From Acaryochloris sp. CCMEE 5410 (GTDB lineage: Bacteria; Cyanobacteriota; Cyanobacteriia; Thermosynechococcales; Thermosynechococcaceae): DNA of 64,000 bases. The notes under the pieces are model-generated. The model ran no database searches, had not been told where the DNA came from, and saw nothing but the letters and a program-made list of their open reading frames with translations. Position 1 is the first letter of the stretch; each line of letters begins with the position of its first letter. Positions 1 through 64,000 of the stretch are shown piece by piece. The position numbers and the translations under genes were made by a program. Where the stretch lies: positions 1,674,001 to 1,738,000 of the forward strand of contig NZ_AFEJ02000001.1 of NCBI RefSeq assembly GCF_000238775.2. The letters run 5' to 3'.

Positions 1-1112
1 TTTGAGCAAGTATTCGTCATCCCAACCCGCCTTGAGCCGTTTTGCCTTAACCCCACATTTCGCAGTTGACTCTTGCTGCAGCAAATTAGCAGCAATATGA
101 CGAATAACAGACAGGTTTTGAGCACTGTATCCCTGACAAGCCCGAAGCTTATCTTCACGAAAGCCCACATCCAAAATCCAGTGCAACTGATTTTCAATCC
201 CCAATGAGAGCGCACAGCATCGGCAAACCGTTGTGCATCACTCTCAATGCTCAAAAGGTAATAGCGCTGCTGAAGTGTTCCTGGGTGTCCTGGCTGACGA
301 CGACACGATTCAACACACCCAATCGACTTCAATTGAGCCCAACGCTCAGCCCCCAGTAAGTAATCGGTTTGCCCCATTGTCCAATAGGTACGATGTTCAA
401 TTCGCCCATGCCCTTTCTCGACGGTTGATAGCTATCATGCTCAATCCCTGAAATTGAGTCTGACAAGCATGCTCAAACAGTTGCACTACATCGGTATATA
501 AATCCCCTTGATTGCCTTGAGGGCCAACACATAATCACCTTCGCCCTCAATAATCGTCTCAGCAATCGCTGTTTGACAGCCCATTGCATCAATACTGACC
601 AATGCTCCTTCTAGATCTAAAACTTTCAGTAATTCAGGGATAGCCGTAATCTCATTGGATTTCTCATCAACGGTTCGTTGACCTAAAACGAGATGATTGT
701 GGCTCGCCCATGCACTGACCATGTGAATCAAGCTGCGCTGCTCACCTGGCGCAAATGCTCCGCGCAGCGTCTTACCATCAATGGCAACAAGTGCCCCTTC
801 GCTCAATTTATAGATCGCTTGAGTCCAATTGAGAAAGCATTGCTGCAATTGTTGAGGTTTCAATCTGGCAAAGACCCATTCGAAGGTGTCATGGGAGGGA
901 ATGCCGTTTGGCAATGCTAGCCATTGCTTTAACCACTGGGCTTTGGAACGACCATAATTGGACACCTCCACCCAATTATCCGCTCCACAAAGGACGGCAC
1001 ATAGGGTGATGATGACGATGTCTTCTAGCTGATACTCTATGCGATGGGCTGCTCGTGGGTCGTCTAGGTCGCTGAAGTGTTCAATAATTGAGGCAAAGGG
1101 GGAGGATGTCAT
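1..1112 (-). pseudogene. ISAs1-family transposase, three frameshifts
   Basis: The N-terminal half (1112 down to about 510) reads as an ISAs1-family DDE transposase, with the conserved segments AIDGKTLRGA and SIDAMGCQTAIA. The frame then breaks near 510, where one A appears to be missing before the expected ALKANQGDLY. It breaks again near 410 (an extra A before GHGRIEHRTYW) and near 205 (one base lost after HW, before IENQLHWILDV). Correcting for these, the family sequence continues to base 1. With three independent indels the copy is almost certainly inactive. I inferred the ancestral frames by reading the three minus frames, without an alignment. Confidence 0.9.
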
Positions 1113-1198
1113 GGCTTGCTGAGTGTTGCTTTTGAGGCATTATCCTCCGACCTCTTCCTATTCGACTACTTTGTTAACTTCTATGTGCGGTTGCCCTG
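1..1198 (-). mobile_element. ISAs1-family insertion sequence, cut by window edge
   Basis: The outer end near 1191-1198, read on the minus strand, begins CAGGGC. This is the typical start of ISAs1 termini and also begins the IS at 5572-6742. The transposase reading frame follows at once and runs off the left edge of the window. The other end and any target duplication are not visible, so the element's total length is unknown. Confidence 0.75.
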
Positions 1199-1255
1199 GA
1201 GAAGTATTCTACATAGGCTGGGAATCTATTACGCTTCAGCTATTTAGGGAGAGAG

Positions 1256-3157
1256 CTACTTCCGACGAAACAGGAGAGACTGTTCAATTTGGCGGATCTT
1301 CTTGCCTAATTTTCCAGACTGAGGATGATTCAGAATGATGATATAAGCCTCTGTCGTAAACTGCAGGTTATTTATTAATTGTTCAATTAATTTGTTTGCA
1401 GCCGTTTCACTTTCAAACAACTCTCGTTTGCGAACCACACCCATGATGCAAAACCGCTCTTCTGGAAACATCTCAACAACTTTCTCGACCAGATAGGCTT
1501 CTTTTACCTGAGGATAAGTCTGCACCTGTTGAATCAATGAATCGATTTCGGACTGATCTAGAGTATGGGGTTTAAATTGATGATGCTCAGAGACTGTAGC
1601 CCTTTCGGTTTGGGCTTTTTGTAAGCATAGTTGATGTTGTTCAGCGCGCTCTAGGTACTTTTGGGCTTGCTCAGCCTGCTCTTGCTTAAGGTGGAAATTG
1701 TATAACAACTCACAGCCATCGATCACCCAATCGATCCTCTGGTCAATCGCTTTTTCAAGACAAGTGATACCTGCAGCATCTTCCTTCTTCAGCAGTACTT
1801 GACCAAGGGCATAGTTAGCTGCAGCATGATCAGGTTGTCTTTCTAGTACCGCTTGCAGTAAAGGCAATGCCTCATTCTCATCCCTCATTTCCAATGTATA
1901 GTAGGCCCGTTCCCAAGCCTCTTGATCTGTAAGTCGGCGCGTTTTAATCGCTTGCTCTAGACAGTTGAGCTTGTCCTGAATATCTGACAGATAGGCAAAA
2001 CGTTGTCGCCACGGTGTTGCAGCAGCATCATACCAATCTCGATCAAAACGTTGGACAAACTGTTGGAGCGTATTACCCAACAGCATTTGGGCTGCGCTGG
2101 TTTGGTGATGGTCTAGTCTAGACAGAGGATTGGCATTAGACGCCTGATATTCGAGGGATTCTAGTCGATCTGCCAAGCAAGGATGGGTGTCTTCGTTATG
2201 GGTTCGTACTTGTAACCCTTCCTGTAACCACTTTTTTCCCTGAGTTTTTTCAACGGGCTGGGGCAAACATCTTAGTAAGGAAGAATAGACATTTGTTGGT
2301 GGATCCGGCTGCTGACCTACTTGGTCATAAATCTCTGGCCAAAAGGACTCGTCTAGATACTTGGCCTTAACTTCCACATGAATCAACGCCTCAGCCATAC
2401 TTTGGGCACCAATAAGCTGGGCTGCACATTGATCTGCTTCGTATTCATTGATGCGAGCAAGGGCGAATGAGTAGGCATTAAAGGTTGGCCAATACCACTT
2501 CAAAAATTTGTTTAAGAAAAGTTCCGAGCCTATTTGTCCGCTCTCATGTAATCGCTGGTAAATTTGCATCCAAGTTTTGCGAATGCGATAAATCCAAGCT
2601 GCGAATCGCGAATGGTTGCCTGATAAATGGCCTAACTCATGGGCAAGGACTGCCTGAAATTGCTCTAAAGATAATGCTTGCAATAGGGGCAAGCCCAGCA
2701 GTAAGTAATTCTCTTGCCATCCCAAAATACCTAAGCGAGGGACTTGAACAACCGCTGCATTAAATTCCGCATTCAAAAAAATGTTGTGGAATCGGGGAGC
2801 TTGCAGTTTTTGGGTCAACTTATCCACCAATGCAAAAAGTTGAGGCACTTGCTCCCGATTTAACGCCACCCCTTCCGGTTTAGGGAAGGTAATCCATAAG
2901 GATTTTAGAATCAAACCAGTGATCGCAATTAATCCAATCAGGAGTTTGACGGCATTAGAATCTAATCTATTGCTGATCACCATTAGCCAAACAATGACCC
3001 CCATCAAAGCCAACAGCCCGGCTAGCATTAGAAAGATATAGGCATATCCTAACGCTGCGTATAAACCCACTCGCAGACGGTAACCTTTTGGATCTCGTTT
3101 AGAGAACTCTTCAAATTGGCGAATAAGTGCATCAAACTGGTCCTGAGTTTGTTCCAT
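1256..3157 (-). CDS. M48-family membrane metallopeptidase with TPR-like C-terminus
   Basis: A 633-residue protein. Two hydrophobic segments lie near residues 35-62 and 70-90. A zinc-peptidase core follows, with HELGH at 173-177 (zinc ligands H173 and H177, catalytic E174) and a downstream NEYEAD whose E238 is the likely third ligand. This matches family M48 (HtpX/Ste24-like). The second half is helical, with TPR-like units such as AAANYALGQVLLKKEDAAG near residue 450. The catalytic domain probably acts at the membrane on membrane or misfolded proteins, with the repeats as an interaction platform. It sits alone between IS debris, and its 3' end lies 58 bp from the ISAs1 terminus. The substrate is not predictable. 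Confidence 0.88.
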   Translation of the reverse strand: MEQTQDQFDALIRQFEEFSKRDPKGYRLRVGLYAALGYAYIFLMLAGLLALMGVIVWLMVISNRLDSNAVKLLIGLIAITGLILKSLWITFPKPEGVALNREQVPQLFALVDKLTQKLQAPRFHNIFLNAEFNAAVVQVPRLGILGWQENYLLLGLPLLQALSLEQFQAVLAHELGHLSGNHSRFAAWIYRIRKTWMQIYQRLHESGQIGSELFLNKFLKWYWPTFNAYSFALARINEYEADQCAAQLIGAQSMAEALIHVEVKAKYLDESFWPEIYDQVGQQPDPPTNVYSSLLRCLPQPVEKTQGKKWLQEGLQVRTHNEDTHPCLADRLESLEYQASNANPLSRLDHHQTSAAQMLLGNTLQQFVQRFDRDWYDAAATPWRQRFAYLSDIQDKLNCLEQAIKTRRLTDQEAWERAYYTLEMRDENEALPLLQAVLERQPDHAAANYALGQVLLKKEDAAGITCLEKAIDQRIDWVIDGCELLYNFHLKQEQAEQAQKYLERAEQHQLCLQKAQTERATVSEHHQFKPHTLDQSEIDSLIQQVQTYPQVKEAYLVEKVVEMFPEERFCIMGVVRKRELFESETAANKLIEQLINNLQFTTEAYIIILNHPQSGKLGKKIRQIEQSLLFRRK

Positions 3158-3493
3158 AAAAAATTATTGTGTGGGTAAAGAAGTGGCTAAATGACAAGTT
3201 CAATGTACTGAGGTTTAGCCCTTCGTTAGTATTGACTTCAAAAACATATTTTTTTAGATCAATAATTTTTTTTATGAAATAGTTGGATCAAGTTCTATGG
3301 CTGTGCTTTGCAAGAATTTTCAAGAATTAAGCCCCAAAGAAGTTTTTACTCTGATATCAAAAAGCTATACTGTTGAGGATAAATTTGGGTTGAACCTGAT
3401 TTGTGGTTAAATCTAGCTTCATATGTAGCTTAACCCTTTTCTCAAAGACCATAAAATAAGGGCTTTGAGGTACTTCTGCTAGTCAGTCTGGCA

Positions 3494-3615
3494 GGGAGCA
3501 TGTCACCTTTGCAAGCTAGTATTTATACTCATCTCAGAAATCCTTGCTAGCCTTGCTTTCAGACACCAAATTTTTAATTCTAAATTTTGTGCATCTGCAA
3601 AGGTGACATGCTCCC
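3494..3615. mobile_element. MITE, 122 bp, with 9-bp target duplication
   Basis: Perfect 20-bp terminal inverted repeats occupy 3494-3513 (starting GGGAGCATGTCACC) and 3596-3615. They are flanked on both sides by the same 9 bp, AGTCTGGCA, at 3485-3493 and 3616-3624. There is no reading frame between the repeats. The structure is that of a non-autonomous element moved in trans by a transposase that makes 9-bp duplications. I see no matching full element in this window. Confidence 0.92.
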
Positions 3616-3624
3616 AGTCTGGCA

Positions 3625-4189
3625 GATACGTGATCTGGAAAAGTTTTGCGAGTTTAAGATTCTTGAGGGTGGGAGAAATACTCTAGATCTAGCTTTCAGA
3701 AATTTATCTAAGAACCTGTTTTAAAATTTATAACCCACATTCCGCAGGTTGGGTTCTGAAAATTGGCAATTAAATCTAGGCTGTTTTTGAAGTGTGAAAA
3801 CGCATAGATTTAGAGCCGAAACCCCAAGTTCTGATAAATCTCTGTGGACATTCTAGATCAAGTGGCTGTTATTAGGGCTATGCCTTACCCACAAGTCCTG
3901 AAGTACTTACCAGCAAAAGACTTGAGGTGAGCTAACCCCCCTTATTCTTTGCCCCAGAGAATGCCTAGTGGGCACGGCGAGGAGGTTGAACCCCTATTCT
4001 GTCGTTGACGATGCTGTGGAAAAGGCCAATCTACGGGATATTGAAACATTTGTCTTAGCACCAAAAATGCTTCTGCATATGCGTTTAATCCACTTGTGGG
4101 TAAGGCATAGGTTATTAGGGGGTCAACTTAGCCCAATAGCCATAATTTTCTAAATTATGGCTATTGACAAGTCAACCTGCGGAATGTCC
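3625..4189. repeat. Repeat-rich non-coding stretch with nested inverted repeats
   Basis: No convincing gene is present. An outer inverted repeat (15 bp, ACATTCCGCAGGTTG and its complement) lies at 3737-3751 and 4173-4187. An inner one (19 bp, CTATGCCTTACCCACAAGT and its complement) lies at 3878-3896 and 4092-4110. A perfect 15-bp hairpin with a 3-nt loop sits at 4134-4166. The outer right arm abuts the point where the neighbouring IS630 homology stops, so this is probably a defective element that inserted into or truncated that IS. A 61-codon frame at 3968-4153 crosses the repeats and looks accidental. Confidence 0.6.
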
Positions 4190-4821
4190 GCTTCAAAGGT
4201 TAATCCATCAAAGGCTCCGAAGATGACTGCAAAAGCGACGACTCCTGCCTAACTCAGACTAGCAACTATCGAGACATGCTTACCTCGTTGAGGCTGCTCA
4301 CCATAGGCACGCTGTCCTTTAATGGCCCAAGCAAACAGACAAATCAGTCCTACATGGATGCCCGATTCATCAATGAAGATCAAGTCTTCAGCCCGAACAT
4401 CTCGTAGCTGCTCCCAGTAGTCCCGGCGTAACGCTTGCACTCGTTCACTTCCCTTAGCACTCGGATGAAGGGATTTTTTTTTACGGGTCAAATTGAGGTG
4501 CTTCATCACACGACACATCGTCGGCGTACTCACTCTCACTCCTACTTGGGCTTTGAGTGCCTCACACAGTTCACCCAAAGTAATATCTGGTTGAGCTTCT
4601 ACAAGGCTTTGGATAAGCTCAATCTGCTGTGAACTCAGTTTTCTCGGGCGACCTGGACGAGGTTTGGGGGAAAGCTCACCTGTTTGCCGATACTGCTTCA
4701 ACAGACGAGTAACGAAACTGGGAGCGACTCGAAATCGTTTAGCCAGTTTGCGCTGAGAGATAGATTCATTTTCGTAGGTTTCAATGATCTTTTGGCGCAA
4801 GTCAAGAGAGTAGGCTTTCAT
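4190..4821 (-). pseudogene. IS630-family transposase, nonsense and 3' truncation
   Basis: The start of the gene (from 4821) encodes the IS630 helix-turn-helix region (MKAYSLDLRQKI, then the RPGRPRK linker). The first DDE segment, IFIDESGI, follows near residue 149. After IVASLS an in-frame TAG at 4249-4251 stops translation. Reading past it gives VIFGAFDGLTFEA, clearly the continuation of the family. Homology ends near 4190, where the inverted-repeat element begins, so the C-terminal third with the last catalytic acid is missing. The IS 5' end may lie near 4885 (CTGTATAGCGG on the minus strand), but that is uncertain. Confidence 0.85.
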
Positions 4822-4889
4822 TGCTGTAGTACTAAGGATATTTGACTTTCTACTGTACTTTTTATTTATGAAATCCGCTATACAGCTTT

Positions 4890-5444
4890 TTATCTCTGAT
4901 ACATTAAGTCGGTTCTTGCTACATATTTCACACCTCTAGACACCTCAGCCCCTTCATGAAGAATGAGATGCTGGAACAAAAGACCAAAGCCCTTTCGAGG
5001 TGTAATTGAGCGTACTGATTCGGTTAGGAAATTTGTTTGTCCACCATCAAAATCATCGTTCAAATAGACGAGAAATGAGTAATAACTCTTTTCATTTCCA
5101 TTCCGTTCAAGTGAGCCATCATAATGAGGGCTAAATTTCATGCCAACTTTATATCGATAGCATCTAAAGCGTTCATTAGCGCTCGACAAGATTCTTCCCT
5201 GCATTGTTGACGGGACGTACTCTTGTACTTTTAAAAATAATTTCTTTGCAAGAGCGGAATCGTTAAAAATAACTCGCTCATTATTGCGTACATTGGTATT
5301 AATCTCGGCCTCTCCATCATTACGCACCGTTGCCAGACTAGGGTTAAGCAGATTGATCTTCCTAATTAATTCATCGCATTCTTTGAATGTCAAAATATTA
5401 GGAATCTTGATAATTAATGGAGCTTCTTTATTGACAATGGGCAT
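4890..5444 (-). CDS. 2-oxoglutarate/Fe(II) oxygenase, prolyl-4-hydroxylase type
   Basis: A 184-residue single-domain protein. The iron site HxD is H107-Y-D109 (FSPHYDG). The distal histidine is H163 (LILHEGAEV), and K173 in VKYVARTDLMY sits where P4H-type enzymes bind the 2-oxoglutarate carboxylate. Length and motif order match the compact P4Hc fold. Such enzymes hydroxylate peptidyl or free amino-acid side chains; the substrate here cannot be told. It stands alone between two mobile elements, with the IS630 remnant upstream of its 3' end and an ISAs1 copy beyond its 5' end, so it may be transferred cargo. Confidence 0.85.
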   Translation of the reverse strand: MPIVNKEAPLIIKIPNILTFKECDELIRKINLLNPSLATVRNDGEAEINTNVRNNERVIFNDSALAKKLFLKVQEYVPSTMQGRILSSANERFRCYRYKVGMKFSPHYDGSLERNGNEKSYYSFLVYLNDDFDGGQTNFLTESVRSITPRKGFGLLFQHLILHEGAEVSRGVKYVARTDLMYQR

Positions 5445-5571
5445 AAATATTTATTGTAGGGAAATTGAACGTACCAGTCATAAGGGACTTCAGCTATCTT
5501 TTAAGCACTTAAATCAATCAGCCCGCATCTACAACAATGTCCAAGATCTGGTAGAGAAGGATATTTTAACC

Positions 5572-6742
5572 CAGGGTTGTTTTACGTTACTCCTAGAAAA
5601 AATAGGATGGTTCTACTGACCAACAGTAGAGAGACCGATGAGCCATCTAATCGATACTTTGAAGCAAGTCCCGGATTTCCGCAGTGCCCATGGCCGTATT
5701 CATCCGTTATGGCTGCTGTTGCTATTGATGGTGATGGGCATGCTTGCTGGATATCAAGGGTACCGTCCGTTAGAAACCTTTGTGAGCGATTATCGCCAGC
5801 CTTTAAGTGAGCTATTGGGGCTTGAGAGCCTCGAAGTTCCGTCTCACTGTACCTTTCGTCGAGTGATGAAGGGGCTTGACTTCCAAGCGTTGAGCCACCA
5901 ATTTGAAGCATGGATGCTCTCGAAAGCCCAGACTCACTCTCCCGATAATTATGCAGCCTCCATTGATGGCAAACGGATTCGTCAGGGGCTGACAGATGCC
6001 AAGGGGAAGCAGCGTTTTGTAGGGTTGGTGAGTTTATTTGCGGTGGAAGCAGGCATCACCCTCAAGCTCGAAGCCCTCACTCAGGAGGATAATAGCGAAA
6101 TCAAAGTCGTCCAGGCACTGTTGGAAACCCTTCAACTCGATGGCTTACTGATTACCATGGATGCCTTACACGCCCAAAAAAACACTTGAGAAGATTGTGG
6201 CCTCGGGTAACGACTATCTCGTGGCGGTCAAATCCAACCAGGGAAGACTTTACAACCATCTTCAGACTTACTTTGAGTGTCTTAAACCCATGGCTGAGCA
6301 CATCCACTCCGCCCAAAGTAGAGGACGAGATGAACATCGGTGTATACAGGTTTATGAGCCTGTCGGCATAGCCTTACAGGAATGGGAGGCAATTCGCTCT
6401 GTGCTTTGTGTCCAACGATGGGGCACTCGCAAAGGAAAGGAAAGGAGTATCACAATACGGCCTATTACATCAGTTCAGCTGCCACCTCACCCCATCATTG
6501 GCAATCTCTGGTCCGAGAACATTGGGGCATTGAAAATCGGTTGCATTGGCCGAAGGATGTTGTTTTTGGCGAAGATGATTATCGACTCGAAGATGAACAA
6601 GCACTGCTCAATTGGTCAGTGCTTAGAACTATTGGGATTAATATCCTGCGGCTAAACGACTATCAATCCCTCAAAACCGCGATGACTAAGCTGGCTAATC
6701 GGGTCGATATTATTTTTTCGCTGCTAACTTAAAACAGCCCTG
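5572..6742 (+). mobile_element. ISAs1-family insertion sequence with 10-bp target duplication
   Basis: Terminal inverted repeats are at 5572-5590 (CAGGGTTGTTTTACGTTAC) and 6724-6742, matching at 16 of 19 positions. The 10 bp TATTTTAACC occurs directly outside both ends (5562-5571 and 6743-6752). This is a clean target duplication of the length known for ISAs1. The 1171-bp element holds one transposase frame, now broken. The intact duplication indicates a simple and fairly recent insertion. Confidence 0.95.
5638..6732 (+). pseudogene. ISAs1-family transposase (H-repeat type), two frameshifts
   Basis: The sequence starts MSHLIDTLKQVPDFR and contains AASIDGKRIRQG, typical of H-repeat associated ISAs1 transposases. 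The frame breaks in a run of seven A at 6176-6182, where DALHAQK should continue into KTLEKIVASGNDYLVAVKSN. It breaks again near 6435-6450, where the unit AAAGG is present three times (5 bp too many). The expected continuation, KEYHNTAYYISS then EHWGIENRLHW, lies in another frame and runs to the stop at 6732. The A7 run could allow slippage, but the 5-bp duplication makes the copy inactive. Confidence 0.93.
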
Positions 6743-6892
6743 TATTTTAACCTGCCATTGAATGTCATTGACTCGTCTAATTGGCTAAAAAGGTAAAGTA
6801 GAAAATCTTCTCTAATACTTCTAGCTAGTTTAGATTGGGTTTATACAATTAGGCTTGATCGACTTAGCTATTCAAACTACAAAAGCCAGACA

Positions 6893-7240
6893 ATGACCAA
6901 AAGGAATAGTAATTTTACGGATTATCTGAAGGTATTCACTACCATGATGCAAGAAGTTGCTAGATCTACTCCTCCATCCTGGGAAGAAGGAGTGATTACT
7001 ATTCGTCGCATTGGCCAGGATATTACATGCGAAGTAATTAATACAAATACATCTGAAAAGCTTGAAGTTAGTGAAAATATATTCCTGCTGTGTCGTGAAT
7101 TAGCAAGCTTTAAAACCTCTCCAGACTGGGAAAGTGATTGGTCAGAAGCGACGTTTCCTTACATTCTCGGAAATGAGCCTGGTGATTTCATGAGTTTGGA
7201 TGGAGTTTATAAATACTCAGAGAATAAACCCGGTAAATGA
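6893..7240 (+). CDS. Hypothetical protein, 115 aa
   Basis: I do not recognise this family. It is a small, soluble, acidic protein with a predicted alpha/beta pattern and Trp-rich segments (PPSWEEGVITIRR, SPDWESDWSEATFPY). It has no signal peptide and no membrane segment. Size and composition recall small immunity-type proteins such as the YezG group, but I cannot support that. It lies 150 bp after the ISAs1 element and 480 bp before trpB, with no operon partner. A transferred orphan is possible. Confidence 0.55.
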   Translation: MTKRNSNFTDYLKVFTTMMQEVARSTPPSWEEGVITIRRIGQDITCEVINTNTSEKLEVSENIFLLCRELASFKTSPDWESDWSEATFPYILGNEPGDFMSLDGVYKYSENKPGK

Positions 7241-7720
7241 TGCAAGTGTCAACACATAAATCGCATTATACTCCGAACGAGTTGAAAGTTTACTTTTTTT
7301 ATGAGCTTCAAATTCCTTGGTAGAGAGAGTTATAGCTTAATCTAAAATGTTAAGCCCTCAGCCGTTGGCAGTATAAACTCATTGCTCTTGCTTTCAGATC
7401 TGTCTGGATTCGCTTGGCGTATCAACAAAGTAGAGTTGCTCTTTGCTGATAGCCCTAACTTACCAACTACGAAGTTGCGATCAAAAGGAGACCACACCAA
7501 TAACCAGTCTCATGAAAACCTGCTAACCCATTACTTGTGAGCAAAGTCTCCTCAGTCTGCTTAGAAGGAATGGCTGAGACTCCTAGCCTATAGTCAAAAT
7601 CCAGCAACTTGTAAGGACTTAGGATTGTCGCCATAGCCAGCTTTAACGGATTAAGAATCATTCAGGGACACACCATCTTTTTCTATAATGAGTGTCTGAT
7701 CATCTGTTTGGGTATTCATC
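7241..7720. other. Intergenic stretch upstream of trpB, no gene seen
   Basis: There is no convincing frame: a 64-codon minus-strand frame at 7467-7661 has no recognisable content. The only signal I can point to is TATAAT at 7684-7689, about 31 bp before the trpB start, treated separately. Confidence 0.5.
7661..7689 (+). promoter_or_regulatory. Possible trpB promoter
   Basis: A perfect -10 box TATAAT (7684-7689) follows a weak -35 candidate TTCAGG (7661-7666) at 17-bp spacing. A start near 7696 would give a leader of about 25 nt before the trpB GTG. The -35 match is poor, so only the -10 element is well supported. Confidence 0.45.
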
Positions 7721-8977
7721 GTGGCTGTTACTCCCTTATCCTCTGCTGACCAATCCTCTGGCGCACAACAATATCCGGATGCCTTGGGTCGCTTTGGTCC
7801 CTACGGCGGGAAGTATGTCCCCGAAACCCTGATGCCCGCCCTGGCAGAGCTAGAATCAGCCCTAGCCCAATACCGCAACGATCCAGACTTTCAGGCAGAA
7901 CTCAGCCAACTGCTCAAAGACTATGTAGGTCGGCCTAGCCCCCTTTACTTTGCCGAGCGGATTACCGCCCACTATGCTCGTCCCGATGGCAGTGGTCCCC
8001 AGATCTATTTAAAGCGAGAAGACCTTAACCATACGGGAGCCCACAAAATCAACAATGCCCTCGCTCAAGCCCTGCTTGCGAAGCGCATGGGCAAGCAGCG
8101 AATTATTGCAGAAACCGGAGCTGGACAGCATGGGGTGGCAACAGCAACCGTCTGTGCCCGCTTTGGCTTTGACTGCGTGATTTATATGGGGGTCCAGGAT
8201 ATGGAACGTCAAGCCCTCAATGTTTTTCGAATGCGGCTTTTGGGCGCGGAAGTTCATCCTGTAGAAGCAGGGACTGGGACCCTTAAGGATGCCACCTCGG
8301 AAGCCATTCGCGACTGGGTGACCAACGTAGAAACCACCCACTATATTTTGGGTTCTGTGGCTGGTCCTCACCCCTACCCGATGATGGTGCGAGACTTCCA
8401 TGCCGTGATTGGCCAAGAAACTCGCCAGCAATGCCAAGAGCAGTGGAACGGCACCCCTGATATCTTGTTGGCCTGCGTGGGGGGTGGCTCGAATGCGATG
8501 GGTCTATTTCATGAGTTTGTACCGGATACTCAAATCCGCATGATTGGGGTGGAGGCCGCAGGCGCTGGCGTTAATACTGATAAACATGCAGCCACCCTCA
8601 CCCAAGGGGAAGCCGGAGTGCTGCATGGGGCCATGAGTTATCTGCTGCAAGATGAAGATGGTCAGGTGTTAGAAGCCCATTCCATTAGTGCGGGACTGGA
8701 TTATCCTGGCGTGGGTCCTGAACATAGTTTTCTTAAAGATAGTGGCCGCTGCGAATATTACAGCGTCACGGATACAGAGGCAGTCGCGGCCTTTCAGCGG
8801 TTAACGGAACTGGAAGGGATTATTCCAGCTTTAGAAACGAGTCATGCGATCGCATATCTGGAAACCCTCTGCCCCCAGTTAGAAGGCAGTCCCCGAATTG
8901 TTATCTCTTGTTCGGGTCGGGGCGATAAAGACGTCCAAACCGTAGCTAAGTTTTTAGAGCAGCAATCTCCCCAGTAG
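7721..8977 (+). CDS. trpB: Tryptophan synthase beta chain
   Basis: A 418-residue PLP enzyme of fold type II, joining indole and serine to make tryptophan as the beta subunit of the alpha2beta2 complex. The PLP lysine is K109 in [10 protein letters not shown]. The phosphate-binding loop GGGSNAMG lies near residue 250. [14 protein letters not shown] near the N-terminus and the C-terminal SGRGDKD are standard for TrpB1. The start is a GTG at 7721; the first 20 residues form a variable extension before [13 protein letters not shown]. The gene is monocistronic here with no other trp gene nearby, as is common in cyanobacteria, where trp genes are scattered. Confidence 0.97.
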
Positions 8978-9067
8978 GCTGGCCTGCAAGAGAAGTACCG
9001 ATATTGCAACAGCAAAAGTTAATAAAGGGTTAATATTAGGTTGCGGTTCGTTTAAGGCTTCAACTCC

Positions 9068-9808
9068 ATGCCCTTTGTCGTTTTGGGAGTGGTGAGTTTC
9101 CTGTCCTGGTTTATCAGCATGGTGGCGGGTGGCGGCAGCCCCTTAATACTGATTCCACTGGTCAGTTTTATGTACGGTGCCCAGGCAGTTGCTCCCGTGA
9201 TTACAACGGGGATGCTGTTAGGAAATATCCAGCGACTCTTTTATTTTTGGGAAGATATTGAGTGGGAAGTCACCCTATGGCAGCTACCGGGGGTGATTGT
9301 TGGCTCAATTCTGGGGGCCTTTACCCTGAACTACATCAATTTAGAATGGCTGCAGCTCGTCATCGGCCTCTCTTTATTGCTGATGGTGGCGAACTATTGG
9401 TTTGGCAATCAGGAAAGTACCTTTACCCTCAAGACCTGGCAATTCCTCCCCTTAGGATTCGGCAATTCCTTTGCTTCAGGCCTAATTGGCAGTACGGGGC
9501 CGATTATGAACCCGGCCTATATTAATTACGGGCTGCTAAAGGAAGCGATGGTGGCGACGAAAGCGGCCAATATTATTTTGGCCCACGTGATTAAGCTGTG
9601 CGCTTATGCGTCCTTAGGTAACCTGAACAGAGAATATGTCATTTATGGCGTGGTGATTGGGGCGGCGGCGTTTCCTGCCAATTGGTTAGGCCAGTGGGTG
9701 CTCAGCAAGATGAGTAACGACCTCTTTAAGCAAGTCACGTTTATCTTTATTGGGGTAAGCGGCATCTTGATGCTGTGGGAACAACGCCAGGTTTTGATGG
9801 CTTGGTAG
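9068..9808 (+). CDS. TSUP (TauE/SafE)-family membrane permease
   Basis: A 246-residue, strongly hydrophobic protein with about seven to eight transmembrane stretches. It shows the duplicated TSUP layout: an N-terminal glycine-rich VAGGGSPLILIP and a second-half GFGNSFASGLIGSTGPIM. Members move sulfur- or carboxylate-containing anions (sulfite, sulfoacetate) across the inner membrane. The substrate here is unknown. It follows trpB on the same strand after 90 bp and converges on hemB across a long hairpin, so it may be read with trpB or alone. Confidence 0.85.
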   Translation: MPFVVLGVVSFLSWFISMVAGGGSPLILIPLVSFMYGAQAVAPVITTGMLLGNIQRLFYFWEDIEWEVTLWQLPGVIVGSILGAFTLNYINLEWLQLVIGLSLLLMVANYWFGNQESTFTLKTWQFLPLGFGNSFASGLIGSTGPIMNPAYINYGLLKEAMVATKAANIILAHVIKLCAYASLGNLNREYVIYGVVIGAAAFPANWLGQWVLSKMSNDLFKQVTFIFIGVSGILMLWEQRQVLMAW

Positions 9809-9819
9809 AAGCCCCTTGC

Positions 9820-9871
9820 TAAATCTAGAAAGCTGGCCTTTTCTTTCATAAGGGCCAGCTTTCTAGATTTA
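9820..9871. terminator. Long hairpin between convergent genes
   Basis: A perfect 19-bp stem (9820-9838 with 9853-9871, AAATCTAGAAAGCTGGCC type) encloses a 14-nt loop. It lies between the stop of the TSUP permease and the stop of hemB, where a bidirectional terminator is expected. There is no run of T after either arm, although the loop itself is T-rich, so termination may not be the classical intrinsic type. Confidence 0.6.
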
Positions 9872-9890
9872 CCCCTTACAAAGTCGAGGG

Positions 9891-10871
9891 CTATCCCAAC
9901 CAGCGGGCGGCATCTTTTGCATGGTAGGTCAGAATCATATCGGCTCCTGAACGCTTAAAGCTCATCAGGGTTTCCATCACCACTTTTTCTTCATCCACCC
10001 AACCGTTGAGGGCTGCAGCTTTGACCATGGAATATTCACCGGACACGTTATAGGCCGCGACGGGCAAGTTAGAGGCTTGCTTTACCTGCCAGATGATATC
10101 CATATAGGCCAAAGCAGGTTTCACCATCAGCATGTCTGCCCCTTCGGCGATATCCAGTTCAATTTCTTTGATCGCTTCGCGGGAATTAGCGGGGTCCATC
10201 TGATACGTTCTGCGATCGCCAAATTGAGGCGCAGATTCAGCCGCATCGCGGAACGGCCCATAGTAGGCAGAGGAATACTTGGCGGCGTAGGACATAATTG
10301 GAATGTCTTCAAATCCCCCTTCATCTAGTCCTGCCCGGATCGCCTGGACAAAGCCATCCATCATCCCAGAAGGGGCAATAATATCAGCGCCTGCCTTGGC
10401 TTGGGAAACGGCGGTTTTCTTCAGCAACTCCAAGGTCGGATCGTTGAGAACCCGACCCGTTAAATCCCCCGTTTCTAAATAGCCACAATGTCCATGCTGA
10501 GTGTATTCACACAAGCAGGTATCCACAATCACAATTAGATCCGGCACTGCTTCTTTGACAGCGGTAGAGGCTTTTTGGACAATGCCATGATCATGCCAAG
10601 CCCCAGTAGCATCGGTATCTTTCTCGGTGGGAATCCCAAACAAAATCACGGCGGGGATGCCCAGGTCATAGACTTCTTTGGCTTCTTCTACGACCTTATC
10701 GATGGAAAGCTGATAGACCCCTGGCATGGATGAGACTTCTTGAGCCACGCCTTCCCCCGGTACAGCAAATAGGGGATAAATCAGATCGTTGGTGGTGACA
10801 ACGGTTTCTTGCACCATGCGGCGCAATTGAGGATGGCTGCGAAGACGGCGCGGGCGATGGGTGGGAAACAT
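9891..10871 (-). CDS. hemB: Porphobilinogen synthase (delta-aminolevulinate dehydratase)
   Basis: A 326-residue enzyme that condenses two 5-aminolevulinate molecules to porphobilinogen, feeding heme, chlorophyll and bilin synthesis. Both Schiff-base lysines are visible: K198 in [14 protein letters not shown] and K251 in [10 protein letters not shown]. The cysteines of the zinc-type site are present (C119, C121 and C129 in [14 protein letters not shown]). The start [13 protein letters not shown] matches the usual N-terminus. The gene stands alone on the minus strand. Confidence 0.97.
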
Positions 10872-11081
10872 AACCAGTAGGACTCTGCAATGAACGATAG
10901 GAGGGGACTTGTGTCGCCATACCCAAAATCTTATTACAGTTCCTAACGCCCAATGAAGAGATGTTCATTATCTTCACGGTTTGCTGCATGGGTTCCTGAT
11001 TCAAGCTAGCCAGGTGTTAGGGACCAATGTTGCCAAACCGTATCGCTTATTGCTTCAATTGTTTTTGAGATTGCACGAAAT

Positions 11082-12101
11082 ATGTCGAAACACCGCATTA
11101 CTCATCTATCTCACGGACAAGAGGGATTGCTTGCCGAGTATCGAGAAAAGTGGAAGGCGATTGCAAAGCTTACCAGACAGATTGATCAAGATAAGGTTGC
11201 AGCATCCGTCAAAGCTGGATATTTGGAGAGTAACTACCCTGAACCCACCCTGATTTTCTATAGCGATCCTTTTGCAGCCCTTCAAGATATTCAGTCAAAA
11301 GAAAGCTTCAAAACCGGGCTGGGGAGAAGTACCCGAAATACCTTTCATAAAAGGGTTATGGGGCATCTTATCCATCTGATGGAGAGACAGTTGGATCAAA
11401 CACTCTTTTGGCGATTAAGAAATCAAATCGAGTATCCCGATTATCCTGATCACCTAGACAAGGACAATCTGCCAACCTCTTTTCACTTCCCGATGGGAAT
11501 TGACACTTGCATCCAGGCTCAACTCACTAAGGATTTCGAGAATGCTGATATTAACGATGCAGAAACTAATTATTCCTATATTTCAAAATTAGTAGAGGCT
11601 GTGGATAGACCTCCTTCCTGGTCTATTTGGGGATGTATGCTTGATTTTTGCATATCAGTTCTGGGTGTTCAGCATGACTCCAAAAAATGGGAAGTGGCTA
11701 GGGAGTTAATGGAATGCTGCAGCTTTATCTTCCTGTTTGAGCAGGTTTGCATCGTCTGTGATCGCCCCAATATCTTGCTGTTTGATTCAGCCAATCTCCT
11801 CCATGCTGATGAAGGGCCTGCTCTCCAATTTACGGATGGTTACAGCGTTTATGCGGCTCATGGAGGAGTGCCTCTCGAAGGCAGACGATGCCAAAATGGT
11901 GAGTATATTGAACCAGGAACAAAAGTAAAGCTGCCTAGCACCGGAGAATATGGAATAGTCGTGCACTATTGGTATAGCCAGGAAATTTTAGATTTCGATT
12001 GTTACATCGCTTTCCTTGGAACATCATTTCCGAGCAAAGACACAGACTGTAAACCCTATATATTCAGGTATGCTGCAGTTTCGCTAGAAATACTTGAATG
12101 A
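11082..12101 (+). CDS. DUF6745-like protein
   Basis: A 339-residue soluble protein of unknown function. The segment near residues 225-260 (CIVCDRPNILLFDSANLLH, then EGPALQFTDGYSVYA and HGGVPLEG) is the hallmark of the DUF6745 family, in which a protein describes a 'bad words per dry line' style pattern of D/H/W/G residues. No catalytic motif is obvious. A C-terminal SH3-like stretch (GTKVKLPSTGEYGIVVHYW) may be a separate small barrel. The gene lies 32 bp before the ATP-grasp-like gene on the same strand, so the two may be co-transcribed. Confidence 0.6.
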   Translation: MSKHRITHLSHGQEGLLAEYREKWKAIAKLTRQIDQDKVAASVKAGYLESNYPEPTLIFYSDPFAALQDIQSKESFKTGLGRSTRNTFHKRVMGHLIHLMERQLDQTLFWRLRNQIEYPDYPDHLDKDNLPTSFHFPMGIDTCIQAQLTKDFENADINDAETNYSYISKLVEAVDRPPSWSIWGCMLDFCISVLGVQHDSKKWEVARELMECCSFIFLFEQVCIVCDRPNILLFDSANLLHADEGPALQFTDGYSVYAAHGGVPLEGRRCQNGEYIEPGTKVKLPSTGEYGIVVHYWYSQEILDFDCYIAFLGTSFPSKDTDCKPYIFRYAAVSLEILE

Positions 12102-12133
12102 TAGTCAGGTTCCATTGACCTCCAAAAATAACT

Positions 12134-13015
12134 ATGGACAGAGGTGAGAGCATAGCTCATAACACAAGCTCAGAGATACTCAAAAATAGCGCAATGTCCT
12201 TCGAAGACGCTGGTATTCTTTGCAGCGGATCCAGTGGTTGGGGATTTGAGGCACTGGCAGAACATCTTGCACAAGTTTTATCGGTCCCAGTTGTTCACCA
12301 CCCAGCTAAATTCAACTATGTTCTCGCTTACGATGAACTGGATAAAATCGGTGAAAACGCCTGGTTTATTCCGTATGAAGGCATCCATATAGCATCGGAT
12401 AAGCGCCAAGTCGCTAGACGCTTTCATACAGCGAAGGTCAGTTCACCGCAAACTCTCCTATGTGCTGACATTGAGTCTGCACAACAAAAAGTCCTTCAAG
12501 ATCCGAGCCGCCGTTGGTGCTTAAAGTACCCCACCAGTACAGGGGCAACTGGACACCGACTGTTTAATGCAGGCACCAATATCCCGACAGACTGGCCTTT
12601 GCCAATAGTCCTACAAGAATTCATAGCGTTGGCAAGACCTGAAGTTTATCGGACCTATTGCGCTGGTGGTGAATTTTTTGGGTGGGTTGTCAGGAGACAC
12701 CCAGATGTAAATTCAAAAGATCCGTGGGTTGCCCATGCGAGAGGGGCTCAGTACTGTGACTGTGGCGACATACCCAAGAAAGCTGTAAATGTTGCTACTG
12801 ATGCGCTTAGGGCGACGGGTCTTCTGCAATCATTCGGCTGTGTAGATCTGCTTTTTAGCCCATCTCAAGGTTGGGTTGTCCTAGAGGTTGGAACGGACGG
12901 CATTTTCAATCATGTCGATCGAGATCTTGGCATTCCACATTTAGAACATGAGATAGATTTACGATTAGCTGATGCCTTTTGGCATCGTGTCAGAGCTTTA
13001 GGTACAACTTTATAA
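12134..13015 (+). CDS. ATP-grasp-like protein
   Basis: A 293-residue protein with the outline of an ATP-grasp ligase. A pre-ATP-grasp region (to about residue 100) precedes the nucleotide-binding strand and loop WCLKYPTSTGATGHRL near 138-152. The C-terminal metal-site strand FGCVDLLFSPSQGWVVLEVG follows near 240-260. In canonical enzymes the last strand reads ExN; here it is EVGTDG, so the asparagine is missing. It may be a diverged ligase or an inactive relative. A second possible start is M21 (12194). It follows the DUF6745-like gene by 32 bp and converges on the dioxygenase gene. An amide- or peptide-bond-forming role with the neighbouring tailoring enzymes is only inference. Confidence 0.6.
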   Translation: MDRGESIAHNTSSEILKNSAMSFEDAGILCSGSSGWGFEALAEHLAQVLSVPVVHHPAKFNYVLAYDELDKIGENAWFIPYEGIHIASDKRQVARRFHTAKVSSPQTLLCADIESAQQKVLQDPSRRWCLKYPTSTGATGHRLFNAGTNIPTDWPLPIVLQEFIALARPEVYRTYCAGGEFFGWVVRRHPDVNSKDPWVAHARGAQYCDCGDIPKKAVNVATDALRATGLLQSFGCVDLLFSPSQGWVVLEVGTDGIFNHVDRDLGIPHLEHEIDLRLADAFWHRVRALGTTL

Positions 13016-13099
13016 ACAATGGCCTCAAAATCAGTTACTGAGGGAAAGCACAGAAACCATGCTGAGAAAACCTCAGACTTTGACTTGTTTTGGATATGA

Positions 13100-14176
13100 T
13101 CAAATTTGACTCAAGTTCATATCTATTGGTTTGGGAGCAGGACGCTGAAGGGCATCATTGCCGACCCACATGCGAACTAAGTGTCGCTTCTTTTCTGGCT
13201 CTTCCCAATCTAGATATTCCGTGCGGTCGTGAGCAATCAGGTGATTATTCAGGAAAATCATGTCACCTGGTTGGAGCTGAAGTTGATAGGTAATGTCCTC
13301 TTGATTGAGGGTCGCCTCAAATTGATCCAATACAAATAGATCCTCCTCCGATAGAGGTAATCCCGCCTTATCGTGGCCCGCCTCTATCCAATAGCGCATA
13401 TACCGACAGGTTAATCCTGGATACCAGCGGCCCCACTCAAACACTGGGAACGAATTTCGTAGTCGATCGAGGTGAGAGCGGGTACCGACCTCTCCGACAA
13501 TGATTTTGTCACGAATAAAATGTTGGCAAAGTCGCCGTAATACCTCGGGTTGGGATTGAAGGAGTCGTTGATAAGCCGTGAGGGTGTTCGCCAAACGATT
13601 GACACCTCCTTCCCGAGCGGTCCGCAAGCACAGCAAAGACACAATACCGGGCATCAGGTCCGCATCTGTGCTGTCTGTATGGTAGCCAGGCGACGTGCAG
13701 GTACTGGAAAAAAGCACATTCGCTTGGCGGTGATCCTGGCCGCGATCGCAGACATCATACAACAGTCCACGTTTGTCCAACACCGAGCCCAAAGCATAGC
13801 CTAGCTGCAGCAAGAGCAGTCGAGCAGCAGATTCGCCATACTCAGCTACATCAAACCCAGACAATAAGACAACGCCCGTGGTTTGGGTGAGATGATAACG
13901 CATCACATTCGCCAGAAGATCAAGATTCTGAATTCTCATCCCCCTTGCTTCAGGCGACTGCCAGGTATATCCCCTCGCCTCCAACCAATGATGCAACATT
14001 AAAGTTGAGGACAATATAGACTCTGGGAGCGTAATTCTCCAGTGAGAATTGGTTTCTAAACCTGCACTAGTCCAGCTAGGCTGCGACTTAGCCTTGATCA
14101 TCACCGAAGATAAATCTTCGATATGACCCATACGAGTAAGAAGTGGCATAACAATAACAATCGGGTCGAAAGGCAA
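13100..14176 (-). CDS. TauD/TfdA-type 2OG-Fe(II) dioxygenase
   Basis: A 358-residue cupin-fold oxygenase. The facial triad is readable: H166-T-D168 (PGYHTDSTDAD) and distal H316 (NNHLIAHDRTEY). R335 in KKRHLVRMW is placed to bind 2-oxoglutarate. The family hydroxylates or desaturates small molecules, often in natural-product or sulfonate pathways. The N-terminal 40 residues are poorly conserved, and M16 is a possible alternative start. It lies downstream of the diiron-enzyme and methyltransferase genes on the same strand but is separated from them by a 20-bp hairpin, so co-expression may be partial. Confidence 0.85.
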   Translation of the reverse strand: MPFDPIVIVMPLLTRMGHIEDLSSVMIKAKSQPSWTSAGLETNSHWRITLPESILSSTLMLHHWLEARGYTWQSPEARGMRIQNLDLLANVMRYHLTQTTGVVLLSGFDVAEYGESAARLLLLQLGYALGSVLDKRGLLYDVCDRGQDHRQANVLFSSTCTSPGYHTDSTDADLMPGIVSLLCLRTAREGGVNRLANTLTAYQRLLQSQPEVLRRLCQHFIRDKIIVGEVGTRSHLDRLRNSFPVFEWGRWYPGLTCRYMRYWIEAGHDKAGLPLSEEDLFVLDQFEATLNQEDITYQLQLQPGDMIFLNNHLIAHDRTEYLDWEEPEKKRHLVRMWVGNDALQRPAPKPIDMNLSQI

Positions 14177-14240
14177 AGTAGGGGGTCAGTTAGTGAATTG
14201 AGGCCGATAGCAGCGCTTATTTTGATCACATCTAGCATTT

Positions 14241-14287
14241 GCTAGGTATCTTGGAGCCTCATTCCATGAGGCTCCAAGATACCTAGC
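14241..14287. repeat. Perfect 20-bp hairpin between two minus-strand genes
   Basis: The arms 14241-14260 (GCTAGGTATCTTGGAGCCTC) and 14268-14287 are perfectly complementary around a 7-nt loop. It lies after the stop of the diiron-oxidase gene and before the start of the dioxygenase gene. On the minus strand it is followed by AAATGCTAG, not a T-run. It could be a processing or stability element, an attenuator, or a palindromic repeat. Confidence 0.7.
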
Positions 14288-14311
14288 ACATTACTCAGGA
14301 CAAGAACACCA

Positions 14312-15022
14312 TTAAGCCGCCCAAGCATAAGACACAGCTTCAGAAGCACGCTGAATACCATTAAAGAATTTCAGTCGCGAATCCATCGCTTTCTTGATCG
14401 CTCGATTCAAATAGATAGAGTCTTCCACCGTCTTTAATCGGGGTTCAATCAGCGCTTCCAAATGAGCAGCATGGTCATCATCGAGATCAATATGCACTTC
14501 GAAAAAGCTCAACGCTTCCGAAGAAAAAGGAGATACCCCAACAATGCCTTGGTGAATTTGGGTATACAGGGAATTCACAATTCCTTCGGATGCAAAGCAA
14601 ACAGCTCCCAAGGCGGCTAAATAACCATATTTATGGGGCAAAGCCAGATAAGTATCTATCATGGCCTGGGTTTCTGGCTCCGGGGGCGTCATTTGCAGCG
14701 TCCCATCATCAATCCCTAACGCCCGAGTAAACCGCCGAAATAATTCTGGATGAGCATGAGTCAAATCGCCCTGACCCATTTCATCCAAGAGATTTTCCAT
14801 AATCACCATCTGGGCGCTCTCATCGGGGCAACAAGACATAATGCCTGCCAGGATGCGATTAAAGGCTTGGGAAAACTTGTACATCTGTACCGCTAAAACA
14901 CGCACTTCGGCCAAAGTCAGCTCTCCAGATCGGCATTGCTCTAAAAAAGGATGCTTCCACAGAGGGTGCCGCATGGTCAGTCTGCGATAGGAATCCATAG
15001 AGTAGGCAGTAATCGTTTTCAT
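14312..15022 (-). CDS. Heme-oxygenase-like diiron oxidase (HDO/CADD-like)
   Basis: A 236-residue all-helical protein of the TenA/PqqC/heme-oxygenase fold. Candidate ligands are E81 (NLLDEMGQGD), H91 (HAHPELF), E146 (FASEGIVN) and the closing trio H177, D181, H184 (EVHIDLDDDHAAH). The H-x3-D-x2-H spacing is that of CADD and other HDO enzymes (UndA, BesC, SznF), non-heme diiron oxygenases that cleave or oxidise amino- or fatty-acid-derived substrates. This argues against TenA (thiaminase), which lacks that set. The start ATG overlaps the methyltransferase stop by 4 bp, implying translational coupling. The substrate is unknown; a self-sacrificing p-aminobenzoate-type reaction cannot be excluded. 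Confidence 0.8.
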   Translation of the reverse strand: MKTITAYSMDSYRRLTMRHPLWKHPFLEQCRSGELTLAEVRVLAVQMYKFSQAFNRILAGIMSCCPDESAQMVIMENLLDEMGQGDLTHAHPELFRRFTRALGIDDGTLQMTPPEPETQAMIDTYLALPHKYGYLAALGAVCFASEGIVNSLYTQIHQGIVGVSPFSSEALSFFEVHIDLDDDHAAHLEALIEPRLKTVEDSIYLNRAIKKAMDSRLKFFNGIQRASEAVSYAWAA

Positions 15023-15786
15023 TTGTGCACCTCAATCGCCATATGCAAGGGATAATCAACTAATGGTCCAAAAAAGTCAGGATCAAGTTCGACATGTTCA
15101 GGCAAGACTCGTAATTCACGCACAGTCGGCATGCTTGTAAAACCAGCCATTTGCAACGCTTCAAAGAAATCTTGCAGAGTTTTGTGAATCAGCTGGACGT
15201 CTAACCAGGAACCATCACGCTTCCAAATGCGCCCTGGACATTGCTGGTCCCGTCCACTGAAGTAGTTATTGCCATCCACTTCGAAATAAAAGGGAAACTC
15301 AGCTTGGCGCATATAGGGAAAAGCAGGGTGGGGGATACTAAAGATGAACCGCCCGCCAGGTTCCAACACCTGAAAAATTTCTGCCATGCAAGCCTGAGTT
15401 TGGGCAACCGTTAGGTAGTTAAACAAGAAAACAGCCACCACTAAATCAAACTTGTCTTGGGTGTAATGCCGAACGTCCGTGGCACATCCCACTTGATAGG
15501 TAATCCCCAAAGACTCTTGTTCTTCTTGAGCCTGGGCGGCTTCAATCATCCTCTGGGAAAGGTCGACGCCTAAAACGGATGCTGCACCGAGCTGTCGGAG
15601 TTGACGGCTACAGTACCCTTCACCACATCCAAGATCCAGAATCTTTTGCTCTGTAACTGGCGCACACATCTCCAAAATGGCGGGACGTGCTGTGAAGTCA
15701 GACAGCGAGCTGGGTTCACCTCGAACCCATCGAACCGCTGTATCGTTGTACAGAGCTTGGGTGACTTGTTTATTGGCCGTAATCAT
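15019..15786 (-). CDS. Class I SAM-dependent methyltransferase
   Basis: A 255-residue Rossmann-fold methyltransferase. Motif I is ILDLGCGEGYCSRQL near residues 49-63, and the acidic end of strand 2 is LGVDLS near 72. The motif IV region is FDLVVAVFLFNYL, and the post-motif is LEPGGRFIFSIPHP. The acceptor is a small molecule by fold class, but its identity cannot be predicted. It is the first gene of the minus-strand set: its stop overlaps the start of the diiron-oxidase gene by 4 bp, so both products are probably made together and act in one pathway. Confidence 0.9.
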   Translation of the reverse strand: MITANKQVTQALYNDTAVRWVRGEPSSLSDFTARPAILEMCAPVTEQKILDLGCGEGYCSRQLRQLGAASVLGVDLSQRMIEAAQAQEEQESLGITYQVGCATDVRHYTQDKFDLVVAVFLFNYLTVAQTQACMAEIFQVLEPGGRFIFSIPHPAFPYMRQAEFPFYFEVDGNNYFSGRDQQCPGRIWKRDGSWLDVQLIHKTLQDFFEALQMAGFTSMPTVRELRVLPEHVELDPDFFGPLVDYPLHMAIEVHK

Positions 15787-16751
15787 GAATTCCTCTTGGG
15801 TTCTAAATGGATTAACAACATAAACGAAAGGTTAGAGAACACTTCTTTTTAGCGAAAATCTGGCACAAGTCCGAAATCTGCTCTGACTTCAAATAGAGAT
15901 GAGAAGGCATGAGTAGATAGGGAATAATCCCCACTTTTTTGATCCTGTTTAGCATTAACCATTAACCAATAACCGCCTGATGTTGTTAACTATTCGCCTG
16001 AATTATTCCAAAAAAAGATATTTCACTATTTTTGGCATGGAAAATATTTTCTACATAGTTGCACTATATGTAGAAATATCACTTTTAAATACTCTTTCGC
16101 CAAAGAGATAGATATTAATACCTATGGAGATTTATCTCCAATTACTTGTGACGAAAAAATATGATCAGCAACTCATTAATATCTTTTTGGAAGAATTTTC
16201 AGATTATTTTGGTTGGGTCAATTCATCGATAAAACTGATTTAGTCTTTAACGATAAATCAGAGAATATTAGGTCTGTCTAGGTGTCGCATCAGTGTAAAC
16301 ACGTAACTTTAATGCACGAAAACAGCTATAGATAAGGTTTTTTTGAGTGATTACACGCATGTTTTAAGGCTTGAAATTTGATTATTTTCATAATTAAATA
16401 TTTGATTATTCTTGGAAAATAAATTAGATAAACTCATTATTAATTAATTATTAACACTAAATAAAGAAAGGTGAATTATTGATTCGCGAAGACTCACAGC
16501 CCTAAACATTTATTCTTTACATCTCAAATAAATCCAGATTTCTATATAGAGGCACCTTGCCAACCTAGAAATTATTATCTTCAGCAAATATTCCTAAGAA
16601 ACCGCCTCATTTTTTGACTACTTTTCAGGCAGAATTAGGGCATTATTAGTCCTTGCAAAGATAAAAATCCAAAAACAAAACCCATGTGGAACATGTTTTG
16701 TGGATTGGGAACCCTAGAGCTGTTGAAATTTAGATCGTTAGGGAGGCTCTC
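15787..16751. other. 965-bp AT-rich intergenic region
   Basis: This stretch separates the divergent methyltransferase and H-NOX genes. It is clearly more AT-rich than its surroundings, with many TTAATTAA-like tracts around 16380-16450. I found no coding frame, tRNA or strong inverted repeat. It must contain both promoters and is long enough for a small RNA or a degraded element, but nothing can be named. A good ribosome-binding site (GGGAGG) precedes the H-NOX start. Confidence 0.5.
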
Positions 16752-17315
16752 ATGTATGGCCTAGTCAATAAAGCCATCGAAAAGATGGTGCGCAGCCATT
16801 TTAATGATGCAACCTGGGAGGCGATCAAACAAAAAGCTGAGATCAAAACGGAAGCCTTTATCAGCATGGAAGGCTACCCCGATGAGTTGACCTACCGGTT
16901 GGTGGGAGCCGCTAGCGAAGTATTGGAGCTCTCTCCTGCAGACGTTATGCATGCCTTCGGTAAGTATTGGGTTCAGTTCACCGCCCAGGAAGGGTATGGA
17001 GAGCTAATGGAAATGAATGGGGAAGATTTACCTGAGTTCCTGGAGAATCTGGATGATCTTCATGCCCGAGTAGGGGTGATGTTTCCCAAGTTGCAACCCC
17101 CATCCTTTGACTGCGAGGAAGCGGATGAGGAAGAATTAACCCTGCATTATCACTCGGAGCGAGATGGACTAGCCCCCATGGTCATGGGATTGGTAGAAGG
17201 GCTGGGGGAACGATTTGAAACAGAGGTAGATATCAACCAGACCCACAGCCGCGAGGAGGGCGCCGACCATGATCAGTTCTCAGTTAAGTACAGAGTCAAG
17301 TGTCCTTTCCACTAA
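16752..17315 (+). CDS. H-NOX heme-based gas sensor
   Basis: A 187-residue stand-alone H-NOX domain that binds heme through H104 (DDLHARVGVMFP). The porphyrin propionate motif YxSxR is Y133, S135, R137 (HYHSERDGL). Stand-alone H-NOX proteins in bacteria usually sense nitric oxide and regulate a partner histidine kinase or cyclase. The next gene overlaps this one by 47 bp and encodes a kinase with the HNOBA domain, which fixes the pairing. A distal-pocket tyrosine for O2 binding is not evident, which favours NO sensing. Confidence 0.93.
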   Translation: MYGLVNKAIEKMVRSHFNDATWEAIKQKAEIKTEAFISMEGYPDELTYRLVGAASEVLELSPADVMHAFGKYWVQFTAQEGYGELMEMNGEDLPEFLENLDDLHARVGVMFPKLQPPSFDCEEADEEELTLHYHSERDGLAPMVMGLVEGLGERFETEVDINQTHSREEGADHDQFSVKYRVKCPFH

Positions 17316-18825
17316 TGGGATCGAGCGCAGTTTACCCCCCGAGTGTTTTGCCAAGGTTTTTCCCTTCCATTTTGTCTTTAATCGCAACTTAGAGATTTTG
17401 CAAGCGGGTAAGGTTCTGCAACACATTGCTCCTGAAGGGCTGATGGGCGGGCAGGTAGATGATTTTTTTCAGATTCAGCGTCCAAAGGTAGCACTGGAGT
17501 TTGATGCCCTACTGAAAAAGTCAAAAAAACTGTTTTTAATCGAATCGATTCATCGAGGATTTCAGCTCAAGGGACAGTTGATGCCCCTTGAGTCAGAAGA
17601 GGTGATCTTCTTTATTGGTTCGCTCTGGGTCACAGACCTCTCCGATCTCAAAGGCTATGGGGTAAAACTGCAAGATTTTGCCACCCATGAACCCACCTCA
17701 GATTTTCTCTATCTGCTCCAGGCTCGATCAACAGCTCTGGCCGATACCACCCATATGGCAGAGGAGTTAGCAGCCAAACAAGCTGAATTAGAGCAGACCT
17801 TGCAGGTGGTTCAGGAGAAAAACCACAACTTGCAGGCAACTCTCAAGCAACTAGAAACCACCCAGGAGCAGCTGATTCAATCGGAAAAGATGGCCTCCCT
17901 TGGTCAGTTGATTGCCGGGATCGCCCACGAGATCAATACACCTCTAGGGGCAATCCGATCCTCTGTAGAGAATATTTCTGACTTCTTAGAACGCAATTTA
18001 GGGGCACTACCTACCTTTTTCCAGGGCCTAACGGGAGACTGTCACCAGTTATTTTCAGAGTTGTTGGACTCCGCCAACCAGGATCTGGTGATCCTAAGCA
18101 GTCGAGAGAAACGCAAGCTGAAGCGAGGCAATATCCGCCTGCTGGAAGCGGAAGGGATCGAACAGGCGGATGACGTGGCGGATACCTTAGCCGAGTTGAA
18201 TTATTTAGAAGAGATCGAGGCCATTGTCCCTCGACTGCAGTCTACAGACGGTCGCCAGACCTTGGATATGGCGTACCAATTTTCGACCTTGTTAAACAGC
18301 ACCAAGACCATCAAAACGGCGACGGATAAAGCTGCCAAAGTGGTCTTTGCCCTGAAGAGCTATTCTCACTTTGACCATACGGGCCAAAAGGCCCCCACTA
18401 ACCTTATTTACGATATTGAAACGGTTTTAACCCTTTACCAGAGTCAGCTTAAAAATGGGGTTGAGGTTATCCGCAATTATGATCCCATTCCATCGGTGTC
18501 CTGTTTCCACGATGAGCTGAGTCAAGTCTGGACCAATCTGATTCATAACGCCCTGCAGGCCATGGACTATCAAGGCACCCTGACTCTGGATGTCCAGCAC
18601 CATGAGAATCAGGTCCAGGTCAAAATTGCCGACAGTGGTCAGGGGATACCGCCCGAAGTGATGCCCAAGATATTCCAACCGTTCTTTACCACCAAGCCCC
18701 CTGGAGAAGGAAGCGGTTTGGGACTCGATATTGTCCAAAAGATCGTGAAGAAGCATGAGGGCGATATTTCCGTGGAATCTGAGCCCGGGAAGACCCAATT
18801 TACCGTGTCTATCCCTCTGATTTAG
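17269..18825 (+). CDS. H-NOX-associated (HNOBA) sensor histidine kinase
   Basis: A 518-residue cytoplasmic kinase without membrane segments. Residues 22-150 form an HNOBA domain (PPECFAKVFPFHFVFNRNLE). A coiled coil follows at about 160-205 (AAKQAELEQTLQVV). The H-box has phosphoacceptor H220 in GIAHEINTPLGA. The ATPase domain shows HNALQAM, DSGQGIPPE and GSGLGLDIV. The start is set by a strong Shine-Dalgarno site (GAGGAGG) located inside the end of the H-NOX gene; the 47-bp overlap indicates tight coupling. A roughly 100-residue insert separates the H-box from the ATPase domain, longer than usual. It presumably phosphorylates the adjacent response regulator. Confidence 0.93.
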   Translation: MISSQLSTESSVLSTNGIERSLPPECFAKVFPFHFVFNRNLEILQAGKVLQHIAPEGLMGGQVDDFFQIQRPKVALEFDALLKKSKKLFLIESIHRGFQLKGQLMPLESEEVIFFIGSLWVTDLSDLKGYGVKLQDFATHEPTSDFLYLLQARSTALADTTHMAEELAAKQAELEQTLQVVQEKNHNLQATLKQLETTQEQLIQSEKMASLGQLIAGIAHEINTPLGAIRSSVENISDFLERNLGALPTFFQGLTGDCHQLFSELLDSANQDLVILSSREKRKLKRGNIRLLEAEGIEQADDVADTLAELNYLEEIEAIVPRLQSTDGRQTLDMAYQFSTLLNSTKTIKTATDKAAKVVFALKSYSHFDHTGQKAPTNLIYDIETVLTLYQSQLKNGVEVIRNYDPIPSVSCFHDELSQVWTNLIHNALQAMDYQGTLTLDVQHHENQVQVKIADSGQGIPPEVMPKIFQPFFTTKPPGEGSGLGLDIVQKIVKKHEGDISVESEPGKTQFTVSIPLI

Positions 18826-18867
18826 GGCAGGAGACGATTCGAAATCGACTAGCAATGGATCAATGTA

Positions 18868-19263
18868 ATGGTTAAACCCGTCGTTCTATGTGTAGATGAT
18901 GAAAAAGTTATTTTAGACAGTCTCAAAATACAGATTAAGAAAGAACTGAGTGACCTCTGCAATGTAGAAGCAGCCATCAATGCCAACGAAGCATTAGAAA
19001 TTGTGGAGGAGCTGCAGGAAGACGGCGTTGAGGTGGTTTTGGTGCTGTGTGATTGGCTAATGCCAGGGATGAAGGGAGACGAATTTTTCGTCAAACTCCA
19101 TCAAGATCATCCCAATATCATCAAAATCATGCTCTCTGGGCAGGCGGATCACTCAGCGATTGAACGGGCCAAGGAAGAGGCAGATCTCCATCGGTTTATC
19201 CATAAGCCCTGGCGTAAAAGCGAATTAATTGAACTGCTGAAGTCAAATTTGGAAGCGCTATGA
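18868..19263 (+). CDS. Single-domain response regulator
   Basis: A 131-residue receiver domain with no output domain. The acidic pair is in VLCVDDEK (D10, D11). The phosphoacceptor is D62 in [11 protein letters not shown] and the conserved lysine is in FIHKPW near residue 114. It lies 42 bp after the HNOBA kinase and overlaps the next kinase gene by 4 bp. It resembles the receiver at the N-terminus of that next protein, which suggests local duplication. It probably shuttles phosphate from the H-NOX-controlled kinase to a partner. Confidence 0.93.
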
Positions 19264-21926
19264 GTAAGCCTTTTATCCTCTGTGTGGATGACGAATCTAC
19301 TGTTCTAGAGTCCCTCAAAATTGAATTACGCAAATCCATTGGCCAGGACTGCGCCATTGAAACGGCTCAGGGTGGCGAAGAAGCCCTAGAGATTGTGGAT
19401 GAACTGCTAGAAGATGAATATGAAGTAGCGGTGGTAATCTCTGACTACATCATGCCAGGCATGAAGGGGGATCAAGTTCTCCAGCGCATTCATGAGAAGT
19501 CCCCGGAGACGATCACGGTGATGCTGACGGGGCAAGCAGATGTGGATGCGATCGCAAATGCCGTTACCCATGCCGATCTCTATCGCTACATCGCCAAACC
19601 CTGGCAGGCAGAAGACTTGAAGTTAACCATTGCTTCTGCGGTTCAGAGTTATCTGACGGATCAGCAACTCGCAGAGCAGAACCAAGAACTGCAGTTAATG
19701 AACCAAAAGCTGCAGCAGCTCACCACGGAACAAGAACAAGTGATTCAAGAGCGGACTGCCGCCTTAGAAGCCGCCAACCAGAATTTAAACCTGCAAATTC
19801 AGCGGGTCTTGCTGATTGAGCAGATTACCCAAGACATTCGCCGCAGTCTCGATACTCAGCATATTTTCCAAACCACCGTTGACCAGTTGGGCTATACCCT
19901 TGCAACCAATCGCTGTTTTATTCAGAGCTATTCAGCCCAGAGTTCAGGAGACTCTGACCTGGCGGAGTATTTGGAGATGGATTATGCCTCCTGCCTGGAA
20001 CTAGAGATGGGCAATCATCCCCTGCTGTCGGAAATCTTTGGTCATGATCGCGTATGGGCAATGCCTGAACTAGATCGGGACCAGATGACCGAGGGGGAGA
20101 TCCAATTTTGTGACCAGGCCCAGCTCCAGTCCCTACTGGCGACTCGTACCTCCTATCAGGGCCAGGCCAATGGGGTGATTGTGTTACATCAGTGCGATCG
20201 CAACCGCCATTGGTCCGAAGCAGACATCGAACTACTAGAAGCCGTGGCGGGTCAGGTGGGCATTGCCATTGCCCAAGCCCAACTCTTAGAGCAAGAGCAA
20301 CAGCAGCGCCAGGCCTTAGAAACCAACAATACGGCCCTCGTGCAGGCCAAGCGGGACGCTGATACCGCCAACACCGCTAAATCTCAGTTTCTAGCCAATA
20401 TGAGCCATGAGTTGCGGACCCCCATGAATGCCGTCATTGGCATGACCGGTCTCCTTCTGAATACAGATTTGGATCTGCAACAGGTTGACTTTGTAGAAAC
20501 CATTCGCAGCAGTGGGGATGCATTACTCAGCCTGATTAACGATATTTTAGATTTCTCCAAAATAGAAGCTGGGAAGTTGGAGTTTGAAAACCAGCCCTTT
20601 GACCTCCGAATTTGTATCGAACAAGCCCTCCGTATCGTCGCCCCCAGGGCAGTAGATAAATCCTTAGAATTGGCATACCTTTTTGAACCCGATACCCCCG
20701 AATGGATTATCGGGGATGTGACCCGGCTACGACAAATTATCGTCAACCTCCTCACCAACGGTGTCAAATTTACAGACACGGGAGAAGTGGTGGTCTACAT
20801 TCAAGATGTCACAGCAGATCATGCCGCTCCAGTCCGAAAGGGTCACCATATCCTTCAGATTGTAGTCAAAGACACGGGAATCGGCATTCCGGCTGATCGA
20901 ATGGATCGATTGTTCAAATCCTTTAGCCAAGTGGACGCCTCCACCACCCGAAAATATGGCGGCACCGGATTAGGATTAGCCATTTGTCATCGGCTGTGTG
21001 AGCTGATGGGTGGCCGCATGTGGGTCGAAAGTGAAGTGGGTAAAGGGTCTTCTTTCTACTTCACGATTTCCGTCCCCATCGCTGATCCCGCTCAGCGACC
21101 CATTATTTCTCCTGCCCATTTGGATGGTAAGCATCTGCTGATCGTAGACGACAATCCCACTAACCGTAAAATTCTAACCCTGCAAGCAAAAGCTTGGGGC
21201 ATGACCAGCCAGGCCGTCCCGGGAGGAGCCGCAGCCCTAGCGTTACTCACCGCCGATCATGGGTTTGATCTGGCCGTTCTGGATATGCAAATGCCAGAAA
21301 TGGATGGGTTAACCTTGGCCAAGCGGATTCGGGAACAGTTGGCAGACTTTCCCTTAGTGATGTTGAGCTCTTTGGGCAAAGATGAGTTGATTCAACAGCA
21401 GGGGAATATCAACTTCGCAGCTATCCTAAACAAACCGATTCAACAGTCACGGCTCCATGATGTTCTGGCTAATATTTTTGGAGAGCCTGCCGAACCAGAA
21501 GAACAGCCGCCGGAGCCTGAGCGAGTCAGCCCGGCCTCCCTACGTATTTTGCTGGCAGAAGATGTGGCCGTAAACCAGAAAGTCGCCTTACTGATCCTAA
21601 AACAATTGGGGTATAGCGCTGATGTCGCCAATGATGGCCATGAAGTCTTGGCAGCCTTAAAGCGCCAAACCTATGACATTGTTTTGATGGACGTACATAT
21701 GCCAGAGATGGATGGCCTGACGGCAGCAGCCACCATTCAAAAGGAATGGGGCGCTGAGGATCGCCCCCATATTATTGCCCTGACCGCCAATGCCATGCAG
21801 GGGGATCGAGAGCGGTGCCTAGCAGTCGGGATGCAAGACTATGTCAGTAAACCGATCCGCACAGAGGAACTACAAGCCGCGCTGGATCGGTATCTAAAGA
21901 ATGCTCACATCAAAGTGATGGCCTAG
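19260..21926 (+). CDS. Hybrid histidine kinase: REC-GAF-HisKA-HATPase-REC-REC
   Basis: An 888-residue protein. The order is a receiver with D62 ([11 protein letters not shown]); a coiled coil at about 135-180; a GAF domain at about 185-345; the H-box with H383 ([12 protein letters not shown]); an ATPase domain at about 495-610 with VKDTGIGIP and GGTGLGLAI; a second receiver at about 625-745 ([10 protein letters not shown]); and a third at about 755-880 ([11 protein letters not shown]). It is cytoplasmic. The ATGA overlap with the preceding regulator shows one operon with H-NOX. With N- and C-terminal receivers it can integrate phosphate from the HNOBA kinase with whatever the GAF domain binds. 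The final output is not in this operon. Confidence 0.93.
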
Positions 21927-22035
21927 GCCTGCGCAATCGTCATCCTCACGCTTATCCACGAGAATTGATCCCTCCTTGCATCAAACTGGATCTGATAGGT
22001 GAATCCTATAGGACAGAGGATTAGCGAGGATCAGC

Positions 22036-23457
22036 ATGACCGAAGAAAGAACATATTTAGAGCTGTCAGAAGACGAAGGGGTCGCCCACAAGTTTTACGA
22101 AGTGGTGGTGAATGGCGCCGAGCTAAAAATCCGGTATGGACGGATTGGCAATGCAGGCCAAACCCAAGAGAAAACCTTGGCGACCCCCGAGAAAGCAAAA
22201 GCCGAAGCCGAGAAAAAGATCAAAGCGAAGCTGCGCAAAGGCTACGAACATGCGGTCCAGGGGGTAAGGAAAAAGCGGGCCATTACCCGACGGGAAATCA
22301 CCAGTACCCGCTCCTCGGCCAAGCGTGCGCCCGTCCTCTGGAAGTTTGCCTCTGGTGCCTCCGCCTTTGGCATCTTTATTGATGAATCTCGCTGCTGGGT
22401 GGGCAATCAAAAGGGACAAATTTTTACCCTTACCCCCGAGGGCCAAGTTACCCAAGAGTTTAAACTCCCCGATGGCGTTAAATGTATTGTGGCTGATGAT
22501 GATTGGCTCTATGCCGGGTGTGACGATGGCAAAGTCTACGACCTAAGCGGTAAAATCCCCCGAGTGGCCTATTCTATTGCCGAGGATGTCGATATCTTTT
22601 GGCTGGATATCAACGACGGGATTTTGGGGGTCTCGGATCGCCAGGGTGTGGTCACCACCATTAACCATGAAGAAGAATCCCAGTGGAACCAACGCAGTAG
22701 TGGCGATCACGGCTGGATGGTCCGATGCGATGAGATTGGTGTCTACCATGGCCATGCTGGTGGAGTGACGATGTATGACTGGGAAGACGGTCAGGTGATT
22801 TGGAATCAGCGGACCCAGGGGGCGGTCCTGTTTGGCTGGCAGGAAGAGTCAACTGTGTATGCCGGTACCAGTCAAGGCCAGGTCTATTGCTTTACAAAAC
22901 AGGGTCAGCAAGAACAGATTCTTAAATGCGATACCCAAGTTTATTCCTGTGCAGCGGCGGCAGACGGCAAATATGTATTTGCGGGAGACAGTTCCTCTTC
23001 TGTTTATTGTTTTGATGCAGACGGCAAACGCCTCTGGAAACTGGGAACGGGCTGTGGTTCTGCCTTCTCCATGCAGTTTATTCAAGATCGTCTATATATT
23101 GTGACGACGGATGGCTCTTTGGCCTGTATTGATGCCAGCGAAGCCGCCATTCAAGCCGCTCAAGCGGGAACTGTGCCGGATGTTGTGAATGTGAAAGCGC
23201 CGAAACTAGATGCGATCGCAGCCTCATCTACCCTAGAAACCACCACCAATGCTGGCCAGGGCGTGATTTTAGTCTGTGTAAAAGACGGTAGCAAATTGCG
23301 GGTCCGGGTAGAATCTGCGGGTTATCACACTGACTGGAATGTCCAGTTTCCCAAAGAAATGCGGGAAGCAGGAGCGCGCTACGTGGTCGAAGACTTGCGG
23401 GAATCAGCCCGAGGCGGCTTCTATCGCGCCTACGGTGAAATCAAGAAGCTGGTTTAA
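22036..23457 (+). CDS. WGR-domain protein with beta-propeller
   Basis: A 473-residue soluble protein. Residues 1-80 form a WGR domain (YGRIGNAGQTQEKT), a module found in PARPs and in some bacterial DNA-linked proteins. About residues 95-375 contain repeated blades (CWVGNQKGQIFTL, YAGTSQGQVYCF, VFAGDSSSSVYCFDADGKRLW) of a PQQ/WD-like propeller. The C-terminal 60 residues (VRVESAGYHTDWNVQFPKE) form a separate small domain. It converges on the retron reverse transcriptase and the two 3' ends overlap by 17 bp. That tight pairing suggests linkage, but the opposite strands argue against one operon. Function is unknown. Confidence 0.75.
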   Translation: MTEERTYLELSEDEGVAHKFYEVVVNGAELKIRYGRIGNAGQTQEKTLATPEKAKAEAEKKIKAKLRKGYEHAVQGVRKKRAITRREITSTRSSAKRAPVLWKFASGASAFGIFIDESRCWVGNQKGQIFTLTPEGQVTQEFKLPDGVKCIVADDDWLYAGCDDGKVYDLSGKIPRVAYSIAEDVDIFWLDINDGILGVSDRQGVVTTINHEEESQWNQRSSGDHGWMVRCDEIGVYHGHAGGVTMYDWEDGQVIWNQRTQGAVLFGWQEESTVYAGTSQGQVYCFTKQGQQEQILKCDTQVYSCAAAADGKYVFAGDSSSSVYCFDADGKRLWKLGTGCGSAFSMQFIQDRLYIVTTDGSLACIDASEAAIQAAQAGTVPDVVNVKAPKLDAIAASSTLETTTNAGQGVILVCVKDGSKLRVRVESAGYHTDWNVQFPKEMREAGARYVVEDLRESARGGFYRAYGEIKKLV

Positions 23458-24871
23458 AGGCTTGAACGCGGGGTGGATACTTGCGCTTGATTCGCTTGAC
23501 TTGAGCCTGGAATTGGGCTCCGCGTTCAGGATTCACCATTTCCACAAAATTGGCATAGCCTTGGATCTGGGCAAACGAGACCGGCTGGCCGTTCCAATGC
23601 TGATCGTCATAGCCGGACTGCTCAATTTGGTGAAGCAACGCCCGGAATCGCTTGAGGGTTTTACGGTCAACATTCAGCTTTTCATTGACAACCACCCCCG
23701 TCACCTCTTGCTGCCGACCACTGCGAAGCACCCGCGTCTTCTGAGGATGAATTGTAAACCCTTCGTGGGTGACAATGGCATGGGTCCGTCGCAACAGCTT
23801 GCCCACCTGCTGCTGAGGCTGACCTGTGGCTGAGAAGGTTAGATCATCGGCATAGCGCGTATACCGATATCCCAACTCTGCCGCCATGGCCGTCAACCGA
23901 CGATCTAGACGCCGACAGAGCAGATTGGTCAATATGGGGCTGGTAGGTGCTCCTTGAGGCAAATGTCGCTGAGACTGGGCCACATAGTAATGCTGACCAT
24001 CCAAGTCCACCTCCACCACATCCGGTTCTGTACAGAGCAGGGCAAAAATCGTGGCGGCAGCTTCGCTATAGCCAAAAGAGCGAAATAAACCTTTAATCCG
24101 GGGATAGGAAACGGACGGGAAAAAATCTTGGAGATCAAGATTAATCACCACATCGGCTCCCAAGTGTGGCGTTGCATTGGTAACGATGGAGCGCCCCGGA
24201 CAAAACCCATGAGCAGCTTCATGGAGGGGAATGGCGGCTAGCAGCTTCTCTACGATCCAGTATTGAGCCTGCTTCAAGCGGGGCATAGGTGCTGAAATCA
24301 GGCGCTCTCCCCCAGTTTTCTTGGAAATTTTAAAGCGAACATAGTGGGAAATTTGGGCCGTCCGCCGAGAGAAAGCTAAGAAGCGCAACTGGCCAACGCT
24401 AATCTGCATGGCCTTGGCAATTTCTTCTGCCGTCCCATAGGCAGGGAGTCCATATTGTTGAAGTCGGGTGCGATCGCACTCGGTCTGATTAAGTCCCCCG
24501 GAAACCCCTGTTCCCAGATAGACAATATCGCGGGTTTTTCGGTCTTGCCATGCTGCAGCTCGGGCCTGTCGTTCTTGTTCTCGCCGTTCTTTCGTTTCTT
24601 GTCGTTTCTTTTTAGACGCAGCGAGTCGTTCTTTGTAGAGCTGCTTCTTAATGGCGGCTTCGTTGTGGAGTTTGCGGTTCTCGGCCCGCAATGCCGCGAG
24701 TTCTCGCTGAATTTCCCCTTTACGCCGAATCTCAGTAGCCGGATCTTGGGGCATCTCGCCCTCGGCAGGCCAAAATCCTAACCGCACCATTTCTTCTAGG
24801 ATGACCTCATCACGGGAGCTTTGACGGATGCGATCGTAGAGTTCTTGGCGAGTACGGGGTTGATTGGACAT
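23441..24871 (-). CDS. Retron reverse transcriptase, myxobacterial (Mx162-like) type
   Basis: A 476-residue protein. A charged coiled-coil extension fills residues 1-112. From GTAEEIAKAMQISVGQLRFLAF (148) onward it is a reverse transcriptase. It carries the retron-specific NAxxH motif (NATPH, 232-236), motif A INLDLQDFF with D246, PQGAPTSP (305-312), the catalytic YADD (340-343) and the retron VTG motif (390-392). The layout, including IVYLGTGVS before the RT core and AAHGF-PGRSI in it, closely recalls the Mx162 enzyme as I remember it. It should prime from a 2'-OH of its own RNA to make msDNA. That RNA is visible directly upstream (24929-25156), 57 bp before the start codon. No maturase or group II intron domain is present. 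Confidence 0.95.
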   Translation of the reverse strand: MSNQPRTRQELYDRIRQSSRDEVILEEMVRLGFWPAEGEMPQDPATEIRRKGEIQRELAALRAENRKLHNEAAIKKQLYKERLAASKKKRQETKERREQERQARAAAWQDRKTRDIVYLGTGVSGGLNQTECDRTRLQQYGLPAYGTAEEIAKAMQISVGQLRFLAFSRRTAQISHYVRFKISKKTGGERLISAPMPRLKQAQYWIVEKLLAAIPLHEAAHGFCPGRSIVTNATPHLGADVVINLDLQDFFPSVSYPRIKGLFRSFGYSEAAATIFALLCTEPDVVEVDLDGQHYYVAQSQRHLPQGAPTSPILTNLLCRRLDRRLTAMAAELGYRYTRYADDLTFSATGQPQQQVGKLLRRTHAIVTHEGFTIHPQKTRVLRSGRQQEVTGVVVNEKLNVDRKTLKRFRALLHQIEQSGYDDQHWNGQPVSFAQIQGYANFVEMVNPERGAQFQAQVKRIKRKYPPRVQAFKPAS

Positions 24872-24928
24872 AGAGCCGAGAAAGGTGAACTCGATGATAT
24901 AAGTAGCGATCTATTTCGAAAAAATAAA

Positions 24929-25156
24929 CCCGGTCAGTTAAGCGCCTCTTCGTAAACCTCTTCGGACTGGATTGCTCAACTCGAGCGGGGCCGCTCTACC
25001 AGTGCTCGTTAGTTTCATGGAAACTAAACCGTAACAGCACTGGTAGAGCGAAGCCCCGCACAGTAAAGAGCAAGCCAGTGATGCGCGTTTAGACTAATCA
25101 CATGAATGGCGATGCACCATTCGGGTTGCAAGGGGTAAACTTAAACTGACCGAGCT
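24929..25156 (-). ncRNA. Retron msr-msd RNA
   Basis: Read on the minus strand, all parts of a retron RNA occur in order. a1 is CGGTCAGTTTAAG at 25152-25140. The msr has two stem-loops: GAATGG/CCATTC at 25122-25104 and GTGAT/ATCAC at 25101-25078. The msd hairpin at 25059-24985 has stems of 7 bp (GCGGGGC), 15 bp (CGCTCTACCAGTGCT) and about 9 bp around a short loop. a2 is CTTAACTGACCG at 24942-24931. a1 and a2 pair over 12 bp with one bulged T, extendable by wobble pairs to 24928/25155. The 3'-terminal G of a1 (25140) is the likely branching guanosine, by analogy with Ec86. Exact msDNA ends cannot be read from sequence. Confidence 0.9.
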
Positions 25157-25182
25157 ATATAGTACTTTTGTACTGTTAGTGT

Positions 25183-25212
25183 ATCATAACACTCTCTTCG
25201 TAGAATGCCCAA
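25183..25212 (-). promoter_or_regulatory. Candidate retron promoter
   Basis: On the minus strand a -35 candidate TTGGGC (25212-25207) is followed after 18 bp by a good -10 box TATGAT (25188-25183). A start near 25176 would place the transcript just upstream of a1 and include the whole msr-msd and the RT gene. The small palindrome AGTACAAAAGTACT (25174-25161) would lie at the very 5' end of that RNA. Confidence 0.5.
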
Positions 25213-25338
25213 TATCAAAGTTGAGTTTGCAGTCTCAAAGCGTTCTAGCAGTGGTGGAAATGTACGAGAACATCATTGATACACTTCCATCTCAGCAGGA
25301 TGTCCAAACCACCCCAAAAGAGATATTCCATCCACTCG

Positions 25339-25848
25339 TTAAGTCTCGTTGAGTCGGTAGATTGACACGATCTGGCATCCTTCAACATGTGGATCCGTAC
25401 CATTTGTCTGCAACAACGCTTGCTGGATATCCTTAACGGTCTGATAACTCAGAACTAGCGCATTGGGGGACAAGGAACGATTGATCTGGTCTACATCATT
25501 TCCCCAATTAGTCAGCAAGGAGATGTCACAATAGTCATCGATTAAATCAAATCCTAAAAAGCGTGGATCGCCCTGATCATGCTCGCTAAATCTCAAACCC
25601 ACCAGATCCCCCTGCCCCATCTCACTCTGCTTTTGCACAGCATAGTCATAATCCGTGATTAGGTGAGTCTTGAAATCCTGATTAACAACATGGTTCCAAT
25701 CGTCCTCCTCTGTTGCATCAAAAAGGCTGGGTCTGAGAATGCCATCTATCGAATCAAAACAGGTAAAGGCTAACCCCCGCCATTGGCAGTAACTTATCCA
25801 GCAATCGCCGTCTCTAGGAGAAAAACGCTCGACAATGGTAAACAGCAT
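25339..25848 (-). CDS. Hypothetical protein, 169 aa
   Basis: I do not recognise it. It is an acidic soluble protein rich in Asp, Trp and Tyr (SPRDGDCWISYCQWRG, TEEDDWNHV, LLTNWGNDVDQI). No signal peptide, membrane segment or nucleotide-binding motif is visible. The composition and size are like bacterial immunity or small regulatory proteins, but that is a weak guess. It is on the same strand as the retron, about 180 bp upstream of its RNA, and downstream of the exonuclease gene. Confidence 0.5.
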   Translation of the reverse strand: MLFTIVERFSPRDGDCWISYCQWRGLAFTCFDSIDGILRPSLFDATEEDDWNHVVNQDFKTHLITDYDYAVQKQSEMGQGDLVGLRFSEHDQGDPRFLGFDLIDDYCDISLLTNWGNDVDQINRSLSPNALVLSYQTVKDIQQALLQTNGTDPHVEGCQIVSIYRLNET

Positions 25849-25930
25849 GTTCTTAGGCTCATGGCTCGGTCAATATTGCTCTGAATAGGGGGACTCATTG
25901 CAAAGCATCTGTTGTGAACGCTCTAGAGAT

Positions 25931-26482
25931 TCACTCAGAAAAAGCAGTTTGAACAATGCGGGCAATATTTCGAGCATCATCTATACCCCGATGATGAACC
26001 CCTTCAAGCTCTAGACCTAGTTTGGCCAATGCGCCTGCCATACCAAACTTCTTTTTTGAGTTGATCTCGATAGAGAATGCTTGCTTTAAATTGAGATGAT
26101 CTCCTGGAAAGGGATAGCCAACGCCATGCAACTGGCAATCCTGCACAAATTGATGCCGATCATAATCTCCCCAAGAGCAGAACCGATAACTCCCACAGGG
26201 GTAAAACCAAGATTGAAAATCTTTTAGAGCCACCGGGAAAAGTGGGGCCTCTTCAATATCCTGCTGAGAAATGGATGTCAGAGATTTGCAGAATTCAGTC
26301 AACACAGGATGAAGAATGGGCTTTATAAAGGTTTGGTATTCACTCTCTATCTGCAGGGTTTGTGAGTTGAGAAGCACAGCTCCAATCTCAATCATCTCCA
26401 TTCTGCGGCGAGGAATGGAATTATCATCCGCACAGGTGGCTTCAAGATCAACAATCAAGTAATATTTCTGACTAATTTTCAT
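25931..26482 (-). CDS. DEDDh 3'-5' exonuclease (ERI1/KapD-like)
   Basis: A 183-residue single-domain nuclease. Exo I is YLIVDLEATC (metal-binding D and E). Exo II includes CSWGDYDRHQF and Exo III is HHRGIDDARNIARI, with the general-base histidine and the last aspartate. The MEMIEIGAVLLN segment after Exo I is characteristic of the ERI1/KapD branch, which trims RNA or single-stranded nucleic acid 3' ends. I chose the ATG at 26482 (MKISQKYY) over an upstream TTG. It lies on the retron strand, about 0.8 kb upstream of the retron RNA. Any role in msDNA processing is speculative. Confidence 0.85.
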   Translation of the reverse strand: MKISQKYYLIVDLEATCADDNSIPRRRMEMIEIGAVLLNSQTLQIESEYQTFIKPILHPVLTEFCKSLTSISQQDIEEAPLFPVALKDFQSWFYPCGSYRFCSWGDYDRHQFVQDCQLHGVGYPFPGDHLNLKQAFSIEINSKKKFGMAGALAKLGLELEGVHHRGIDDARNIARIVQTAFSE

Positions 26483-26506
26483 TGATGTCGTGGAGGAGAC
26501 ACCCAA

Positions 26507-26779
26507 GGACTCAATTAGGACTATGGCACTCGGTGCCTAGCTAAATATAAGTGCTTATGTAGTTTCTAGATATTTCCCTGTCAAAGCAGAGGCAGTCTCT
26601 TCGCGCATCATACCAATAGCCCTAGGGCTGTCGTCCCTCGTCATACCTCCGTTTCTACGAGCACGGTAGGCCAATATACCAGTTCGATGCAAGCCTTAGG
26701 ATGATGACAGTTGTACATTCCAAAATTAAATGCTCCTGGTCCAACAGCGGTTACCCCAACACTTGGATAATTGGCTTGA
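26507..26779. other. Intergenic stretch, no gene seen
   Basis: This lies between the exonuclease gene and the ISL3 remnant. It contains the short palindrome AGCCCTAGGGCT near 26626-26637 but no coding frame that I can support. It may be further decayed IS sequence. Confidence 0.4.
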
Positions 26780-26832
26780 ACAGTCAAAGCAGGTCTGGCT
26801 TTAGAGGTTAGTAATGAGCCTGTGGAGGGACT

Positions 26833-28682
26833 GATGCTGTTGGCGAATGTACTACGAGAGATTTTTTTGTATTATCAAAACCTGAAAATTTGTCAATTCT
26901 AGGGAGTGGCTAACGCTGCAAATCGCGATGTCCGGGTTTGAGCATGCGGTGTTCCCTGCAACCATGAAACAATGCGTTTTACATTGATCGCAGTACTTGT
27001 GAGCACATGCTGCAAGCGCGTTTTAGCTAATCCTAAATAGCGAGATCGCCTCATTCCAAAGGCATTGACTCCTTGCGAAATAGTCCCTTCAATCCCCGCT
27101 CGCTTGTTATAAGTCTGTTGCCATTCTTCTGTATTTTGTTGCTTTCGAACCTCTTGCAATGCTTGATGTCTTTTTTTAGTACGTAGGGTCAGAGACCTCG
27201 CTTCAGTGGGGGAACGAGTACATAAACCACGATGCTGACACAATCGACAGTCTGTCCGGGAGAACTTGACAACAATCACTCGGTTGCCCCAAGCATCTTT
27301 TGCTCCTTTCCAAGTTCGGCTTTTTTTGCCTTGAGGACAAGTCACTCGTCGCGTATTCCAATTGATCTTGAATTGGTCTAAATCATATGCTTCAGGGGTT
27401 TTGGCTTGCCAACTTGAGTTGGGTCGTGTGGGGCCAATTAATGTCACTTCATATCGACTTTGGCTTGTTACAAGCAATTCACTATCAACATAGGCTGAGT
27501 CGACAATATGTTCACTTGGAAGTAAGTCTTTGAGTTTCAGTGCCTTGTGTACTTTTTCAGTCTGATCGACATCAGCAAGATGAGCATGGGTCGTCAGGAC
27601 ATTAGTAATCAGATGCATCTGATTCTCGTCACAGGATTCTGTTAAATGTACCTTGTAACCAACCCAGGTAGTGGTTCTCTTATTGGCATAGTGAGCCTCA
27701 GGGTCATAGGGTGAATCGAAGCGCTGACCTGCAGGAGGTAAATCCTTCGCGGGCGAAGCCGGACTTTGCCGCGTTCAACGAAGTATTGATGGACCCAAGT
27801 CAGACGCATAATCTCAACAGTTTGAATCTGGCGCAGATGAATAGGAGTAGTTTCATCCCAAAGCTTTTCAAGCAACTGCATCCCATCCCTGCCAATCATT
27901 TCAGCGTGTTTTTGGCGTGCTGCTATTCCCTTAGGCAGATGATACTCTTCTACTGGTAATGCGTAACGGCCATACCAATCTTGTGGAACCCATTGCTGCA
28001 ACCAATCAGGATCAATTCCAGCGATCTCGTTCAGCACCGCTCGCAAGGTTTCTCCAATACCTTCAAGTCGATTCAGCATCCGAATATGAGCGATGACATG
28101 GGTGGCGTCTGTTCGTTGCTTACCACCTGCTTTGAGCCATTCTTTCTCTTGGCATCGTTGCAACAAGAGATCGAGTAGATGCTGTTCCGTATGACTTTGG
28201 ATAAGACGCTGACGGAATTCACATAGCACCGAGAAATCAAATCCTGAATCGGTTAATTCTAGTCCTAGCGCATATTTCCAATCAATTCGACTGCGGACAG
28301 CATCTGCTGCCTTCCGATCAGTCAGTCCTTCCATAAACTGCATGACACAGATTAGAGCTAAGCGCCAGGGACTAATAGCAGGTTGACCTTGAGCTGGATA
28401 TAAAGCTGAGAAGTCTTGATCGGTGTAGATGGTTCCTATCTCTTCTCTTAAAGCCATGAACACATTGCCTTTAGGGAATGCAGCATGTGCAACACGAATA
28501 GTTTCTTCAGGTATAAAACCAGGAGCATGCGGTTGAAGTGACATAGTGTTGAGAGTTCTGATAACGATTAGTTTGGATACTCAACTAATTATCAGTGCTT
28601 ATTTTTGTACTTTAGATAGCAAAGTGAAATCAGGTTTTGATAATACAAAAAAATCTCTCGTAGTACATTCGCCAACAGCATC
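26833..28682 (-). mobile_element. IS1182-family insertion sequence, 52-bp inverted repeats, 7-bp duplication
   Basis: Perfect 52-bp terminal inverted repeats lie at 26833-26884 and 28631-28682 (outer ends GATGCTGTTGGCGAATGTAC). Both are flanked by AGGGACT (26826-26832 and 28683-28689), a 7-bp target duplication. Perfectly matched ends and an intact duplication show a recent insertion, although its transposase has already lost a base. It lies inside an ISL3-type transposase remnant. Confidence 0.95.
26899..28544 (-). pseudogene. IS1182-family transposase with one frameshift
   Basis: The N-terminal part (from 28544) has the IS1182/IS5-like features PWRLALICVMQFMEGLTDRK and FDFSVLCEFRQRL. After GKVRLRP near 27765 one base appears to be missing. 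The protein should go on KDLPPAGQRFDSPYDPEAHY, and that continues in another frame to RAGIEGTISQGVNAFGMRRS and the stop at 26899. The C-terminal half includes the cysteine cluster DCRLCQHRGLC, common in this family. A single indel means the copy could revert or be suppressed, but as read it makes no full transposase. Confidence 0.92.
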
Positions 28683-28847
28683 AGGGACTTAACAAAAAAC
28701 TGAAAAGACTCAAACGACAGATGTATGGACTGGCTGGACGGGACCTGTTGAATAAGCGTTTGGTTTTAGCCCACTGAAATGCTGGACAGTCATACCGTGG
28801 GCGTACAAACTGAAGTTGCTGTTCAAATGAACAACGTTGATTAATTC

Positions 28848-29411
28848 ATGAGAAAGCCAGCAACAAAAGCCGATTTAATGCCACCCTTTAGGAAGATAGG
28901 TGAAGAAGGGTGGGGGAAAAATCTTCAAAAACTTCTCACTGAATATGGAATAGAGCCTTCACAAAGATTATCTGAAAAAGCAGTCGAACAACGTGAAAGA
29001 GAGTTAGGACTAAATTTTCCCGATCCATTACGTAGCTTCCTTATTGAGTTTAGTCACACTAATCTGGGTCGTTTTTGTCTCTATCCTCTCTATTCAATTG
29101 CTCCACCCACAGATATATGGTTTCGTGACTTTCTTACATCAGAAGAACAAGAGCAACTTCAAGATCTGCTCGGCATAGCTAATTCTGGTTCCGATAATGT
29201 CTTGGCGATAGATCCAATCACAGGCTATTGCTACATTTGCAACCACGACCCTGCTGGTATTTTTCTGGAAGCCAATTCGTTTGACGAATTTCTTCAGAAA
29301 ATCATTATTGATCTTAGCTGGGGATACTATGGTTGGCCGGATCCTCATGTCGAGGAACTTGCTATGGAGTTGAAGCTCGATCTCTTTGGTGATAGATCTA
29401 CGAAGATTTAA
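28848..29411 (+). CDS. SMI1/KNR4-type (SUKH) protein
   Basis: A 187-residue soluble protein. The core ERELGLNFPDPLRSFLIEF (about residues 47-65) is the start of the SMI1/KNR4 fold, where an acidic helix is followed by a hydrophobic L-P-x-x-Y/F-K/R-x-F segment. The later LAIDPITGYCYIC and FDEFLQKII match the strands and last helix. Bacterial members are usually immunity proteins against contact-dependent or polymorphic toxins; no toxin gene is visible here. It lies directly behind the nested IS pair and ahead of a small transposon-like element, so it may be an orphan immunity gene. Confidence 0.75.
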   Translation: MRKPATKADLMPPFRKIGEEGWGKNLQKLLTEYGIEPSQRLSEKAVEQRERELGLNFPDPLRSFLIEFSHTNLGRFCLYPLYSIAPPTDIWFRDFLTSEEQEQLQDLLGIANSGSDNVLAIDPITGYCYICNHDPAGIFLEANSFDEFLQKIIIDLSWGYYGWPDPHVEELAMELKLDLFGDRSTKI

Positions 29412-29517
29412 CCCATTCAAAGAACCCTTGTCTAAAGCGCTTCAGAAACGTTTCAATATTCTAGTTCTCGCCCCTGTTGATCAAGCTGTTATTCCCCTTC
29501 TAACACTTGAATTGGGC

Positions 29518-29567
29518 TCACCAAAAGCGGACAAGAGCCATAATTGGGTCTTGTCCGCTTTTGGTGA
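29518..29567. repeat. 18-bp hairpin: two element ends head to head
   Basis: The arms 29518-29535 (TCACCAAAAGCGGACAAG) and 29550-29567 are perfectly complementary with a 14-nt loop. The right arm is part of the left terminal repeat of the element at 29544-30074. The left arm is therefore a third, inverted copy of the same terminus, most simply the remaining end of a second related element. On the + strand the hairpin lies 107 bp after the SMI1-type gene and might also act as its terminator. Confidence 0.75.
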
Positions 29568-30074
29568 ATCGAAATTATTAGGTAGAAGTGCTGGAAAGTG
29601 GACGGTATATCTTTTCGGTGTTCCAATCAAAAACAGTCAATTCAAGTGAATTGGCTGTTTCAATTAAAAATGGCAAAACCTCATCTACTTTGGAGTACAC
29701 AATACCCAGTACAGGTGCCACTAAAGTAATGTTGTCACGGAGTGGACCATCGCTCCACACTCCCTGAACATCAACCAGCTCATCGTCAAGGTTGCAAATG
29801 CAAGGATACCTACTTGTGAGCACATCAATTAAATCATGGAATACTTGAGGTGGTGAATCATTGTCAAGTTCAGCCATTCTATTCACCCACTCCCATGCAT
29901 CTTGCTCATTACTTGGAATGGGTTTTAATGCTACTGCAACGTTGTAGCTCATGGGTATCTATTAAGTATTTCCTGAAGATGTATCTACTAGTTTGCCCTC
30001 CTAAAACTGAGGATAATCGTTACTTTTTATCTTCTACCTAATAATTTCGATTCACCAAAAGAGGACAAGACCCA
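29544..30074. mobile_element. 531-bp element with 44-bp inverted repeats and a passenger gene
   Basis: The end repeats 29544-29587 (starting TTGGGTCTTGTCC) and 30031-30074 match at 43 of 44 positions in inverted orientation. Between them lies one small gene (29578-29952, minus strand) and no transposase. A third copy of the outer 18 bp sits just outside the left end. This is the architecture of a non-autonomous, cargo-carrying element mobilised in trans. I could not fix a target duplication; ATAAT occurs near both ends but not exactly abutting. Confidence 0.75.
29578..29952 (-). CDS. Small passenger protein, 124 aa, unknown function
   Basis: I cannot name the family. The start MSYNVAVALKPIPSNEQDAWEW and the acidic, Trp-containing middle (DDELVDVQGVWSDGPL) resemble a group of small bacterial proteins often found near polymorphic toxin or immunity genes, but that is a loose impression. 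It has no membrane segment or signal. The stop codon and last few codons lie inside the left 44-bp terminal repeat, so the gene and the element have evolved as one unit. Confidence 0.6.
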   Translation of the reverse strand: MSYNVAVALKPIPSNEQDAWEWVNRMAELDNDSPPQVFHDLIDVLTSRYPCICNLDDELVDVQGVWSDGPLRDNITLVAPVLGIVYSKVDEVLPFLIETANSLELTVFDWNTEKIYRPLSSTST

Positions 30075-30121
30075 AATAATTCTGGAATGTACAATAGCTT
30101 TGCAATGTACAACACTTGTAA

Positions 30122-30192
30122 AGCGGGTGGGGGGAATCGAACCCCCATCATTAGCTTGGAAGGCTAAGGTTTTACCACTAAACTACACCCGC
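30122..30192 (-). tRNA. tRNA-Gly (anticodon TCC)
   Basis: On the minus strand a full cloverleaf can be drawn. The acceptor stem is GCGGGTG/CACCCGC. The D-arm is TTTAGTGGTAAAA. The anticodon stem TTAGC/GCTAA has loop CTTCCAA giving TCC, and the T-arm is GGGGTTCGATTCCCC. The discriminator is T, and CCA is not encoded. It reads GGA and other glycine codons. Lying at the edge of the mobile-element-rich stretch, it could have served as an integration site, but I see no duplicated 3' tRNA fragment. Confidence 0.97.
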
Positions 30193-30399
30193 ATGGCACT
30201 GGATATTCAGCACAATTTAGGCTAACACAAATTGGCTATCTTTCTGCAAGCCAATCCAACCTCTTCTTCTGAATTGCGATCTGCTACCGATAGCACCATG
30301 TTTTTCCAGTAGAGCAAACCACCCACGCAAGGGAATTCGCTTCCGATCACCAGTGAGGGATGTGGAATAGGCTACGATGGTGCTAATTCAAGACCGACC

Positions 30400-31977
30400 A
30401 TGCTGATTCACTACCTCCTAGCGCTTCTACCTGCGATCGCAGCTTTTGCTACAGGCAGTATTGCTATCTATGTATGGCAACGGCGGTCCGTTACAGGGGC
30501 ACAATCTTTTTTTAGGTGTATTCTTTGCCTCTTTATTTGGTGCTTTTTCGCGGTCTTAGAATATCTCAGCACTGAAGCCACCCCCCGCATCGTTTTTGGC
30601 AAACTGCAATACCTCGGCATTCCGTTTTTCGCCGTCTTTTGGCTAGTCTTTACCCTGCAATACACCCATAACGATTCTCGTCTGAACACCCAGAGAACGA
30701 GAGGGATGATGGTGTTGCCCCTACTGAGCATGATCTTTGCCTTTACAGATCCTTGGCATGGTCTGATTTGGGCATCTGTGGAATTGGGGCATACCCCTGC
30801 GCCTCAATTGATGATTGAGCATGGCTGGTGGTTTAGCTATGTGATGATGCCCTACAACTACTTATTGCTTCTAGGGGGCGTCGGCGTACTCCTCAACGCT
30901 TATTTCGCCAGCTCCCAAATCTATCGACAACAGATTTTGGTATTGCTGTCTGCATCGATTATTCCCTTCTTTTCCAGCCTGTTGTATCTGTTAGCAAGGG
31001 TTCATTTCTACGGACTAGACCTGACCCCGATTAGCTTTGCAGTCAGCGGTTTGATCATGGTAGTGGGACTGTTTCGTGGCAAACTATTTGAAGTCTCTCC
31101 CATTTCCTACCGCACCGTATTTCTCAACACGGAAGATGCGGTGATTTTTCTGGATACTCAAAATCATATTGTCGATCTCAATCCCAGTGCTTATCGAGAA
31201 AGCCTATTTGACAATATTTTGGGGCAACCGTTTCATGTCGGTTTTCCCGCCTATCAGCATTTGCTAACGACGCCCTTGACCCAAGAAATCACTGAAACGG
31301 TCAAACTATTTCAATTTTCCCAAACCCTCCTTAAAGAAGTGAAAATCCGGACGTTGCACAGCCCAGGTCATCGTCTGGTAGGATCTTTGGTCATTATTCG
31401 CGATGTTACCGTTGAGCGTCAAAAACAAGCTCAACTCAAGCAATTCGCCTACTTTGATAGTCTGACGGGGCTGTGTAATCGTCGCCAATTAGAAATCTCA
31501 GGTCAATTGTCCCTGAGTAGTGCAGGCAAAGGGCTGTGGCCAGTAGCTTTGTTATATGTGGATTTAAATGACTTCAAGCCGATTAATGATACCTACGGTC
31601 ATCAGATTGGAGACGCAGTGCTTATATATGTGGCCAAGTGCTTAAAAACCTGCGTTCGTCAGGGGGATATTGTGGCCCGTATTGGCGGGGATGAATTTGT
31701 GGCCTTGTTGTTTAAGGCCAATCAAAATGCAGCCCATGCCACGCGGGAACGCCTCTTACTCCGGTTACGCCAGCCCCTAAAACTTGAGAACATCACCCTC
31801 AAATTAACAGCTAGTATTGGTGTTGCCAGTCATCCTCAAGACGGCTGTACCCTTTCAGAACTCCTGCATTGTGCAGATCAATCTATGTACCAAGACAAGC
31901 GAACCTATCGCGATCGCCGAAACCCTCCCCGGTCCCTAACCGATCAAACCCAGGGAACCATAAAATCTCCAAAATAA
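30400..31977 (+). CDS. Membrane-bound diguanylate cyclase (7TM-PAS-GGDEF)
   Basis: A 525-residue protein. About seven hydrophobic segments (1-225) have the pattern of the histidine-kinase N-terminal 7TM sensor. A PAS-like domain follows at about 235-340 (EDAVIFLDTQNHIVDLNPSA). The cyclase domain spans 350-500, with an intact GGDEF at 429-433 and the metal residue D388. RQGD at 420-423 lies exactly five residues before GGDEF, the inhibitory I-site, so product inhibition is expected. It makes c-di-GMP from two GTP. The next gene starts within its stop codon (TAATG), so the two are translationally coupled. A c-di-GMP riboswitch candidate lies 15 kb away. Confidence 0.93.
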   Translation: MLIHYLLALLPAIAAFATGSIAIYVWQRRSVTGAQSFFRCILCLFIWCFFAVLEYLSTEATPRIVFGKLQYLGIPFFAVFWLVFTLQYTHNDSRLNTQRTRGMMVLPLLSMIFAFTDPWHGLIWASVELGHTPAPQLMIEHGWWFSYVMMPYNYLLLLGGVGVLLNAYFASSQIYRQQILVLLSASIIPFFSSLLYLLARVHFYGLDLTPISFAVSGLIMVVGLFRGKLFEVSPISYRTVFLNTEDAVIFLDTQNHIVDLNPSAYRESLFDNILGQPFHVGFPAYQHLLTTPLTQEITETVKLFQFSQTLLKEVKIRTLHSPGHRLVGSLVIIRDVTVERQKQAQLKQFAYFDSLTGLCNRRQLEISGQLSLSSAGKGLWPVALLYVDLNDFKPINDTYGHQIGDAVLIYVAKCLKTCVRQGDIVARIGGDEFVALLFKANQNAAHATRERLLLRLRQPLKLENITLKLTASIGVASHPQDGCTLSELLHCADQSMYQDKRTYRDRRNPPRSLTDQTQGTIKSPK

Positions 31978-32483
31978 TGGTCGCGAATCATCCGAACTAT
32001 TACTTCGCCTACGGCTCCAATTTGTATCAGTCCCGCTTACTAGCGCGCGTCCCATCCGCCCGCTTCATCGCCCTGGGCCACCTGCAGGGGTATCAACTTC
32101 AGTTCCATAAGGTGGGCTTAGATCAGTCTGGTAAAGCAAATATTCAAGCCACTAGTCAACCAGATGATATCGTTTGGGGAGCCGTTTTTCAGATGGACTT
32201 ATCTGAGCTACCCTCCTTAGACCAAGCTGAAAGCTTGGGGGTAGGCTATGAACGCCAATGTCTCAGTATTTTGACCGCTGAGGGGTGCCTTGAAGCGTTT
32301 ACCTACTTGGCTCTGCTGATAGACGATACTTTGCGTCCGTTTCATTGGTACAAAGCCTACATTGTCCAAGGCGCCCTGGATTTAAGCCTGCCAGCAGCCT
32401 ATATTCAGGACATTCAGGCTGTTCCATCCATCCCCGATCCTGATGCTGAACGTCGCCAGCATCACCGGGCCCTGCTCGGGTGA
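31977..32483 (+). CDS. Gamma-glutamylcyclotransferase-like protein
   Basis: A 168-residue protein of the GGCT-like fold. It has the substrate-binding loop YYFAYGSNLYQSRL near the N-terminus, and the later GAVFQM and LDQAESLGVGYER hold the likely catalytic glutamate (E in QAES). Family members cyclise gamma-glutamyl amines, releasing 5-oxoproline. I start it at the ATG overlapping the cyclase stop (31977), not at an upstream in-frame ATG, because the YGSN motif then lies at the usual distance. Its link to the cyclase upstream is operonic only; no functional tie is known to me. Confidence 0.85.
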   Translation: MVANHPNYYFAYGSNLYQSRLLARVPSARFIALGHLQGYQLQFHKVGLDQSGKANIQATSQPDDIVWGAVFQMDLSELPSLDQAESLGVGYERQCLSILTAEGCLEAFTYLALLIDDTLRPFHWYKAYIVQGALDLSLPAAYIQDIQAVPSIPDPDAERRQHHRALLG

Positions 32484-32615
32484 GCGTTAACTTTATTCAT
32501 CTCTTAGGACTGGTTTTATAACGATTAATCGCAAAGACTTCAAAAGTAGCTTAAGTCTTGGCATGCTAAGGGAGTCTCACCATATCATCAGTCCTTCGCT
32601 CCCTCAGAAACGATC

Positions 32616-32768
32616 ATGGATTCTTTCACATCCCGACTCTGCTCTAAGACTAGTTTGGCCATTGGCCTGTATATCAGCGCCATGGTCAGTTTAGGATTCT
32701 TAGCCCATGCTCAACTCAATGCCATGCAGTTAATGCAGTCCGAACGGCCTGTGAGCGTATCGCCCTAA
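32616..32768 (+). CDS. Possible small secreted or membrane protein, 50 aa
   Basis: A 50-codon frame starting MDSFTSRLCSKTSLAIGLYI with a hydrophobic segment SLAIGLYISAMVSLGFLAHA resembling a signal peptide or a single membrane helix. A short Met/Gln-rich tail ends PVSVSP. No family is recognised. It ends 14 bp from the convergent cysteine desulfurase stop. Being short, it rests only on the coherent hydrophobic core and an open frame. Confidence 0.4.
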   Translation: MDSFTSRLCSKTSLAIGLYISAMVSLGFLAHAQLNAMQLMQSERPVSVSP

Positions 32769-32781
32769 GATTCGGTTGGGG

Positions 32782-33939
32782 TTAGGCAATTGCCGCCGAT
32801 TGAGGCATTAGCCGATGCAATAGTTGATTTAAAGCTGTAACGGTCCAATCGACATCTTCAAGGGTTGTTTGCTTCCCTAAGGTCAAGCGAATGCCGGATA
32901 ACGCTTGCTGATCTGAGTATCCCATCGCTTTCAAAATTGGGCTGGGGGCTAGCTTACCGCTATGGCACGCCGACCCGGCACTAATGGCAATACCTGCCAA
33001 ATTCATCTGCCGGACTAAGGTCTTACCGGTTATATCCGTGGCAGGATGGAGACAAAAGCTGACGTGATGGGGTAATCGCTGGCTCAGGTCGCCCGTCGGC
33101 AGTAGGTAGGGAGAGTGGCTGAGTTGAGCAAACATGCGATCGCGTAGCAGCATCAGTCGCCTCCCCTCTGACTCCATCTCTTCCGCCGCCATCTCAGCCG
33201 CCAGACCAAACCCTGCAAGAATCGGCACAGCAGGGGTGCCCGAACGCATGCCTTGTTCTTGTCCACCCCCTGCCGATAGGGGAATAAGGTGAGTCCCAGG
33301 ACGCACATATAAAGCGCCTGCTCCTTGGGGACCATAGAGCTTATGGCTAGAGAGGGAGAGTAAATCCACGGGCAAGGTTTGCACATCAATGGGGAGGCGA
33401 CCCGCTACCTGCACCGCATCGGTATGAAAGAGAACGCCTCGTTCGCGCGCTATTTGGCCTAAAGTGTGGATCGATTGTAGAGTACCAATCTCGCTCTGAC
33501 CATAAATCACTGAGACCAAAACAGTATTGCTTTGGAATGAGTCTTTGAGATCATCTGGTGAGATATGACCTTGGGAGTCTACAGGTAAACGAGTGACTTG
33601 CCATCCCTGTTGCTCTAACAAGCGAGCCGGTTCAGTAATCGCAGAGTGCTCAATACTAGAGATGATTAAATGCTGGGGTTGAGTAAAGGTTCGAGCAATC
33701 CCCATTAACGCTAAGTTATTGGCTTCAGTCCCACCCGACGTAAAAATAATCGACTCAGCTGGAGCATGAATCAAGTCTGCAACCTGCATGCGGGCTTGCT
33801 CTAGAACGGTGGCAGACCGTTGCCCCCACTCATGCAAACTAGACGGATTGCCCCATTGTTCTGTCCAAACTTTACCCATGGCGATAATTACGTCTGGGTG
33901 ACAAGGAGTGGTTGCACTGTAATCTAAGTAGATTTGCAT
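32782..33939 (-). CDS. Cysteine desulfurase, NifS/IscS family
   Basis: A 385-residue PLP enzyme that takes sulfur from cysteine as a persulfide for Fe-S clusters and thiolated tRNA. It starts MQIYLDYSATTPCHPDV, with FTSGGTEANNLA for cofactor contacts. K200 in SLSSHKLYGPQG is the PLP lysine and C325 in SAGSACHSGK is the persulfide cysteine. The short loop around that cysteine places it near the NifS/IscS group. No scaffold gene is adjacent, so its partner is elsewhere. Confidence 0.94.
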   Translation of the reverse strand: MQIYLDYSATTPCHPDVIIAMGKVWTEQWGNPSSLHEWGQRSATVLEQARMQVADLIHAPAESIIFTSGGTEANNLALMGIARTFTQPQHLIISSIEHSAITEPARLLEQQGWQVTRLPVDSQGHISPDDLKDSFQSNTVLVSVIYGQSEIGTLQSIHTLGQIARERGVLFHTDAVQVAGRLPIDVQTLPVDLLSLSSHKLYGPQGAGALYVRPGTHLIPLSAGGGQEQGMRSGTPAVPILAGFGLAAEMAAEEMESEGRRLMLLRDRMFAQLSHSPYLLPTGDLSQRLPHHVSFCLHPATDITGKTLVRQMNLAGIAISAGSACHSGKLAPSPILKAMGYSDQQALSGIRLTLGKQTTLEDVDWTVTALNQLLHRLMPQSAAIA

Positions 33940-34164
33940 GGGGATGTTCGTTTGACAGGCAACTGTACTACCTCTAGATCATGGGCAGGTCTGCTTCACA
34001 GTCTAGCGGGATTCTGCAGGCAAGGTATAGTCACCCGAAGATATTGAGCCTTCTGGATAAGAGCGTTCTTAGTTGCCAGTGAATGTTGAAGTTACTTCTG
34101 ATGTTTTTGGCGTGCCTAACAGGAGTGAGAAAGCTTCTAATAGGATTCGCCGGGTGGGACTAAA

Positions 34165-35097
34165 CTACGACAAATCACAGGATTCTGGCTTTAATTCTCG
34201 ATCCATCAAGCTTTCTAAAGCTTTTTGTGGTGTGATACGTCCCTTCAGCAGTCGATGAACTTGGCGGGCAATGGGAATCGGGATACCTTCTCGATTGGCC
34301 AGATCAACGAGCACATTAGTTGTATTAACGCCTTCTGCCGTTCCCTGGAGCTGATCCAAAATCTCAGTTAGAGATTTGCCTTGGGCCAGTTGATATCCCA
34401 CTTGATAGTTACGGCTGAGGGGACTCGTACAGGTGGCTAATAAATCTCCTAAGCCGGACAGCCCAAAAAAGGTTTCGGCTTGTCCGCCCAAATGGGTGCC
34501 GACTCGAATCATCTCTGGCAGCGCTCGGGTAATCAAGGCGGCACGGGCATTGGTGCCGAGTTTAAGACCTTCGCAAACCCCGACTGAGATCGCAATCACG
34601 TTCTTCAGGGTCCCCCCCAATTCCGTCCCCAGCTGGTCAGGGTTGGTATAGACCCGAAAACAGTCCGAGGAAAACAGCCGCTGCACCGTTTCTAGGGCAG
34701 CCTGATTAGGGCCTGCAACCACTGTTGCAGCAGGCAGCCCTTGCTCAATCTCTTTCGATAAATTGGGCCCCGAAAGAACCAAAACAGGGTTGTTAGGGAA
34801 AGTGGCCTGCCAAATTTGAGAGGGCGTACGGAGGGTCGTCGGATCTAACCCTTTCGTCGCACTGACGATAATGGTTGAGGTCGGTAGCTTGAGTTGCTGG
34901 AGCTGGGCCGCAAGGTCAGAAACGCCTTTCATGGAGATGGCAACCACTAGCACCTGGGCTTGGGTAAGGCTCTGGGTCAAAGTTAACGGCCCTCGGCGGG
35001 ACCAAGCCGTCACTGGATGGTGATTGGCTTGAGCTAGGGTTCCTAAGGCAGACCCCCACACCCCTTTGCCCAAAATAGTGATGGCTGTTGTGGACAT
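34165..35097 (-). CDS. gpsA: Glycerol-3-phosphate dehydrogenase [NAD(P)+]
   Basis: A 310-residue enzyme reducing dihydroxyacetone phosphate to sn-glycerol-3-phosphate for phospholipid and glycolipid synthesis. The N-terminal dinucleotide site is ILGKGVWGSALG (GxGxWG). LSGPNLSKEI and the catalytic lysine in LGGTLKNVIAIS are typical, as is the helical C-terminal domain with EGVNTTNVLVDLA. The start MSTTAITILGKG puts the fold right at the N-terminus. It lies 28 bp downstream of glpD on the same strand, so the two opposite-direction enzymes probably share a transcript. Confidence 0.95.
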   Translation of the reverse strand: MSTTAITILGKGVWGSALGTLAQANHHPVTAWSRRGPLTLTQSLTQAQVLVVAISMKGVSDLAAQLQQLKLPTSTIIVSATKGLDPTTLRTPSQIWQATFPNNPVLVLSGPNLSKEIEQGLPAATVVAGPNQAALETVQRLFSSDCFRVYTNPDQLGTELGGTLKNVIAISVGVCEGLKLGTNARAALITRALPEMIRVGTHLGGQAETFFGLSGLGDLLATCTSPLSRNYQVGYQLAQGKSLTEILDQLQGTAEGVNTTNVLVDLANREGIPIPIARQVHRLLKGRITPQKALESLMDRELKPESCDLS

Positions 35098-35125
35098 GCA
35101 AGCAAGATCCTAACTGGAGAGAACG

Positions 35126-36796
35126 TCAACGGATAGGCGCTGTTGTCTGAGCCGTCACAAAATCAGGCAAACTATTGGCTTCCATAAACCGATGATAGTG
35201 TTGGATGTGGCGATCACAATCTGCGTCACTCCAGTTGCAGTATTGCTTCAAAATTGCCGTCACTTCTGGCAGCACGTCAAAACCATAATTGGTTTGCATG
35301 GCCAAAATGGTGCGTCGCACACAGATATCGACGAGGGTATAGGCTTGTTCAGATTGGACAGCATAGACCACTTGGGCCTTAATATCGGGCAGGGATGGGG
35401 TAATCGGCTCGGCTAGTTCTGGGGTGTCATCAATCAGAGCCAAAATCTTCACAGCAAAACTGCCATAGATAGAGAACAGATGAAAGACCGTCTCTCGGCT
35501 AACAAGGGACTGGTATTTGCTGATCATGGTTTCGATCAAGGTATCGTTGAGTGCGATCGCACCTGGAAACAGCTCTTGCTTGGTTACACAAGGAATTGGG
35601 GCACAACCTTGCTTCTTCAACACTGCATCCACCATTTCTTCCCCCACCTGCCGGTAGGTAGTGAGCTTACCGCCAATTAAAGAAATTAAATTGGTAATGC
35701 CGTCTTTGCCGTGATCGTAGAGAATATGGCTGCGGGTAATACTGCTGGTCTTTTTGCCTTCGCTATAGGGGAGCGGTCGGACGCCTGCATAGGTAAAGCG
35801 AATATCCGCCCGAGACAGTTGGGCACAGGGAATGACTCGATTGGTTTCATTCAGTAAATAATCAATTTCCTCGTTATCGGCCTTGACGCGATCTAAATCA
35901 CCGCTATACCGAATATCTGTGGTTCCAATCAGATATTGATTGGCCCAGGGCAAAATGAAAAAGGGACGGTTATCGACTTCGGCTTCCACATAAAGAGCAG
36001 TATCGGGGGCTCCTGGGAATGGATCGACGATAATATGACTGCCTTTGGTACCGCCGATTTTTCGCTCTTGTTTCAGGGTTGGGGACTGTATCCCTTGTAA
36101 AACCTGATCGACCCAGGGGCCTGCCGTATTAATCACCACGGTTTGGGGGGATAGTTGGACCCTATGGGTGGTCTCTGCAATCAAGTCGTCAAGCGTAATG
36201 CCTGTGACTCGATCTCCTTCGATTTGAAGCTGAGACACCTGGGCATAGTTCAGGGTCGTCGCCCCTGCGGTTTGAGCCGATAGAACTAGCTCCAAACAGA
36301 GGCGCTCAGCATGAACGACTTGGGCATCAAAATATTGGGCTGCCCCTTTTAGCCCTTTTGGATTCAGGTGCCGAAATAGCTGCAAGCACTTTTGCAGAGG
36401 CAAAATCCGGTGATTGGGTAGGGATTTATCAAAACTGAGAACATCATAGAGCAGCATGCCGGCCTGAATTTCCCAGAAAGCTCGCGAGCCGCTGGCATAG
36501 ACGGGAATCGACATCTGTAGAGGCCGGACTAAATGGGGGGCCACCCGTAATAGCACTTCCCGCTCTCGCAAGGATTCCCGGACCAGGTTAAATTCAAAGT
36601 ATTCCAGATAGCGTAGCCCGCCATGAATCAACCGGCTCGACCAGCCTGTGGTGCCGCTGCCGAAATCATCTTTATCGATCAGCAGAGTTTTCAATCCTCG
36701 CAGAGCCGCATCACGGGCCACCCCTGCTCCATTACTGCCTCCCCCAATCACGACGAGGTCAAAGGCCGTATTCTCAATCGTTTGCCAATTTCTCAT
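35126..36796 (-). CDS. glpD: FAD-dependent glycerol-3-phosphate dehydrogenase
   Basis: A 556-residue flavoenzyme that oxidises glycerol-3-phosphate to dihydroxyacetone phosphate and passes electrons to the membrane quinone pool. The FAD site VVIGGGSNGAGVARDAALRG is near residue 15. The following GTTGWSSRLIHGGLRYLE is the family signature, and a C-terminal GlpD domain is present (GSFAVKILALIDD). I take MRNWQTIE (36796) as start; an upstream in-frame Met at 36862 would add 22 residues without homology. It is followed closely by gpsA and needs no cofactor genes nearby. Confidence 0.94.
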   Translation of the reverse strand: MRNWQTIENTAFDLVVIGGGSNGAGVARDAALRGLKTLLIDKDDFGSGTTGWSSRLIHGGLRYLEYFEFNLVRESLREREVLLRVAPHLVRPLQMSIPVYASGSRAFWEIQAGMLLYDVLSFDKSLPNHRILPLQKCLQLFRHLNPKGLKGAAQYFDAQVVHAERLCLELVLSAQTAGATTLNYAQVSQLQIEGDRVTGITLDDLIAETTHRVQLSPQTVVINTAGPWVDQVLQGIQSPTLKQERKIGGTKGSHIIVDPFPGAPDTALYVEAEVDNRPFFILPWANQYLIGTTDIRYSGDLDRVKADNEEIDYLLNETNRVIPCAQLSRADIRFTYAGVRPLPYSEGKKTSSITRSHILYDHGKDGITNLISLIGGKLTTYRQVGEEMVDAVLKKQGCAPIPCVTKQELFPGAIALNDTLIETMISKYQSLVSRETVFHLFSIYGSFAVKILALIDDTPELAEPITPSLPDIKAQVVYAVQSEQAYTLVDICVRRTILAMQTNYGFDVLPEVTAILKQYCNWSDADCDRHIQHYHRFMEANSLPDFVTAQTTAPIR

Positions 36797-37060
36797 GGGT
36801 GAGCACATTCTGTTGTGATTTACATTTGAACCCAGGATTCTGGGCTGTGGCACTGCCAACAAGATGACATAGATCTCTGATTTAAGACGTTTTCTTCATC
36901 TCTTTCACCAATTCTGTTAGCTTTGGGAGGGAAAGGCAGCCGTTGTCCTGAAGCATTCGTCTTGAATGGATGAACGGCAGGTTAAGAATGACAGCTTGGT
37001 AAACTGAGCTGAACCACGGCAGAATAAAGTAAGTGTGCTAATTGCTCAAGGGTAGACATT

Positions 37061-37642
37061 ATGGTGTTAACCGCTTCGACCATGTTGGACCTGGGGACAC
37101 CCGCTCCCAACTTTCAGCTGCCAGATGTGGTGAGTGGGCAAACCATTTCCTTAGAGACATTTGCCCACCGCAACGTTCTCTTGGTGATGTTTATTTGCCA
37201 GCATTGTCCATTTGTGAAACATGTCCAAGCCGAACTGGCCCAGATCGGTCAAGATTATTCTGATCAAAGTTTGGGAATTGTGGCGATCAGCTCTAACGAT
37301 ATCCAGAGCCACCCCTTGGACGATCCAGAGCACTTAACCGCCATGGCGACCAGCCTCGGCTATAACTTTCCCATCTGTTTTGATGAACACCAAGACGTTG
37401 CCAAGCAATATACTGCGGCCTGTACACCCGACTTTTTTGTCTTCGATGCTCACCGCAAACTCGTCTATCGAGGACAGCTAGACGATAGCCGCCCCAGCAA
37501 TAATCTGATGGTGACGGGGGAAGATTTGCGAGGAGCATTGGATGCTGCCTTGGCAGAACAGCCGATTTCGGCAAATCAGAAACCCAGTATTGGCTGCAAT
37601 ATTAAATGGAAACCGGGGAATGAACCCGCTTATTACGGCTGA
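37061..37642 (+). CDS. Thioredoxin-fold redoxin (AhpC/TSA-like)
   Basis: A 193-residue soluble protein starting with the peroxiredoxin-like MLDLGTPAPNFQLPDV. Its redox site is FICQHCPFVKHV, a CxxC of the thioredoxin type (C-Q-H-C), placed where thioredoxins have it. The cis-proline loop is in CTPDFFVFD. Such proteins act as cytoplasmic thiol reductants or thioredoxin-like peroxidases. Its last 41 bases overlap the convergent gene at 37602. A 9-bp stem (37611-37619 with 37648-37656) spans the stop codon and could terminate transcription. Confidence 0.9.
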   Translation: MVLTASTMLDLGTPAPNFQLPDVVSGQTISLETFAHRNVLLVMFICQHCPFVKHVQAELAQIGQDYSDQSLGIVAISSNDIQSHPLDDPEHLTAMATSLGYNFPICFDEHQDVAKQYTAACTPDFFVFDAHRKLVYRGQLDDSRPSNNLMVTGEDLRGALDAALAEQPISANQKPSIGCNIKWKPGNEPAYYG

Positions 37643-38186
37643 GATAATCCCCGGTTTGAGTAGAATGCTTCATGGATCGAACTCTAGATGCTACCATCTC
37701 GGCCTCCGACGCGGGCTGACAATGATCATGGAATCTAGAGGCTAAAGCGGAGGATGGAATGTTGCGGCTTAAGGCCGCAACGAATTCCTGAGGTTTAAGG
37801 ATATCTGTGTTGAGGCTGGACAGGGTCTGTTCAAAGACTAAGTCAGCAATCGGGCCAATGCAGATTGCCAGCTCTTGCTTACAGCGATTAATAAATTGAG
37901 GAGAGAGGGTGCGCGGTTGGGCTGTATTGGTCGCAGGGCTGGGTGGAAGAGCCCGTTCAGGTGATTTTTTGACTCGTTTCCAAACCACCCAATGAGAGCC
38001 ATCATCTTGTAACAGGCAGGCTTGACCGGATTTACAGGAGATTTGGCAATATTCCAGGACCGCTTTCTCTAATTTTTTGGAGATTTTAGGTCCTAGCTGA
38101 AATAACTGGCCATGAAATAAGAGCTGATGCTCACTAATGCTTTGAATATCTTGTGCTTGCAGATCTTGAACTTGAATAACTTTCAA
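37602..38186 (-). CDS. Conserved cyanobacterial protein, paralogue A (DUF8082-like C-terminus)
   Basis: A 194-residue protein with two parts. Residues 1-72 form a domain that ends HWVVWKRV, and a Pro-rich linker follows. The C-terminal segment FINRCKQELAICIGPIADLV resembles the short helical domain (DUF8082-like) found at the end of some cyanobacterial kinases. It is paralogous to the gene at 38561-39115, with the same order and motifs. Its last 50 residues have no counterpart there and run into the convergent redoxin gene, so the true stop may have been lost by a frameshift. Function unknown. Confidence 0.65.
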   Translation of the reverse strand: MKVIQVQDLQAQDIQSISEHQLLFHGQLFQLGPKISKKLEKAVLEYCQISCKSGQACLLQDDGSHWVVWKRVKKSPERALPPSPATNTAQPRTLSPQFINRCKQELAICIGPIADLVFEQTLSSLNTDILKPQEFVAALSRNIPSSALASRFHDHCQPASEAEMVASRVRSMKHSTQTGDYLSRNKRVHSPVSI

Positions 38187-38560
38187 GAGAATCCTCCTGC
38201 TGAAGTGATAGCAAGCAAATCCCCCCTAAACCACTCTGCTAACAGAGCTAATTATTGTTGAGTATAAACGTCAACTCAGCAAGTGTAAACTTACTTCGCA
38301 ACAAGTGCCTATGGTCTGAATAATCTCTTGCTCGCAAATTAATCATCAGCAAAACCTGGAGGAGTTTCTGTTCGTGATTAACAGTATTCTCCAGAGCGTA
38401 GATATCAGAAAATGAATATATTAGACCTCTTGCAATATTCGTTCCATGATGTGCTTCTAACTCAATTTATGCTGCGATCTGACTTGGGTTTTTAGTTCGC
38501 TACCATATCGTTAGCTGAATTATGCAAGAGGTCTATTTACTTTGTGCTTAAAAAGTAACC
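38187..38560. other. 374-bp spacer between the two paralogues
   Basis: No gene is present. It holds the MITE-like repeat at 38422-38535 (listed separately) and, next to the paralogue A start, a good ribosome-binding sequence on the minus strand (GGAGG near 38192-38197). The promoter of paralogue A must lie here if it is not read through from paralogue B. Confidence 0.5.
38422..38535. mobile_element. Short MITE-like inverted repeat, 114 bp
   Basis: The ends TAGACCTCTTGCA (38422-38434) and TGCAAGAGGTCTA (38523-38535) are perfect complements; similarity continues a few bases inward (ATATTC against ATAATTC). The internal 88 bp hold no frame. The terminal sequence AGACCTCTTGCA resembles ends I associate with IS5-type elements, and a TA at each edge would fit a 2-bp duplication. 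Family assignment is tentative. Confidence 0.6.
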
Positions 38561-39115
38561 TTACTCCAAGGTTTTGCGAAAGGCTAGGGCCGCTTGGGGA
38601 TCAGGTATTTGTTGGGCAAGGGCATCAATGAACTGCTGGGGCGACAGCTGAGGTGACTGCTTCAAAATCTGTTCGGTTAAGAAATCAGCCATTGGTCCTA
38701 CATGAATCGCAAGCTCCGTTTTACAACGGTTAATAAAGATCCGATTGACACTAGCCAGGGTTGCTTTGGTGGATAGATCGGGTGGCCCTGTGGATGGGCT
38801 AGGCTGGGCGGTCGGATTGGGTGGCGGCGAAGTTTGAGGAGAAATGTCTTGTGGGGAAGCGGGCGGTTTCTGCGAGGGTGATGTGGATTTTTTAGGGCGA
38901 ATGCGCTGCCAAGCCATGAAATAGGTGGGGAATTCAATGAGTAAATATTGCCGCCCCTGGTTTCGGGCATCTTCACAGAATTCTAGGGCTGTTTGTAGTA
39001 AAGATTTAGTAAAAGCAGGGCCAGGCCTAAACCATTTGCCTTTAATTTGCAGTGCCGATGATTGATCATTCAGCAGTCCTTGTGCTTCCAGATCCGTCGA
39101 TTGAATAATGGACAT
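38561..39115 (-). CDS. Conserved cyanobacterial protein, paralogue B (DUF8082-like C-terminus)
   Basis: A 184-residue protein with the same build as paralogue A. The N-terminal domain (STDLEAQGLL to YFMAWQRIRP) is followed by a long Pro/Ser/Gln linker (about residues 75-120). The C-terminal domain FINRCKTELAIHVGPMADFL ends LSPQQFIDALAQQIPD. No catalytic or membrane features are visible. The shared R-C-K-x-E-L-A-x-x-x-G-P-x-A-D core between the copies marks the functional surface. It probably arose by tandem duplication, with a MITE between the copies. Confidence 0.7.
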   Translation of the reverse strand: MSIIQSTDLEAQGLLNDQSSALQIKGKWFRPGPAFTKSLLQTALEFCEDARNQGRQYLLIEFPTYFMAWQRIRPKKSTSPSQKPPASPQDISPQTSPPPNPTAQPSPSTGPPDLSTKATLASVNRIFINRCKTELAIHVGPMADFLTEQILKQSPQLSPQQFIDALAQQIPDPQAALAFRKTLE

Positions 39116-39376
39116 GGGATTTCCCCCTGATGATTGTTTGCCTCATATCCATGTCCCATATTGGGATAGCCTGGGTTGGTGCAAGATCTCCTATGGATAA
39201 GGTGATTTACTCAGTTTACCCAGGGAGAAGCATCAGTTTTCCACATTCCAGCGTGATGCAATCCTTCTCAATGCCCAGGTAGAATTGGCAAGCGGGATCT
39301 ATCCACACATTGTTGATGGAGTTCGTGGCCATTTATCTTGCTCTCAAAAAATATTCACTATGTCAGGGTTAGTCCC

Positions 39377-40900
39377 ATGAGTTTTAGTCGTGAGTTTGAG
39401 TTACTCCTAAGAGCCCGATATCCATTAATTTATATTCCGACGCAAGAAGAAGAACGAGTGGAATCGGTGATTGCGGATTCGGCTCAACGTCAGGGGAATC
39501 GAGCAGTCTATACTTGGGACTTTGTGGATGGCTATCAAGGGAACCCCACGGATGCAGGGTTTGGTCAACGCAACCCGTTGCAGGCCCTAGAACTCATTGA
39601 GCAGCTACCCACGTCTGCCCCTGCGATTTTTATCCTGCGAGATTTCAATCGATTTTTAGAGGATGTGGCCATTTCTCGGAAGCTTCGTAATCTATCTCGA
39701 CTGTTGAAGTCTCAGCCTAAGAATATTGTCTTGCTCGCCAGTGAAGTGGCCATTCCCAGGGATTTGGGGGAAGTCGTCCATGTGATTGATTTTCCTCTAC
39801 CTGATTTAGGAGACATTCGTTCTGAAGTGGAACGTCTATTGGCCGCCACTGATCATCCCTTGACGGGTAAGGATTTAGATGATTTGGCCCGTTCCTGCCA
39901 AGGGTTAACAATGGATCGGATTCGGCGGGTATTGTCCCGTGCGATCGCAACCCATGGTCAACTCAGTGCCGATGATGTGGAACTCATCCTGGAAGAGAAA
40001 CGCCAAACCATTCGCCAAACCCAGATTCTGGATTTTTATCCTGCTCGGGAAAATATCTCCGATATTGGCGGCCTCGATAACCTTAAGGATTGGCTACTGC
40101 GCCGAGGAGGTGCCTTTTCTGAGAAAGCGCGACAGTATGGTTTGCCCCATCCTCGCGGTCTATTGTTAGTGGGCATCCAAGGGACAGGCAAATCCTTAAC
40201 GGCGAAGGCGATTGCTCACCATTGGCACCTGCCGCTATTACGTCTGGATGTCGGACGTCTATTTGCCGGATTAGTTGGAGAGTCAGAGTCCCGAACCCGA
40301 CAAATGATTCAGCTTTCGGAGGCCCTGGCTCCTTGCATTCTCTGGATTGATGAAATTGATAAAGCCTTTGCAGGCATCGATGGTCGCGGGGATTCGGGGA
40401 CGACCAGTCGGGTGTTTGGCACCTTTATTACTTGGCTAGCGGAGAAAACCTCTCCGGTCTTTGTCGTGGCAACGGCCAACAATATTCAGTCTTTACCCCC
40501 AGAGATGCTAAGGAAAGGGCGATTTGATGAGATCTTTTTTGTGGGATTGCCGACCAAGGAAGAACGGGAAGCGATTTTTTCGGTGCATTTGTCCCGATTG
40601 CGTCCCCATAATCTCAACCAATATGATTTGCAGCGATTAGCTTACGAAACCCCCGATTTCTCCGGAGCCGAGCTAGAACAAAGCATTATTGAAGCGATGC
40701 ATTTGGGATTTAGCCAGAACCGAGACTTTACGACGGATGATATCTTAGAAGCCGCCAGTCAAATCATTCCTTTGGCCCGTACAGCCCAAGAACAGGTAGA
40801 ATTTCTGCAAGATTGGGCAGCATCAGGGAAAGCCCGATTAGCGTCCAAGCATAGTACACTAAGCTTGCGCATTCAGCGGCAACTTCAACAGCCGGATTAA
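39377..40900 (+). CDS. ycf46: AAA-family ATPase, Ycf46 type
   Basis: A 507-residue AAA+ protein of the Ycf46 group, present in cyanobacteria and some plastids and linked to photosynthetic or CO2-uptake regulation in the literature. A degenerate N-terminal AAA-like half (residues 1-215) starts SFSREFELLLRARYPLIYI. The active ATPase has Walker A LLVGIQGTGKSLTAK, Walker B CILWIDEIDK and the arginine-finger region LRKGRFDEIFFVG. I start at MSFSREF (39377), since the 13 codons upstream are not conserved. The gene is probably transcribed alone. Confidence 0.92.
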   Translation: MSFSREFELLLRARYPLIYIPTQEEERVESVIADSAQRQGNRAVYTWDFVDGYQGNPTDAGFGQRNPLQALELIEQLPTSAPAIFILRDFNRFLEDVAISRKLRNLSRLLKSQPKNIVLLASEVAIPRDLGEVVHVIDFPLPDLGDIRSEVERLLAATDHPLTGKDLDDLARSCQGLTMDRIRRVLSRAIATHGQLSADDVELILEEKRQTIRQTQILDFYPARENISDIGGLDNLKDWLLRRGGAFSEKARQYGLPHPRGLLLVGIQGTGKSLTAKAIAHHWHLPLLRLDVGRLFAGLVGESESRTRQMIQLSEALAPCILWIDEIDKAFAGIDGRGDSGTTSRVFGTFITWLAEKTSPVFVVATANNIQSLPPEMLRKGRFDEIFFVGLPTKEEREAIFSVHLSRLRPHNLNQYDLQRLAYETPDFSGAELEQSIIEAMHLGFSQNRDFTTDDILEAASQIIPLARTAQEQVEFLQDWAASGKARLASKHSTLSLRIQRQLQQPD

Positions 40901-40991
40901 TCGGACTGTGCTGCAAATAATTTTTATTTGAATAACCATTAATTGTTCTCTACCCTTAGAATTTGACTAACTTTGTCATCTTGATGCCTGT

Positions 40992-41426
40992 ATGAAACCG
41001 TCTCAGATCGCTCAAATCGTCATTGGTGTCATCTTGGGTTTGACAATTGTTGGGGGAGCAGTGGTGGGTGCTGGCTATTTGTACCTGAACCGATTTTCCC
41101 AAATCCCTGAAAAACCTAAGTTTCCTAACGACGCCAAACCCACAACGCCTGCTAAGCCTAAGCCCTATCCAGCAGTCGTCATTTACCCCGACGGTTTATT
41201 CCTTAGAAAAGAAAGATCTTCGGATGCGGATGTTATTAAAGTCCTAGAATACGAAGAGCCCGTCACCGTCATTGAAGCATCATCAGACCAAAAATGGCAG
41301 AAGATTAAAGCTGACCTAGAAGGCGAGGATGTGGAAGGCTGGGTGTCCATGGGCAATACCGAACGGGTTCAGGGCGATGTCGCTTCGGAAGCACCACCAG
41401 AAGCAGAGCCTGAGCCAGCCTTTTAA
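40992..41426 (+). CDS. Membrane-anchored SH3-domain protein
   Basis: A 144-residue protein: an N-terminal transmembrane helix (IVIGVILGLTIVGGAVVGAG), a Pro/Lys-rich linker (residues 38-60), then a bacterial SH3 (SH3b) domain from about 63 to 125 (AVVIYPDGLFLRKERSS, DADVIKVLEYEEPVTVIE, WQKIKADLE). The domain most likely faces the periplasm and could bind cell wall or a partner. The acidic Pro-rich tail ends PEAEPEPAF. It lies 15 bp upstream of purK, so the two are probably co-transcribed. Confidence 0.82.
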   Translation: MKPSQIAQIVIGVILGLTIVGGAVVGAGYLYLNRFSQIPEKPKFPNDAKPTTPAKPKPYPAVVIYPDGLFLRKERSSDADVIKVLEYEEPVTVIEASSDQKWQKIKADLEGEDVEGWVSMGNTERVQGDVASEAPPEAEPEPAF

Positions 41427-41441
41427 GAACAACTTGATTTT

Positions 41442-42635
41442 ATGTCTGATTTTGCGATCGCAACTTCGTCCGCTCCTATATCCCCTCAAGTCCCCATTCA
41501 TACCGTTGGTGTCTTGGGCGGTGGTCAGCTAGCTTGGATGTTAAATCAAGCGGCCCCATCCTTAGACCTTAACCTCGTTTTTCAAACCCCCAACGTCTCT
41601 GACTCAGCCCTCCAAAGTGTGGCAGATCTAGACCAGCAGGCCATTCTCGCCCCTATTACGGATGCTGCCGCCACCGCTCAACTCGCTCAACAATGCCAAG
41701 TCATTACCTTCGAAAATGAGTTTGTTGATTTAGACGCCTTAGGCAAGCTGGCAGCTCAAGGTGTGTGCTTTCGCCCTAGCTTAACCAGCCTGACCCCCCT
41801 ACTCGATAAGTATGAGCAACGCAGCTTTTTTGCTTCCCTTGGTATAGCTGTCCCCCAGTTCGCACCCCTAACATCTGACTCCTTACCCCCATCCTTCGAG
41901 TTTCCCGTCGTTGTTAAAGCCCGCCGCAATGGTTATGACGGCCAGGGCACATTTATTTGTCATACCTCGGCAGACCTTGCCCAATGTTGGCAGCAAGCCA
42001 AGCAGGATCCGTCTGTGTTGATGGTAGAGGCTTATGTTCCTTTTCAGCGGGAGCTGGCGGTTATGGCAGCTCGCTCTACCACGGGGGAGATTTCCCTATT
42101 TCCAGCGGTAGAAACCCATCAACAAGATCAGGTGTGCCATTGGGCCATTGCCCCTGTGCAACTATCACCCCAGACTCAGGCACAAATGGATCAGATCGCA
42201 TCCCAGATATTAAGGCATCTGGATATGGTGGGGATTGTGGGGATTGAGTTATTCCAAACCGCGGACGATCAAGTTTGGGTCAACGAAATTGCTCCTCGCA
42301 CCCATAATTCGGGTCATCTCACCATCAATGCCTGCGCCACCTCCCAATTTGAACAGCATCTACGGGCGATTAGCGGCCAGCCTTTAGGGCCAACTCACCT
42401 CACTTCTGCTGCTGTCATGGTTAACCTGCTGGGCTTTGAAACCAGTCACAATGATTATTTACAAAAACGACAGGCTATCGCTGCCCTTCCCCAGACCTTC
42501 GTTCATTGGTACGGCAAGACAGAAAGTCGGCCTGGTCGGAAGTTAGGACATGCGACAATGTTATTATCCTCTGATGATCCGGTTAGGGCCGTAGAGATGG
42601 CCCATAAAATTGAAGCCCTTTGGTATGGGGGCTGA
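41442..42635 (+). CDS. purK: N5-carboxyaminoimidazole ribonucleotide synthase
   Basis: A 397-residue ATP-grasp enzyme that makes N5-CAIR from AIR, bicarbonate and ATP in purine synthesis. It shows the N-terminal TVGVLGGGQLAWMLNQAA and the ATP-binding strand PVVVKARRNGYDGQGTF. The metal-site strand is GIVGIELFQTADDQVWVNEI, and APRTHNSGHLTINAC follows, all PurK hallmarks. The first 20 residues (SDFAIATSSAPISPQVPIH) form an unusual extension. The next gene, a CDF transporter, begins 15 bp downstream. Confidence 0.95.
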   Translation: MSDFAIATSSAPISPQVPIHTVGVLGGGQLAWMLNQAAPSLDLNLVFQTPNVSDSALQSVADLDQQAILAPITDAAATAQLAQQCQVITFENEFVDLDALGKLAAQGVCFRPSLTSLTPLLDKYEQRSFFASLGIAVPQFAPLTSDSLPPSFEFPVVVKARRNGYDGQGTFICHTSADLAQCWQQAKQDPSVLMVEAYVPFQRELAVMAARSTTGEISLFPAVETHQQDQVCHWAIAPVQLSPQTQAQMDQIASQILRHLDMVGIVGIELFQTADDQVWVNEIAPRTHNSGHLTINACATSQFEQHLRAISGQPLGPTHLTSAAVMVNLLGFETSHNDYLQKRQAIAALPQTFVHWYGKTESRPGRKLGHATMLLSSDDPVRAVEMAHKIEALWYGG

Positions 42636-42650
42636 GGTGTAGAAAACATT

Positions 42651-43562
42651 ATGAGCAGTAAGGCTGCCCGAGCTTATATCCTGTTATCGATTGCGGCTGC
42701 GTTGATAACAATGGTGCTGAAATTTGGTGCCTATCAGCTCACTTCTTCCGTTGGTTTATTTTCGGATGTAGCCGAGTCCAGTGTGAACTTAATTGCCGCA
42801 TTAGCGGCATTTTGGGCTTTAACGGTTGCTGCTCAGCCCCCCGATCAAGAACATACCTTTGGTCATTCTAAAGCTGAATATTTTTCCAGCGGCCTAGAGG
42901 GACTTCTGATTCTGGTAGCAGCGATTAGCATCGCCATCACAGCCATCCCTCGATTGTTTAATCCCCAGCCCCTAGCAGAGTTAGAACTCGGTTTAGGCTT
43001 ATCTATCCTTTCATCCCTGGTCAATGCTGGTGTGGCCTGGGTTCTACTCCGGGCTGGTAAACGGTTACGTTCGATCACCCTCCGAGCTGATGCTCACCAC
43101 TTATTAACCGATGTTTGGACATCGGTGGGGGTGGTGGCGGGTTTGGTAATTGTGAAGCTGACGGGATGGCTGATTCTCGATCCAATCATGGCCCTATTGG
43201 TTGCCTTGAATATTGCTTGGGTCTCCAGCAAGCTGATTCGGGAAACCATGTCTGGGTTGATGGACAGTGCGCTGCCTGAAGCAGACCAAGCTGTGATTCG
43301 CGCTACTTTAACGGCCTACCAAGCCCAAGGTATTCAGTTCCATGCCCTCCGCACCCGTGTGGCTGGGGCTCGAAATTTTGTCTCTTTTCATGTTCTAGTG
43401 CCGGGAAATTGGTCCGTCCAAAAAGGCCATGAGCTATGCGACATCTTGGAACAATCGATTATGACCGCTTTACCTGGCACCCATGTGATGACCCATTTAG
43501 AACCCATCGAAGATCCAGTGTCTTGGGAAGATGCTGAACTGGATCGCTCGCAACATCCCTAA
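42651..43562 (+). CDS. Cation diffusion facilitator transporter
   Basis: A 303-residue CDF-family antiporter with six predicted transmembrane segments and a cytoplasmic C-terminal ferredoxin-like domain (about 205-290). Metal-site residues are visible as SDVAESSVNL in TM2 and HHLLTDVWTSVGVV in TM5. HTFGHSKAEYFSS is the cytoplasmic family motif. The D-E pattern in TM2 with H-D in TM5 does not settle between zinc, iron and manganese. It follows purK closely and converges on the hypothetical gene at 43564 with a 1-bp gap. Confidence 0.92.
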   Translation: MSSKAARAYILLSIAAALITMVLKFGAYQLTSSVGLFSDVAESSVNLIAALAAFWALTVAAQPPDQEHTFGHSKAEYFSSGLEGLLILVAAISIAITAIPRLFNPQPLAELELGLGLSILSSLVNAGVAWVLLRAGKRLRSITLRADAHHLLTDVWTSVGVVAGLVIVKLTGWLILDPIMALLVALNIAWVSSKLIRETMSGLMDSALPEADQAVIRATLTAYQAQGIQFHALRTRVAGARNFVSFHVLVPGNWSVQKGHELCDILEQSIMTALPGTHVMTHLEPIEDPVSWEDAELDRSQHP

Positions 43563-43563
43563 A

Positions 43564-44151
43564 TTACAGACAAGGTTGGTTGGTCCATTTCTCTGGCCCT
43601 CGGCCTGGCCAACAGAGTTGCTGCCGTCCCATCCAAACGAGTTGCCATTTCTCTTCGTCCTCAATCATTCCCTGAGGCTCAAATTCAAAGCGGTATCGAA
43701 GACCTTGCACTGAATCATCTGCCAAGCCGACTTGAGACATCATCACCACGGCTGACTGGCCTTTTTGAATCGAAACGGAGGTCCGTTTTTGAGAGTCCCC
43801 CTCCGTGTCTGGTAACTCGACCAAAGACAAAGCAATGGACTTGGGATCAGTTCCCGTCAAAGCTGTCTCCCTGGACACAGTGTCTAGGCTGATTAACGTA
43901 TAGCGGTTGCGATCGCTCTCCCATACCTCCGGTCTCGCTACATCAGGCCAATGCTCCCTCTCAGTATGAGGACTAAAGCGATCACACCAAGCCTGCTTCG
44001 CTGGACTCCAAACCTCACGGGTAAAGCAATTATAGGGAGGTCTAGCCACAGTAGAAGAGACGGGATTGGGGGGAGATATTTGCGGTTTGTTGGCCATCAA
44101 ACTCATGCCTAAACTAAGCCAAGTCATCGTCAGGATTGTTTGACCGATCAT
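43564..44151 (-). CDS. Putative secreted protein, cyanobacterial hypothetical
   Basis: I take MIGQTILTMTWLSLGMSLMA (44151) as the start because it gives a plausible signal peptide; an upstream Met at 44229 falls within the terminator hairpin. The mature part (about 170 residues) has four cysteines and Trp-rich patterns (CFTREVWSPAKQAWCDRF, WQLVWMGRQQLCWPGRGP). A disulfide-stabilised extracytoplasmic domain is likely. I cannot name the family. It lies downstream of the Bax-inhibitor-1 gene, separated by a strong terminator. Confidence 0.65.
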   Translation of the reverse strand: MIGQTILTMTWLSLGMSLMANKPQISPPNPVSSTVARPPYNCFTREVWSPAKQAWCDRFSPHTEREHWPDVARPEVWESDRNRYTLISLDTVSRETALTGTDPKSIALSLVELPDTEGDSQKRTSVSIQKGQSAVVMMSQVGLADDSVQGLRYRFEFEPQGMIEDEEKWQLVWMGRQQLCWPGRGPEKWTNQPCL

Positions 44152-44223
44152 TCTTTCCTCTGGGTAATATTCCCTAAGTGCTGTTCTTCTTAATTTATAA
44201 AGACTCTGTTCGAAGTTTAAAAG

Positions 44224-44259
44224 TTTCAAGGGGTTGGATGCGTATCCAACCCCTTGAAA
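44224..44259 (-). terminator. Intrinsic terminator of the Bax-inhibitor-1 gene
   Basis: A perfect 16-bp stem (44224-44239 with 44244-44259, arm TTTCAAGGGGTTGGAT) with a 4-nt loop. On the minus strand it is followed by CTTTTAAAC, a short T-tract. It lies 25 bp after the stop codon of the gene ending at 44284. Confidence 0.85.
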
Positions 44260-44283
44260 TTAAAGCACTAGCTGCTGAAATAG

Positions 44284-45015
44284 TTAATCTCTACTATTGA
44301 TTGCAATTAAGAATCGGAGAATAAAGATAAACAGATTGACGTAGGTCAAGTACATGGATAGAGCAGCAGATAAATATTGCTCATCTTCATAAGTTCTAGG
44401 CAGAACAAAGAAGTCAACAACAGCTGCTCCAACAAACAACAGTACGCCAATGCCGGAAATCCCAATTTCCAACCAGCTAGGAGAAATAATGCCAAACCAC
44501 ATACATATGACTTGGGCAAACATGACAACTAGTAAAGCGATCACCCCTAGTTGAATTGTTTTGGTGAGGGCAAATCCATCTTCATCTGATAGATTCGCTC
44601 CAATAGGCCGAGCGGCAATAAAGGTAATGCCACAACTCAATGCAGCAATAGCTAACCCCGTTTCACCTACTCCGGATGTTTTTAGAGCGATGTCAACAAG
44701 CAAGGACAGGGTATAGCCGGTAACTAAGCTGAATGTTGCCAACAGAGGCAAAGCAACGTTGTTATTGACTTTAGTGGCTGCTCTTTGTGACACGAAGAAG
44801 AGTACAAAGAACAGAATCATCGCTGGCAGACTAGTGGCCCTGTAAGTTTGGGGGCCAAAGCTAGAAATAACGCCTAGACCACCCCATGCGCCGACAGCAG
44901 TTAAAACTAAGCCTGCACCTAGGTAAGGTAGAGCATTTGGAATAACATTGGGGCCAACAAGGGCGTTCTGTCTGGCCTCTTGAATAGCGTTACGAAAATT
45001 ACTTGTATTACTCAC
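44284..45015 (-). CDS. Bax inhibitor-1 family membrane protein
   Basis: A 243-residue protein with about seven transmembrane helices. The order of hydrophobic segments and the C-terminal SMYLTYVNLFIFILRFL fit the BI-1/YccA (TMBIM) family, whose members act as pH-dependent calcium leak channels or membrane-stress factors. The paired aspartates usually expected near the last helices may correspond to VVDFFVLPRTYEDEQ. The N-terminal 25 residues are polar and cytosolic. It is divergent from sigF, with a hairpin-rich 437-bp region between them. Confidence 0.85.
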   Translation of the reverse strand: MSNTSNFRNAIQEARQNALVGPNVIPNALPYLGAGLVLTAVGAWGGLGVISSFGPQTYRATSLPAMILFFVLFFVSQRAATKVNNNVALPLLATFSLVTGYTLSLLVDIALKTSGVGETGLAIAALSCGITFIAARPIGANLSDEDGFALTKTIQLGVIALLVVMFAQVICMWFGIISPSWLEIGISGIGVLLFVGAAVVDFFVLPRTYEDEQYLSAALSMYLTYVNLFIFILRFLIAINSRD

Positions 45016-45452
45016 GGGCTTCCTCTTTTAAACAAACTCTTTGACTGGTCTGCTACCTCTCATTTTGCCTTATCTCCCTCTTTAGTAGGGAGGAACAAAT
45101 TTAGGGTTATCCGTAACCCCTAAACGTAAGGGGTTTATTAAAGTGGATAAAACCCTGAGAATTTTTGGGTATGCTGCAAAGGGATAAATGCCTAGACCAT
45201 CGACGCTACAGATAGTCTAGGTAATGTAAATATACGGAGTTATTTCTTCGGTAAAGCATTACTACTCCGTGTTAATACTGATTTCTCCCGAATTATTACC
45301 GAATGTAAATAGACTGTCCGGGGATCTACTTACGTAATAATGCGTAGGCTTCTTCCATTTATTTTTATAAAGTCCCGTATTTTAACGATGGTTTTTCAAG
45401 TTCAGTATCTCGATAATGATTTCCAGGTACAGGACATCAGGACGATTAAACT
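45016..45452. promoter_or_regulatory. Hairpin-rich divergent regulatory region (Bax inhibitor / sigF)
   Basis: Two overlapping, mutually exclusive hairpins lie at 45104-45119 (GGGTTA/TAACCC) and 45115-45135 (AACCCCT/AGGGGTT). Two further stems lie at 45191-45221 (CCTAGAC/GTCTAGG) and 45234-45270 (ACGGAGT/ACTCCGT). The region supplies promoters for both divergent genes. Overlapping stems of this kind can form switch-like leaders, but no known riboswitch class was recognised here. Confidence 0.5.
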
Positions 45453-46250
45453 ATGGCTTATCAAACTTCCTTACAGTCCCAAACAATGGAGATGCTGGTT
45501 GCTTATCGCCAGAAACCTTCTGTTCAGCTCCGAAACCGTTTGGTCCGCTTGAATATGGGATTAGTCCGCAAGGTGGCTCACCGTCTCGCTCATCAATGTG
45601 CAGAGCCTTATGAAGATTTAGAACAATGTGGTTTCCTGGGATTGATCACCGCTATCGAGCGCTTTGATCCGACCCAAGGTTATGCCTTCAGCTCATTTGC
45701 TGTTCCCTACATTAGAGGCGAAATTCTTCACTTCTTGCGGGATCGTGCCAATACCGTTCGTATCCCTCGCCGATGGCAGCAGTTAAGCCGCGATGGTGCA
45801 AAAGTTCGCCAGGCATTAACGATGGAACTAGGACGCCATCCCAGCGATCAAGAAATTGCCGACGAGCTCGACCTGTCTATGCAAGAATGGCGAGCAGTTA
45901 AGTTAGCAGCATCTAACCGCGTGCCTCTCAGCTTGAATGCCCGGGTCTCTTCTGGCCATCATCAGCAGTCCGATTCAATGATGACCTTAGGGGATACTCT
46001 GATGGACGCTCGGTGCCAGATTATGCAGACGAACCAAGAAGATCGCTTAGAACTTCAGCAAGCACTGGATCAGTTAGAAGATCGCACCCGAGAAATGATC
46101 GAGTCTGTCTTTGTCCATCAACTGTCTCGACAAGAAGTGGCTCAACGGATTGGTGTTAGCCCCGTAACCGTGACTCGACGAATCAAGAAAGGAATTGACG
46201 AGTTAGTCGGTCTCTTGCAAAAATCTGCTGCATTACAAATGGAAGTCTAA
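45453..46250 (+). CDS. sigF: RNA polymerase sigma factor, group 3 SigF type
   Basis: A 265-residue alternative sigma factor. Region 2 includes LVRKVAHRLAHQCAEPYEDL and GYAFSSFAVPYIRGEILHFL. Region 3 is IPRRWQQLSRDGAKVRQALT. Region 4 ends with the helix-turn-helix LSRQEVAQRIGVSPVTVTRR. The pattern is that of the SigF/SigB-like group, which in cyanobacteria controls motility, pili and stress genes. No anti-sigma gene lies next to it, so control is probably through the long structured leader or partners elsewhere. Confidence 0.93.
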   Translation: MAYQTSLQSQTMEMLVAYRQKPSVQLRNRLVRLNMGLVRKVAHRLAHQCAEPYEDLEQCGFLGLITAIERFDPTQGYAFSSFAVPYIRGEILHFLRDRANTVRIPRRWQQLSRDGAKVRQALTMELGRHPSDQEIADELDLSMQEWRAVKLAASNRVPLSLNARVSSGHHQQSDSMMTLGDTLMDARCQIMQTNQEDRLELQQALDQLEDRTREMIESVFVHQLSRQEVAQRIGVSPVTVTRRIKKGIDELVGLLQKSAALQMEV

Positions 46251-47261
46251 TTGATTTCGATAGCTCTAAATGGCTTAGCCATTGACCTTAACTAAGGTCT
46301 AAACCATCCCAGGACAGGTGTGTGCTGAGATGATAGATAGCAGGTAACTTGCTAGCAACTACTCGTTCATGGCCTTGGTCACCCCCTTAGTGAAGAGCGC
46401 TACGAATACTCTAAACGGCAAGCTTGATATTGCGAGGACAGACCAAGTGAGCATGTTTCTTGCCTAATAATGTAGCCACCGTGATCACTCCTGCCTTGCA
46501 CAGTAAAGATGAATGCTGCCTTGAAAGCGTCAAAGTCGGCAATCTTGCCCCATCTGAATCAGGGCAATACGTCAAGATGGATCACCTATGAGGTCAGCTT
46601 CGAGAGATCGGCAGTTTTAAACATGCATCAACTATGGTTCGGAATCAGCTAGAGATTTCGAAAGATCGCAACATTAGTTGAAAGAACTGTTTAGTGACCA
46701 CTAGGGGCATACAATCTCAACTCGGGAAGATGGGGGTTGTACATCCATTTCTGTTGCTGGTTCTGAAATGTGAGGATAGTGTCTTGCCACTGCTATGGAA
46801 ATGTTGTGGTGATCATGACCAGCGATTTCTAGAGCGGGGGCTGTTGGGCAATGATAGTTCTCTCAGAAAAGCCATCGTTGTTTGTTTGCAGGTTTACATG
46901 GACCGGAGAGAGCTTTAATGACCTCAGTACGAGCGACAGGTGGATTGAGCCCAATGTTGAGGCTAAGGCATTTACAGCGGGTTTATTGCTGTAGACAACA
47001 GGCACATGTTGGATAGTTTGAAGATAATCGAATGTGATTTATATCACTTTTTAAGTCTGGCAGAATATTCTGAAATCCTGTAATGCGAGAACTGGTTTTG
47101 TAAGGGAATGTTAATTCGCCACAATCCTTTTCTAGAAGGGATCTCGGGTTTTTAGCATATTTCTATAGGGCAAATTAAATAGAAATTTAATGGCTTTTTG
47201 TAGTCATGGAGAATAAATCGGTTTATACTCGTATACAGATGGGCTATCGATCCCCCCGTAT
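46251..47261. other. 1-kb intergenic region, no gene seen
   Basis: Neither strand holds a convincing gene. A 74-codon frame at 46694-46918 has no recognisable content and no ribosome-binding site. The right part leads into the riboswitch candidate at 47262, with TATACT at 47224-47229 as a possible -10 box. The composition shifts to AT-rich after about 47040. A small RNA could be present but is not demonstrable. Confidence 0.45.
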
Positions 47262-47368
47262 AGCTCAGTTAAGTCCTCGAAACGGCAACTTGTCTCGAAA
47301 GAGCAAGACGCAAATTAACGAGTCTAACCCTTTATAGGCATGATGGTCGTTAATACCGAAGGGACTTT
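47262..47368 (+). promoter_or_regulatory. c-di-GMP-I (GEMM) riboswitch candidate
   Basis: The + strand shows the GEMM-I core. P1 pairs AAGTCC (47271-47276) with GGACTT (47362-47367). ACGGCAAC opens P2, whose stems CTTG/CAAG (47289-47292, 47304-47307) and CTC/GAG close on a GAAA tetraloop (47297-47300). The hallmark GACGCAAA is at 47307-47314. AACGAGTCTAA then aligns with the consensus ACGGGTCTAA, and CATGATGGTCG with TATGATAGCCG, before TACCGAA. Order, spacing and P1 closure all agree with the class. No + strand gene follows; the nearest frame is 26 codons from ATG 47375. The transcript would run antisense into the exopolysaccharide gene. Confidence 0.8.
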
Positions 47369-47398
47369 ATTTTTATGGTGGGTACATTACCCTACGCC

Positions 47399-48868
47399 TT
47401 AGTACGCACCATAGCCGAACAACACAATTCTTGCTGTTTCCACCAATATCTCTAGATCAAGGTTTAGGGACCAGTTATCGATGTAATACAGATCCAGGCG
47501 AGCGGCTTCATTAAAGTTACCCACCTGAGAGCGGCCTGAAATTTGCCATAATCCCGTCATGCCGGGAACAACATGATGGCGAATATGGTGCCAGGAGTCG
47601 AATCGCTCTACATCCCGGATGGGCAATGGCCGCGGCCCCACCAAGCTCATTTGTCCCAATAAAACATTAATCAGTTGAGGGAGTTCATCTAAGCTCGTGC
47701 GACGTAAGAACTTTCCTAGCTTCGTCAACCGGGGGTCATCTTTGACCTTGAACAGAATGCCATCTTTATTTTGATTCTGAGATTCCAACTGGGCCTGTAG
47801 TGTCTCTGCATTAACCACCATGGTTCTGAACTTCCACATTTGGAAGCTCCGTCCGCCCAGACCAATCCGCTCTTGACAGAAGAACACGGGTCCGGGGGCC
47901 GTGAGCTTAATGGCAATGGCAATTCCTATAAAAACGGGCATCAACACAACCAGCAAGCCAAGGGCCGCACAAATATCGATCAAGCGTTTGACCTGATAAT
48001 CGAGTCCACCTAATAGCGGGACTTCTGTTCTCAAAGTGGGAATATGGGCAAACATTTCGGGAATGCCTCGGCGATGCAGCATTTCTACGCTGGACGGCAA
48101 GAGGCGGAGGGTAATTCCTTCTCGTCTGAGTTGCCAATACAGCATCGAGGCTAAATCCGTTTGGGGAAGCTCTTCTGCCAGCACTTCCACCGCAGGCGTC
48201 TTGCAAATTAACTGCATCATGCTATTGGCATTGGCGGTGGAGGAGAGGGCGGCACCAACAATCCGATACTGTGACTGCTGCTGAATCACTTTAGCGAGCA
48301 CGGGTAAGCGATCCGCAGGCGCAATGATAAAGACTGGAATTTTGTTGCGGTGGAAGAGGCCAATTTGTTCTAAAACCAGGGTGGTCATCAGTCGTAACCC
48401 GATCACCATTACCACACTGCCAAACCAAGCCGTAAAAAATAACGATCGCGGCGCATCGAGCTTGGGGTCATAAAAATAGCTGATCACTAAGGACCATAAA
48501 TACGTCAAGCTGACCAACTGGCCAGCACGAACATAGTGTTTCCAGGCTCCTGATGTGTTGTAAAGTCCACCACAGGCCAGCACAATAACCATCAGGCTCG
48601 AAAACACCCAAAATAAGCTGGGTAGCCCTAACCAAGACCACCAAATCAGTTGTGGTGGAATGGGCGCATAAAACTGATTAAACCGAGCCGCAATTTTCCA
48701 GGCAATGCCCAAGGCTAAGAAATCACTCACCAACAAAGCACTAATTCTGGGCCAACGCCCCACCAAGCCTTTAGCAAATCTTAGTTTTTGGGGGGCTCGA
48801 ATATCGCCAGTGGAGGGTTTTAAGGAGTGAGGTAATTTAACCACAACACTTGAATGGGACAACGCCAT
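47399..48868 (-). CDS. Exopolysaccharide polyprenyl glycosylphosphotransferase
   Basis: A 489-residue membrane enzyme of the WcaJ/WbaP type that attaches the first sugar-1-phosphate to undecaprenyl phosphate. The N-terminal half has four or five membrane helices, followed by a CoA-binding-like domain (PVFIIAPADRLPVLAKVI). The C-terminal sugar-transferase domain begins YQVKRLIDICAALGLLVVL and contains the reentrant-helix PGPVFFCQERIGLGG, WKFRTM, KLGKFLRRTSLDELPQL and GLWQISGRS. It is read toward a candidate c-di-GMP riboswitch that lies just beyond its stop on the other strand. Confidence 0.93.
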   Translation of the reverse strand: MALSHSSVVVKLPHSLKPSTGDIRAPQKLRFAKGLVGRWPRISALLVSDFLALGIAWKIAARFNQFYAPIPPQLIWWSWLGLPSLFWVFSSLMVIVLACGGLYNTSGAWKHYVRAGQLVSLTYLWSLVISYFYDPKLDAPRSLFFTAWFGSVVMVIGLRLMTTLVLEQIGLFHRNKIPVFIIAPADRLPVLAKVIQQQSQYRIVGAALSSTANANSMMQLICKTPAVEVLAEELPQTDLASMLYWQLRREGITLRLLPSSVEMLHRRGIPEMFAHIPTLRTEVPLLGGLDYQVKRLIDICAALGLLVVLMPVFIGIAIAIKLTAPGPVFFCQERIGLGGRSFQMWKFRTMVVNAETLQAQLESQNQNKDGILFKVKDDPRLTKLGKFLRRTSLDELPQLINVLLGQMSLVGPRPLPIRDVERFDSWHHIRHHVVPGMTGLWQISGRSQVGNFNEAARLDLYYIDNWSLNLDLEILVETARIVLFGYGAY

Positions 48869-49171
48869 AACTTATAGAATTCAACCTAGCAGCTAACTGC
48901 TGCCCACACCTACTGGCCATACTTCAGACATATTGCTGTAACCATTCCCCTGAGGTGATCGTTCCCTTCTGGTGTAGGGAATTCAACATCACCCAGAGAT
49001 AGGGCATTGACTTTGGCAATCAGGCTGGAGGAAGAACTGGGCAAAAGATAAGGTTGCTGAATCCAAAAAAATTTTGTAGTATATGTACTACAGATATTTC
49101 TACGACTCGTCTCGATTTGAGCTGGGGAATAGAGCTGTTAATCTTTGCGATCTCTGGATGGGGGTGAAACC

Positions 49172-50356
49172 ATGTCTTACCAACAACTGAAGCTGTCAGC
49201 ACCAAAGTCTGTCCTGTCTTGGGCCAATCATGATTTGGGGCCAGCAGAAACCCAAATGGCAAAGAATGTGGCTTCCCTACCGTTTGTCTATAAGCATGTG
49301 GCCTTGATGCCAGACGTGCATCTGGGTAAAGGGGCTTTAGTGGGATCTGTTGTGGCCACCAAGGATGCAGTGATTCCAGCAGCCGTCGGCGTTGATATTG
49401 GTTGTGGCATGGGGGCGATGCAAATGCCTTTTACCGCCAACCAACTGGATAGCAAGGTTCTTAAGCAAATCCGCTTAGATATTGAGGCCACGATTCCGGT
49501 GGGTTTCAACCAAAACGACGAAGCAGATAAGTCGGTCTACAATTGGCAGCGCTGGCAGGATTTTAAGCATCTTCATTCTGGAGTACAGCACCTGGAAAAG
49601 AAAGCCTTACGGCAAATGGGTTCCTTGGGAGGGGGCAACCATTTTATTGAAGTCTGCGTGGATTCTGAAGATCAGGTATGGCTGATGTTGCATTCTGGCT
49701 CTCGCAACATCGGCAATATGCTGGCTCAAAACCATATCAGAACGGCAAAGGAGCTAGCCAAGCTGGCTGAGATGAAATTGCCGGATCTAGATTTGGCCTA
49801 CTTTGTGGCGGGTACCCCAGAGTTTGCCGCTTATTGGCGGGATTTACAGTGGGCTCAAGACTATGCCCGCTATAACCGTGAGGTGATGATGGCTCGCTTT
49901 AAGCGGATTGTGGAAAAGCATTTGGCTGGGGGCAAACCCACCAAGCCAGTGCTATCCGTTAACTGTCATCACAACTATGCAGAGCAAGAGATGCATTATG
50001 GGGAGCAGGTCTATGTCACCCGTAAGGGGGCGGTCCGGGCTCGCCAGGAAGACTACGGCATCATTCCCGGTTCCATGGGCGCGAAGTCCTACATTGTCAA
50101 AGGCAAGGGGAATCTGGAAAGCTATTGCTCTTGCAGTCATGGGGCGGGGCGGACTATGTCTCGAACCAAGGCGAAAAAGCACTTTACCCTGGATGATTTG
50201 ATCGAACAAACCCAAGGGGTGGAGTGCCGCAAGGACAAGGGAATTCTGGATGAAATTCCTGGGGCCTACAAGCCGATTGAAGAAGTGATGGCGAATCAGT
50301 CCGACTTGGTAGAGGTGGTCGCCACTCTGAAGCAAGTGGTCTGCGTTAAAGGATAG
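49172..50356 (+). CDS. RtcB-family RNA ligase
   Basis: A 394-residue protein of the RtcB superfamily, which joins 2',3'-cyclic-phosphate and 5'-OH RNA ends with GTP and manganese. Metal residues are seen in GVDIGCGMGA and GSLGGGNHFIEV, and further histidines in MLHSGSRNIGN and VNCHHNYAEQE. The nucleotidyl histidine is in SCSHGAGRTMSR. I use the ATG at 49172 (MSYQQLKL), which has a GGGGTGA ribosome-binding site. The sequence is of the shorter bacterial type, with no archease gene adjacent. It probably repairs or heals broken RNA. ruvB follows 57 bp downstream. Confidence 0.92.
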   Translation: MSYQQLKLSAPKSVLSWANHDLGPAETQMAKNVASLPFVYKHVALMPDVHLGKGALVGSVVATKDAVIPAAVGVDIGCGMGAMQMPFTANQLDSKVLKQIRLDIEATIPVGFNQNDEADKSVYNWQRWQDFKHLHSGVQHLEKKALRQMGSLGGGNHFIEVCVDSEDQVWLMLHSGSRNIGNMLAQNHIRTAKELAKLAEMKLPDLDLAYFVAGTPEFAAYWRDLQWAQDYARYNREVMMARFKRIVEKHLAGGKPTKPVLSVNCHHNYAEQEMHYGEQVYVTRKGAVRARQEDYGIIPGSMGAKSYIVKGKGNLESYCSCSHGAGRTMSRTKAKKHFTLDDLIEQTQGVECRKDKGILDEIPGAYKPIEEVMANQSDLVEVVATLKQVVCVKG

Positions 50357-50413
50357 TGGGGGATTTGGGGGATCTCCCACCCACTGCTTTTGGCCGCTAT
50401 GATGGAGGCTATT

Positions 50414-51541
50414 ATGGCCATTGTCTCCTCTAAGCAATCTCCTCAACCGGATGGGTCGAAAAAGCCCGCTCAGGTAAAATCCGTCCAGAAGCCTGTCGAG
50501 CGATCTAAGCCCCAGCAGACGGATGCATTATTGCAACCGGAAGCAGTGCAGGAAGAGTTCGTTGGCAAGCAGGATGATAAGCTTAGGCCCCAGCGGTTTG
50601 ACGAATATATTGGGCAGCGGGAACTGAAAGAGGTTTTGGATATTGCCATTCAGGCCACGAAGTCTCGGCAAGAAGCCCTAGACCATCTCCTGCTTTATGG
50701 CCCCCCAGGGCTGGGAAAAACGACGATTTCGCTGATTTTGGCGGCTGAGTTAGGGGTGAACTGCAAAGTCACCAGTGCGCCTGCCCTAGAACGTCCCCGG
50801 GATATTGTCGGTTTGCTGGTTAACTTACAGCCCCGCGATATCTTGTTTATCGATGAAATTCATCGGCTGTCGAGGATGACGGAAGAGCTATTGTATCCGG
50901 CAATGGAAGATTTTCGGCTTGATATCACGATTGGTAAGGGGCAGTCTGCGCGGATTCGCAGTTTGCCCTTAAAGCCCTTTACCCTAGTCGGTGCAACCAC
51001 ACGGGTGGGAGCGTTGACCTCACCCTTGAGAGATCGATTTGGTTTTGTCCAACGGTTGCGCTTTTACGAAGCTGATGAGCTGGGGCAAATTGTGTTGCGA
51101 ACTGCAGATATCCTCAAGGCCAAAATCACTTCAGATGCGGCAGAGGAAGTGGCCCGGCGGTCCAGGGGGACGCCTCGGATAGCTAACCGCCTACTGAAAC
51201 GGGTGCGGGATTATGCGGAGGTCAAGCATTCAGGAGAGATCACCCAAACCATTGCCCAGGAAGCCTTAGAGCTGTTTAATGTCGATCCTTGCGGCTTGGA
51301 CTGGACGGATCGGAGACTACTGACGGTAATGATTGAGCAATATAACGGTGGTCCGGTGGGTGTGGATACCTTAGCAGCAGCAACAGGTGAAGACTCTCAG
51401 ACCATTGAAGAGGTCTATGAACCCTATCTGATGCAGATTGGCTATCTGAACCGAACCCCCAGGGGCCGAGTGGCGACACCTGCAGCCTGGACTCACTTGG
51501 GATATCAGCCCCCCGATGAACAAATGCGATTGCTGTCTTAG
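50414..51541 (+). CDS. ruvB: Holliday junction branch-migration helicase RuvB
   Basis: A 375-residue AAA+ motor that works with RuvA on Holliday junctions. Walker A is [11 protein letters not shown], Walker B is [10 protein letters not shown], sensor 1 lies in [20 protein letters not shown], and the arginine-finger helix is [18 protein letters not shown]. The C-terminal winged helix begins near [11 protein letters not shown] choose MAIVSSKQ (50414); Mets 8 codons upstream lack support. An extended polar N-terminal tail of about 60 residues before [14 protein letters not shown] is common in cyanobacterial RuvB. It lies closely behind the RNA ligase gene. Confidence 0.96.
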
Positions 51542-51637
51542 CAAGACCCGATAAGACTTTCAATATAACGAAGCATCATTGCAGAACCGCTGAATCCTTT
51601 AGACCCAGGCAAAACCCTCACCATTTTGGAGGTCACC

Positions 51638-52303
51638 ATGGCAGATCTAACGTTAGTGATTGGCAACAAAAATTATTCCTCATGGTCATTACGGGCTTGG
51701 CTTTTCCTAAAGCAGGTGGGCGTTCCCTTTCAGGAAGTTCGGGTTCCATTATGTACGGATAGAACGCGATCGCAACTAGCAAACTATTCTCCATCAGGAC
51801 TGGTTCCCGTCTTAATCACTAACGAGGGAACGATTTGGGATTCTCTGGCGATCTGTGAATATGTGGCAGAGACCTATCAGCAGGGTTGGCCTCAACCGTC
51901 AGCAATACGGGCTCACGCTCGGGCTGTTGCGGCAGAAATGCATTCCGGTTTTATGGCTTTGCGCTCAGAAATGCCGATGAATTGTCGGGCACGACGAACA
52001 GGGGTGGAGCCTTCTGCGGCCTGCCAAGCTAATATTGACCGGATTGTCTCGGTCTGGCAATCTTGCCGTCAAACCTATGGGGAAGAGGGACCTTGGTTGT
52101 TTGGGGAATTTTCGGTTGCCGATGCCATGTATGCCCCTGTTGCGTCTCGTTTTGTCACCTATGGGGTGTCTTTACCCCAAGTTGCTCAGGACTATATCCA
52201 TACGATTTTCGAGAATCCGCATATGCGTGAATGGCTGCAGGCGGGAGAGACCGAATCTGAAACTATTCAAGCCTCGGAGCGTGGCCAGCCTATTTCTGGA
52301 TAG
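51638..52303 (+). CDS. Glutathione S-transferase family protein
   Basis: A 221-residue two-domain protein. The N-terminal thioredoxin-like half starts TLVIGNKNYSSWSLRAWLFL, where the Ser-Ser-Trp-Ser segment carries the glutathione-activating serine. The cis-Pro site is in SGLVPVLI, followed by WDSLAICEYVAE. The helical C-terminal half has WLFGEFSVADAMYAPV. The subgroup resembles the zeta-like bacterial GSTs of unknown substrate. I start at MADLTLV; three codons upstream are in frame but lack homology. Confidence 0.92.
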   Translation: MADLTLVIGNKNYSSWSLRAWLFLKQVGVPFQEVRVPLCTDRTRSQLANYSPSGLVPVLITNEGTIWDSLAICEYVAETYQQGWPQPSAIRAHARAVAAEMHSGFMALRSEMPMNCRARRTGVEPSAACQANIDRIVSVWQSCRQTYGEEGPWLFGEFSVADAMYAPVASRFVTYGVSLPQVAQDYIHTIFENPHMREWLQAGETESETIQASERGQPISG

Positions 52304-52357
52304 CTGGTTCAGCGCTGAATTTATGGTGTAACCCTCAATCTTTACAGGAAAACGGAA

Positions 52358-52846
52358 ATGACTGAAACCAATCCTTATCTTCTGCGCGCAGATGCTATTG
52401 AACAAACTCCAGAGTTTGCCTTTCAGCATCCCCTCAACCCTAATTCTGAAATTTATCTACGGGATTTAGGAGCAAAGGTCGGCCTGGAACGAGCGGTCCT
52501 GCGGCTTAGTCGGGTACCACCGGGCAAAGAATCGTTTATTTATCATGCCCACCACCATGAGGAGGAGTTTATCTATATTCTTTCGGGGCGGGGTATTGCC
52601 GAAATTGAGGATCAAGAATATGAAGTCGGTCCTGGGGACTTTATGGGTTTTCCAACCCCTTCTGTGGCTCATCACCTCCGCAATCCATTTGAGGAAGATC
52701 TGGTTTATCTGATGGGGGGTGAACACAGGCATGCTGAAATTGGTGAATTCCCGCGTTTGGGAAAACGGATTATTCGAGATGGTGATGATGCCTACTTTGT
52801 AGATATTGAGGCCACCCAGCCTTTTGTACCCAAGAAAAAAGAATAG
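52358..52846 (+). CDS. Cupin-domain protein
   Basis: A 162-residue single cupin. The metal-binding set is HAHHHEEEFIYILSGRG (motif 1, two to three His and a Glu) and DFMGFPTPSVAHHLRN (motif 2 with its His). Single cupins of this kind bind a divalent metal and serve as small isomerases, dioxygenases or storage proteins. The substrate is not predictable. It lies 54 bp after the GST gene on the same strand, which suggests a shared transcript and a role in small-molecule detoxification. Confidence 0.9.
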   Translation: MTETNPYLLRADAIEQTPEFAFQHPLNPNSEIYLRDLGAKVGLERAVLRLSRVPPGKESFIYHAHHHEEEFIYILSGRGIAEIEDQEYEVGPGDFMGFPTPSVAHHLRNPFEEDLVYLMGGEHRHAEIGEFPRLGKRIIRDGDDAYFVDIEATQPFVPKKKE

Positions 52847-53217
52847 ATCCAGCATTCCCTCGTTTTTTACGCTCTAGCCATTTGTTGAGAGCAGAAAATG
52901 GGGTTATCTATATCCAATGACCAAGGAAGAGGTGGGCTAACCTAACTCGCTGCACTTCACTTGGACAGAGCGCTTGTGACATAGCAGTCTGGGGCTAGAG
53001 TGCCTGAGCGATTGCAGAGTGTCTGTGATCGAGTCCAATAGTGGGGGTGATATCTCTCATGTTTTGCGGTGAGGGAAACTTCTATGATTCCAGTTATATC
53101 TGCATAACGTATTTCGGATTGGTTGAAAAGACATCAGATTAGATCGTCTTTTCAATGATGATGACCAATGCCGAAGCTCCTCACGACTGGCTATCAACTA
53201 CAGAAGGACATTACTGC
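52847..53217. other. 371-bp spacer before the TPR gene cluster
   Basis: No gene is seen. An in-frame extension of the following gene (from 53155) precedes the signal peptide and is probably untranslated. The promoter for the TPR cluster should lie here; no clear -35/-10 pair stood out. Confidence 0.4.
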
Positions 53218-55134
53218 ATGCGCCGCTTATCTCTCGCGCTACTGATAGGTCTGGGTCTCTCGTCAATGCCTTATCAAGTTTGGGCACAGATTCCAGATCA
53301 AAAACCCATTAGACATTCAACGCCTGCCACTTGTAATCAGAACTGGGATGCTATTAAGCAACAGTTGGAAAAAGCTGCATTAACCATTGACAAACGCCAT
53401 GTTGCAGATGGTTATCAGCTTTTGGGGCATAACTTACAAAAGTGCAAACAATTAGATGCTGCACTGTCTGCTTACCGACGAGGACAGGCCTTTCACGCTT
53501 CTTCCCACAGCACATACCAGATCGCCAAAATTCTCGTTAAACAGCAAAAATTTACGCAAGCACTTAGCGTTTATCGACAAGGTCGGTTGGTTGAGGGAAA
53601 TACCAAAGGATCTGCCTTAGAGCTGGAGGCACTGACCTATGATGATTTGGCTGAAGCCTTAGTCCAGGAGGGTAACTTGGATCGTGCGATCGCAATGTAT
53701 CGATACGCCATTCAAATCGATGCCCAAAACGATATGCGTTGGTACAACCTGGGTAGAGTTTACATTCAGCAAAAGCGTTATCAACAGGCATTCACAGCAT
53801 TTCGGCATGTCGAGGAACTTCGGGACTCCACCTCACTGACCGACCAACAATTAGATGCCCGTGCTTATTACCGCGTTGCAAGCAATATTTATAACCCATC
53901 TCCACAACGGGCTGTTTTTCTGAAAAAGTCTATTGAATTGGACCCTGATTTTGAGGGTGCCTATTTTATTTTGGGAGAACACTATTTTGAGGACAAGCAA
54001 TGGGATTTAGCCCTTGCTACCTATCGTCGTTTCCTGGAGCTATCTCCCGATAATACGGTGGTGCATCAGAATATGGGATCTCTACTGGTGCGTAAAGGTG
54101 ATTTGGGCAACGCTTTCTCCCATTTTCGGACTTTGATTCAGCTTGATCAGCGTCAAGTGAGAAAAGGGCCAGCTATTGATAGTGCGGCTTATGTCCTGTT
54201 AGCTGGGACCCTCCGATATCAGCATAAACCGGCTGATGCGGTGAAGGCTTATCAGCAAGCTCTTGCTTTAACGCCTGAGGATATTGGCACTCATGCCCAA
54301 ATCGGCGCTTATCTATCAGAGCTAGGACGTTTGGATGAAGCAATCGTTTACTTAAAACAAGCCCATGAGTTGGTCAACCGACCGACGCCAAAAACGCCCC
54401 TCTTTATCGGGAGTTCCTATTCAATGCCAGAGAGGGTAACTAGTCTGTTGGCCAATACCCTTGCGAAGAGTGGCCACCCACATGATGCCATTCACATCCT
54501 CCGCCAAGCTCAAGCCAATTCTCTAACAGGACCATTGACGATAACGACCCTCAGCAAGGTACTGTCGCAAGTGGGGCAACATCAGGAAGCTCGCAAAATA
54601 TTGCAAAGCGTTTATCCCACAAAGACTCAATTTGAATATGCTGATCCTCCCATTTCTGATGAGGCTCGCCTGATTGCCAAGCATGGTGAAATTTATTTTG
54701 AACTCCAGCACTATGACAAGGCATTGCAGCACTATGACGAAGCTATTCAGTTAGAGCCGAAGTTTCCGTTGGCTCACTATTATCGCGGCGATGTCTTACG
54801 CCAGTTGGGACACTTTGATCGAGCGATCGAAGCTTATCAAACGTCATTGAGGCTGAAATCCCACAGTTTGGATGTTACTCACAAGACCTATAACGGCTTG
54901 GGTTGGTCCTTATTCGAGAGCAAGCAGGTAGAAACAGCGATTTCTGCATTTAAACAAGCTATTCGGTTAAATCCTCAAAATAGTGCAGCTCATTATGGTC
55001 TGGGTAAAGCGCTGTTAACCCAGCAGCAAAGCGCTAAAGCAATCCAGCATCTGCAAACTGCCTTTGAACTCAATCCTCGACACCCCGGTTTATCTGAGGA
55101 CTTGCAAAAGGCGAAGGATCAACTTAACGCTTAG
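53218..55134 (+). CDS. Secreted TPR-repeat protein, copy 1
   Basis: A 638-residue protein starting with signal peptide MRRLSLALLIGLGLSSMPYQ ending near VWAQ. A conserved N-terminal unit contains C-NQNWDAIKQQLEK and then LQKCKQLDAALSAYRRGQ; both cysteines recur in copies 2 and 3 and may form a disulfide. The rest is about 12 tetratricopeptide repeats (for example AIAMYRYAIQIDAQN, ALQHYDEAIQLEPKF). It is presumably periplasmic, a scaffold for envelope or secretion complexes. I start at 53218 because only there does the signal peptide begin. It leads a tandem triplet. Confidence 0.85.
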   Translation: MRRLSLALLIGLGLSSMPYQVWAQIPDQKPIRHSTPATCNQNWDAIKQQLEKAALTIDKRHVADGYQLLGHNLQKCKQLDAALSAYRRGQAFHASSHSTYQIAKILVKQQKFTQALSVYRQGRLVEGNTKGSALELEALTYDDLAEALVQEGNLDRAIAMYRYAIQIDAQNDMRWYNLGRVYIQQKRYQQAFTAFRHVEELRDSTSLTDQQLDARAYYRVASNIYNPSPQRAVFLKKSIELDPDFEGAYFILGEHYFEDKQWDLALATYRRFLELSPDNTVVHQNMGSLLVRKGDLGNAFSHFRTLIQLDQRQVRKGPAIDSAAYVLLAGTLRYQHKPADAVKAYQQALALTPEDIGTHAQIGAYLSELGRLDEAIVYLKQAHELVNRPTPKTPLFIGSSYSMPERVTSLLANTLAKSGHPHDAIHILRQAQANSLTGPLTITTLSKVLSQVGQHQEARKILQSVYPTKTQFEYADPPISDEARLIAKHGEIYFELQHYDKALQHYDEAIQLEPKFPLAHYYRGDVLRQLGHFDRAIEAYQTSLRLKSHSLDVTHKTYNGLGWSLFESKQVETAISAFKQAIRLNPQNSAAHYGLGKALLTQQQSAKAIQHLQTAFELNPRHPGLSEDLQKAKDQLNA

Positions 55135-55198
55135 CGGCTACTACAACGCCATAAATCACGCCGCCAAAAACTCTACGAAATGGACTGAATACAACAAG

Positions 55199-57208
55199 AT
55201 GCATCGATTAACACTTCCTATCACATTAGGTCTAGCCCTGTCTGCGCTACCGACTCAGGCGATGCCCCAGTTTGAGTTGCAAGCAAGAATGCCTAAATTG
55301 CCGCCACTACCTCAAGTGGCTTGTGATCAAGATTGGGCTGGATTGAAACAAGCATTGGAACAAGTACCGCCCAATACACCTCCCCTGGTGCTTGAAGGAA
55401 GATATTCCAATCTAGGGGGGACATTGGAGCGGTGCAATAAATTTGAGGAAGCGCTTGTCGTTTTTGGGCAAAAGCAACGCTTACAAGACTTGACCTACAA
55501 CCTGGACACAGCAAGGGTTCTGGTTAAGCAGCAAAAACTGAGTCAAGCCCTCGATATCTATCGTCAATTCCATCAGTCTGATGCTGAGATACTAGCTCGC
55601 CAGCAGCCTGGATCGAAGACTCCTTCAGAGCAAGAGATTGATGCCCTGGCTCATCAAAGTTTGGGGGAAGTCTTGATGGCGTTGGAGAACGTTGAGGGTG
55701 TGATGGCCGAAGGCCGGTCGAAGACCATCGCAACTTTAAAGCAGGCCACCCAGCTGGCGCCCAACAATGGAAAAATTTGGCAGACCTTGGGCCAAGCTCA
55801 TTTACACGCTCAGCAATTTTCTTCAGCCCAGAAAGCGTTTCGCCGCAGGGTTGAATTGCAGGAATCGACTGACTTAACCGCAAAGCAACTGAATGCCCGC
55901 GCCTATCTCCAAATGGGCAACTTTTTAAGTGCCATGGATGAGGTGCAAAGTATCCCCGTATTGCAAAAAGCGATCGCACTGGATCCTCAATTGTCAGATG
56001 CTTATTTCGTTTTAGGGCACAGCTATACCCAGCAAAGACGGTGGAAGGAAGCCATTGTCAGCTATACCCAAAGGCTGAAACTCTCTCCAACGGATGGAAC
56101 TAGCCATCTGTTGATGGGAAATCTATGGATCCGTAAAGGAGACGCTGAGAAGGCTTTTACCCATTACCGAAAATTCTTAGGTCCAGATTCTTCTCCTACT
56201 GCCGAAGCTGAGCTGGATACACAGACTTATTTGTGGCTGGCCAAAGCCCAGAAAAACCATAATCGATTAGACGCTGCGGTGAAAACCTATGAGCAATTGG
56301 CAACCTTAACCCCCAAAGATGCCAAGGTGCTCTATGAGATGGGAAAAGTGCTGAGCCAGTTGGAACGCTGGGATCAGGCCATTGACGTTTTCAAACAGGC
56401 CCAAAGTCTGGTGAACTCAGGGCAGTCGGAAGAGACAACCTCATTCAAGGCTGAAACCATCTCAGTCAGTTTGGGAGAAGCACTGGCAAAAAGGGGGCGT
56501 ACCGAGGAAGCACTCAAGGTTTTGCGACAAGCTCAACACAGTGCTCAAGAGGATCCGTTAATCAGTGACGTGAAATATTCCCTGAGTAAAGTGCTCATGC
56601 AGGTGGGGAAGGTTTGGGAAGCCCGCCAGATTTTGCAGACGGGGCTCCAACAAGACCACTTTTACCTGAAAGTGGCGAATATGGATACGACCCCAGCGGT
56701 CAAACTGGAAATGCTCCAAGGCCGAATTTATAGTGAGTTGAAACGGGATGATATGGCTCTCAAGCATTATCAGCAAGCAGTTCGTTTAGAGCCAAAATTT
56801 GCCCTGGGTTACCAGGCTGCCGGGGAGGCATTACGTCGCCAAGGCCAATATGAGCAAGCGATTCTGGCATTTGACAAAGCCGTGCAGCTCAAGCCTCATG
56901 ATGTATGGGTTATCCAACAGTTTTACCGGGGGCGAGGACTCACATTGCTGGCCCAAGGCAAAGTTAATGCAGCCATTACCGATTTGGAACGGTTAATCCA
57001 GCTTGGATCGTTCGATGTTGAGGTTGCTCATGGGTTAGGGAAAGCCTTGCTGCGGAATAATAAGCCGTTGGCTGCGATTGAACATCTAGAAACAGCCTAT
57101 GATCTAAATCCTCGCCATCCCCAAGTGCTCAAGGATCTACAGAATGCGAAGAGACGATCACGCACGAGCATCTGGAGACGTCGCTTACTAAGTCATCTAG
57201 GCCGATAG
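55199..57208 (+). CDS. Secreted TPR-repeat protein, copy 2
   Basis: A 669-residue paralogue of its neighbours. Signal peptide MHRLTLPITLGLALSALPTQ precedes the shared N-terminal unit (CDQDWAGLKQALEQ, then LERCNKFEEAL). About 12 TPR units follow (ATQLAPNNGKIWQTLGQAHL, AVRLEPKFALGYQAAGEALR) up to HPQVLKDLQNAKRR. A basic tail (RRSRTSIWRRRLLSHLGR) distinguishes it. It begins 64 bp after copy 1. An upstream frame reaching into copy 1 is ignored, since its 45 codons have no signal sequence. Confidence 0.85.
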   Translation: MHRLTLPITLGLALSALPTQAMPQFELQARMPKLPPLPQVACDQDWAGLKQALEQVPPNTPPLVLEGRYSNLGGTLERCNKFEEALVVFGQKQRLQDLTYNLDTARVLVKQQKLSQALDIYRQFHQSDAEILARQQPGSKTPSEQEIDALAHQSLGEVLMALENVEGVMAEGRSKTIATLKQATQLAPNNGKIWQTLGQAHLHAQQFSSAQKAFRRRVELQESTDLTAKQLNARAYLQMGNFLSAMDEVQSIPVLQKAIALDPQLSDAYFVLGHSYTQQRRWKEAIVSYTQRLKLSPTDGTSHLLMGNLWIRKGDAEKAFTHYRKFLGPDSSPTAEAELDTQTYLWLAKAQKNHNRLDAAVKTYEQLATLTPKDAKVLYEMGKVLSQLERWDQAIDVFKQAQSLVNSGQSEETTSFKAETISVSLGEALAKRGRTEEALKVLRQAQHSAQEDPLISDVKYSLSKVLMQVGKVWEARQILQTGLQQDHFYLKVANMDTTPAVKLEMLQGRIYSELKRDDMALKHYQQAVRLEPKFALGYQAAGEALRRQGQYEQAILAFDKAVQLKPHDVWVIQQFYRGRGLTLLAQGKVNAAITDLERLIQLGSFDVEVAHGLGKALLRNNKPLAAIEHLETAYDLNPRHPQVLKDLQNAKRRSRTSIWRRRLLSHLGR

Positions 57209-57339
57209 TGGCGATCTACTTGAAAAGATAAGTTGAAAAGATAAGGCAACGAACATCTGATACCAGTGCCTTCTTCACAAGGAAAACGCTCTGTTGAATA
57301 CAAATACTTTCCCATCCGCTGTATACGAAGGATTGAAAC

Positions 57340-59280
57340 ATGCGCCGATTGGCATTTCCACTGGCATTAGTCTTGGCTTTATCTGCAATGCCCAGTCAGG
57401 CTAAGCCCCAGTTAAAACTACCACTTGCTTCCCCACCGTTTCCACCACCGACAGAAGCAGAATGTGCCCAGGACTGGACTGGGATGCAGAAAGAACTGGA
57501 AAAGTCGCTGGAAAAAACGCCCAAACATGAGATTGCGGGGGGGTATTACATCCTGGGGCAGGCATTAGAAAACTGTCAAAAATTTGATGAAGCGATTGCC
57601 GCTTTCGAACGGGGGAAGGCATTGCAAAGCTGGCATGCCCAGTACAAGTTCGATATTGCTAGAGTCCGGATTAGACAGCAAAAACTAACCCAAGCCCTCA
57701 ATATTTACCGTCAATATCATCAATCTGAATCGAAGCAGCTCTCTGCTAAGGAAATTGATGCGCTTGCCTACAATGATTTAGGTGAAAATTTGGTTTTGGT
57801 GGGTGAGTTGGATCGTGCGATCGCAACCTTCGATTACGCCACTCGACTGACGCCTAAGAAGGCTGGGATTTGGACGAATCTAGGCCAAACCCAAGTGAAA
57901 GCTCAGAAATATGACCCAGCTATCCAGTCTTTTCGTCAGGCAGTCCTCATTAAAGAATCAGCATCGTTAACGGATAGACAACTCGATGCACGAGCTTACC
58001 TGCAGGTGGGACACTATTTAACCACGACTAAAAAGGTAAAAGAAGGGGTGCCGTTTCTGGAAAATGCCATTGCCCTCGATCCGCAATACTCAGATGCCTA
58101 TTTAGTCTTGGGGCAAAACTATGCTCAGCAAAGACGATGGGATGAAGCGATTGCCAATTACACCCAACGGCTTAAACTTGCCCCGAAAAGCATCTATACC
58201 CATGCCCTGATAGGCGATGCCCTGATTCGAAAACAAGATTTTGAGGGAGCGTTTACCCAATATCGGCAGTTCTTAGGTTCAAATGCGACTAAACCCGATG
58301 CTGAGCTAGATGCCGACGCCTATAAATGGTTAGCGAAAGCGCTCAAAAAACTCAATCGCTTAGAATCTGCGGTTCAGGCTTATCAGAAGGTCGCAGCTTT
58401 GCAACCCAAAAACGCCCATGTACTGAATGAAATAGGGGTTGTGCTCACAGCATTGGAGCGGTGGGAAGAGGCAATTGTTGTCTTGAGAAAAGCCCAGGAT
58501 GTTTTTCAAGCGAATCAGGCCGAGCAGTCCGCCCCCTTTGGTTCAGATATGATTGCGATCAATCTGGGCGGGGCTTTAGCTGGTAATAGTCAAGTAGAGG
58601 AGGCTCTGACGGTTCTACGTCCAGTTGTAAAGGACTCACCAGAGAATCCTTTTATACGGATAACCCTCAGTAAGGTTCTACTCCAAGCAGGTCAAAAGCA
58701 AGAAGCTCGCCAAATGTTGCAAGCAGGATTAAAGAAGGTTGGTTTCCCCCTGGCCTTTGTGGGAATTGAGACAACGCCTGACGCGAAATTAGAGACGGTA
58801 CTCGGACAGCTCTACTTTGAGCTTAAACAATATGACTTGGCACTCGAACATTATCAAAAGGCGGTTCAGATCGATCCAGAGTTTGCGGTAGGTCATTTTG
58901 CGGCGGGGAATATTCTGCGTCGACAGGGCCAACCCGAACAGGCGATTCCGGCCTATGAGAAAGCCCTTAAACTGCAGCCTCGTAATGTATTTTTTACTCA
59001 CCAGTTCTACAGTGGACGGGGATTAGCATTGCTGGCACAAGGGAAGGCGGATGCAGCCATTGTGGATTTTGAACGGGCCATTCAGCTCAATTTCACCAAT
59101 GTTGAGGCACTACACGGACTGGGGAAAGCGTTGCTTCAACAAAATAAACGATCGGCAGCGATTCCCCATTTGGAAGCGGCCTATGATCTAAACCCTGGTT
59201 ACCCCCAAGTTGCCGAAGATTTGCGACTCGCGAAGAGCCAAACTTCCGCAGAGTCTGCTCCAACCCAAGAGCCACAATAA
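57340..59280 (+). CDS. Secreted TPR-repeat protein, copy 3
   Basis: A 646-residue paralogue. It has signal peptide MRRLAFPLALVLALSAMPSQ, the shared unit (CAQDWTGMQKELEK, LENCQKFDEAIAAFERGK) and about 12 TPR units ending YDLNPGYPQVAEDL. It is closest to copy 2 in the segments YSDAYLVLGQNYAQQRRWDE and RAIQL. It follows copy 2 by 131 bp, so a common transcript is likely. Divergence between copies suggests they bind different partners. Confidence 0.85.
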   Translation: MRRLAFPLALVLALSAMPSQAKPQLKLPLASPPFPPPTEAECAQDWTGMQKELEKSLEKTPKHEIAGGYYILGQALENCQKFDEAIAAFERGKALQSWHAQYKFDIARVRIRQQKLTQALNIYRQYHQSESKQLSAKEIDALAYNDLGENLVLVGELDRAIATFDYATRLTPKKAGIWTNLGQTQVKAQKYDPAIQSFRQAVLIKESASLTDRQLDARAYLQVGHYLTTTKKVKEGVPFLENAIALDPQYSDAYLVLGQNYAQQRRWDEAIANYTQRLKLAPKSIYTHALIGDALIRKQDFEGAFTQYRQFLGSNATKPDAELDADAYKWLAKALKKLNRLESAVQAYQKVAALQPKNAHVLNEIGVVLTALERWEEAIVVLRKAQDVFQANQAEQSAPFGSDMIAINLGGALAGNSQVEEALTVLRPVVKDSPENPFIRITLSKVLLQAGQKQEARQMLQAGLKKVGFPLAFVGIETTPDAKLETVLGQLYFELKQYDLALEHYQKAVQIDPEFAVGHFAAGNILRRQGQPEQAIPAYEKALKLQPRNVFFTHQFYSGRGLALLAQGKADAAIVDFERAIQLNFTNVEALHGLGKALLQQNKRSAAIPHLEAAYDLNPGYPQVAEDLRLAKSQTSAESAPTQEPQ

Positions 59281-59448
59281 CCTGCTCTGAAAGACGAATA
59301 GCGACAGCTCTGGTTACCATCGATTATTGGACAGTATGCCATCCAAACGAATTGATGGTTGATCAGCAGCCGTTACCCCATATACCCTACTCTCTGGGAA
59401 TCCAGGCACAACGATTCAGACTATTAACAAAGTATGATTGGCCTTGCT

Positions 59449-59889
59449 TTACAGACTTTGATCAATCGTCAGTAAAGCTCTCAGCTCCTCTAACGAGGAT
59501 TCTTCAACGGATGAGAAATCAAAGCGGCACAAGTTTTTTGTTGGCAGTCGCTTTCCTTGCTGAACCCCGGCATCAAAAATGTTGCAATGGTGCTGAGTGA
59601 ATCGATAGTCCTGGGGATAGAGAAACCGAGAGGCGAATTTAAATATCCAGAGGTGAAGCGGATTGAGGGAGCTATCATTTCCCATCGTAAAGCCAATAAT
59701 AAACGCTTCATCCTCTGGAGACTTTCCACGATTGAGTAAGAGGTGTAGGTAATCATGCTCCTTGAGAGGAATTGCCCCGGCCAGAGGGAGGGGACTAGCC
59801 GGATTTTCTAGGAGCCAGATAATCCAAGGCACCTCAGACTGCTTGATACCGCCAAAGCGCTGGTAAGCTTGGCGCAAAGACTCCGCCAT
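59449..59889 (-). CDS. Coq4-like protein
   Basis: A 146-residue protein. It contains HDYLH followed eleven residues later by E61 (H45, D46, H49, E61), which is exactly the HDxxHx11E zinc motif of Coq4, the protein of ubiquinone biosynthesis in eukaryotes and alphaproteobacteria. The surrounding PLPLAGAIPLKEHD and AFIIGFTMGND fit the helical Coq4 fold. Cyanobacteria make plastoquinone, not ubiquinone, so the role may be in quinone metabolism or lipid-like substrate handling. It lies 4 bp downstream of the OmpA-linked gene on the same strand. Confidence 0.7.
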   Translation of the reverse strand: MAESLRQAYQRFGGIKQSEVPWIIWLLENPASPLPLAGAIPLKEHDYLHLLLNRGKSPEDEAFIIGFTMGNDSSLNPLHLWIFKFASRFLYPQDYRFTQHHCNIFDAGVQQGKRLPTKNLCRFDFSSVEESSLEELRALLTIDQSL

Positions 59890-59893
59890 CCCC

Positions 59894-61435
59894 CTATCCC
59901 CCTATTCGCCTGAGCTGGATTTCTGTGCGTTGTTGGGCCGGACTGGCTGGATCAACGCCTGGGAGTTGTTCAGAGAACCCTTTGCCTTCCGCCACCAGAT
60001 TGGGGCGCACTCCTTGAGACCGGAGAAAATTAGCCACCACTTGGGCTCGTTGCTGACTCAAAGTCTGATTTGTGGCAGCGGACCCCGTTTTTGAGGTATG
60101 TCCCACCACGTTCACGGCGATGGTACTGGGATTGAATTCGTTGATCTCTTTGGCAAGGGCTTTAAGAGTGGATTGGCTGTCTCCGGATAACACCGCAGAA
60201 CCTGTCGCAAATTTCACCTCACCTCTGACCTTGAAATTACCCACCTGCGGAGCTGATTGAATTTGCTGGGGAGTGACCTGGACTTTGGTGGTTGAGGACT
60301 TCTGCCCCCGGAGTACTTTGGCCAATTCCGGATCTGTGGCGGCAATAGATGCCACCAATTGTTCAGAATGGGTCACGGCCTGGGCAATAAAGTCTTGGGT
60401 ATAGAGGCTACGGGGATTCTGGACCACCCCTGCCGTCTCACCTGTGAGGGAAAGAACCGCTGAAGTTGCTTCAATGCGCTGGGCTAAGGTGCCAGCATTC
60501 ATCCATTGGTTGGATTCTAGAGCGGTGAAAAAGTCGATACCCTTCGACACTGAAGTAGCATCCTGGGTGGATAGATTGCCGTCTTTGCCAATTTGCTGAC
60601 TGAGGGCACCTGAGTCTCGAATCAGCTGATCCGTATGTTGGTAATAGAGGGTGAGGAATTGACTGAGGTCCTCGGGACGATTTTGAATCAGCGGATTGCT
60701 GGCAACAATCACGTCGATAATGGCATCAGGAACGTCGCTACTAGAGAGAACGACGGTGTTGCCTTCTTTGCGGGCTTTAGAAACGAAGGGTTCCCAGAGG
60801 ATTGCGATCGCAACCCGCGAATCAGACTTTAACAACTCATAAGCCTGAGTGGACTCTTCCACTTCCACCACTTCAAAATCCGCCAAGCTCAATCCTTCAA
60901 ACTTCAGATCCAGCAGCTTGGCAAGGTATTCACTGGGGGTGCCTGCGGAGTAGACCAACTTCAGGGGAGCCGAGGCGGAGGCGTGCACCTTGGCAATATC
61001 ATTCAACCCCTTTAGCTCAGGGTATTGCTGGGTATTCAGCACCACGGCATCGGCACCCACGGTTTTATCAATCAGACCGACGATGCGACCTTGGGGCTGA
61101 TGCTTTAAATACTGATCAAGAGTGGTGACAATGATGTCAGCCTTCTGGCCGAGGGCTTTGGCTCTAGCGGCTTGATCGAATTCATCCTGATAGCGAATGC
61201 CTAAATCCGCTTGGGTGATTTTGGCAGCGAAGGGGTCGGCTCGCAAGGTGCTATAGCCGGAGAAGGTATCACCCAGTACCGTGAGCTGTCGGGCTTCATT
61301 GCCATAGGCGAGTTGGTTAAGGGGAGAAGGGTCTCCTAGATTGATGGCATTGAGGCCCATATACCCGCCTCCAAATACGAGTAATGCGGCACCGATATAG
61401 GCGATGGGGGGTAATCCTTTTCTTTTAGTGTTCAT
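59894..61435 (-). CDS. Membrane-anchored substrate-binding protein with C-terminal OmpA domain
   Basis: A 513-residue protein. One transmembrane helix (PPIAYIGAALLVFGGGYMG) is followed by a periplasmic-binding-protein-like domain of the NrtA/SsuA/TauA type (about 45-330: LTVLGDTFSGYSTLRADPFA, ADIIVTTLDQYLK, AIAILWEPF). A linker follows, then an OmpA-like peptidoglycan-binding domain (about 405-513: VKFATGSAVLSGDSQSTL, NVVGHTSKTGSAAT, LSQQRAQVVANFL). No permease is nearby, so the binding domain is likely a sensor or tether at the cell wall, not a transporter part. Its start overlaps the stop of the PspA-like gene by 4 bp. Confidence 0.85.
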   Translation of the reverse strand: MNTKRKGLPPIAYIGAALLVFGGGYMGLNAINLGDPSPLNQLAYGNEARQLTVLGDTFSGYSTLRADPFAAKITQADLGIRYQDEFDQAARAKALGQKADIIVTTLDQYLKHQPQGRIVGLIDKTVGADAVVLNTQQYPELKGLNDIAKVHASASAPLKLVYSAGTPSEYLAKLLDLKFEGLSLADFEVVEVEESTQAYELLKSDSRVAIAILWEPFVSKARKEGNTVVLSSSDVPDAIIDVIVASNPLIQNRPEDLSQFLTLYYQHTDQLIRDSGALSQQIGKDGNLSTQDATSVSKGIDFFTALESNQWMNAGTLAQRIEATSAVLSLTGETAGVVQNPRSLYTQDFIAQAVTHSEQLVASIAATDPELAKVLRGQKSSTTKVQVTPQQIQSAPQVGNFKVRGEVKFATGSAVLSGDSQSTLKALAKEINEFNPSTIAVNVVGHTSKTGSAATNQTLSQQRAQVVANFLRSQGVRPNLVAEGKGFSEQLPGVDPASPAQQRTEIQLRRIGG

Positions 61436-62115
61436 GATTGCTCCTTATTTTCTGCAGTGGGGTTGGCTAGCTTCGCTTTCAGTTGGGCTAGGCGATCCTG
61501 GGCATGGAGGGTTTTAATCGCTCGGGAGGTTCCCTTCAGCTCTCCCTGAACGTCTGAGGTGGCTTGGGCTTGGATATTGCGCCGCTGGATGGCGGCTTGG
61601 GATTTTTCAAACCGTCGCATTGGCGACTGGCTATCAATGCCCGCTGCTTGATTGGCGCGCTCTAAGGCTTGGGTGACCCGTAGGGTTGAAGCCCCCATTT
61701 TTTGCTGGGCCTGCATCTTTTTCAGCTCTAATTGGGCTTCTTTCATGCGGGCTGTTCCTTCCGCTAAGGTTTGCTTGGCAAATAACACCTGCTCTTCAAG
61801 CTGGGGACGATACTCTTCCAGAACATCCAGTTCGGCTAATACGGCCAGGGCGGCATCATCTTCACCAGCAGCGACTAACTGTTCAGCCTGGTCACTGAGG
61901 GCTTTTACCTGTTGCTCCGTCTCGTCATGCAGCCGGAGGGCCTGCGCTAAAGCGCCTTTTTGCAGACCCACCGAATCAACTAATGTTTGAAAGGCCTGAG
62001 TCAGATCATCGATACTGTCTTCGCTGACTTGGGCCGCAATGTCTCCGCCTGCATCGATGGGCATTCCCCATAGCCAATTCCAGGTGGCTCTGACGACTGT
62101 TTTTGTACGATTCAT
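61432..62115 (-). CDS. PspA/IM30-like coiled-coil protein
   Basis: A 227-residue, mostly helical protein. Its first residues are MNRTKTVVRATWNWLWGMP, an amphipathic membrane-binding helix like that of PspA/Vipp1, and a long coiled coil follows (about 60-160: ETEQQVKALSDQAEQLV, YRPQLEEQVLFAKQTLAEG). It is shorter and more divergent than canonical PspA or Vipp1, so the exact subgroup is open. Translational coupling (ATGA) to the OmpA-linked binding protein suggests a complex spanning inner membrane and cell wall. Confidence 0.8.
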   Translation of the reverse strand: MNRTKTVVRATWNWLWGMPIDAGGDIAAQVSEDSIDDLTQAFQTLVDSVGLQKGALAQALRLHDETEQQVKALSDQAEQLVAAGEDDAALAVLAELDVLEEYRPQLEEQVLFAKQTLAEGTARMKEAQLELKKMQAQQKMGASTLRVTQALERANQAAGIDSQSPMRRFEKSQAAIQRRNIQAQATSDVQGELKGTSRAIKTLHAQDRLAQLKAKLANPTAENKEQS

Positions 62116-62187
62116 ATTTTTGATATCAACCTCTAAATAAAGCTAAAAATTTTCATAGTTGTTTCAACCCAGAAAAACGATAGAGAA

Positions 62188-62540
62188 TTATTTTGGTACT
62201 TCTTGAATTTCGATAATATTTCGGTACCAAGAAAGAAAGGGAACTCTTGTTCCTGAGACTTTTGCGTTATAAGTTTTTCCTTCATCTATTCGTCCATAGA
62301 TATCGGAAGAATTGAACTTAAAGAAGGCAATAGAGAGTCTGTGTTTTCAAATGTTTCATTTTCAGTAAAGATGAGGTATCGAGACGAGTTGCCATCAACA
62401 ACCCGCTCTGCCTTATCAACGGTGAACGTGACATGGTCTTGGGTTGCATAGTGGAAAACTGGATAAACAATCAGGGGGACTGCGATGAATGAAACGGTGG
62501 CTAATGATTGCCAAGTGCATCCTGAATGAGTACTGTGCAT
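62188..62540 (-). pseudogene. Small secreted DUF1523-like protein, frameshifted
   Basis: The first frame (from 62540) gives a signal-like hydrophobic segment SLATVSFIAVPLIVYPVFHY and then VTFTVDKAERVVDGNSSRYL up to FENTDSLL. It then ends SLSSILPISMDE at 62286, which fits nothing. The other minus frame from about 62312 continues with the expected FKFNSSDIYGRIDEGKTYNA and KVSGTRVPFLSWYRNIIEIQ, stopping at 62188. Together they read as one roughly 117-residue protein of the DUF1523 type, broken by one missing T in a short T-run near 62312. It could be a real recent mutation or a sequencing error. Confidence 0.75.
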
Positions 62541-62785
62541 TGCTTGACTCCTCTCACCTGAGATTTTGTTTAATAATCCTGACTGTCTGTTTTTCCACAG
62601 TTGAAAAAGCTATTTCTCGATCTCTCTCATGCAGTTGTTGCTCTCATTGTCTTTAAGATATTGGTGATCAACAATGAGGTTTTTTCTGCTGTTTCAGGAA
62701 TTGAAATCTGCTTTTTCAGGTTTTTTCAGGTTGTAATTTTGAGCAGGATATAATTCCACTGTGCTGAAGTTCTGCTGAGGGTCCT

Positions 62786-63790
62786 GTGCGCCGAATAATT
62801 GTGATTGGTCTACTGGTGGCGATGATGGTTGCTTGTCGGCCATCCCTGCGATCTACGACAACAGCACCTGTAGACAGCCCCTCCCTGGTGCAGTCTGAAA
62901 CTGAGACGCTGAATCTGACCTTGATTCAGCATGCGTCCTGTCCTTGGGCTTATTTTTGGTGTGTGGTGGAAACGGGCATCCATGATGCTGCCCAGGATTT
63001 GGGGGTTGAAGTCACCATTCGTCGTCCCCATACCTTTGACCCTGATGCCGTAACCCAACTGATTGAGTCAGCCATCGATGGACCCATTCGACCCGATGCC
63101 ATTGGGGTGGCCGTCATTGATCCAGATAGATTCCGAGCGCCCCTAACCCAGGCAGTGCAGAAATTCAATATTCCAGTGATTGCCTACAATGCCGGGTCAG
63201 GGCCGAAACAAGACAATATTCCCTACCGAGCCTATATCGGACCAGATGAGCGGCAAGGTGGTTATGAAGGTGGGAAGCGCTTGTTGGCCGAGTCTCCCTC
63301 TGCAGTTAAAGGAGCCTGTATTAATCACCAGCCCGGTGCTTTGAATTTGGAGGCGCGTTGCCAAGGTTTTTTCGATGCTTTGCAGGAAGCTGGTGTGGCA
63401 GCAGAGCAGGTCAACATTACGCCCAACCCAGCGGAATCCGAGAAAATTTTGCAGCGCTATGTTACTCAAAAGCCTGAGGTCAATGTCTTTTTGACTCTCG
63501 GCCCCGAAGCAGCAGTCCCTTTTTATCAGGTCATCTCTAATCGCAAAGACACCTATAGCCACGGCACCTTTGATCTTAGTCGGACTATCCTGACCGCCAT
63601 TGAGCAGGGAACGACGCTATTTGCCATTGATCAACAGCCCTATTTGGAAGGGTATTTAACGGTGCAATGGCTCACCTGGATTCAGCGTCATGGGTTTAGC
63701 CCTCCTAGCGAGATTATTTCCACTGGACCAAGTTTTATCGATGCCACCAATGTCGATCTGATGCAGCAGCAGGTAGGGGAATATCGGTAA
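62786..63790 (+). CDS. Sugar-type periplasmic binding lipoprotein (TorT/RbsB-like)
   Basis: A 334-residue protein starting at GTG (62786). A lipoprotein signal MRRIIVIGLLVAMMVAC gives lipidation at C17. The mature part has the periplasmic-binding fold type I (NLTLIQHASCPWAYFWCVVE, FNIPVIAYNAGSG, GYEGGKRLLAESP, LFAIDQQPYLEGYLTVQWL), as in sugar-binding and TorT-like proteins. The Trp/Cys-rich N-terminus (CPWAYFWCVVE) recalls TorT, which pairs with a sensor kinase, but no kinase or ABC permease lies in the window. The ligand is unknown. Confidence 0.85.
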   Translation: MRRIIVIGLLVAMMVACRPSLRSTTTAPVDSPSLVQSETETLNLTLIQHASCPWAYFWCVVETGIHDAAQDLGVEVTIRRPHTFDPDAVTQLIESAIDGPIRPDAIGVAVIDPDRFRAPLTQAVQKFNIPVIAYNAGSGPKQDNIPYRAYIGPDERQGGYEGGKRLLAESPSAVKGACINHQPGALNLEARCQGFFDALQEAGVAAEQVNITPNPAESEKILQRYVTQKPEVNVFLTLGPEAAVPFYQVISNRKDTYSHGTFDLSRTILTAIEQGTTLFAIDQQPYLEGYLTVQWLTWIQRHGFSPPSEIISTGPSFIDATNVDLMQQQVGEYR

Positions 63791-63809
63791 CGAGCACCTG
63801 AAGAAATTT

Positions 63810-64000
63810 CTAGGAACATACTTTGTTAGTCTTAGTGTTGTTCAAGCCTTTGAGGGTTTGGCATCCTTCCTTGAGGAGTTGATCGAGGGATTTAATGGGC
63901 CATTGATAGACTTCTCCCATCACAGTTCCGACCAAGAGTATTTGTTGATCAGGGGTAAAGCTAAGGCTCGTGACTGGGCGGCGGCTTTGCCATTGGGAAA
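63810..64000 (-). CDS. WD40-repeat protein, C-terminus only
   Basis: A partial minus-strand frame runs from the window edge to TAG at 63810-63812. It encodes RRPVTSLSFTPDQQILLVGT then GEVYQWPIKSLDQLLKEGC, the last blade and the tail typical of cyanobacterial WD40 proteins (the LDxLLxxGC ending). The N-terminal part lies outside the window. It converges on the binding-lipoprotein gene, with 19 bp between the stop codons. Confidence 0.75.
   Translation of the reverse strand, partial: SQWQSRRPVTSLSFTPDQQILLVGTVMGEVYQWPIKSLDQLLKEGCQTLKGLNNTKTNKVCS

Follow-up and report, generated by a model that had tools for sequence, protein, structure and literature searches.

A type XIII retron with dispersed parts in the cyanobacterium Acaryochloris sp. 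CCMEE 5410

The stretch analysed here (the window) comprises 64,000 nucleotides of the 8.09 Mb genome of Acaryochloris sp. CCMEE 5410. It contains, on the reverse strand at 23441-24871 (C1:1697444-1698871 in the genome), a gene for a reverse transcriptase (RT) of 476 aa with an N-terminal extension. The open reading frame is intact, and the motifs listed in a first-pass annotation of this DNA are all found at the residues given there: NATPH (for NAxxH) at 232, YADD at 340 and VTG at 390. The top PADLOC model for the protein is RT_XIII (662.8 bits, E 8e-200), the next being RT_other (353.1 bits), and Pfam RVT_1 matches at 1.7e-23. This assignment replaces the likeness to Mx162-type enzymes that the first-pass annotation suggested. 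The nearest RT with a solved structure is that of Ec86 (9e-45), while the nearest relative of the locus is found in Acaryochloris sp. IP29b_bin.137, whose RT is 94% identical. The search for a viral origin of the RT covered 2.9 million viral contigs and phage records, among which no close relative turned up. A forward-strand gene at 22036-23457, convergent with the RT gene and sharing 17 bases with its 3' end, encodes a 473 aa protein with a WGR domain (Pfam WGR, 4.5e-17) and a beta-propeller (PQQ_2, 7.3e-15). Upstream of the RT gene and on the same strand lies an msr-msd RNA, with a conserved core at 24947-25133; it is preceded by a promoter-like sequence found by a consensus scan (TGGGCA-17-TATGAT, 25183-25211, reverse strand), which the Acaryochloris relative L031 shares.

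Elsewhere in the window, an IS-like element with a DUF772/DDE transposase occupies 26833-28685, and five more copies, 99-100% identical, occur elsewhere in the genome. It is adjoined at 28848-29411 by a gene for a SMI1/KNR4 (SUKH) family protein, a family that often provides the immunity of toxin systems. A c-di-GMP-I riboswitch (54.3 bits) at 47274-47360 on the forward strand faces a sugar-transferase gene of the other strand from its 3' side; 1.8 kb away, the first forward gene of at least 120 aa encodes an RtcB-like protein.

The upstream RNAs of 18 relatives were aligned by sequence alone and then folded. The consensus fold has 55 pairs, 40 of which show changes on both sides. The fraction of cells that are paired is 94.0%, versus 76.0% in shuffled alignments, and double-change cells number 171, versus 47; neither observed value is reached by any of 500 shuffles. 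Shifting the partner by 1-3 columns lowers pairing to 32-42%, and the single-strand fold of 24920-25170 has a z score of -8.55. The RNA upstream of the RT is a real structured RNA. Its msd hairpin, with outer and inner helices, spans 24966-25079 on the reverse strand (helices 3-6, with two-sided changes in 35 of 43 pairs); the 75-nt hairpin first described at 24985-25059 is present, as the inner part only of this longer structure. The same annotation proposed two msr stem-loops, one of which (25104-25122, reverse strand) is backed by covariation, with two-sided changes in 5 of 8 pairs and 100% of cells paired. The other appears in the single-sequence fold only, is missing from the consensus, and was rejected.

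A covariance model built from the aligned RNAs, R1, scores the host RNA at 203 bits and finds exactly one copy in the genome. It also recovers RNAs outside its training set, in seven cyanobacterial genomes discussed below and in Methylobacterium bullatum (NZ_LR743510; 125.8 bits, E 4e-29), where the RNA lies between the RT gene and the gene of the partner protein SWIM. R1 provides a handle on the type XIII RNA, which no retron family of Rfam matches, either at the gathering or at the E-value threshold. Duplicated RNAs are seen twice: locus L096, from Anaerolineales (Chloroflexota), has a tandem msr-msd pair (7465-7651 and 7728-7914) before one RT, the msd hairpins of which differ, and in G329 (L108) two copies lie by SWIM (6606-6791 and 5280-5511), of which the latter is longer and scores lower (91 bits).

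The core is flanked on the reverse strand by two arms, a1 (25140-25152) and a2 (24931-24942), which lie outside the alignment; their sequences differ among loci and pairing is kept within each locus. The repeats noticed on first inspection do pair, with compensation over 25 loci: a locus's own arms average -26.4 kcal/mol, versus -13.3 with an arm of another locus, and the own-arm energy is reached by 0 of 5000 permutations. The pairing is weak at two of the 25 loci, L103 and L105. Adjoining a1 is the sequence CCTTGCA (25127-25133, reverse strand), invariant in 18 of 18 RNAs, which contains the likeliest branch point, G25129. The sequence context of this invariant G is unlike TAGC, and its putative role in priming is proposed by analogy with the TAGC of known retrons. 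The branch had previously been expected at a G near 25140, a position that belongs to the variable a1 arm. In Ec86, the RNA is laid out in the order a1, priming G, msr, msd and a2. By analogy with this layout, and given the invariant CGAAG that adjoins a2, the likely first template base, corresponding to the 5' end of the cDNA, is C24952 (reverse strand). An RT associated with a genuine msr-msd makes the identification of a retron strongly supported.

Type XIII is part of a retron classification said to be that of Mestre et al., from 2020. The assignment of the RT to RT_XIII therefore gives names to the partner families, SWIM_XIII and WGR_XIII. When the neighbours of 40 RT loci were clustered, three proteins recurred: SWIM_XIII (~547 aa), WGR_XIII with HEAT/ARM repeats (~1065 aa) and a WGR + beta-propeller protein (~478 aa). 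Only the last is encoded within the window. The idea of an orphan RT without partners was ruled out by a whole-genome search, which finds one full-length copy each of SWIM_XIII (C1:1951238-1952875) and WGR_XIII (C1:1947963-1951175), both on the strand opposite to the RT and about 252 kb from it. The adjacency of these genes to the RT, which is a habit of the type and no proven requirement, thus fails in this host. The retron had been described as complete; it is not complete at the locus, because the partner genes of its type sit that far away. SWIM_XIII has a weak SWIM zinc finger, and WGR_XIII a WGR domain and HEAT repeats; the domain search of both recognised no catalytic or toxin domain. 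The AlphaFold model of SWIM, based on a two-sequence alignment, has a pLDDT of 33 and is not usable. The host and its relative G001 have intact copies of the four core parts, with identities between the two of 94% for RT, 95% for WGR and 98% for SWIM.

In a phylum-wide sample of 386 cyanobacteria, the 15 genomes that have a full-length RT_XIII are exactly those that have a full-length SWIM_XIII. The full ncRNA is present in 13 of them, and the other two are genomes of 1.7-1.8 Mb with diverged RTs. In the 371 sampled cyanobacteria without a full-length RT_XIII, R1 finds none but two short RNAs, both of which adjoin N-terminally altered RTs. Both partners are present in all 24 RT genomes tested, and both are absent from the five congeners (5/5) without the RT. 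The RT tree has two groups, in one of which the RNA adjoins the RT and in the other SWIM. In the seven genomes recovered by R1, the ncRNA is found by SWIM and apart from the RT: 640 kb away on the same contig in G443, ~28 kb away in G493, and on a different contig, several being far from contig ends, in G077, G295, G329, G360 and G455. The flanks of RTs without an adjoining ncRNA (up to ~8-10 kb, less at contig ends) contain no ncRNA or SWIM gene; draft assemblies constrain the statements about distance in split genomes.

Two other arrangements were observed around these RTs. In three loci where the msr-msd is elsewhere, an RNase III gene lies directly 5' of the RT (L078:7456-8169, L042:7630-8313 and L085:7010-7711); its product may take part in processing, or the gene may be a mere neighbour. 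Weakly matching RNAs of 80-100 nt lie before or after type XIII-like RTs that have another N-terminus (L047:7258-7340, L088:9838-9917, L044:6090-6188 and L090:7192-7290); possibly these form a compact sub-type.

Methylobacterium and several cyanobacteria have the order WGR-SWIM-RNA-RT. The congener G003 has an empty site, in which the genes to the left of the RT locus (up to window 21880) are separated by 135 bp from the block found upstream of WGR_XIII, uniting two places that are distant in the host. At the same junction, the congener G004 carries a scar, in which 28 WGR_XIII codons are fused to a point (window 22021) lying 14 bp before the start of the WGR-beta-propeller gene. Taken together, the empty site and the scar indicate that the cluster WGR-SWIM-RNA-RT, followed by a head-on beta-propeller gene, most likely formed one contiguous block in an ancestral Acaryochloris. 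Most likely, G004 then lost the whole cluster by one deletion, and in the host and G001 it was split between SWIM and the RNA. The orientation in the host is compatible with one inversion of ~253 kb. A simple inversion was not retained as the proven cause, the outer flanks in G001, G002 and G004 giving no confirmation. A decaying copy is seen in G019 (L043), which has an RT with in-frame stops, a broken WGR gene and a WGR-beta-propeller fragment by the msr-msd.

Computed across 21 genomes, the protein distances of the RT, of WGR and of SWIM are correlated with one another at 0.79-0.87, and at 0.77-0.86 given recA, which itself correlates with the three at 0.28-0.33. In split genomes alone, the correlation is 0.76-0.80. 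RT, SWIM and WGR therefore co-evolve whether they are linked or not, and a retron type can be scattered over the chromosome yet inherited as one system. Since the parts are present one-to-one and co-evolve, the simplest reading is that they act in trans in split genomes. The locus holds a genuine retron, which belongs to the known type XIII and takes an unusual, dispersed form; the best explanation, which we consider reasonably probable, is that its parts are separated and that its partners act in trans.

The following working can be proposed. The RNA would fold via a1/a2, and the RT would prime on the 2'-OH of G25129, start copying the msd at about C24952 and continue across the hairpin; the product would be a branched RNA-DNA whose DNA part measures ~130-140 nt. 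The complex of RT and msDNA might then bind the SWIM zinc-finger and WGR-HEAT/ARM proteins made in trans, holding both inactive; once the complex is disturbed, by phage infection or by DNA damage, the cell would stop growing. A retron is an RT that makes a small RNA-linked DNA, usually as part of a virus alarm, and an anti-phage role is suggested here by analogy with the family.

Defence systems are seldom dispersed in this way, and a housekeeping role would fit the dispersal too. A domesticated retron, with a cellular job such as DNA-damage or stress signalling instead of phage defence, would account for the dispersal in about ten genomes and for the lack of a close relative among the viral and phage sequences searched, and the WGR domains of PARP proteins bind DNA ends. 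This reading is nevertheless unlikely: the system is patchy (15/386 cyanobacteria), its RT follows recA weakly (0.28) and a relative is found on a Methylobacterium replicon, so that it moves and is lost in the manner of defence systems. That the retron died after the split, the RT-RNA and SWIM/WGR pairs persisting by chance, is less likely still. The parts do lie ~252 kb apart in the host, and decay does occur, as the RT stops and broken WGR frame of G019 and the loss of the whole cluster in G004 testify. Against it, the four core parts are intact in the host and in G001 with the fold of the RNA kept, each part is present as one copy in split and unsplit genomes alike, and co-evolution holds in the split ones.

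The WGR-beta-propeller gene lies 3' of the RT on the same strand in G111 and G034, adjoins WGR_XIII in G106, and is present in two copies by the RT in G137. It occurs in 9 of 14 RT genomes, versus 10 of 180 others (p = 1.6e-7, kinship ignored). Since only 9 of the 14 have it and it is also found in genomes without any RT or ncRNA, the protein is associated with the system, not obligatory. It is a type XIII associate without a model of its own in the family library and, judging from linkage only, probably an accessory sensor or regulator. Its AlphaFold model (two-sequence alignment) has a pLDDT of 53 and is beta-rich, too weak for a fold search. A two-part retron, in which RT and RNA would dispense with SWIM and WGR_XIII and use the adjacent WGR-beta-propeller as effector, fits the enrichment of this gene and its place directly beside the RT, in one orientation or the other, in several genomes, but is very improbable, as the gene is missing from many RT_XIII genomes, in which SWIM and WGR_XIII are always there, and exists without any RT or ncRNA. 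We lean slightly towards a trans-working retron whose RT, template and two partners occupy separate sites in several cyanobacteria, the beta-propeller protein being its fifth component. Such a retron would be dispersed and integrated into its host, in contrast to a compact cassette for defence.

Retrons are searched for, and judged complete, by whether RT, RNA and effector lie side by side. Surveys of neighbourhoods would call the present loci orphan RTs or miss their RNA, because adjacency fails where co-occurrence and co-evolution hold. Template RNA and RT are naturally up to 640 kb apart within a single contig (G443), which makes trans action of the msr-msd testable in vivo. A literature search of partial coverage returned nothing on the msDNA of type XIII, nor on retrons whose template is unlinked to the RT, and no priority is claimed.

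Among known retrons, Ec86 (Eco1) has the nearest solved RT and the same RNA layout, the priming G being putative in the host, with a different RNA sequence. Its effector is nucleoside deoxyribosyltransferase-like and unrelated to the type XIII partners. The myxobacterial retrons Mx162, Sa163 and Mx65 have a long N-terminal RT extension, as here, whereas their priming context is CAGC/GAGC instead of the putative CCTTGCA. In a published tree (Simon et al. 2019, PMC6868368), RTs of myxobacteria fall together with putative ones of cyanobacteria. Putative cyanobacterial retrons have already been reported (PMC6868368), including one in Trichodesmium erythraeum (PMC8867640). The closest likeness is with type XIII itself (PADLOC RT_XIII + SWIM_XIII + WGR_XIII/HEAT-ARM_XIII), which shares the RT and partner families and the position of the msr-msd upstream of the RT. 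Unlike the usual type XIII, however, the host has its partners 252 kb off and other species have the msr-msd apart from the RT, and, unlike in the type XIII library, a WGR-beta-propeller gene is attached here.
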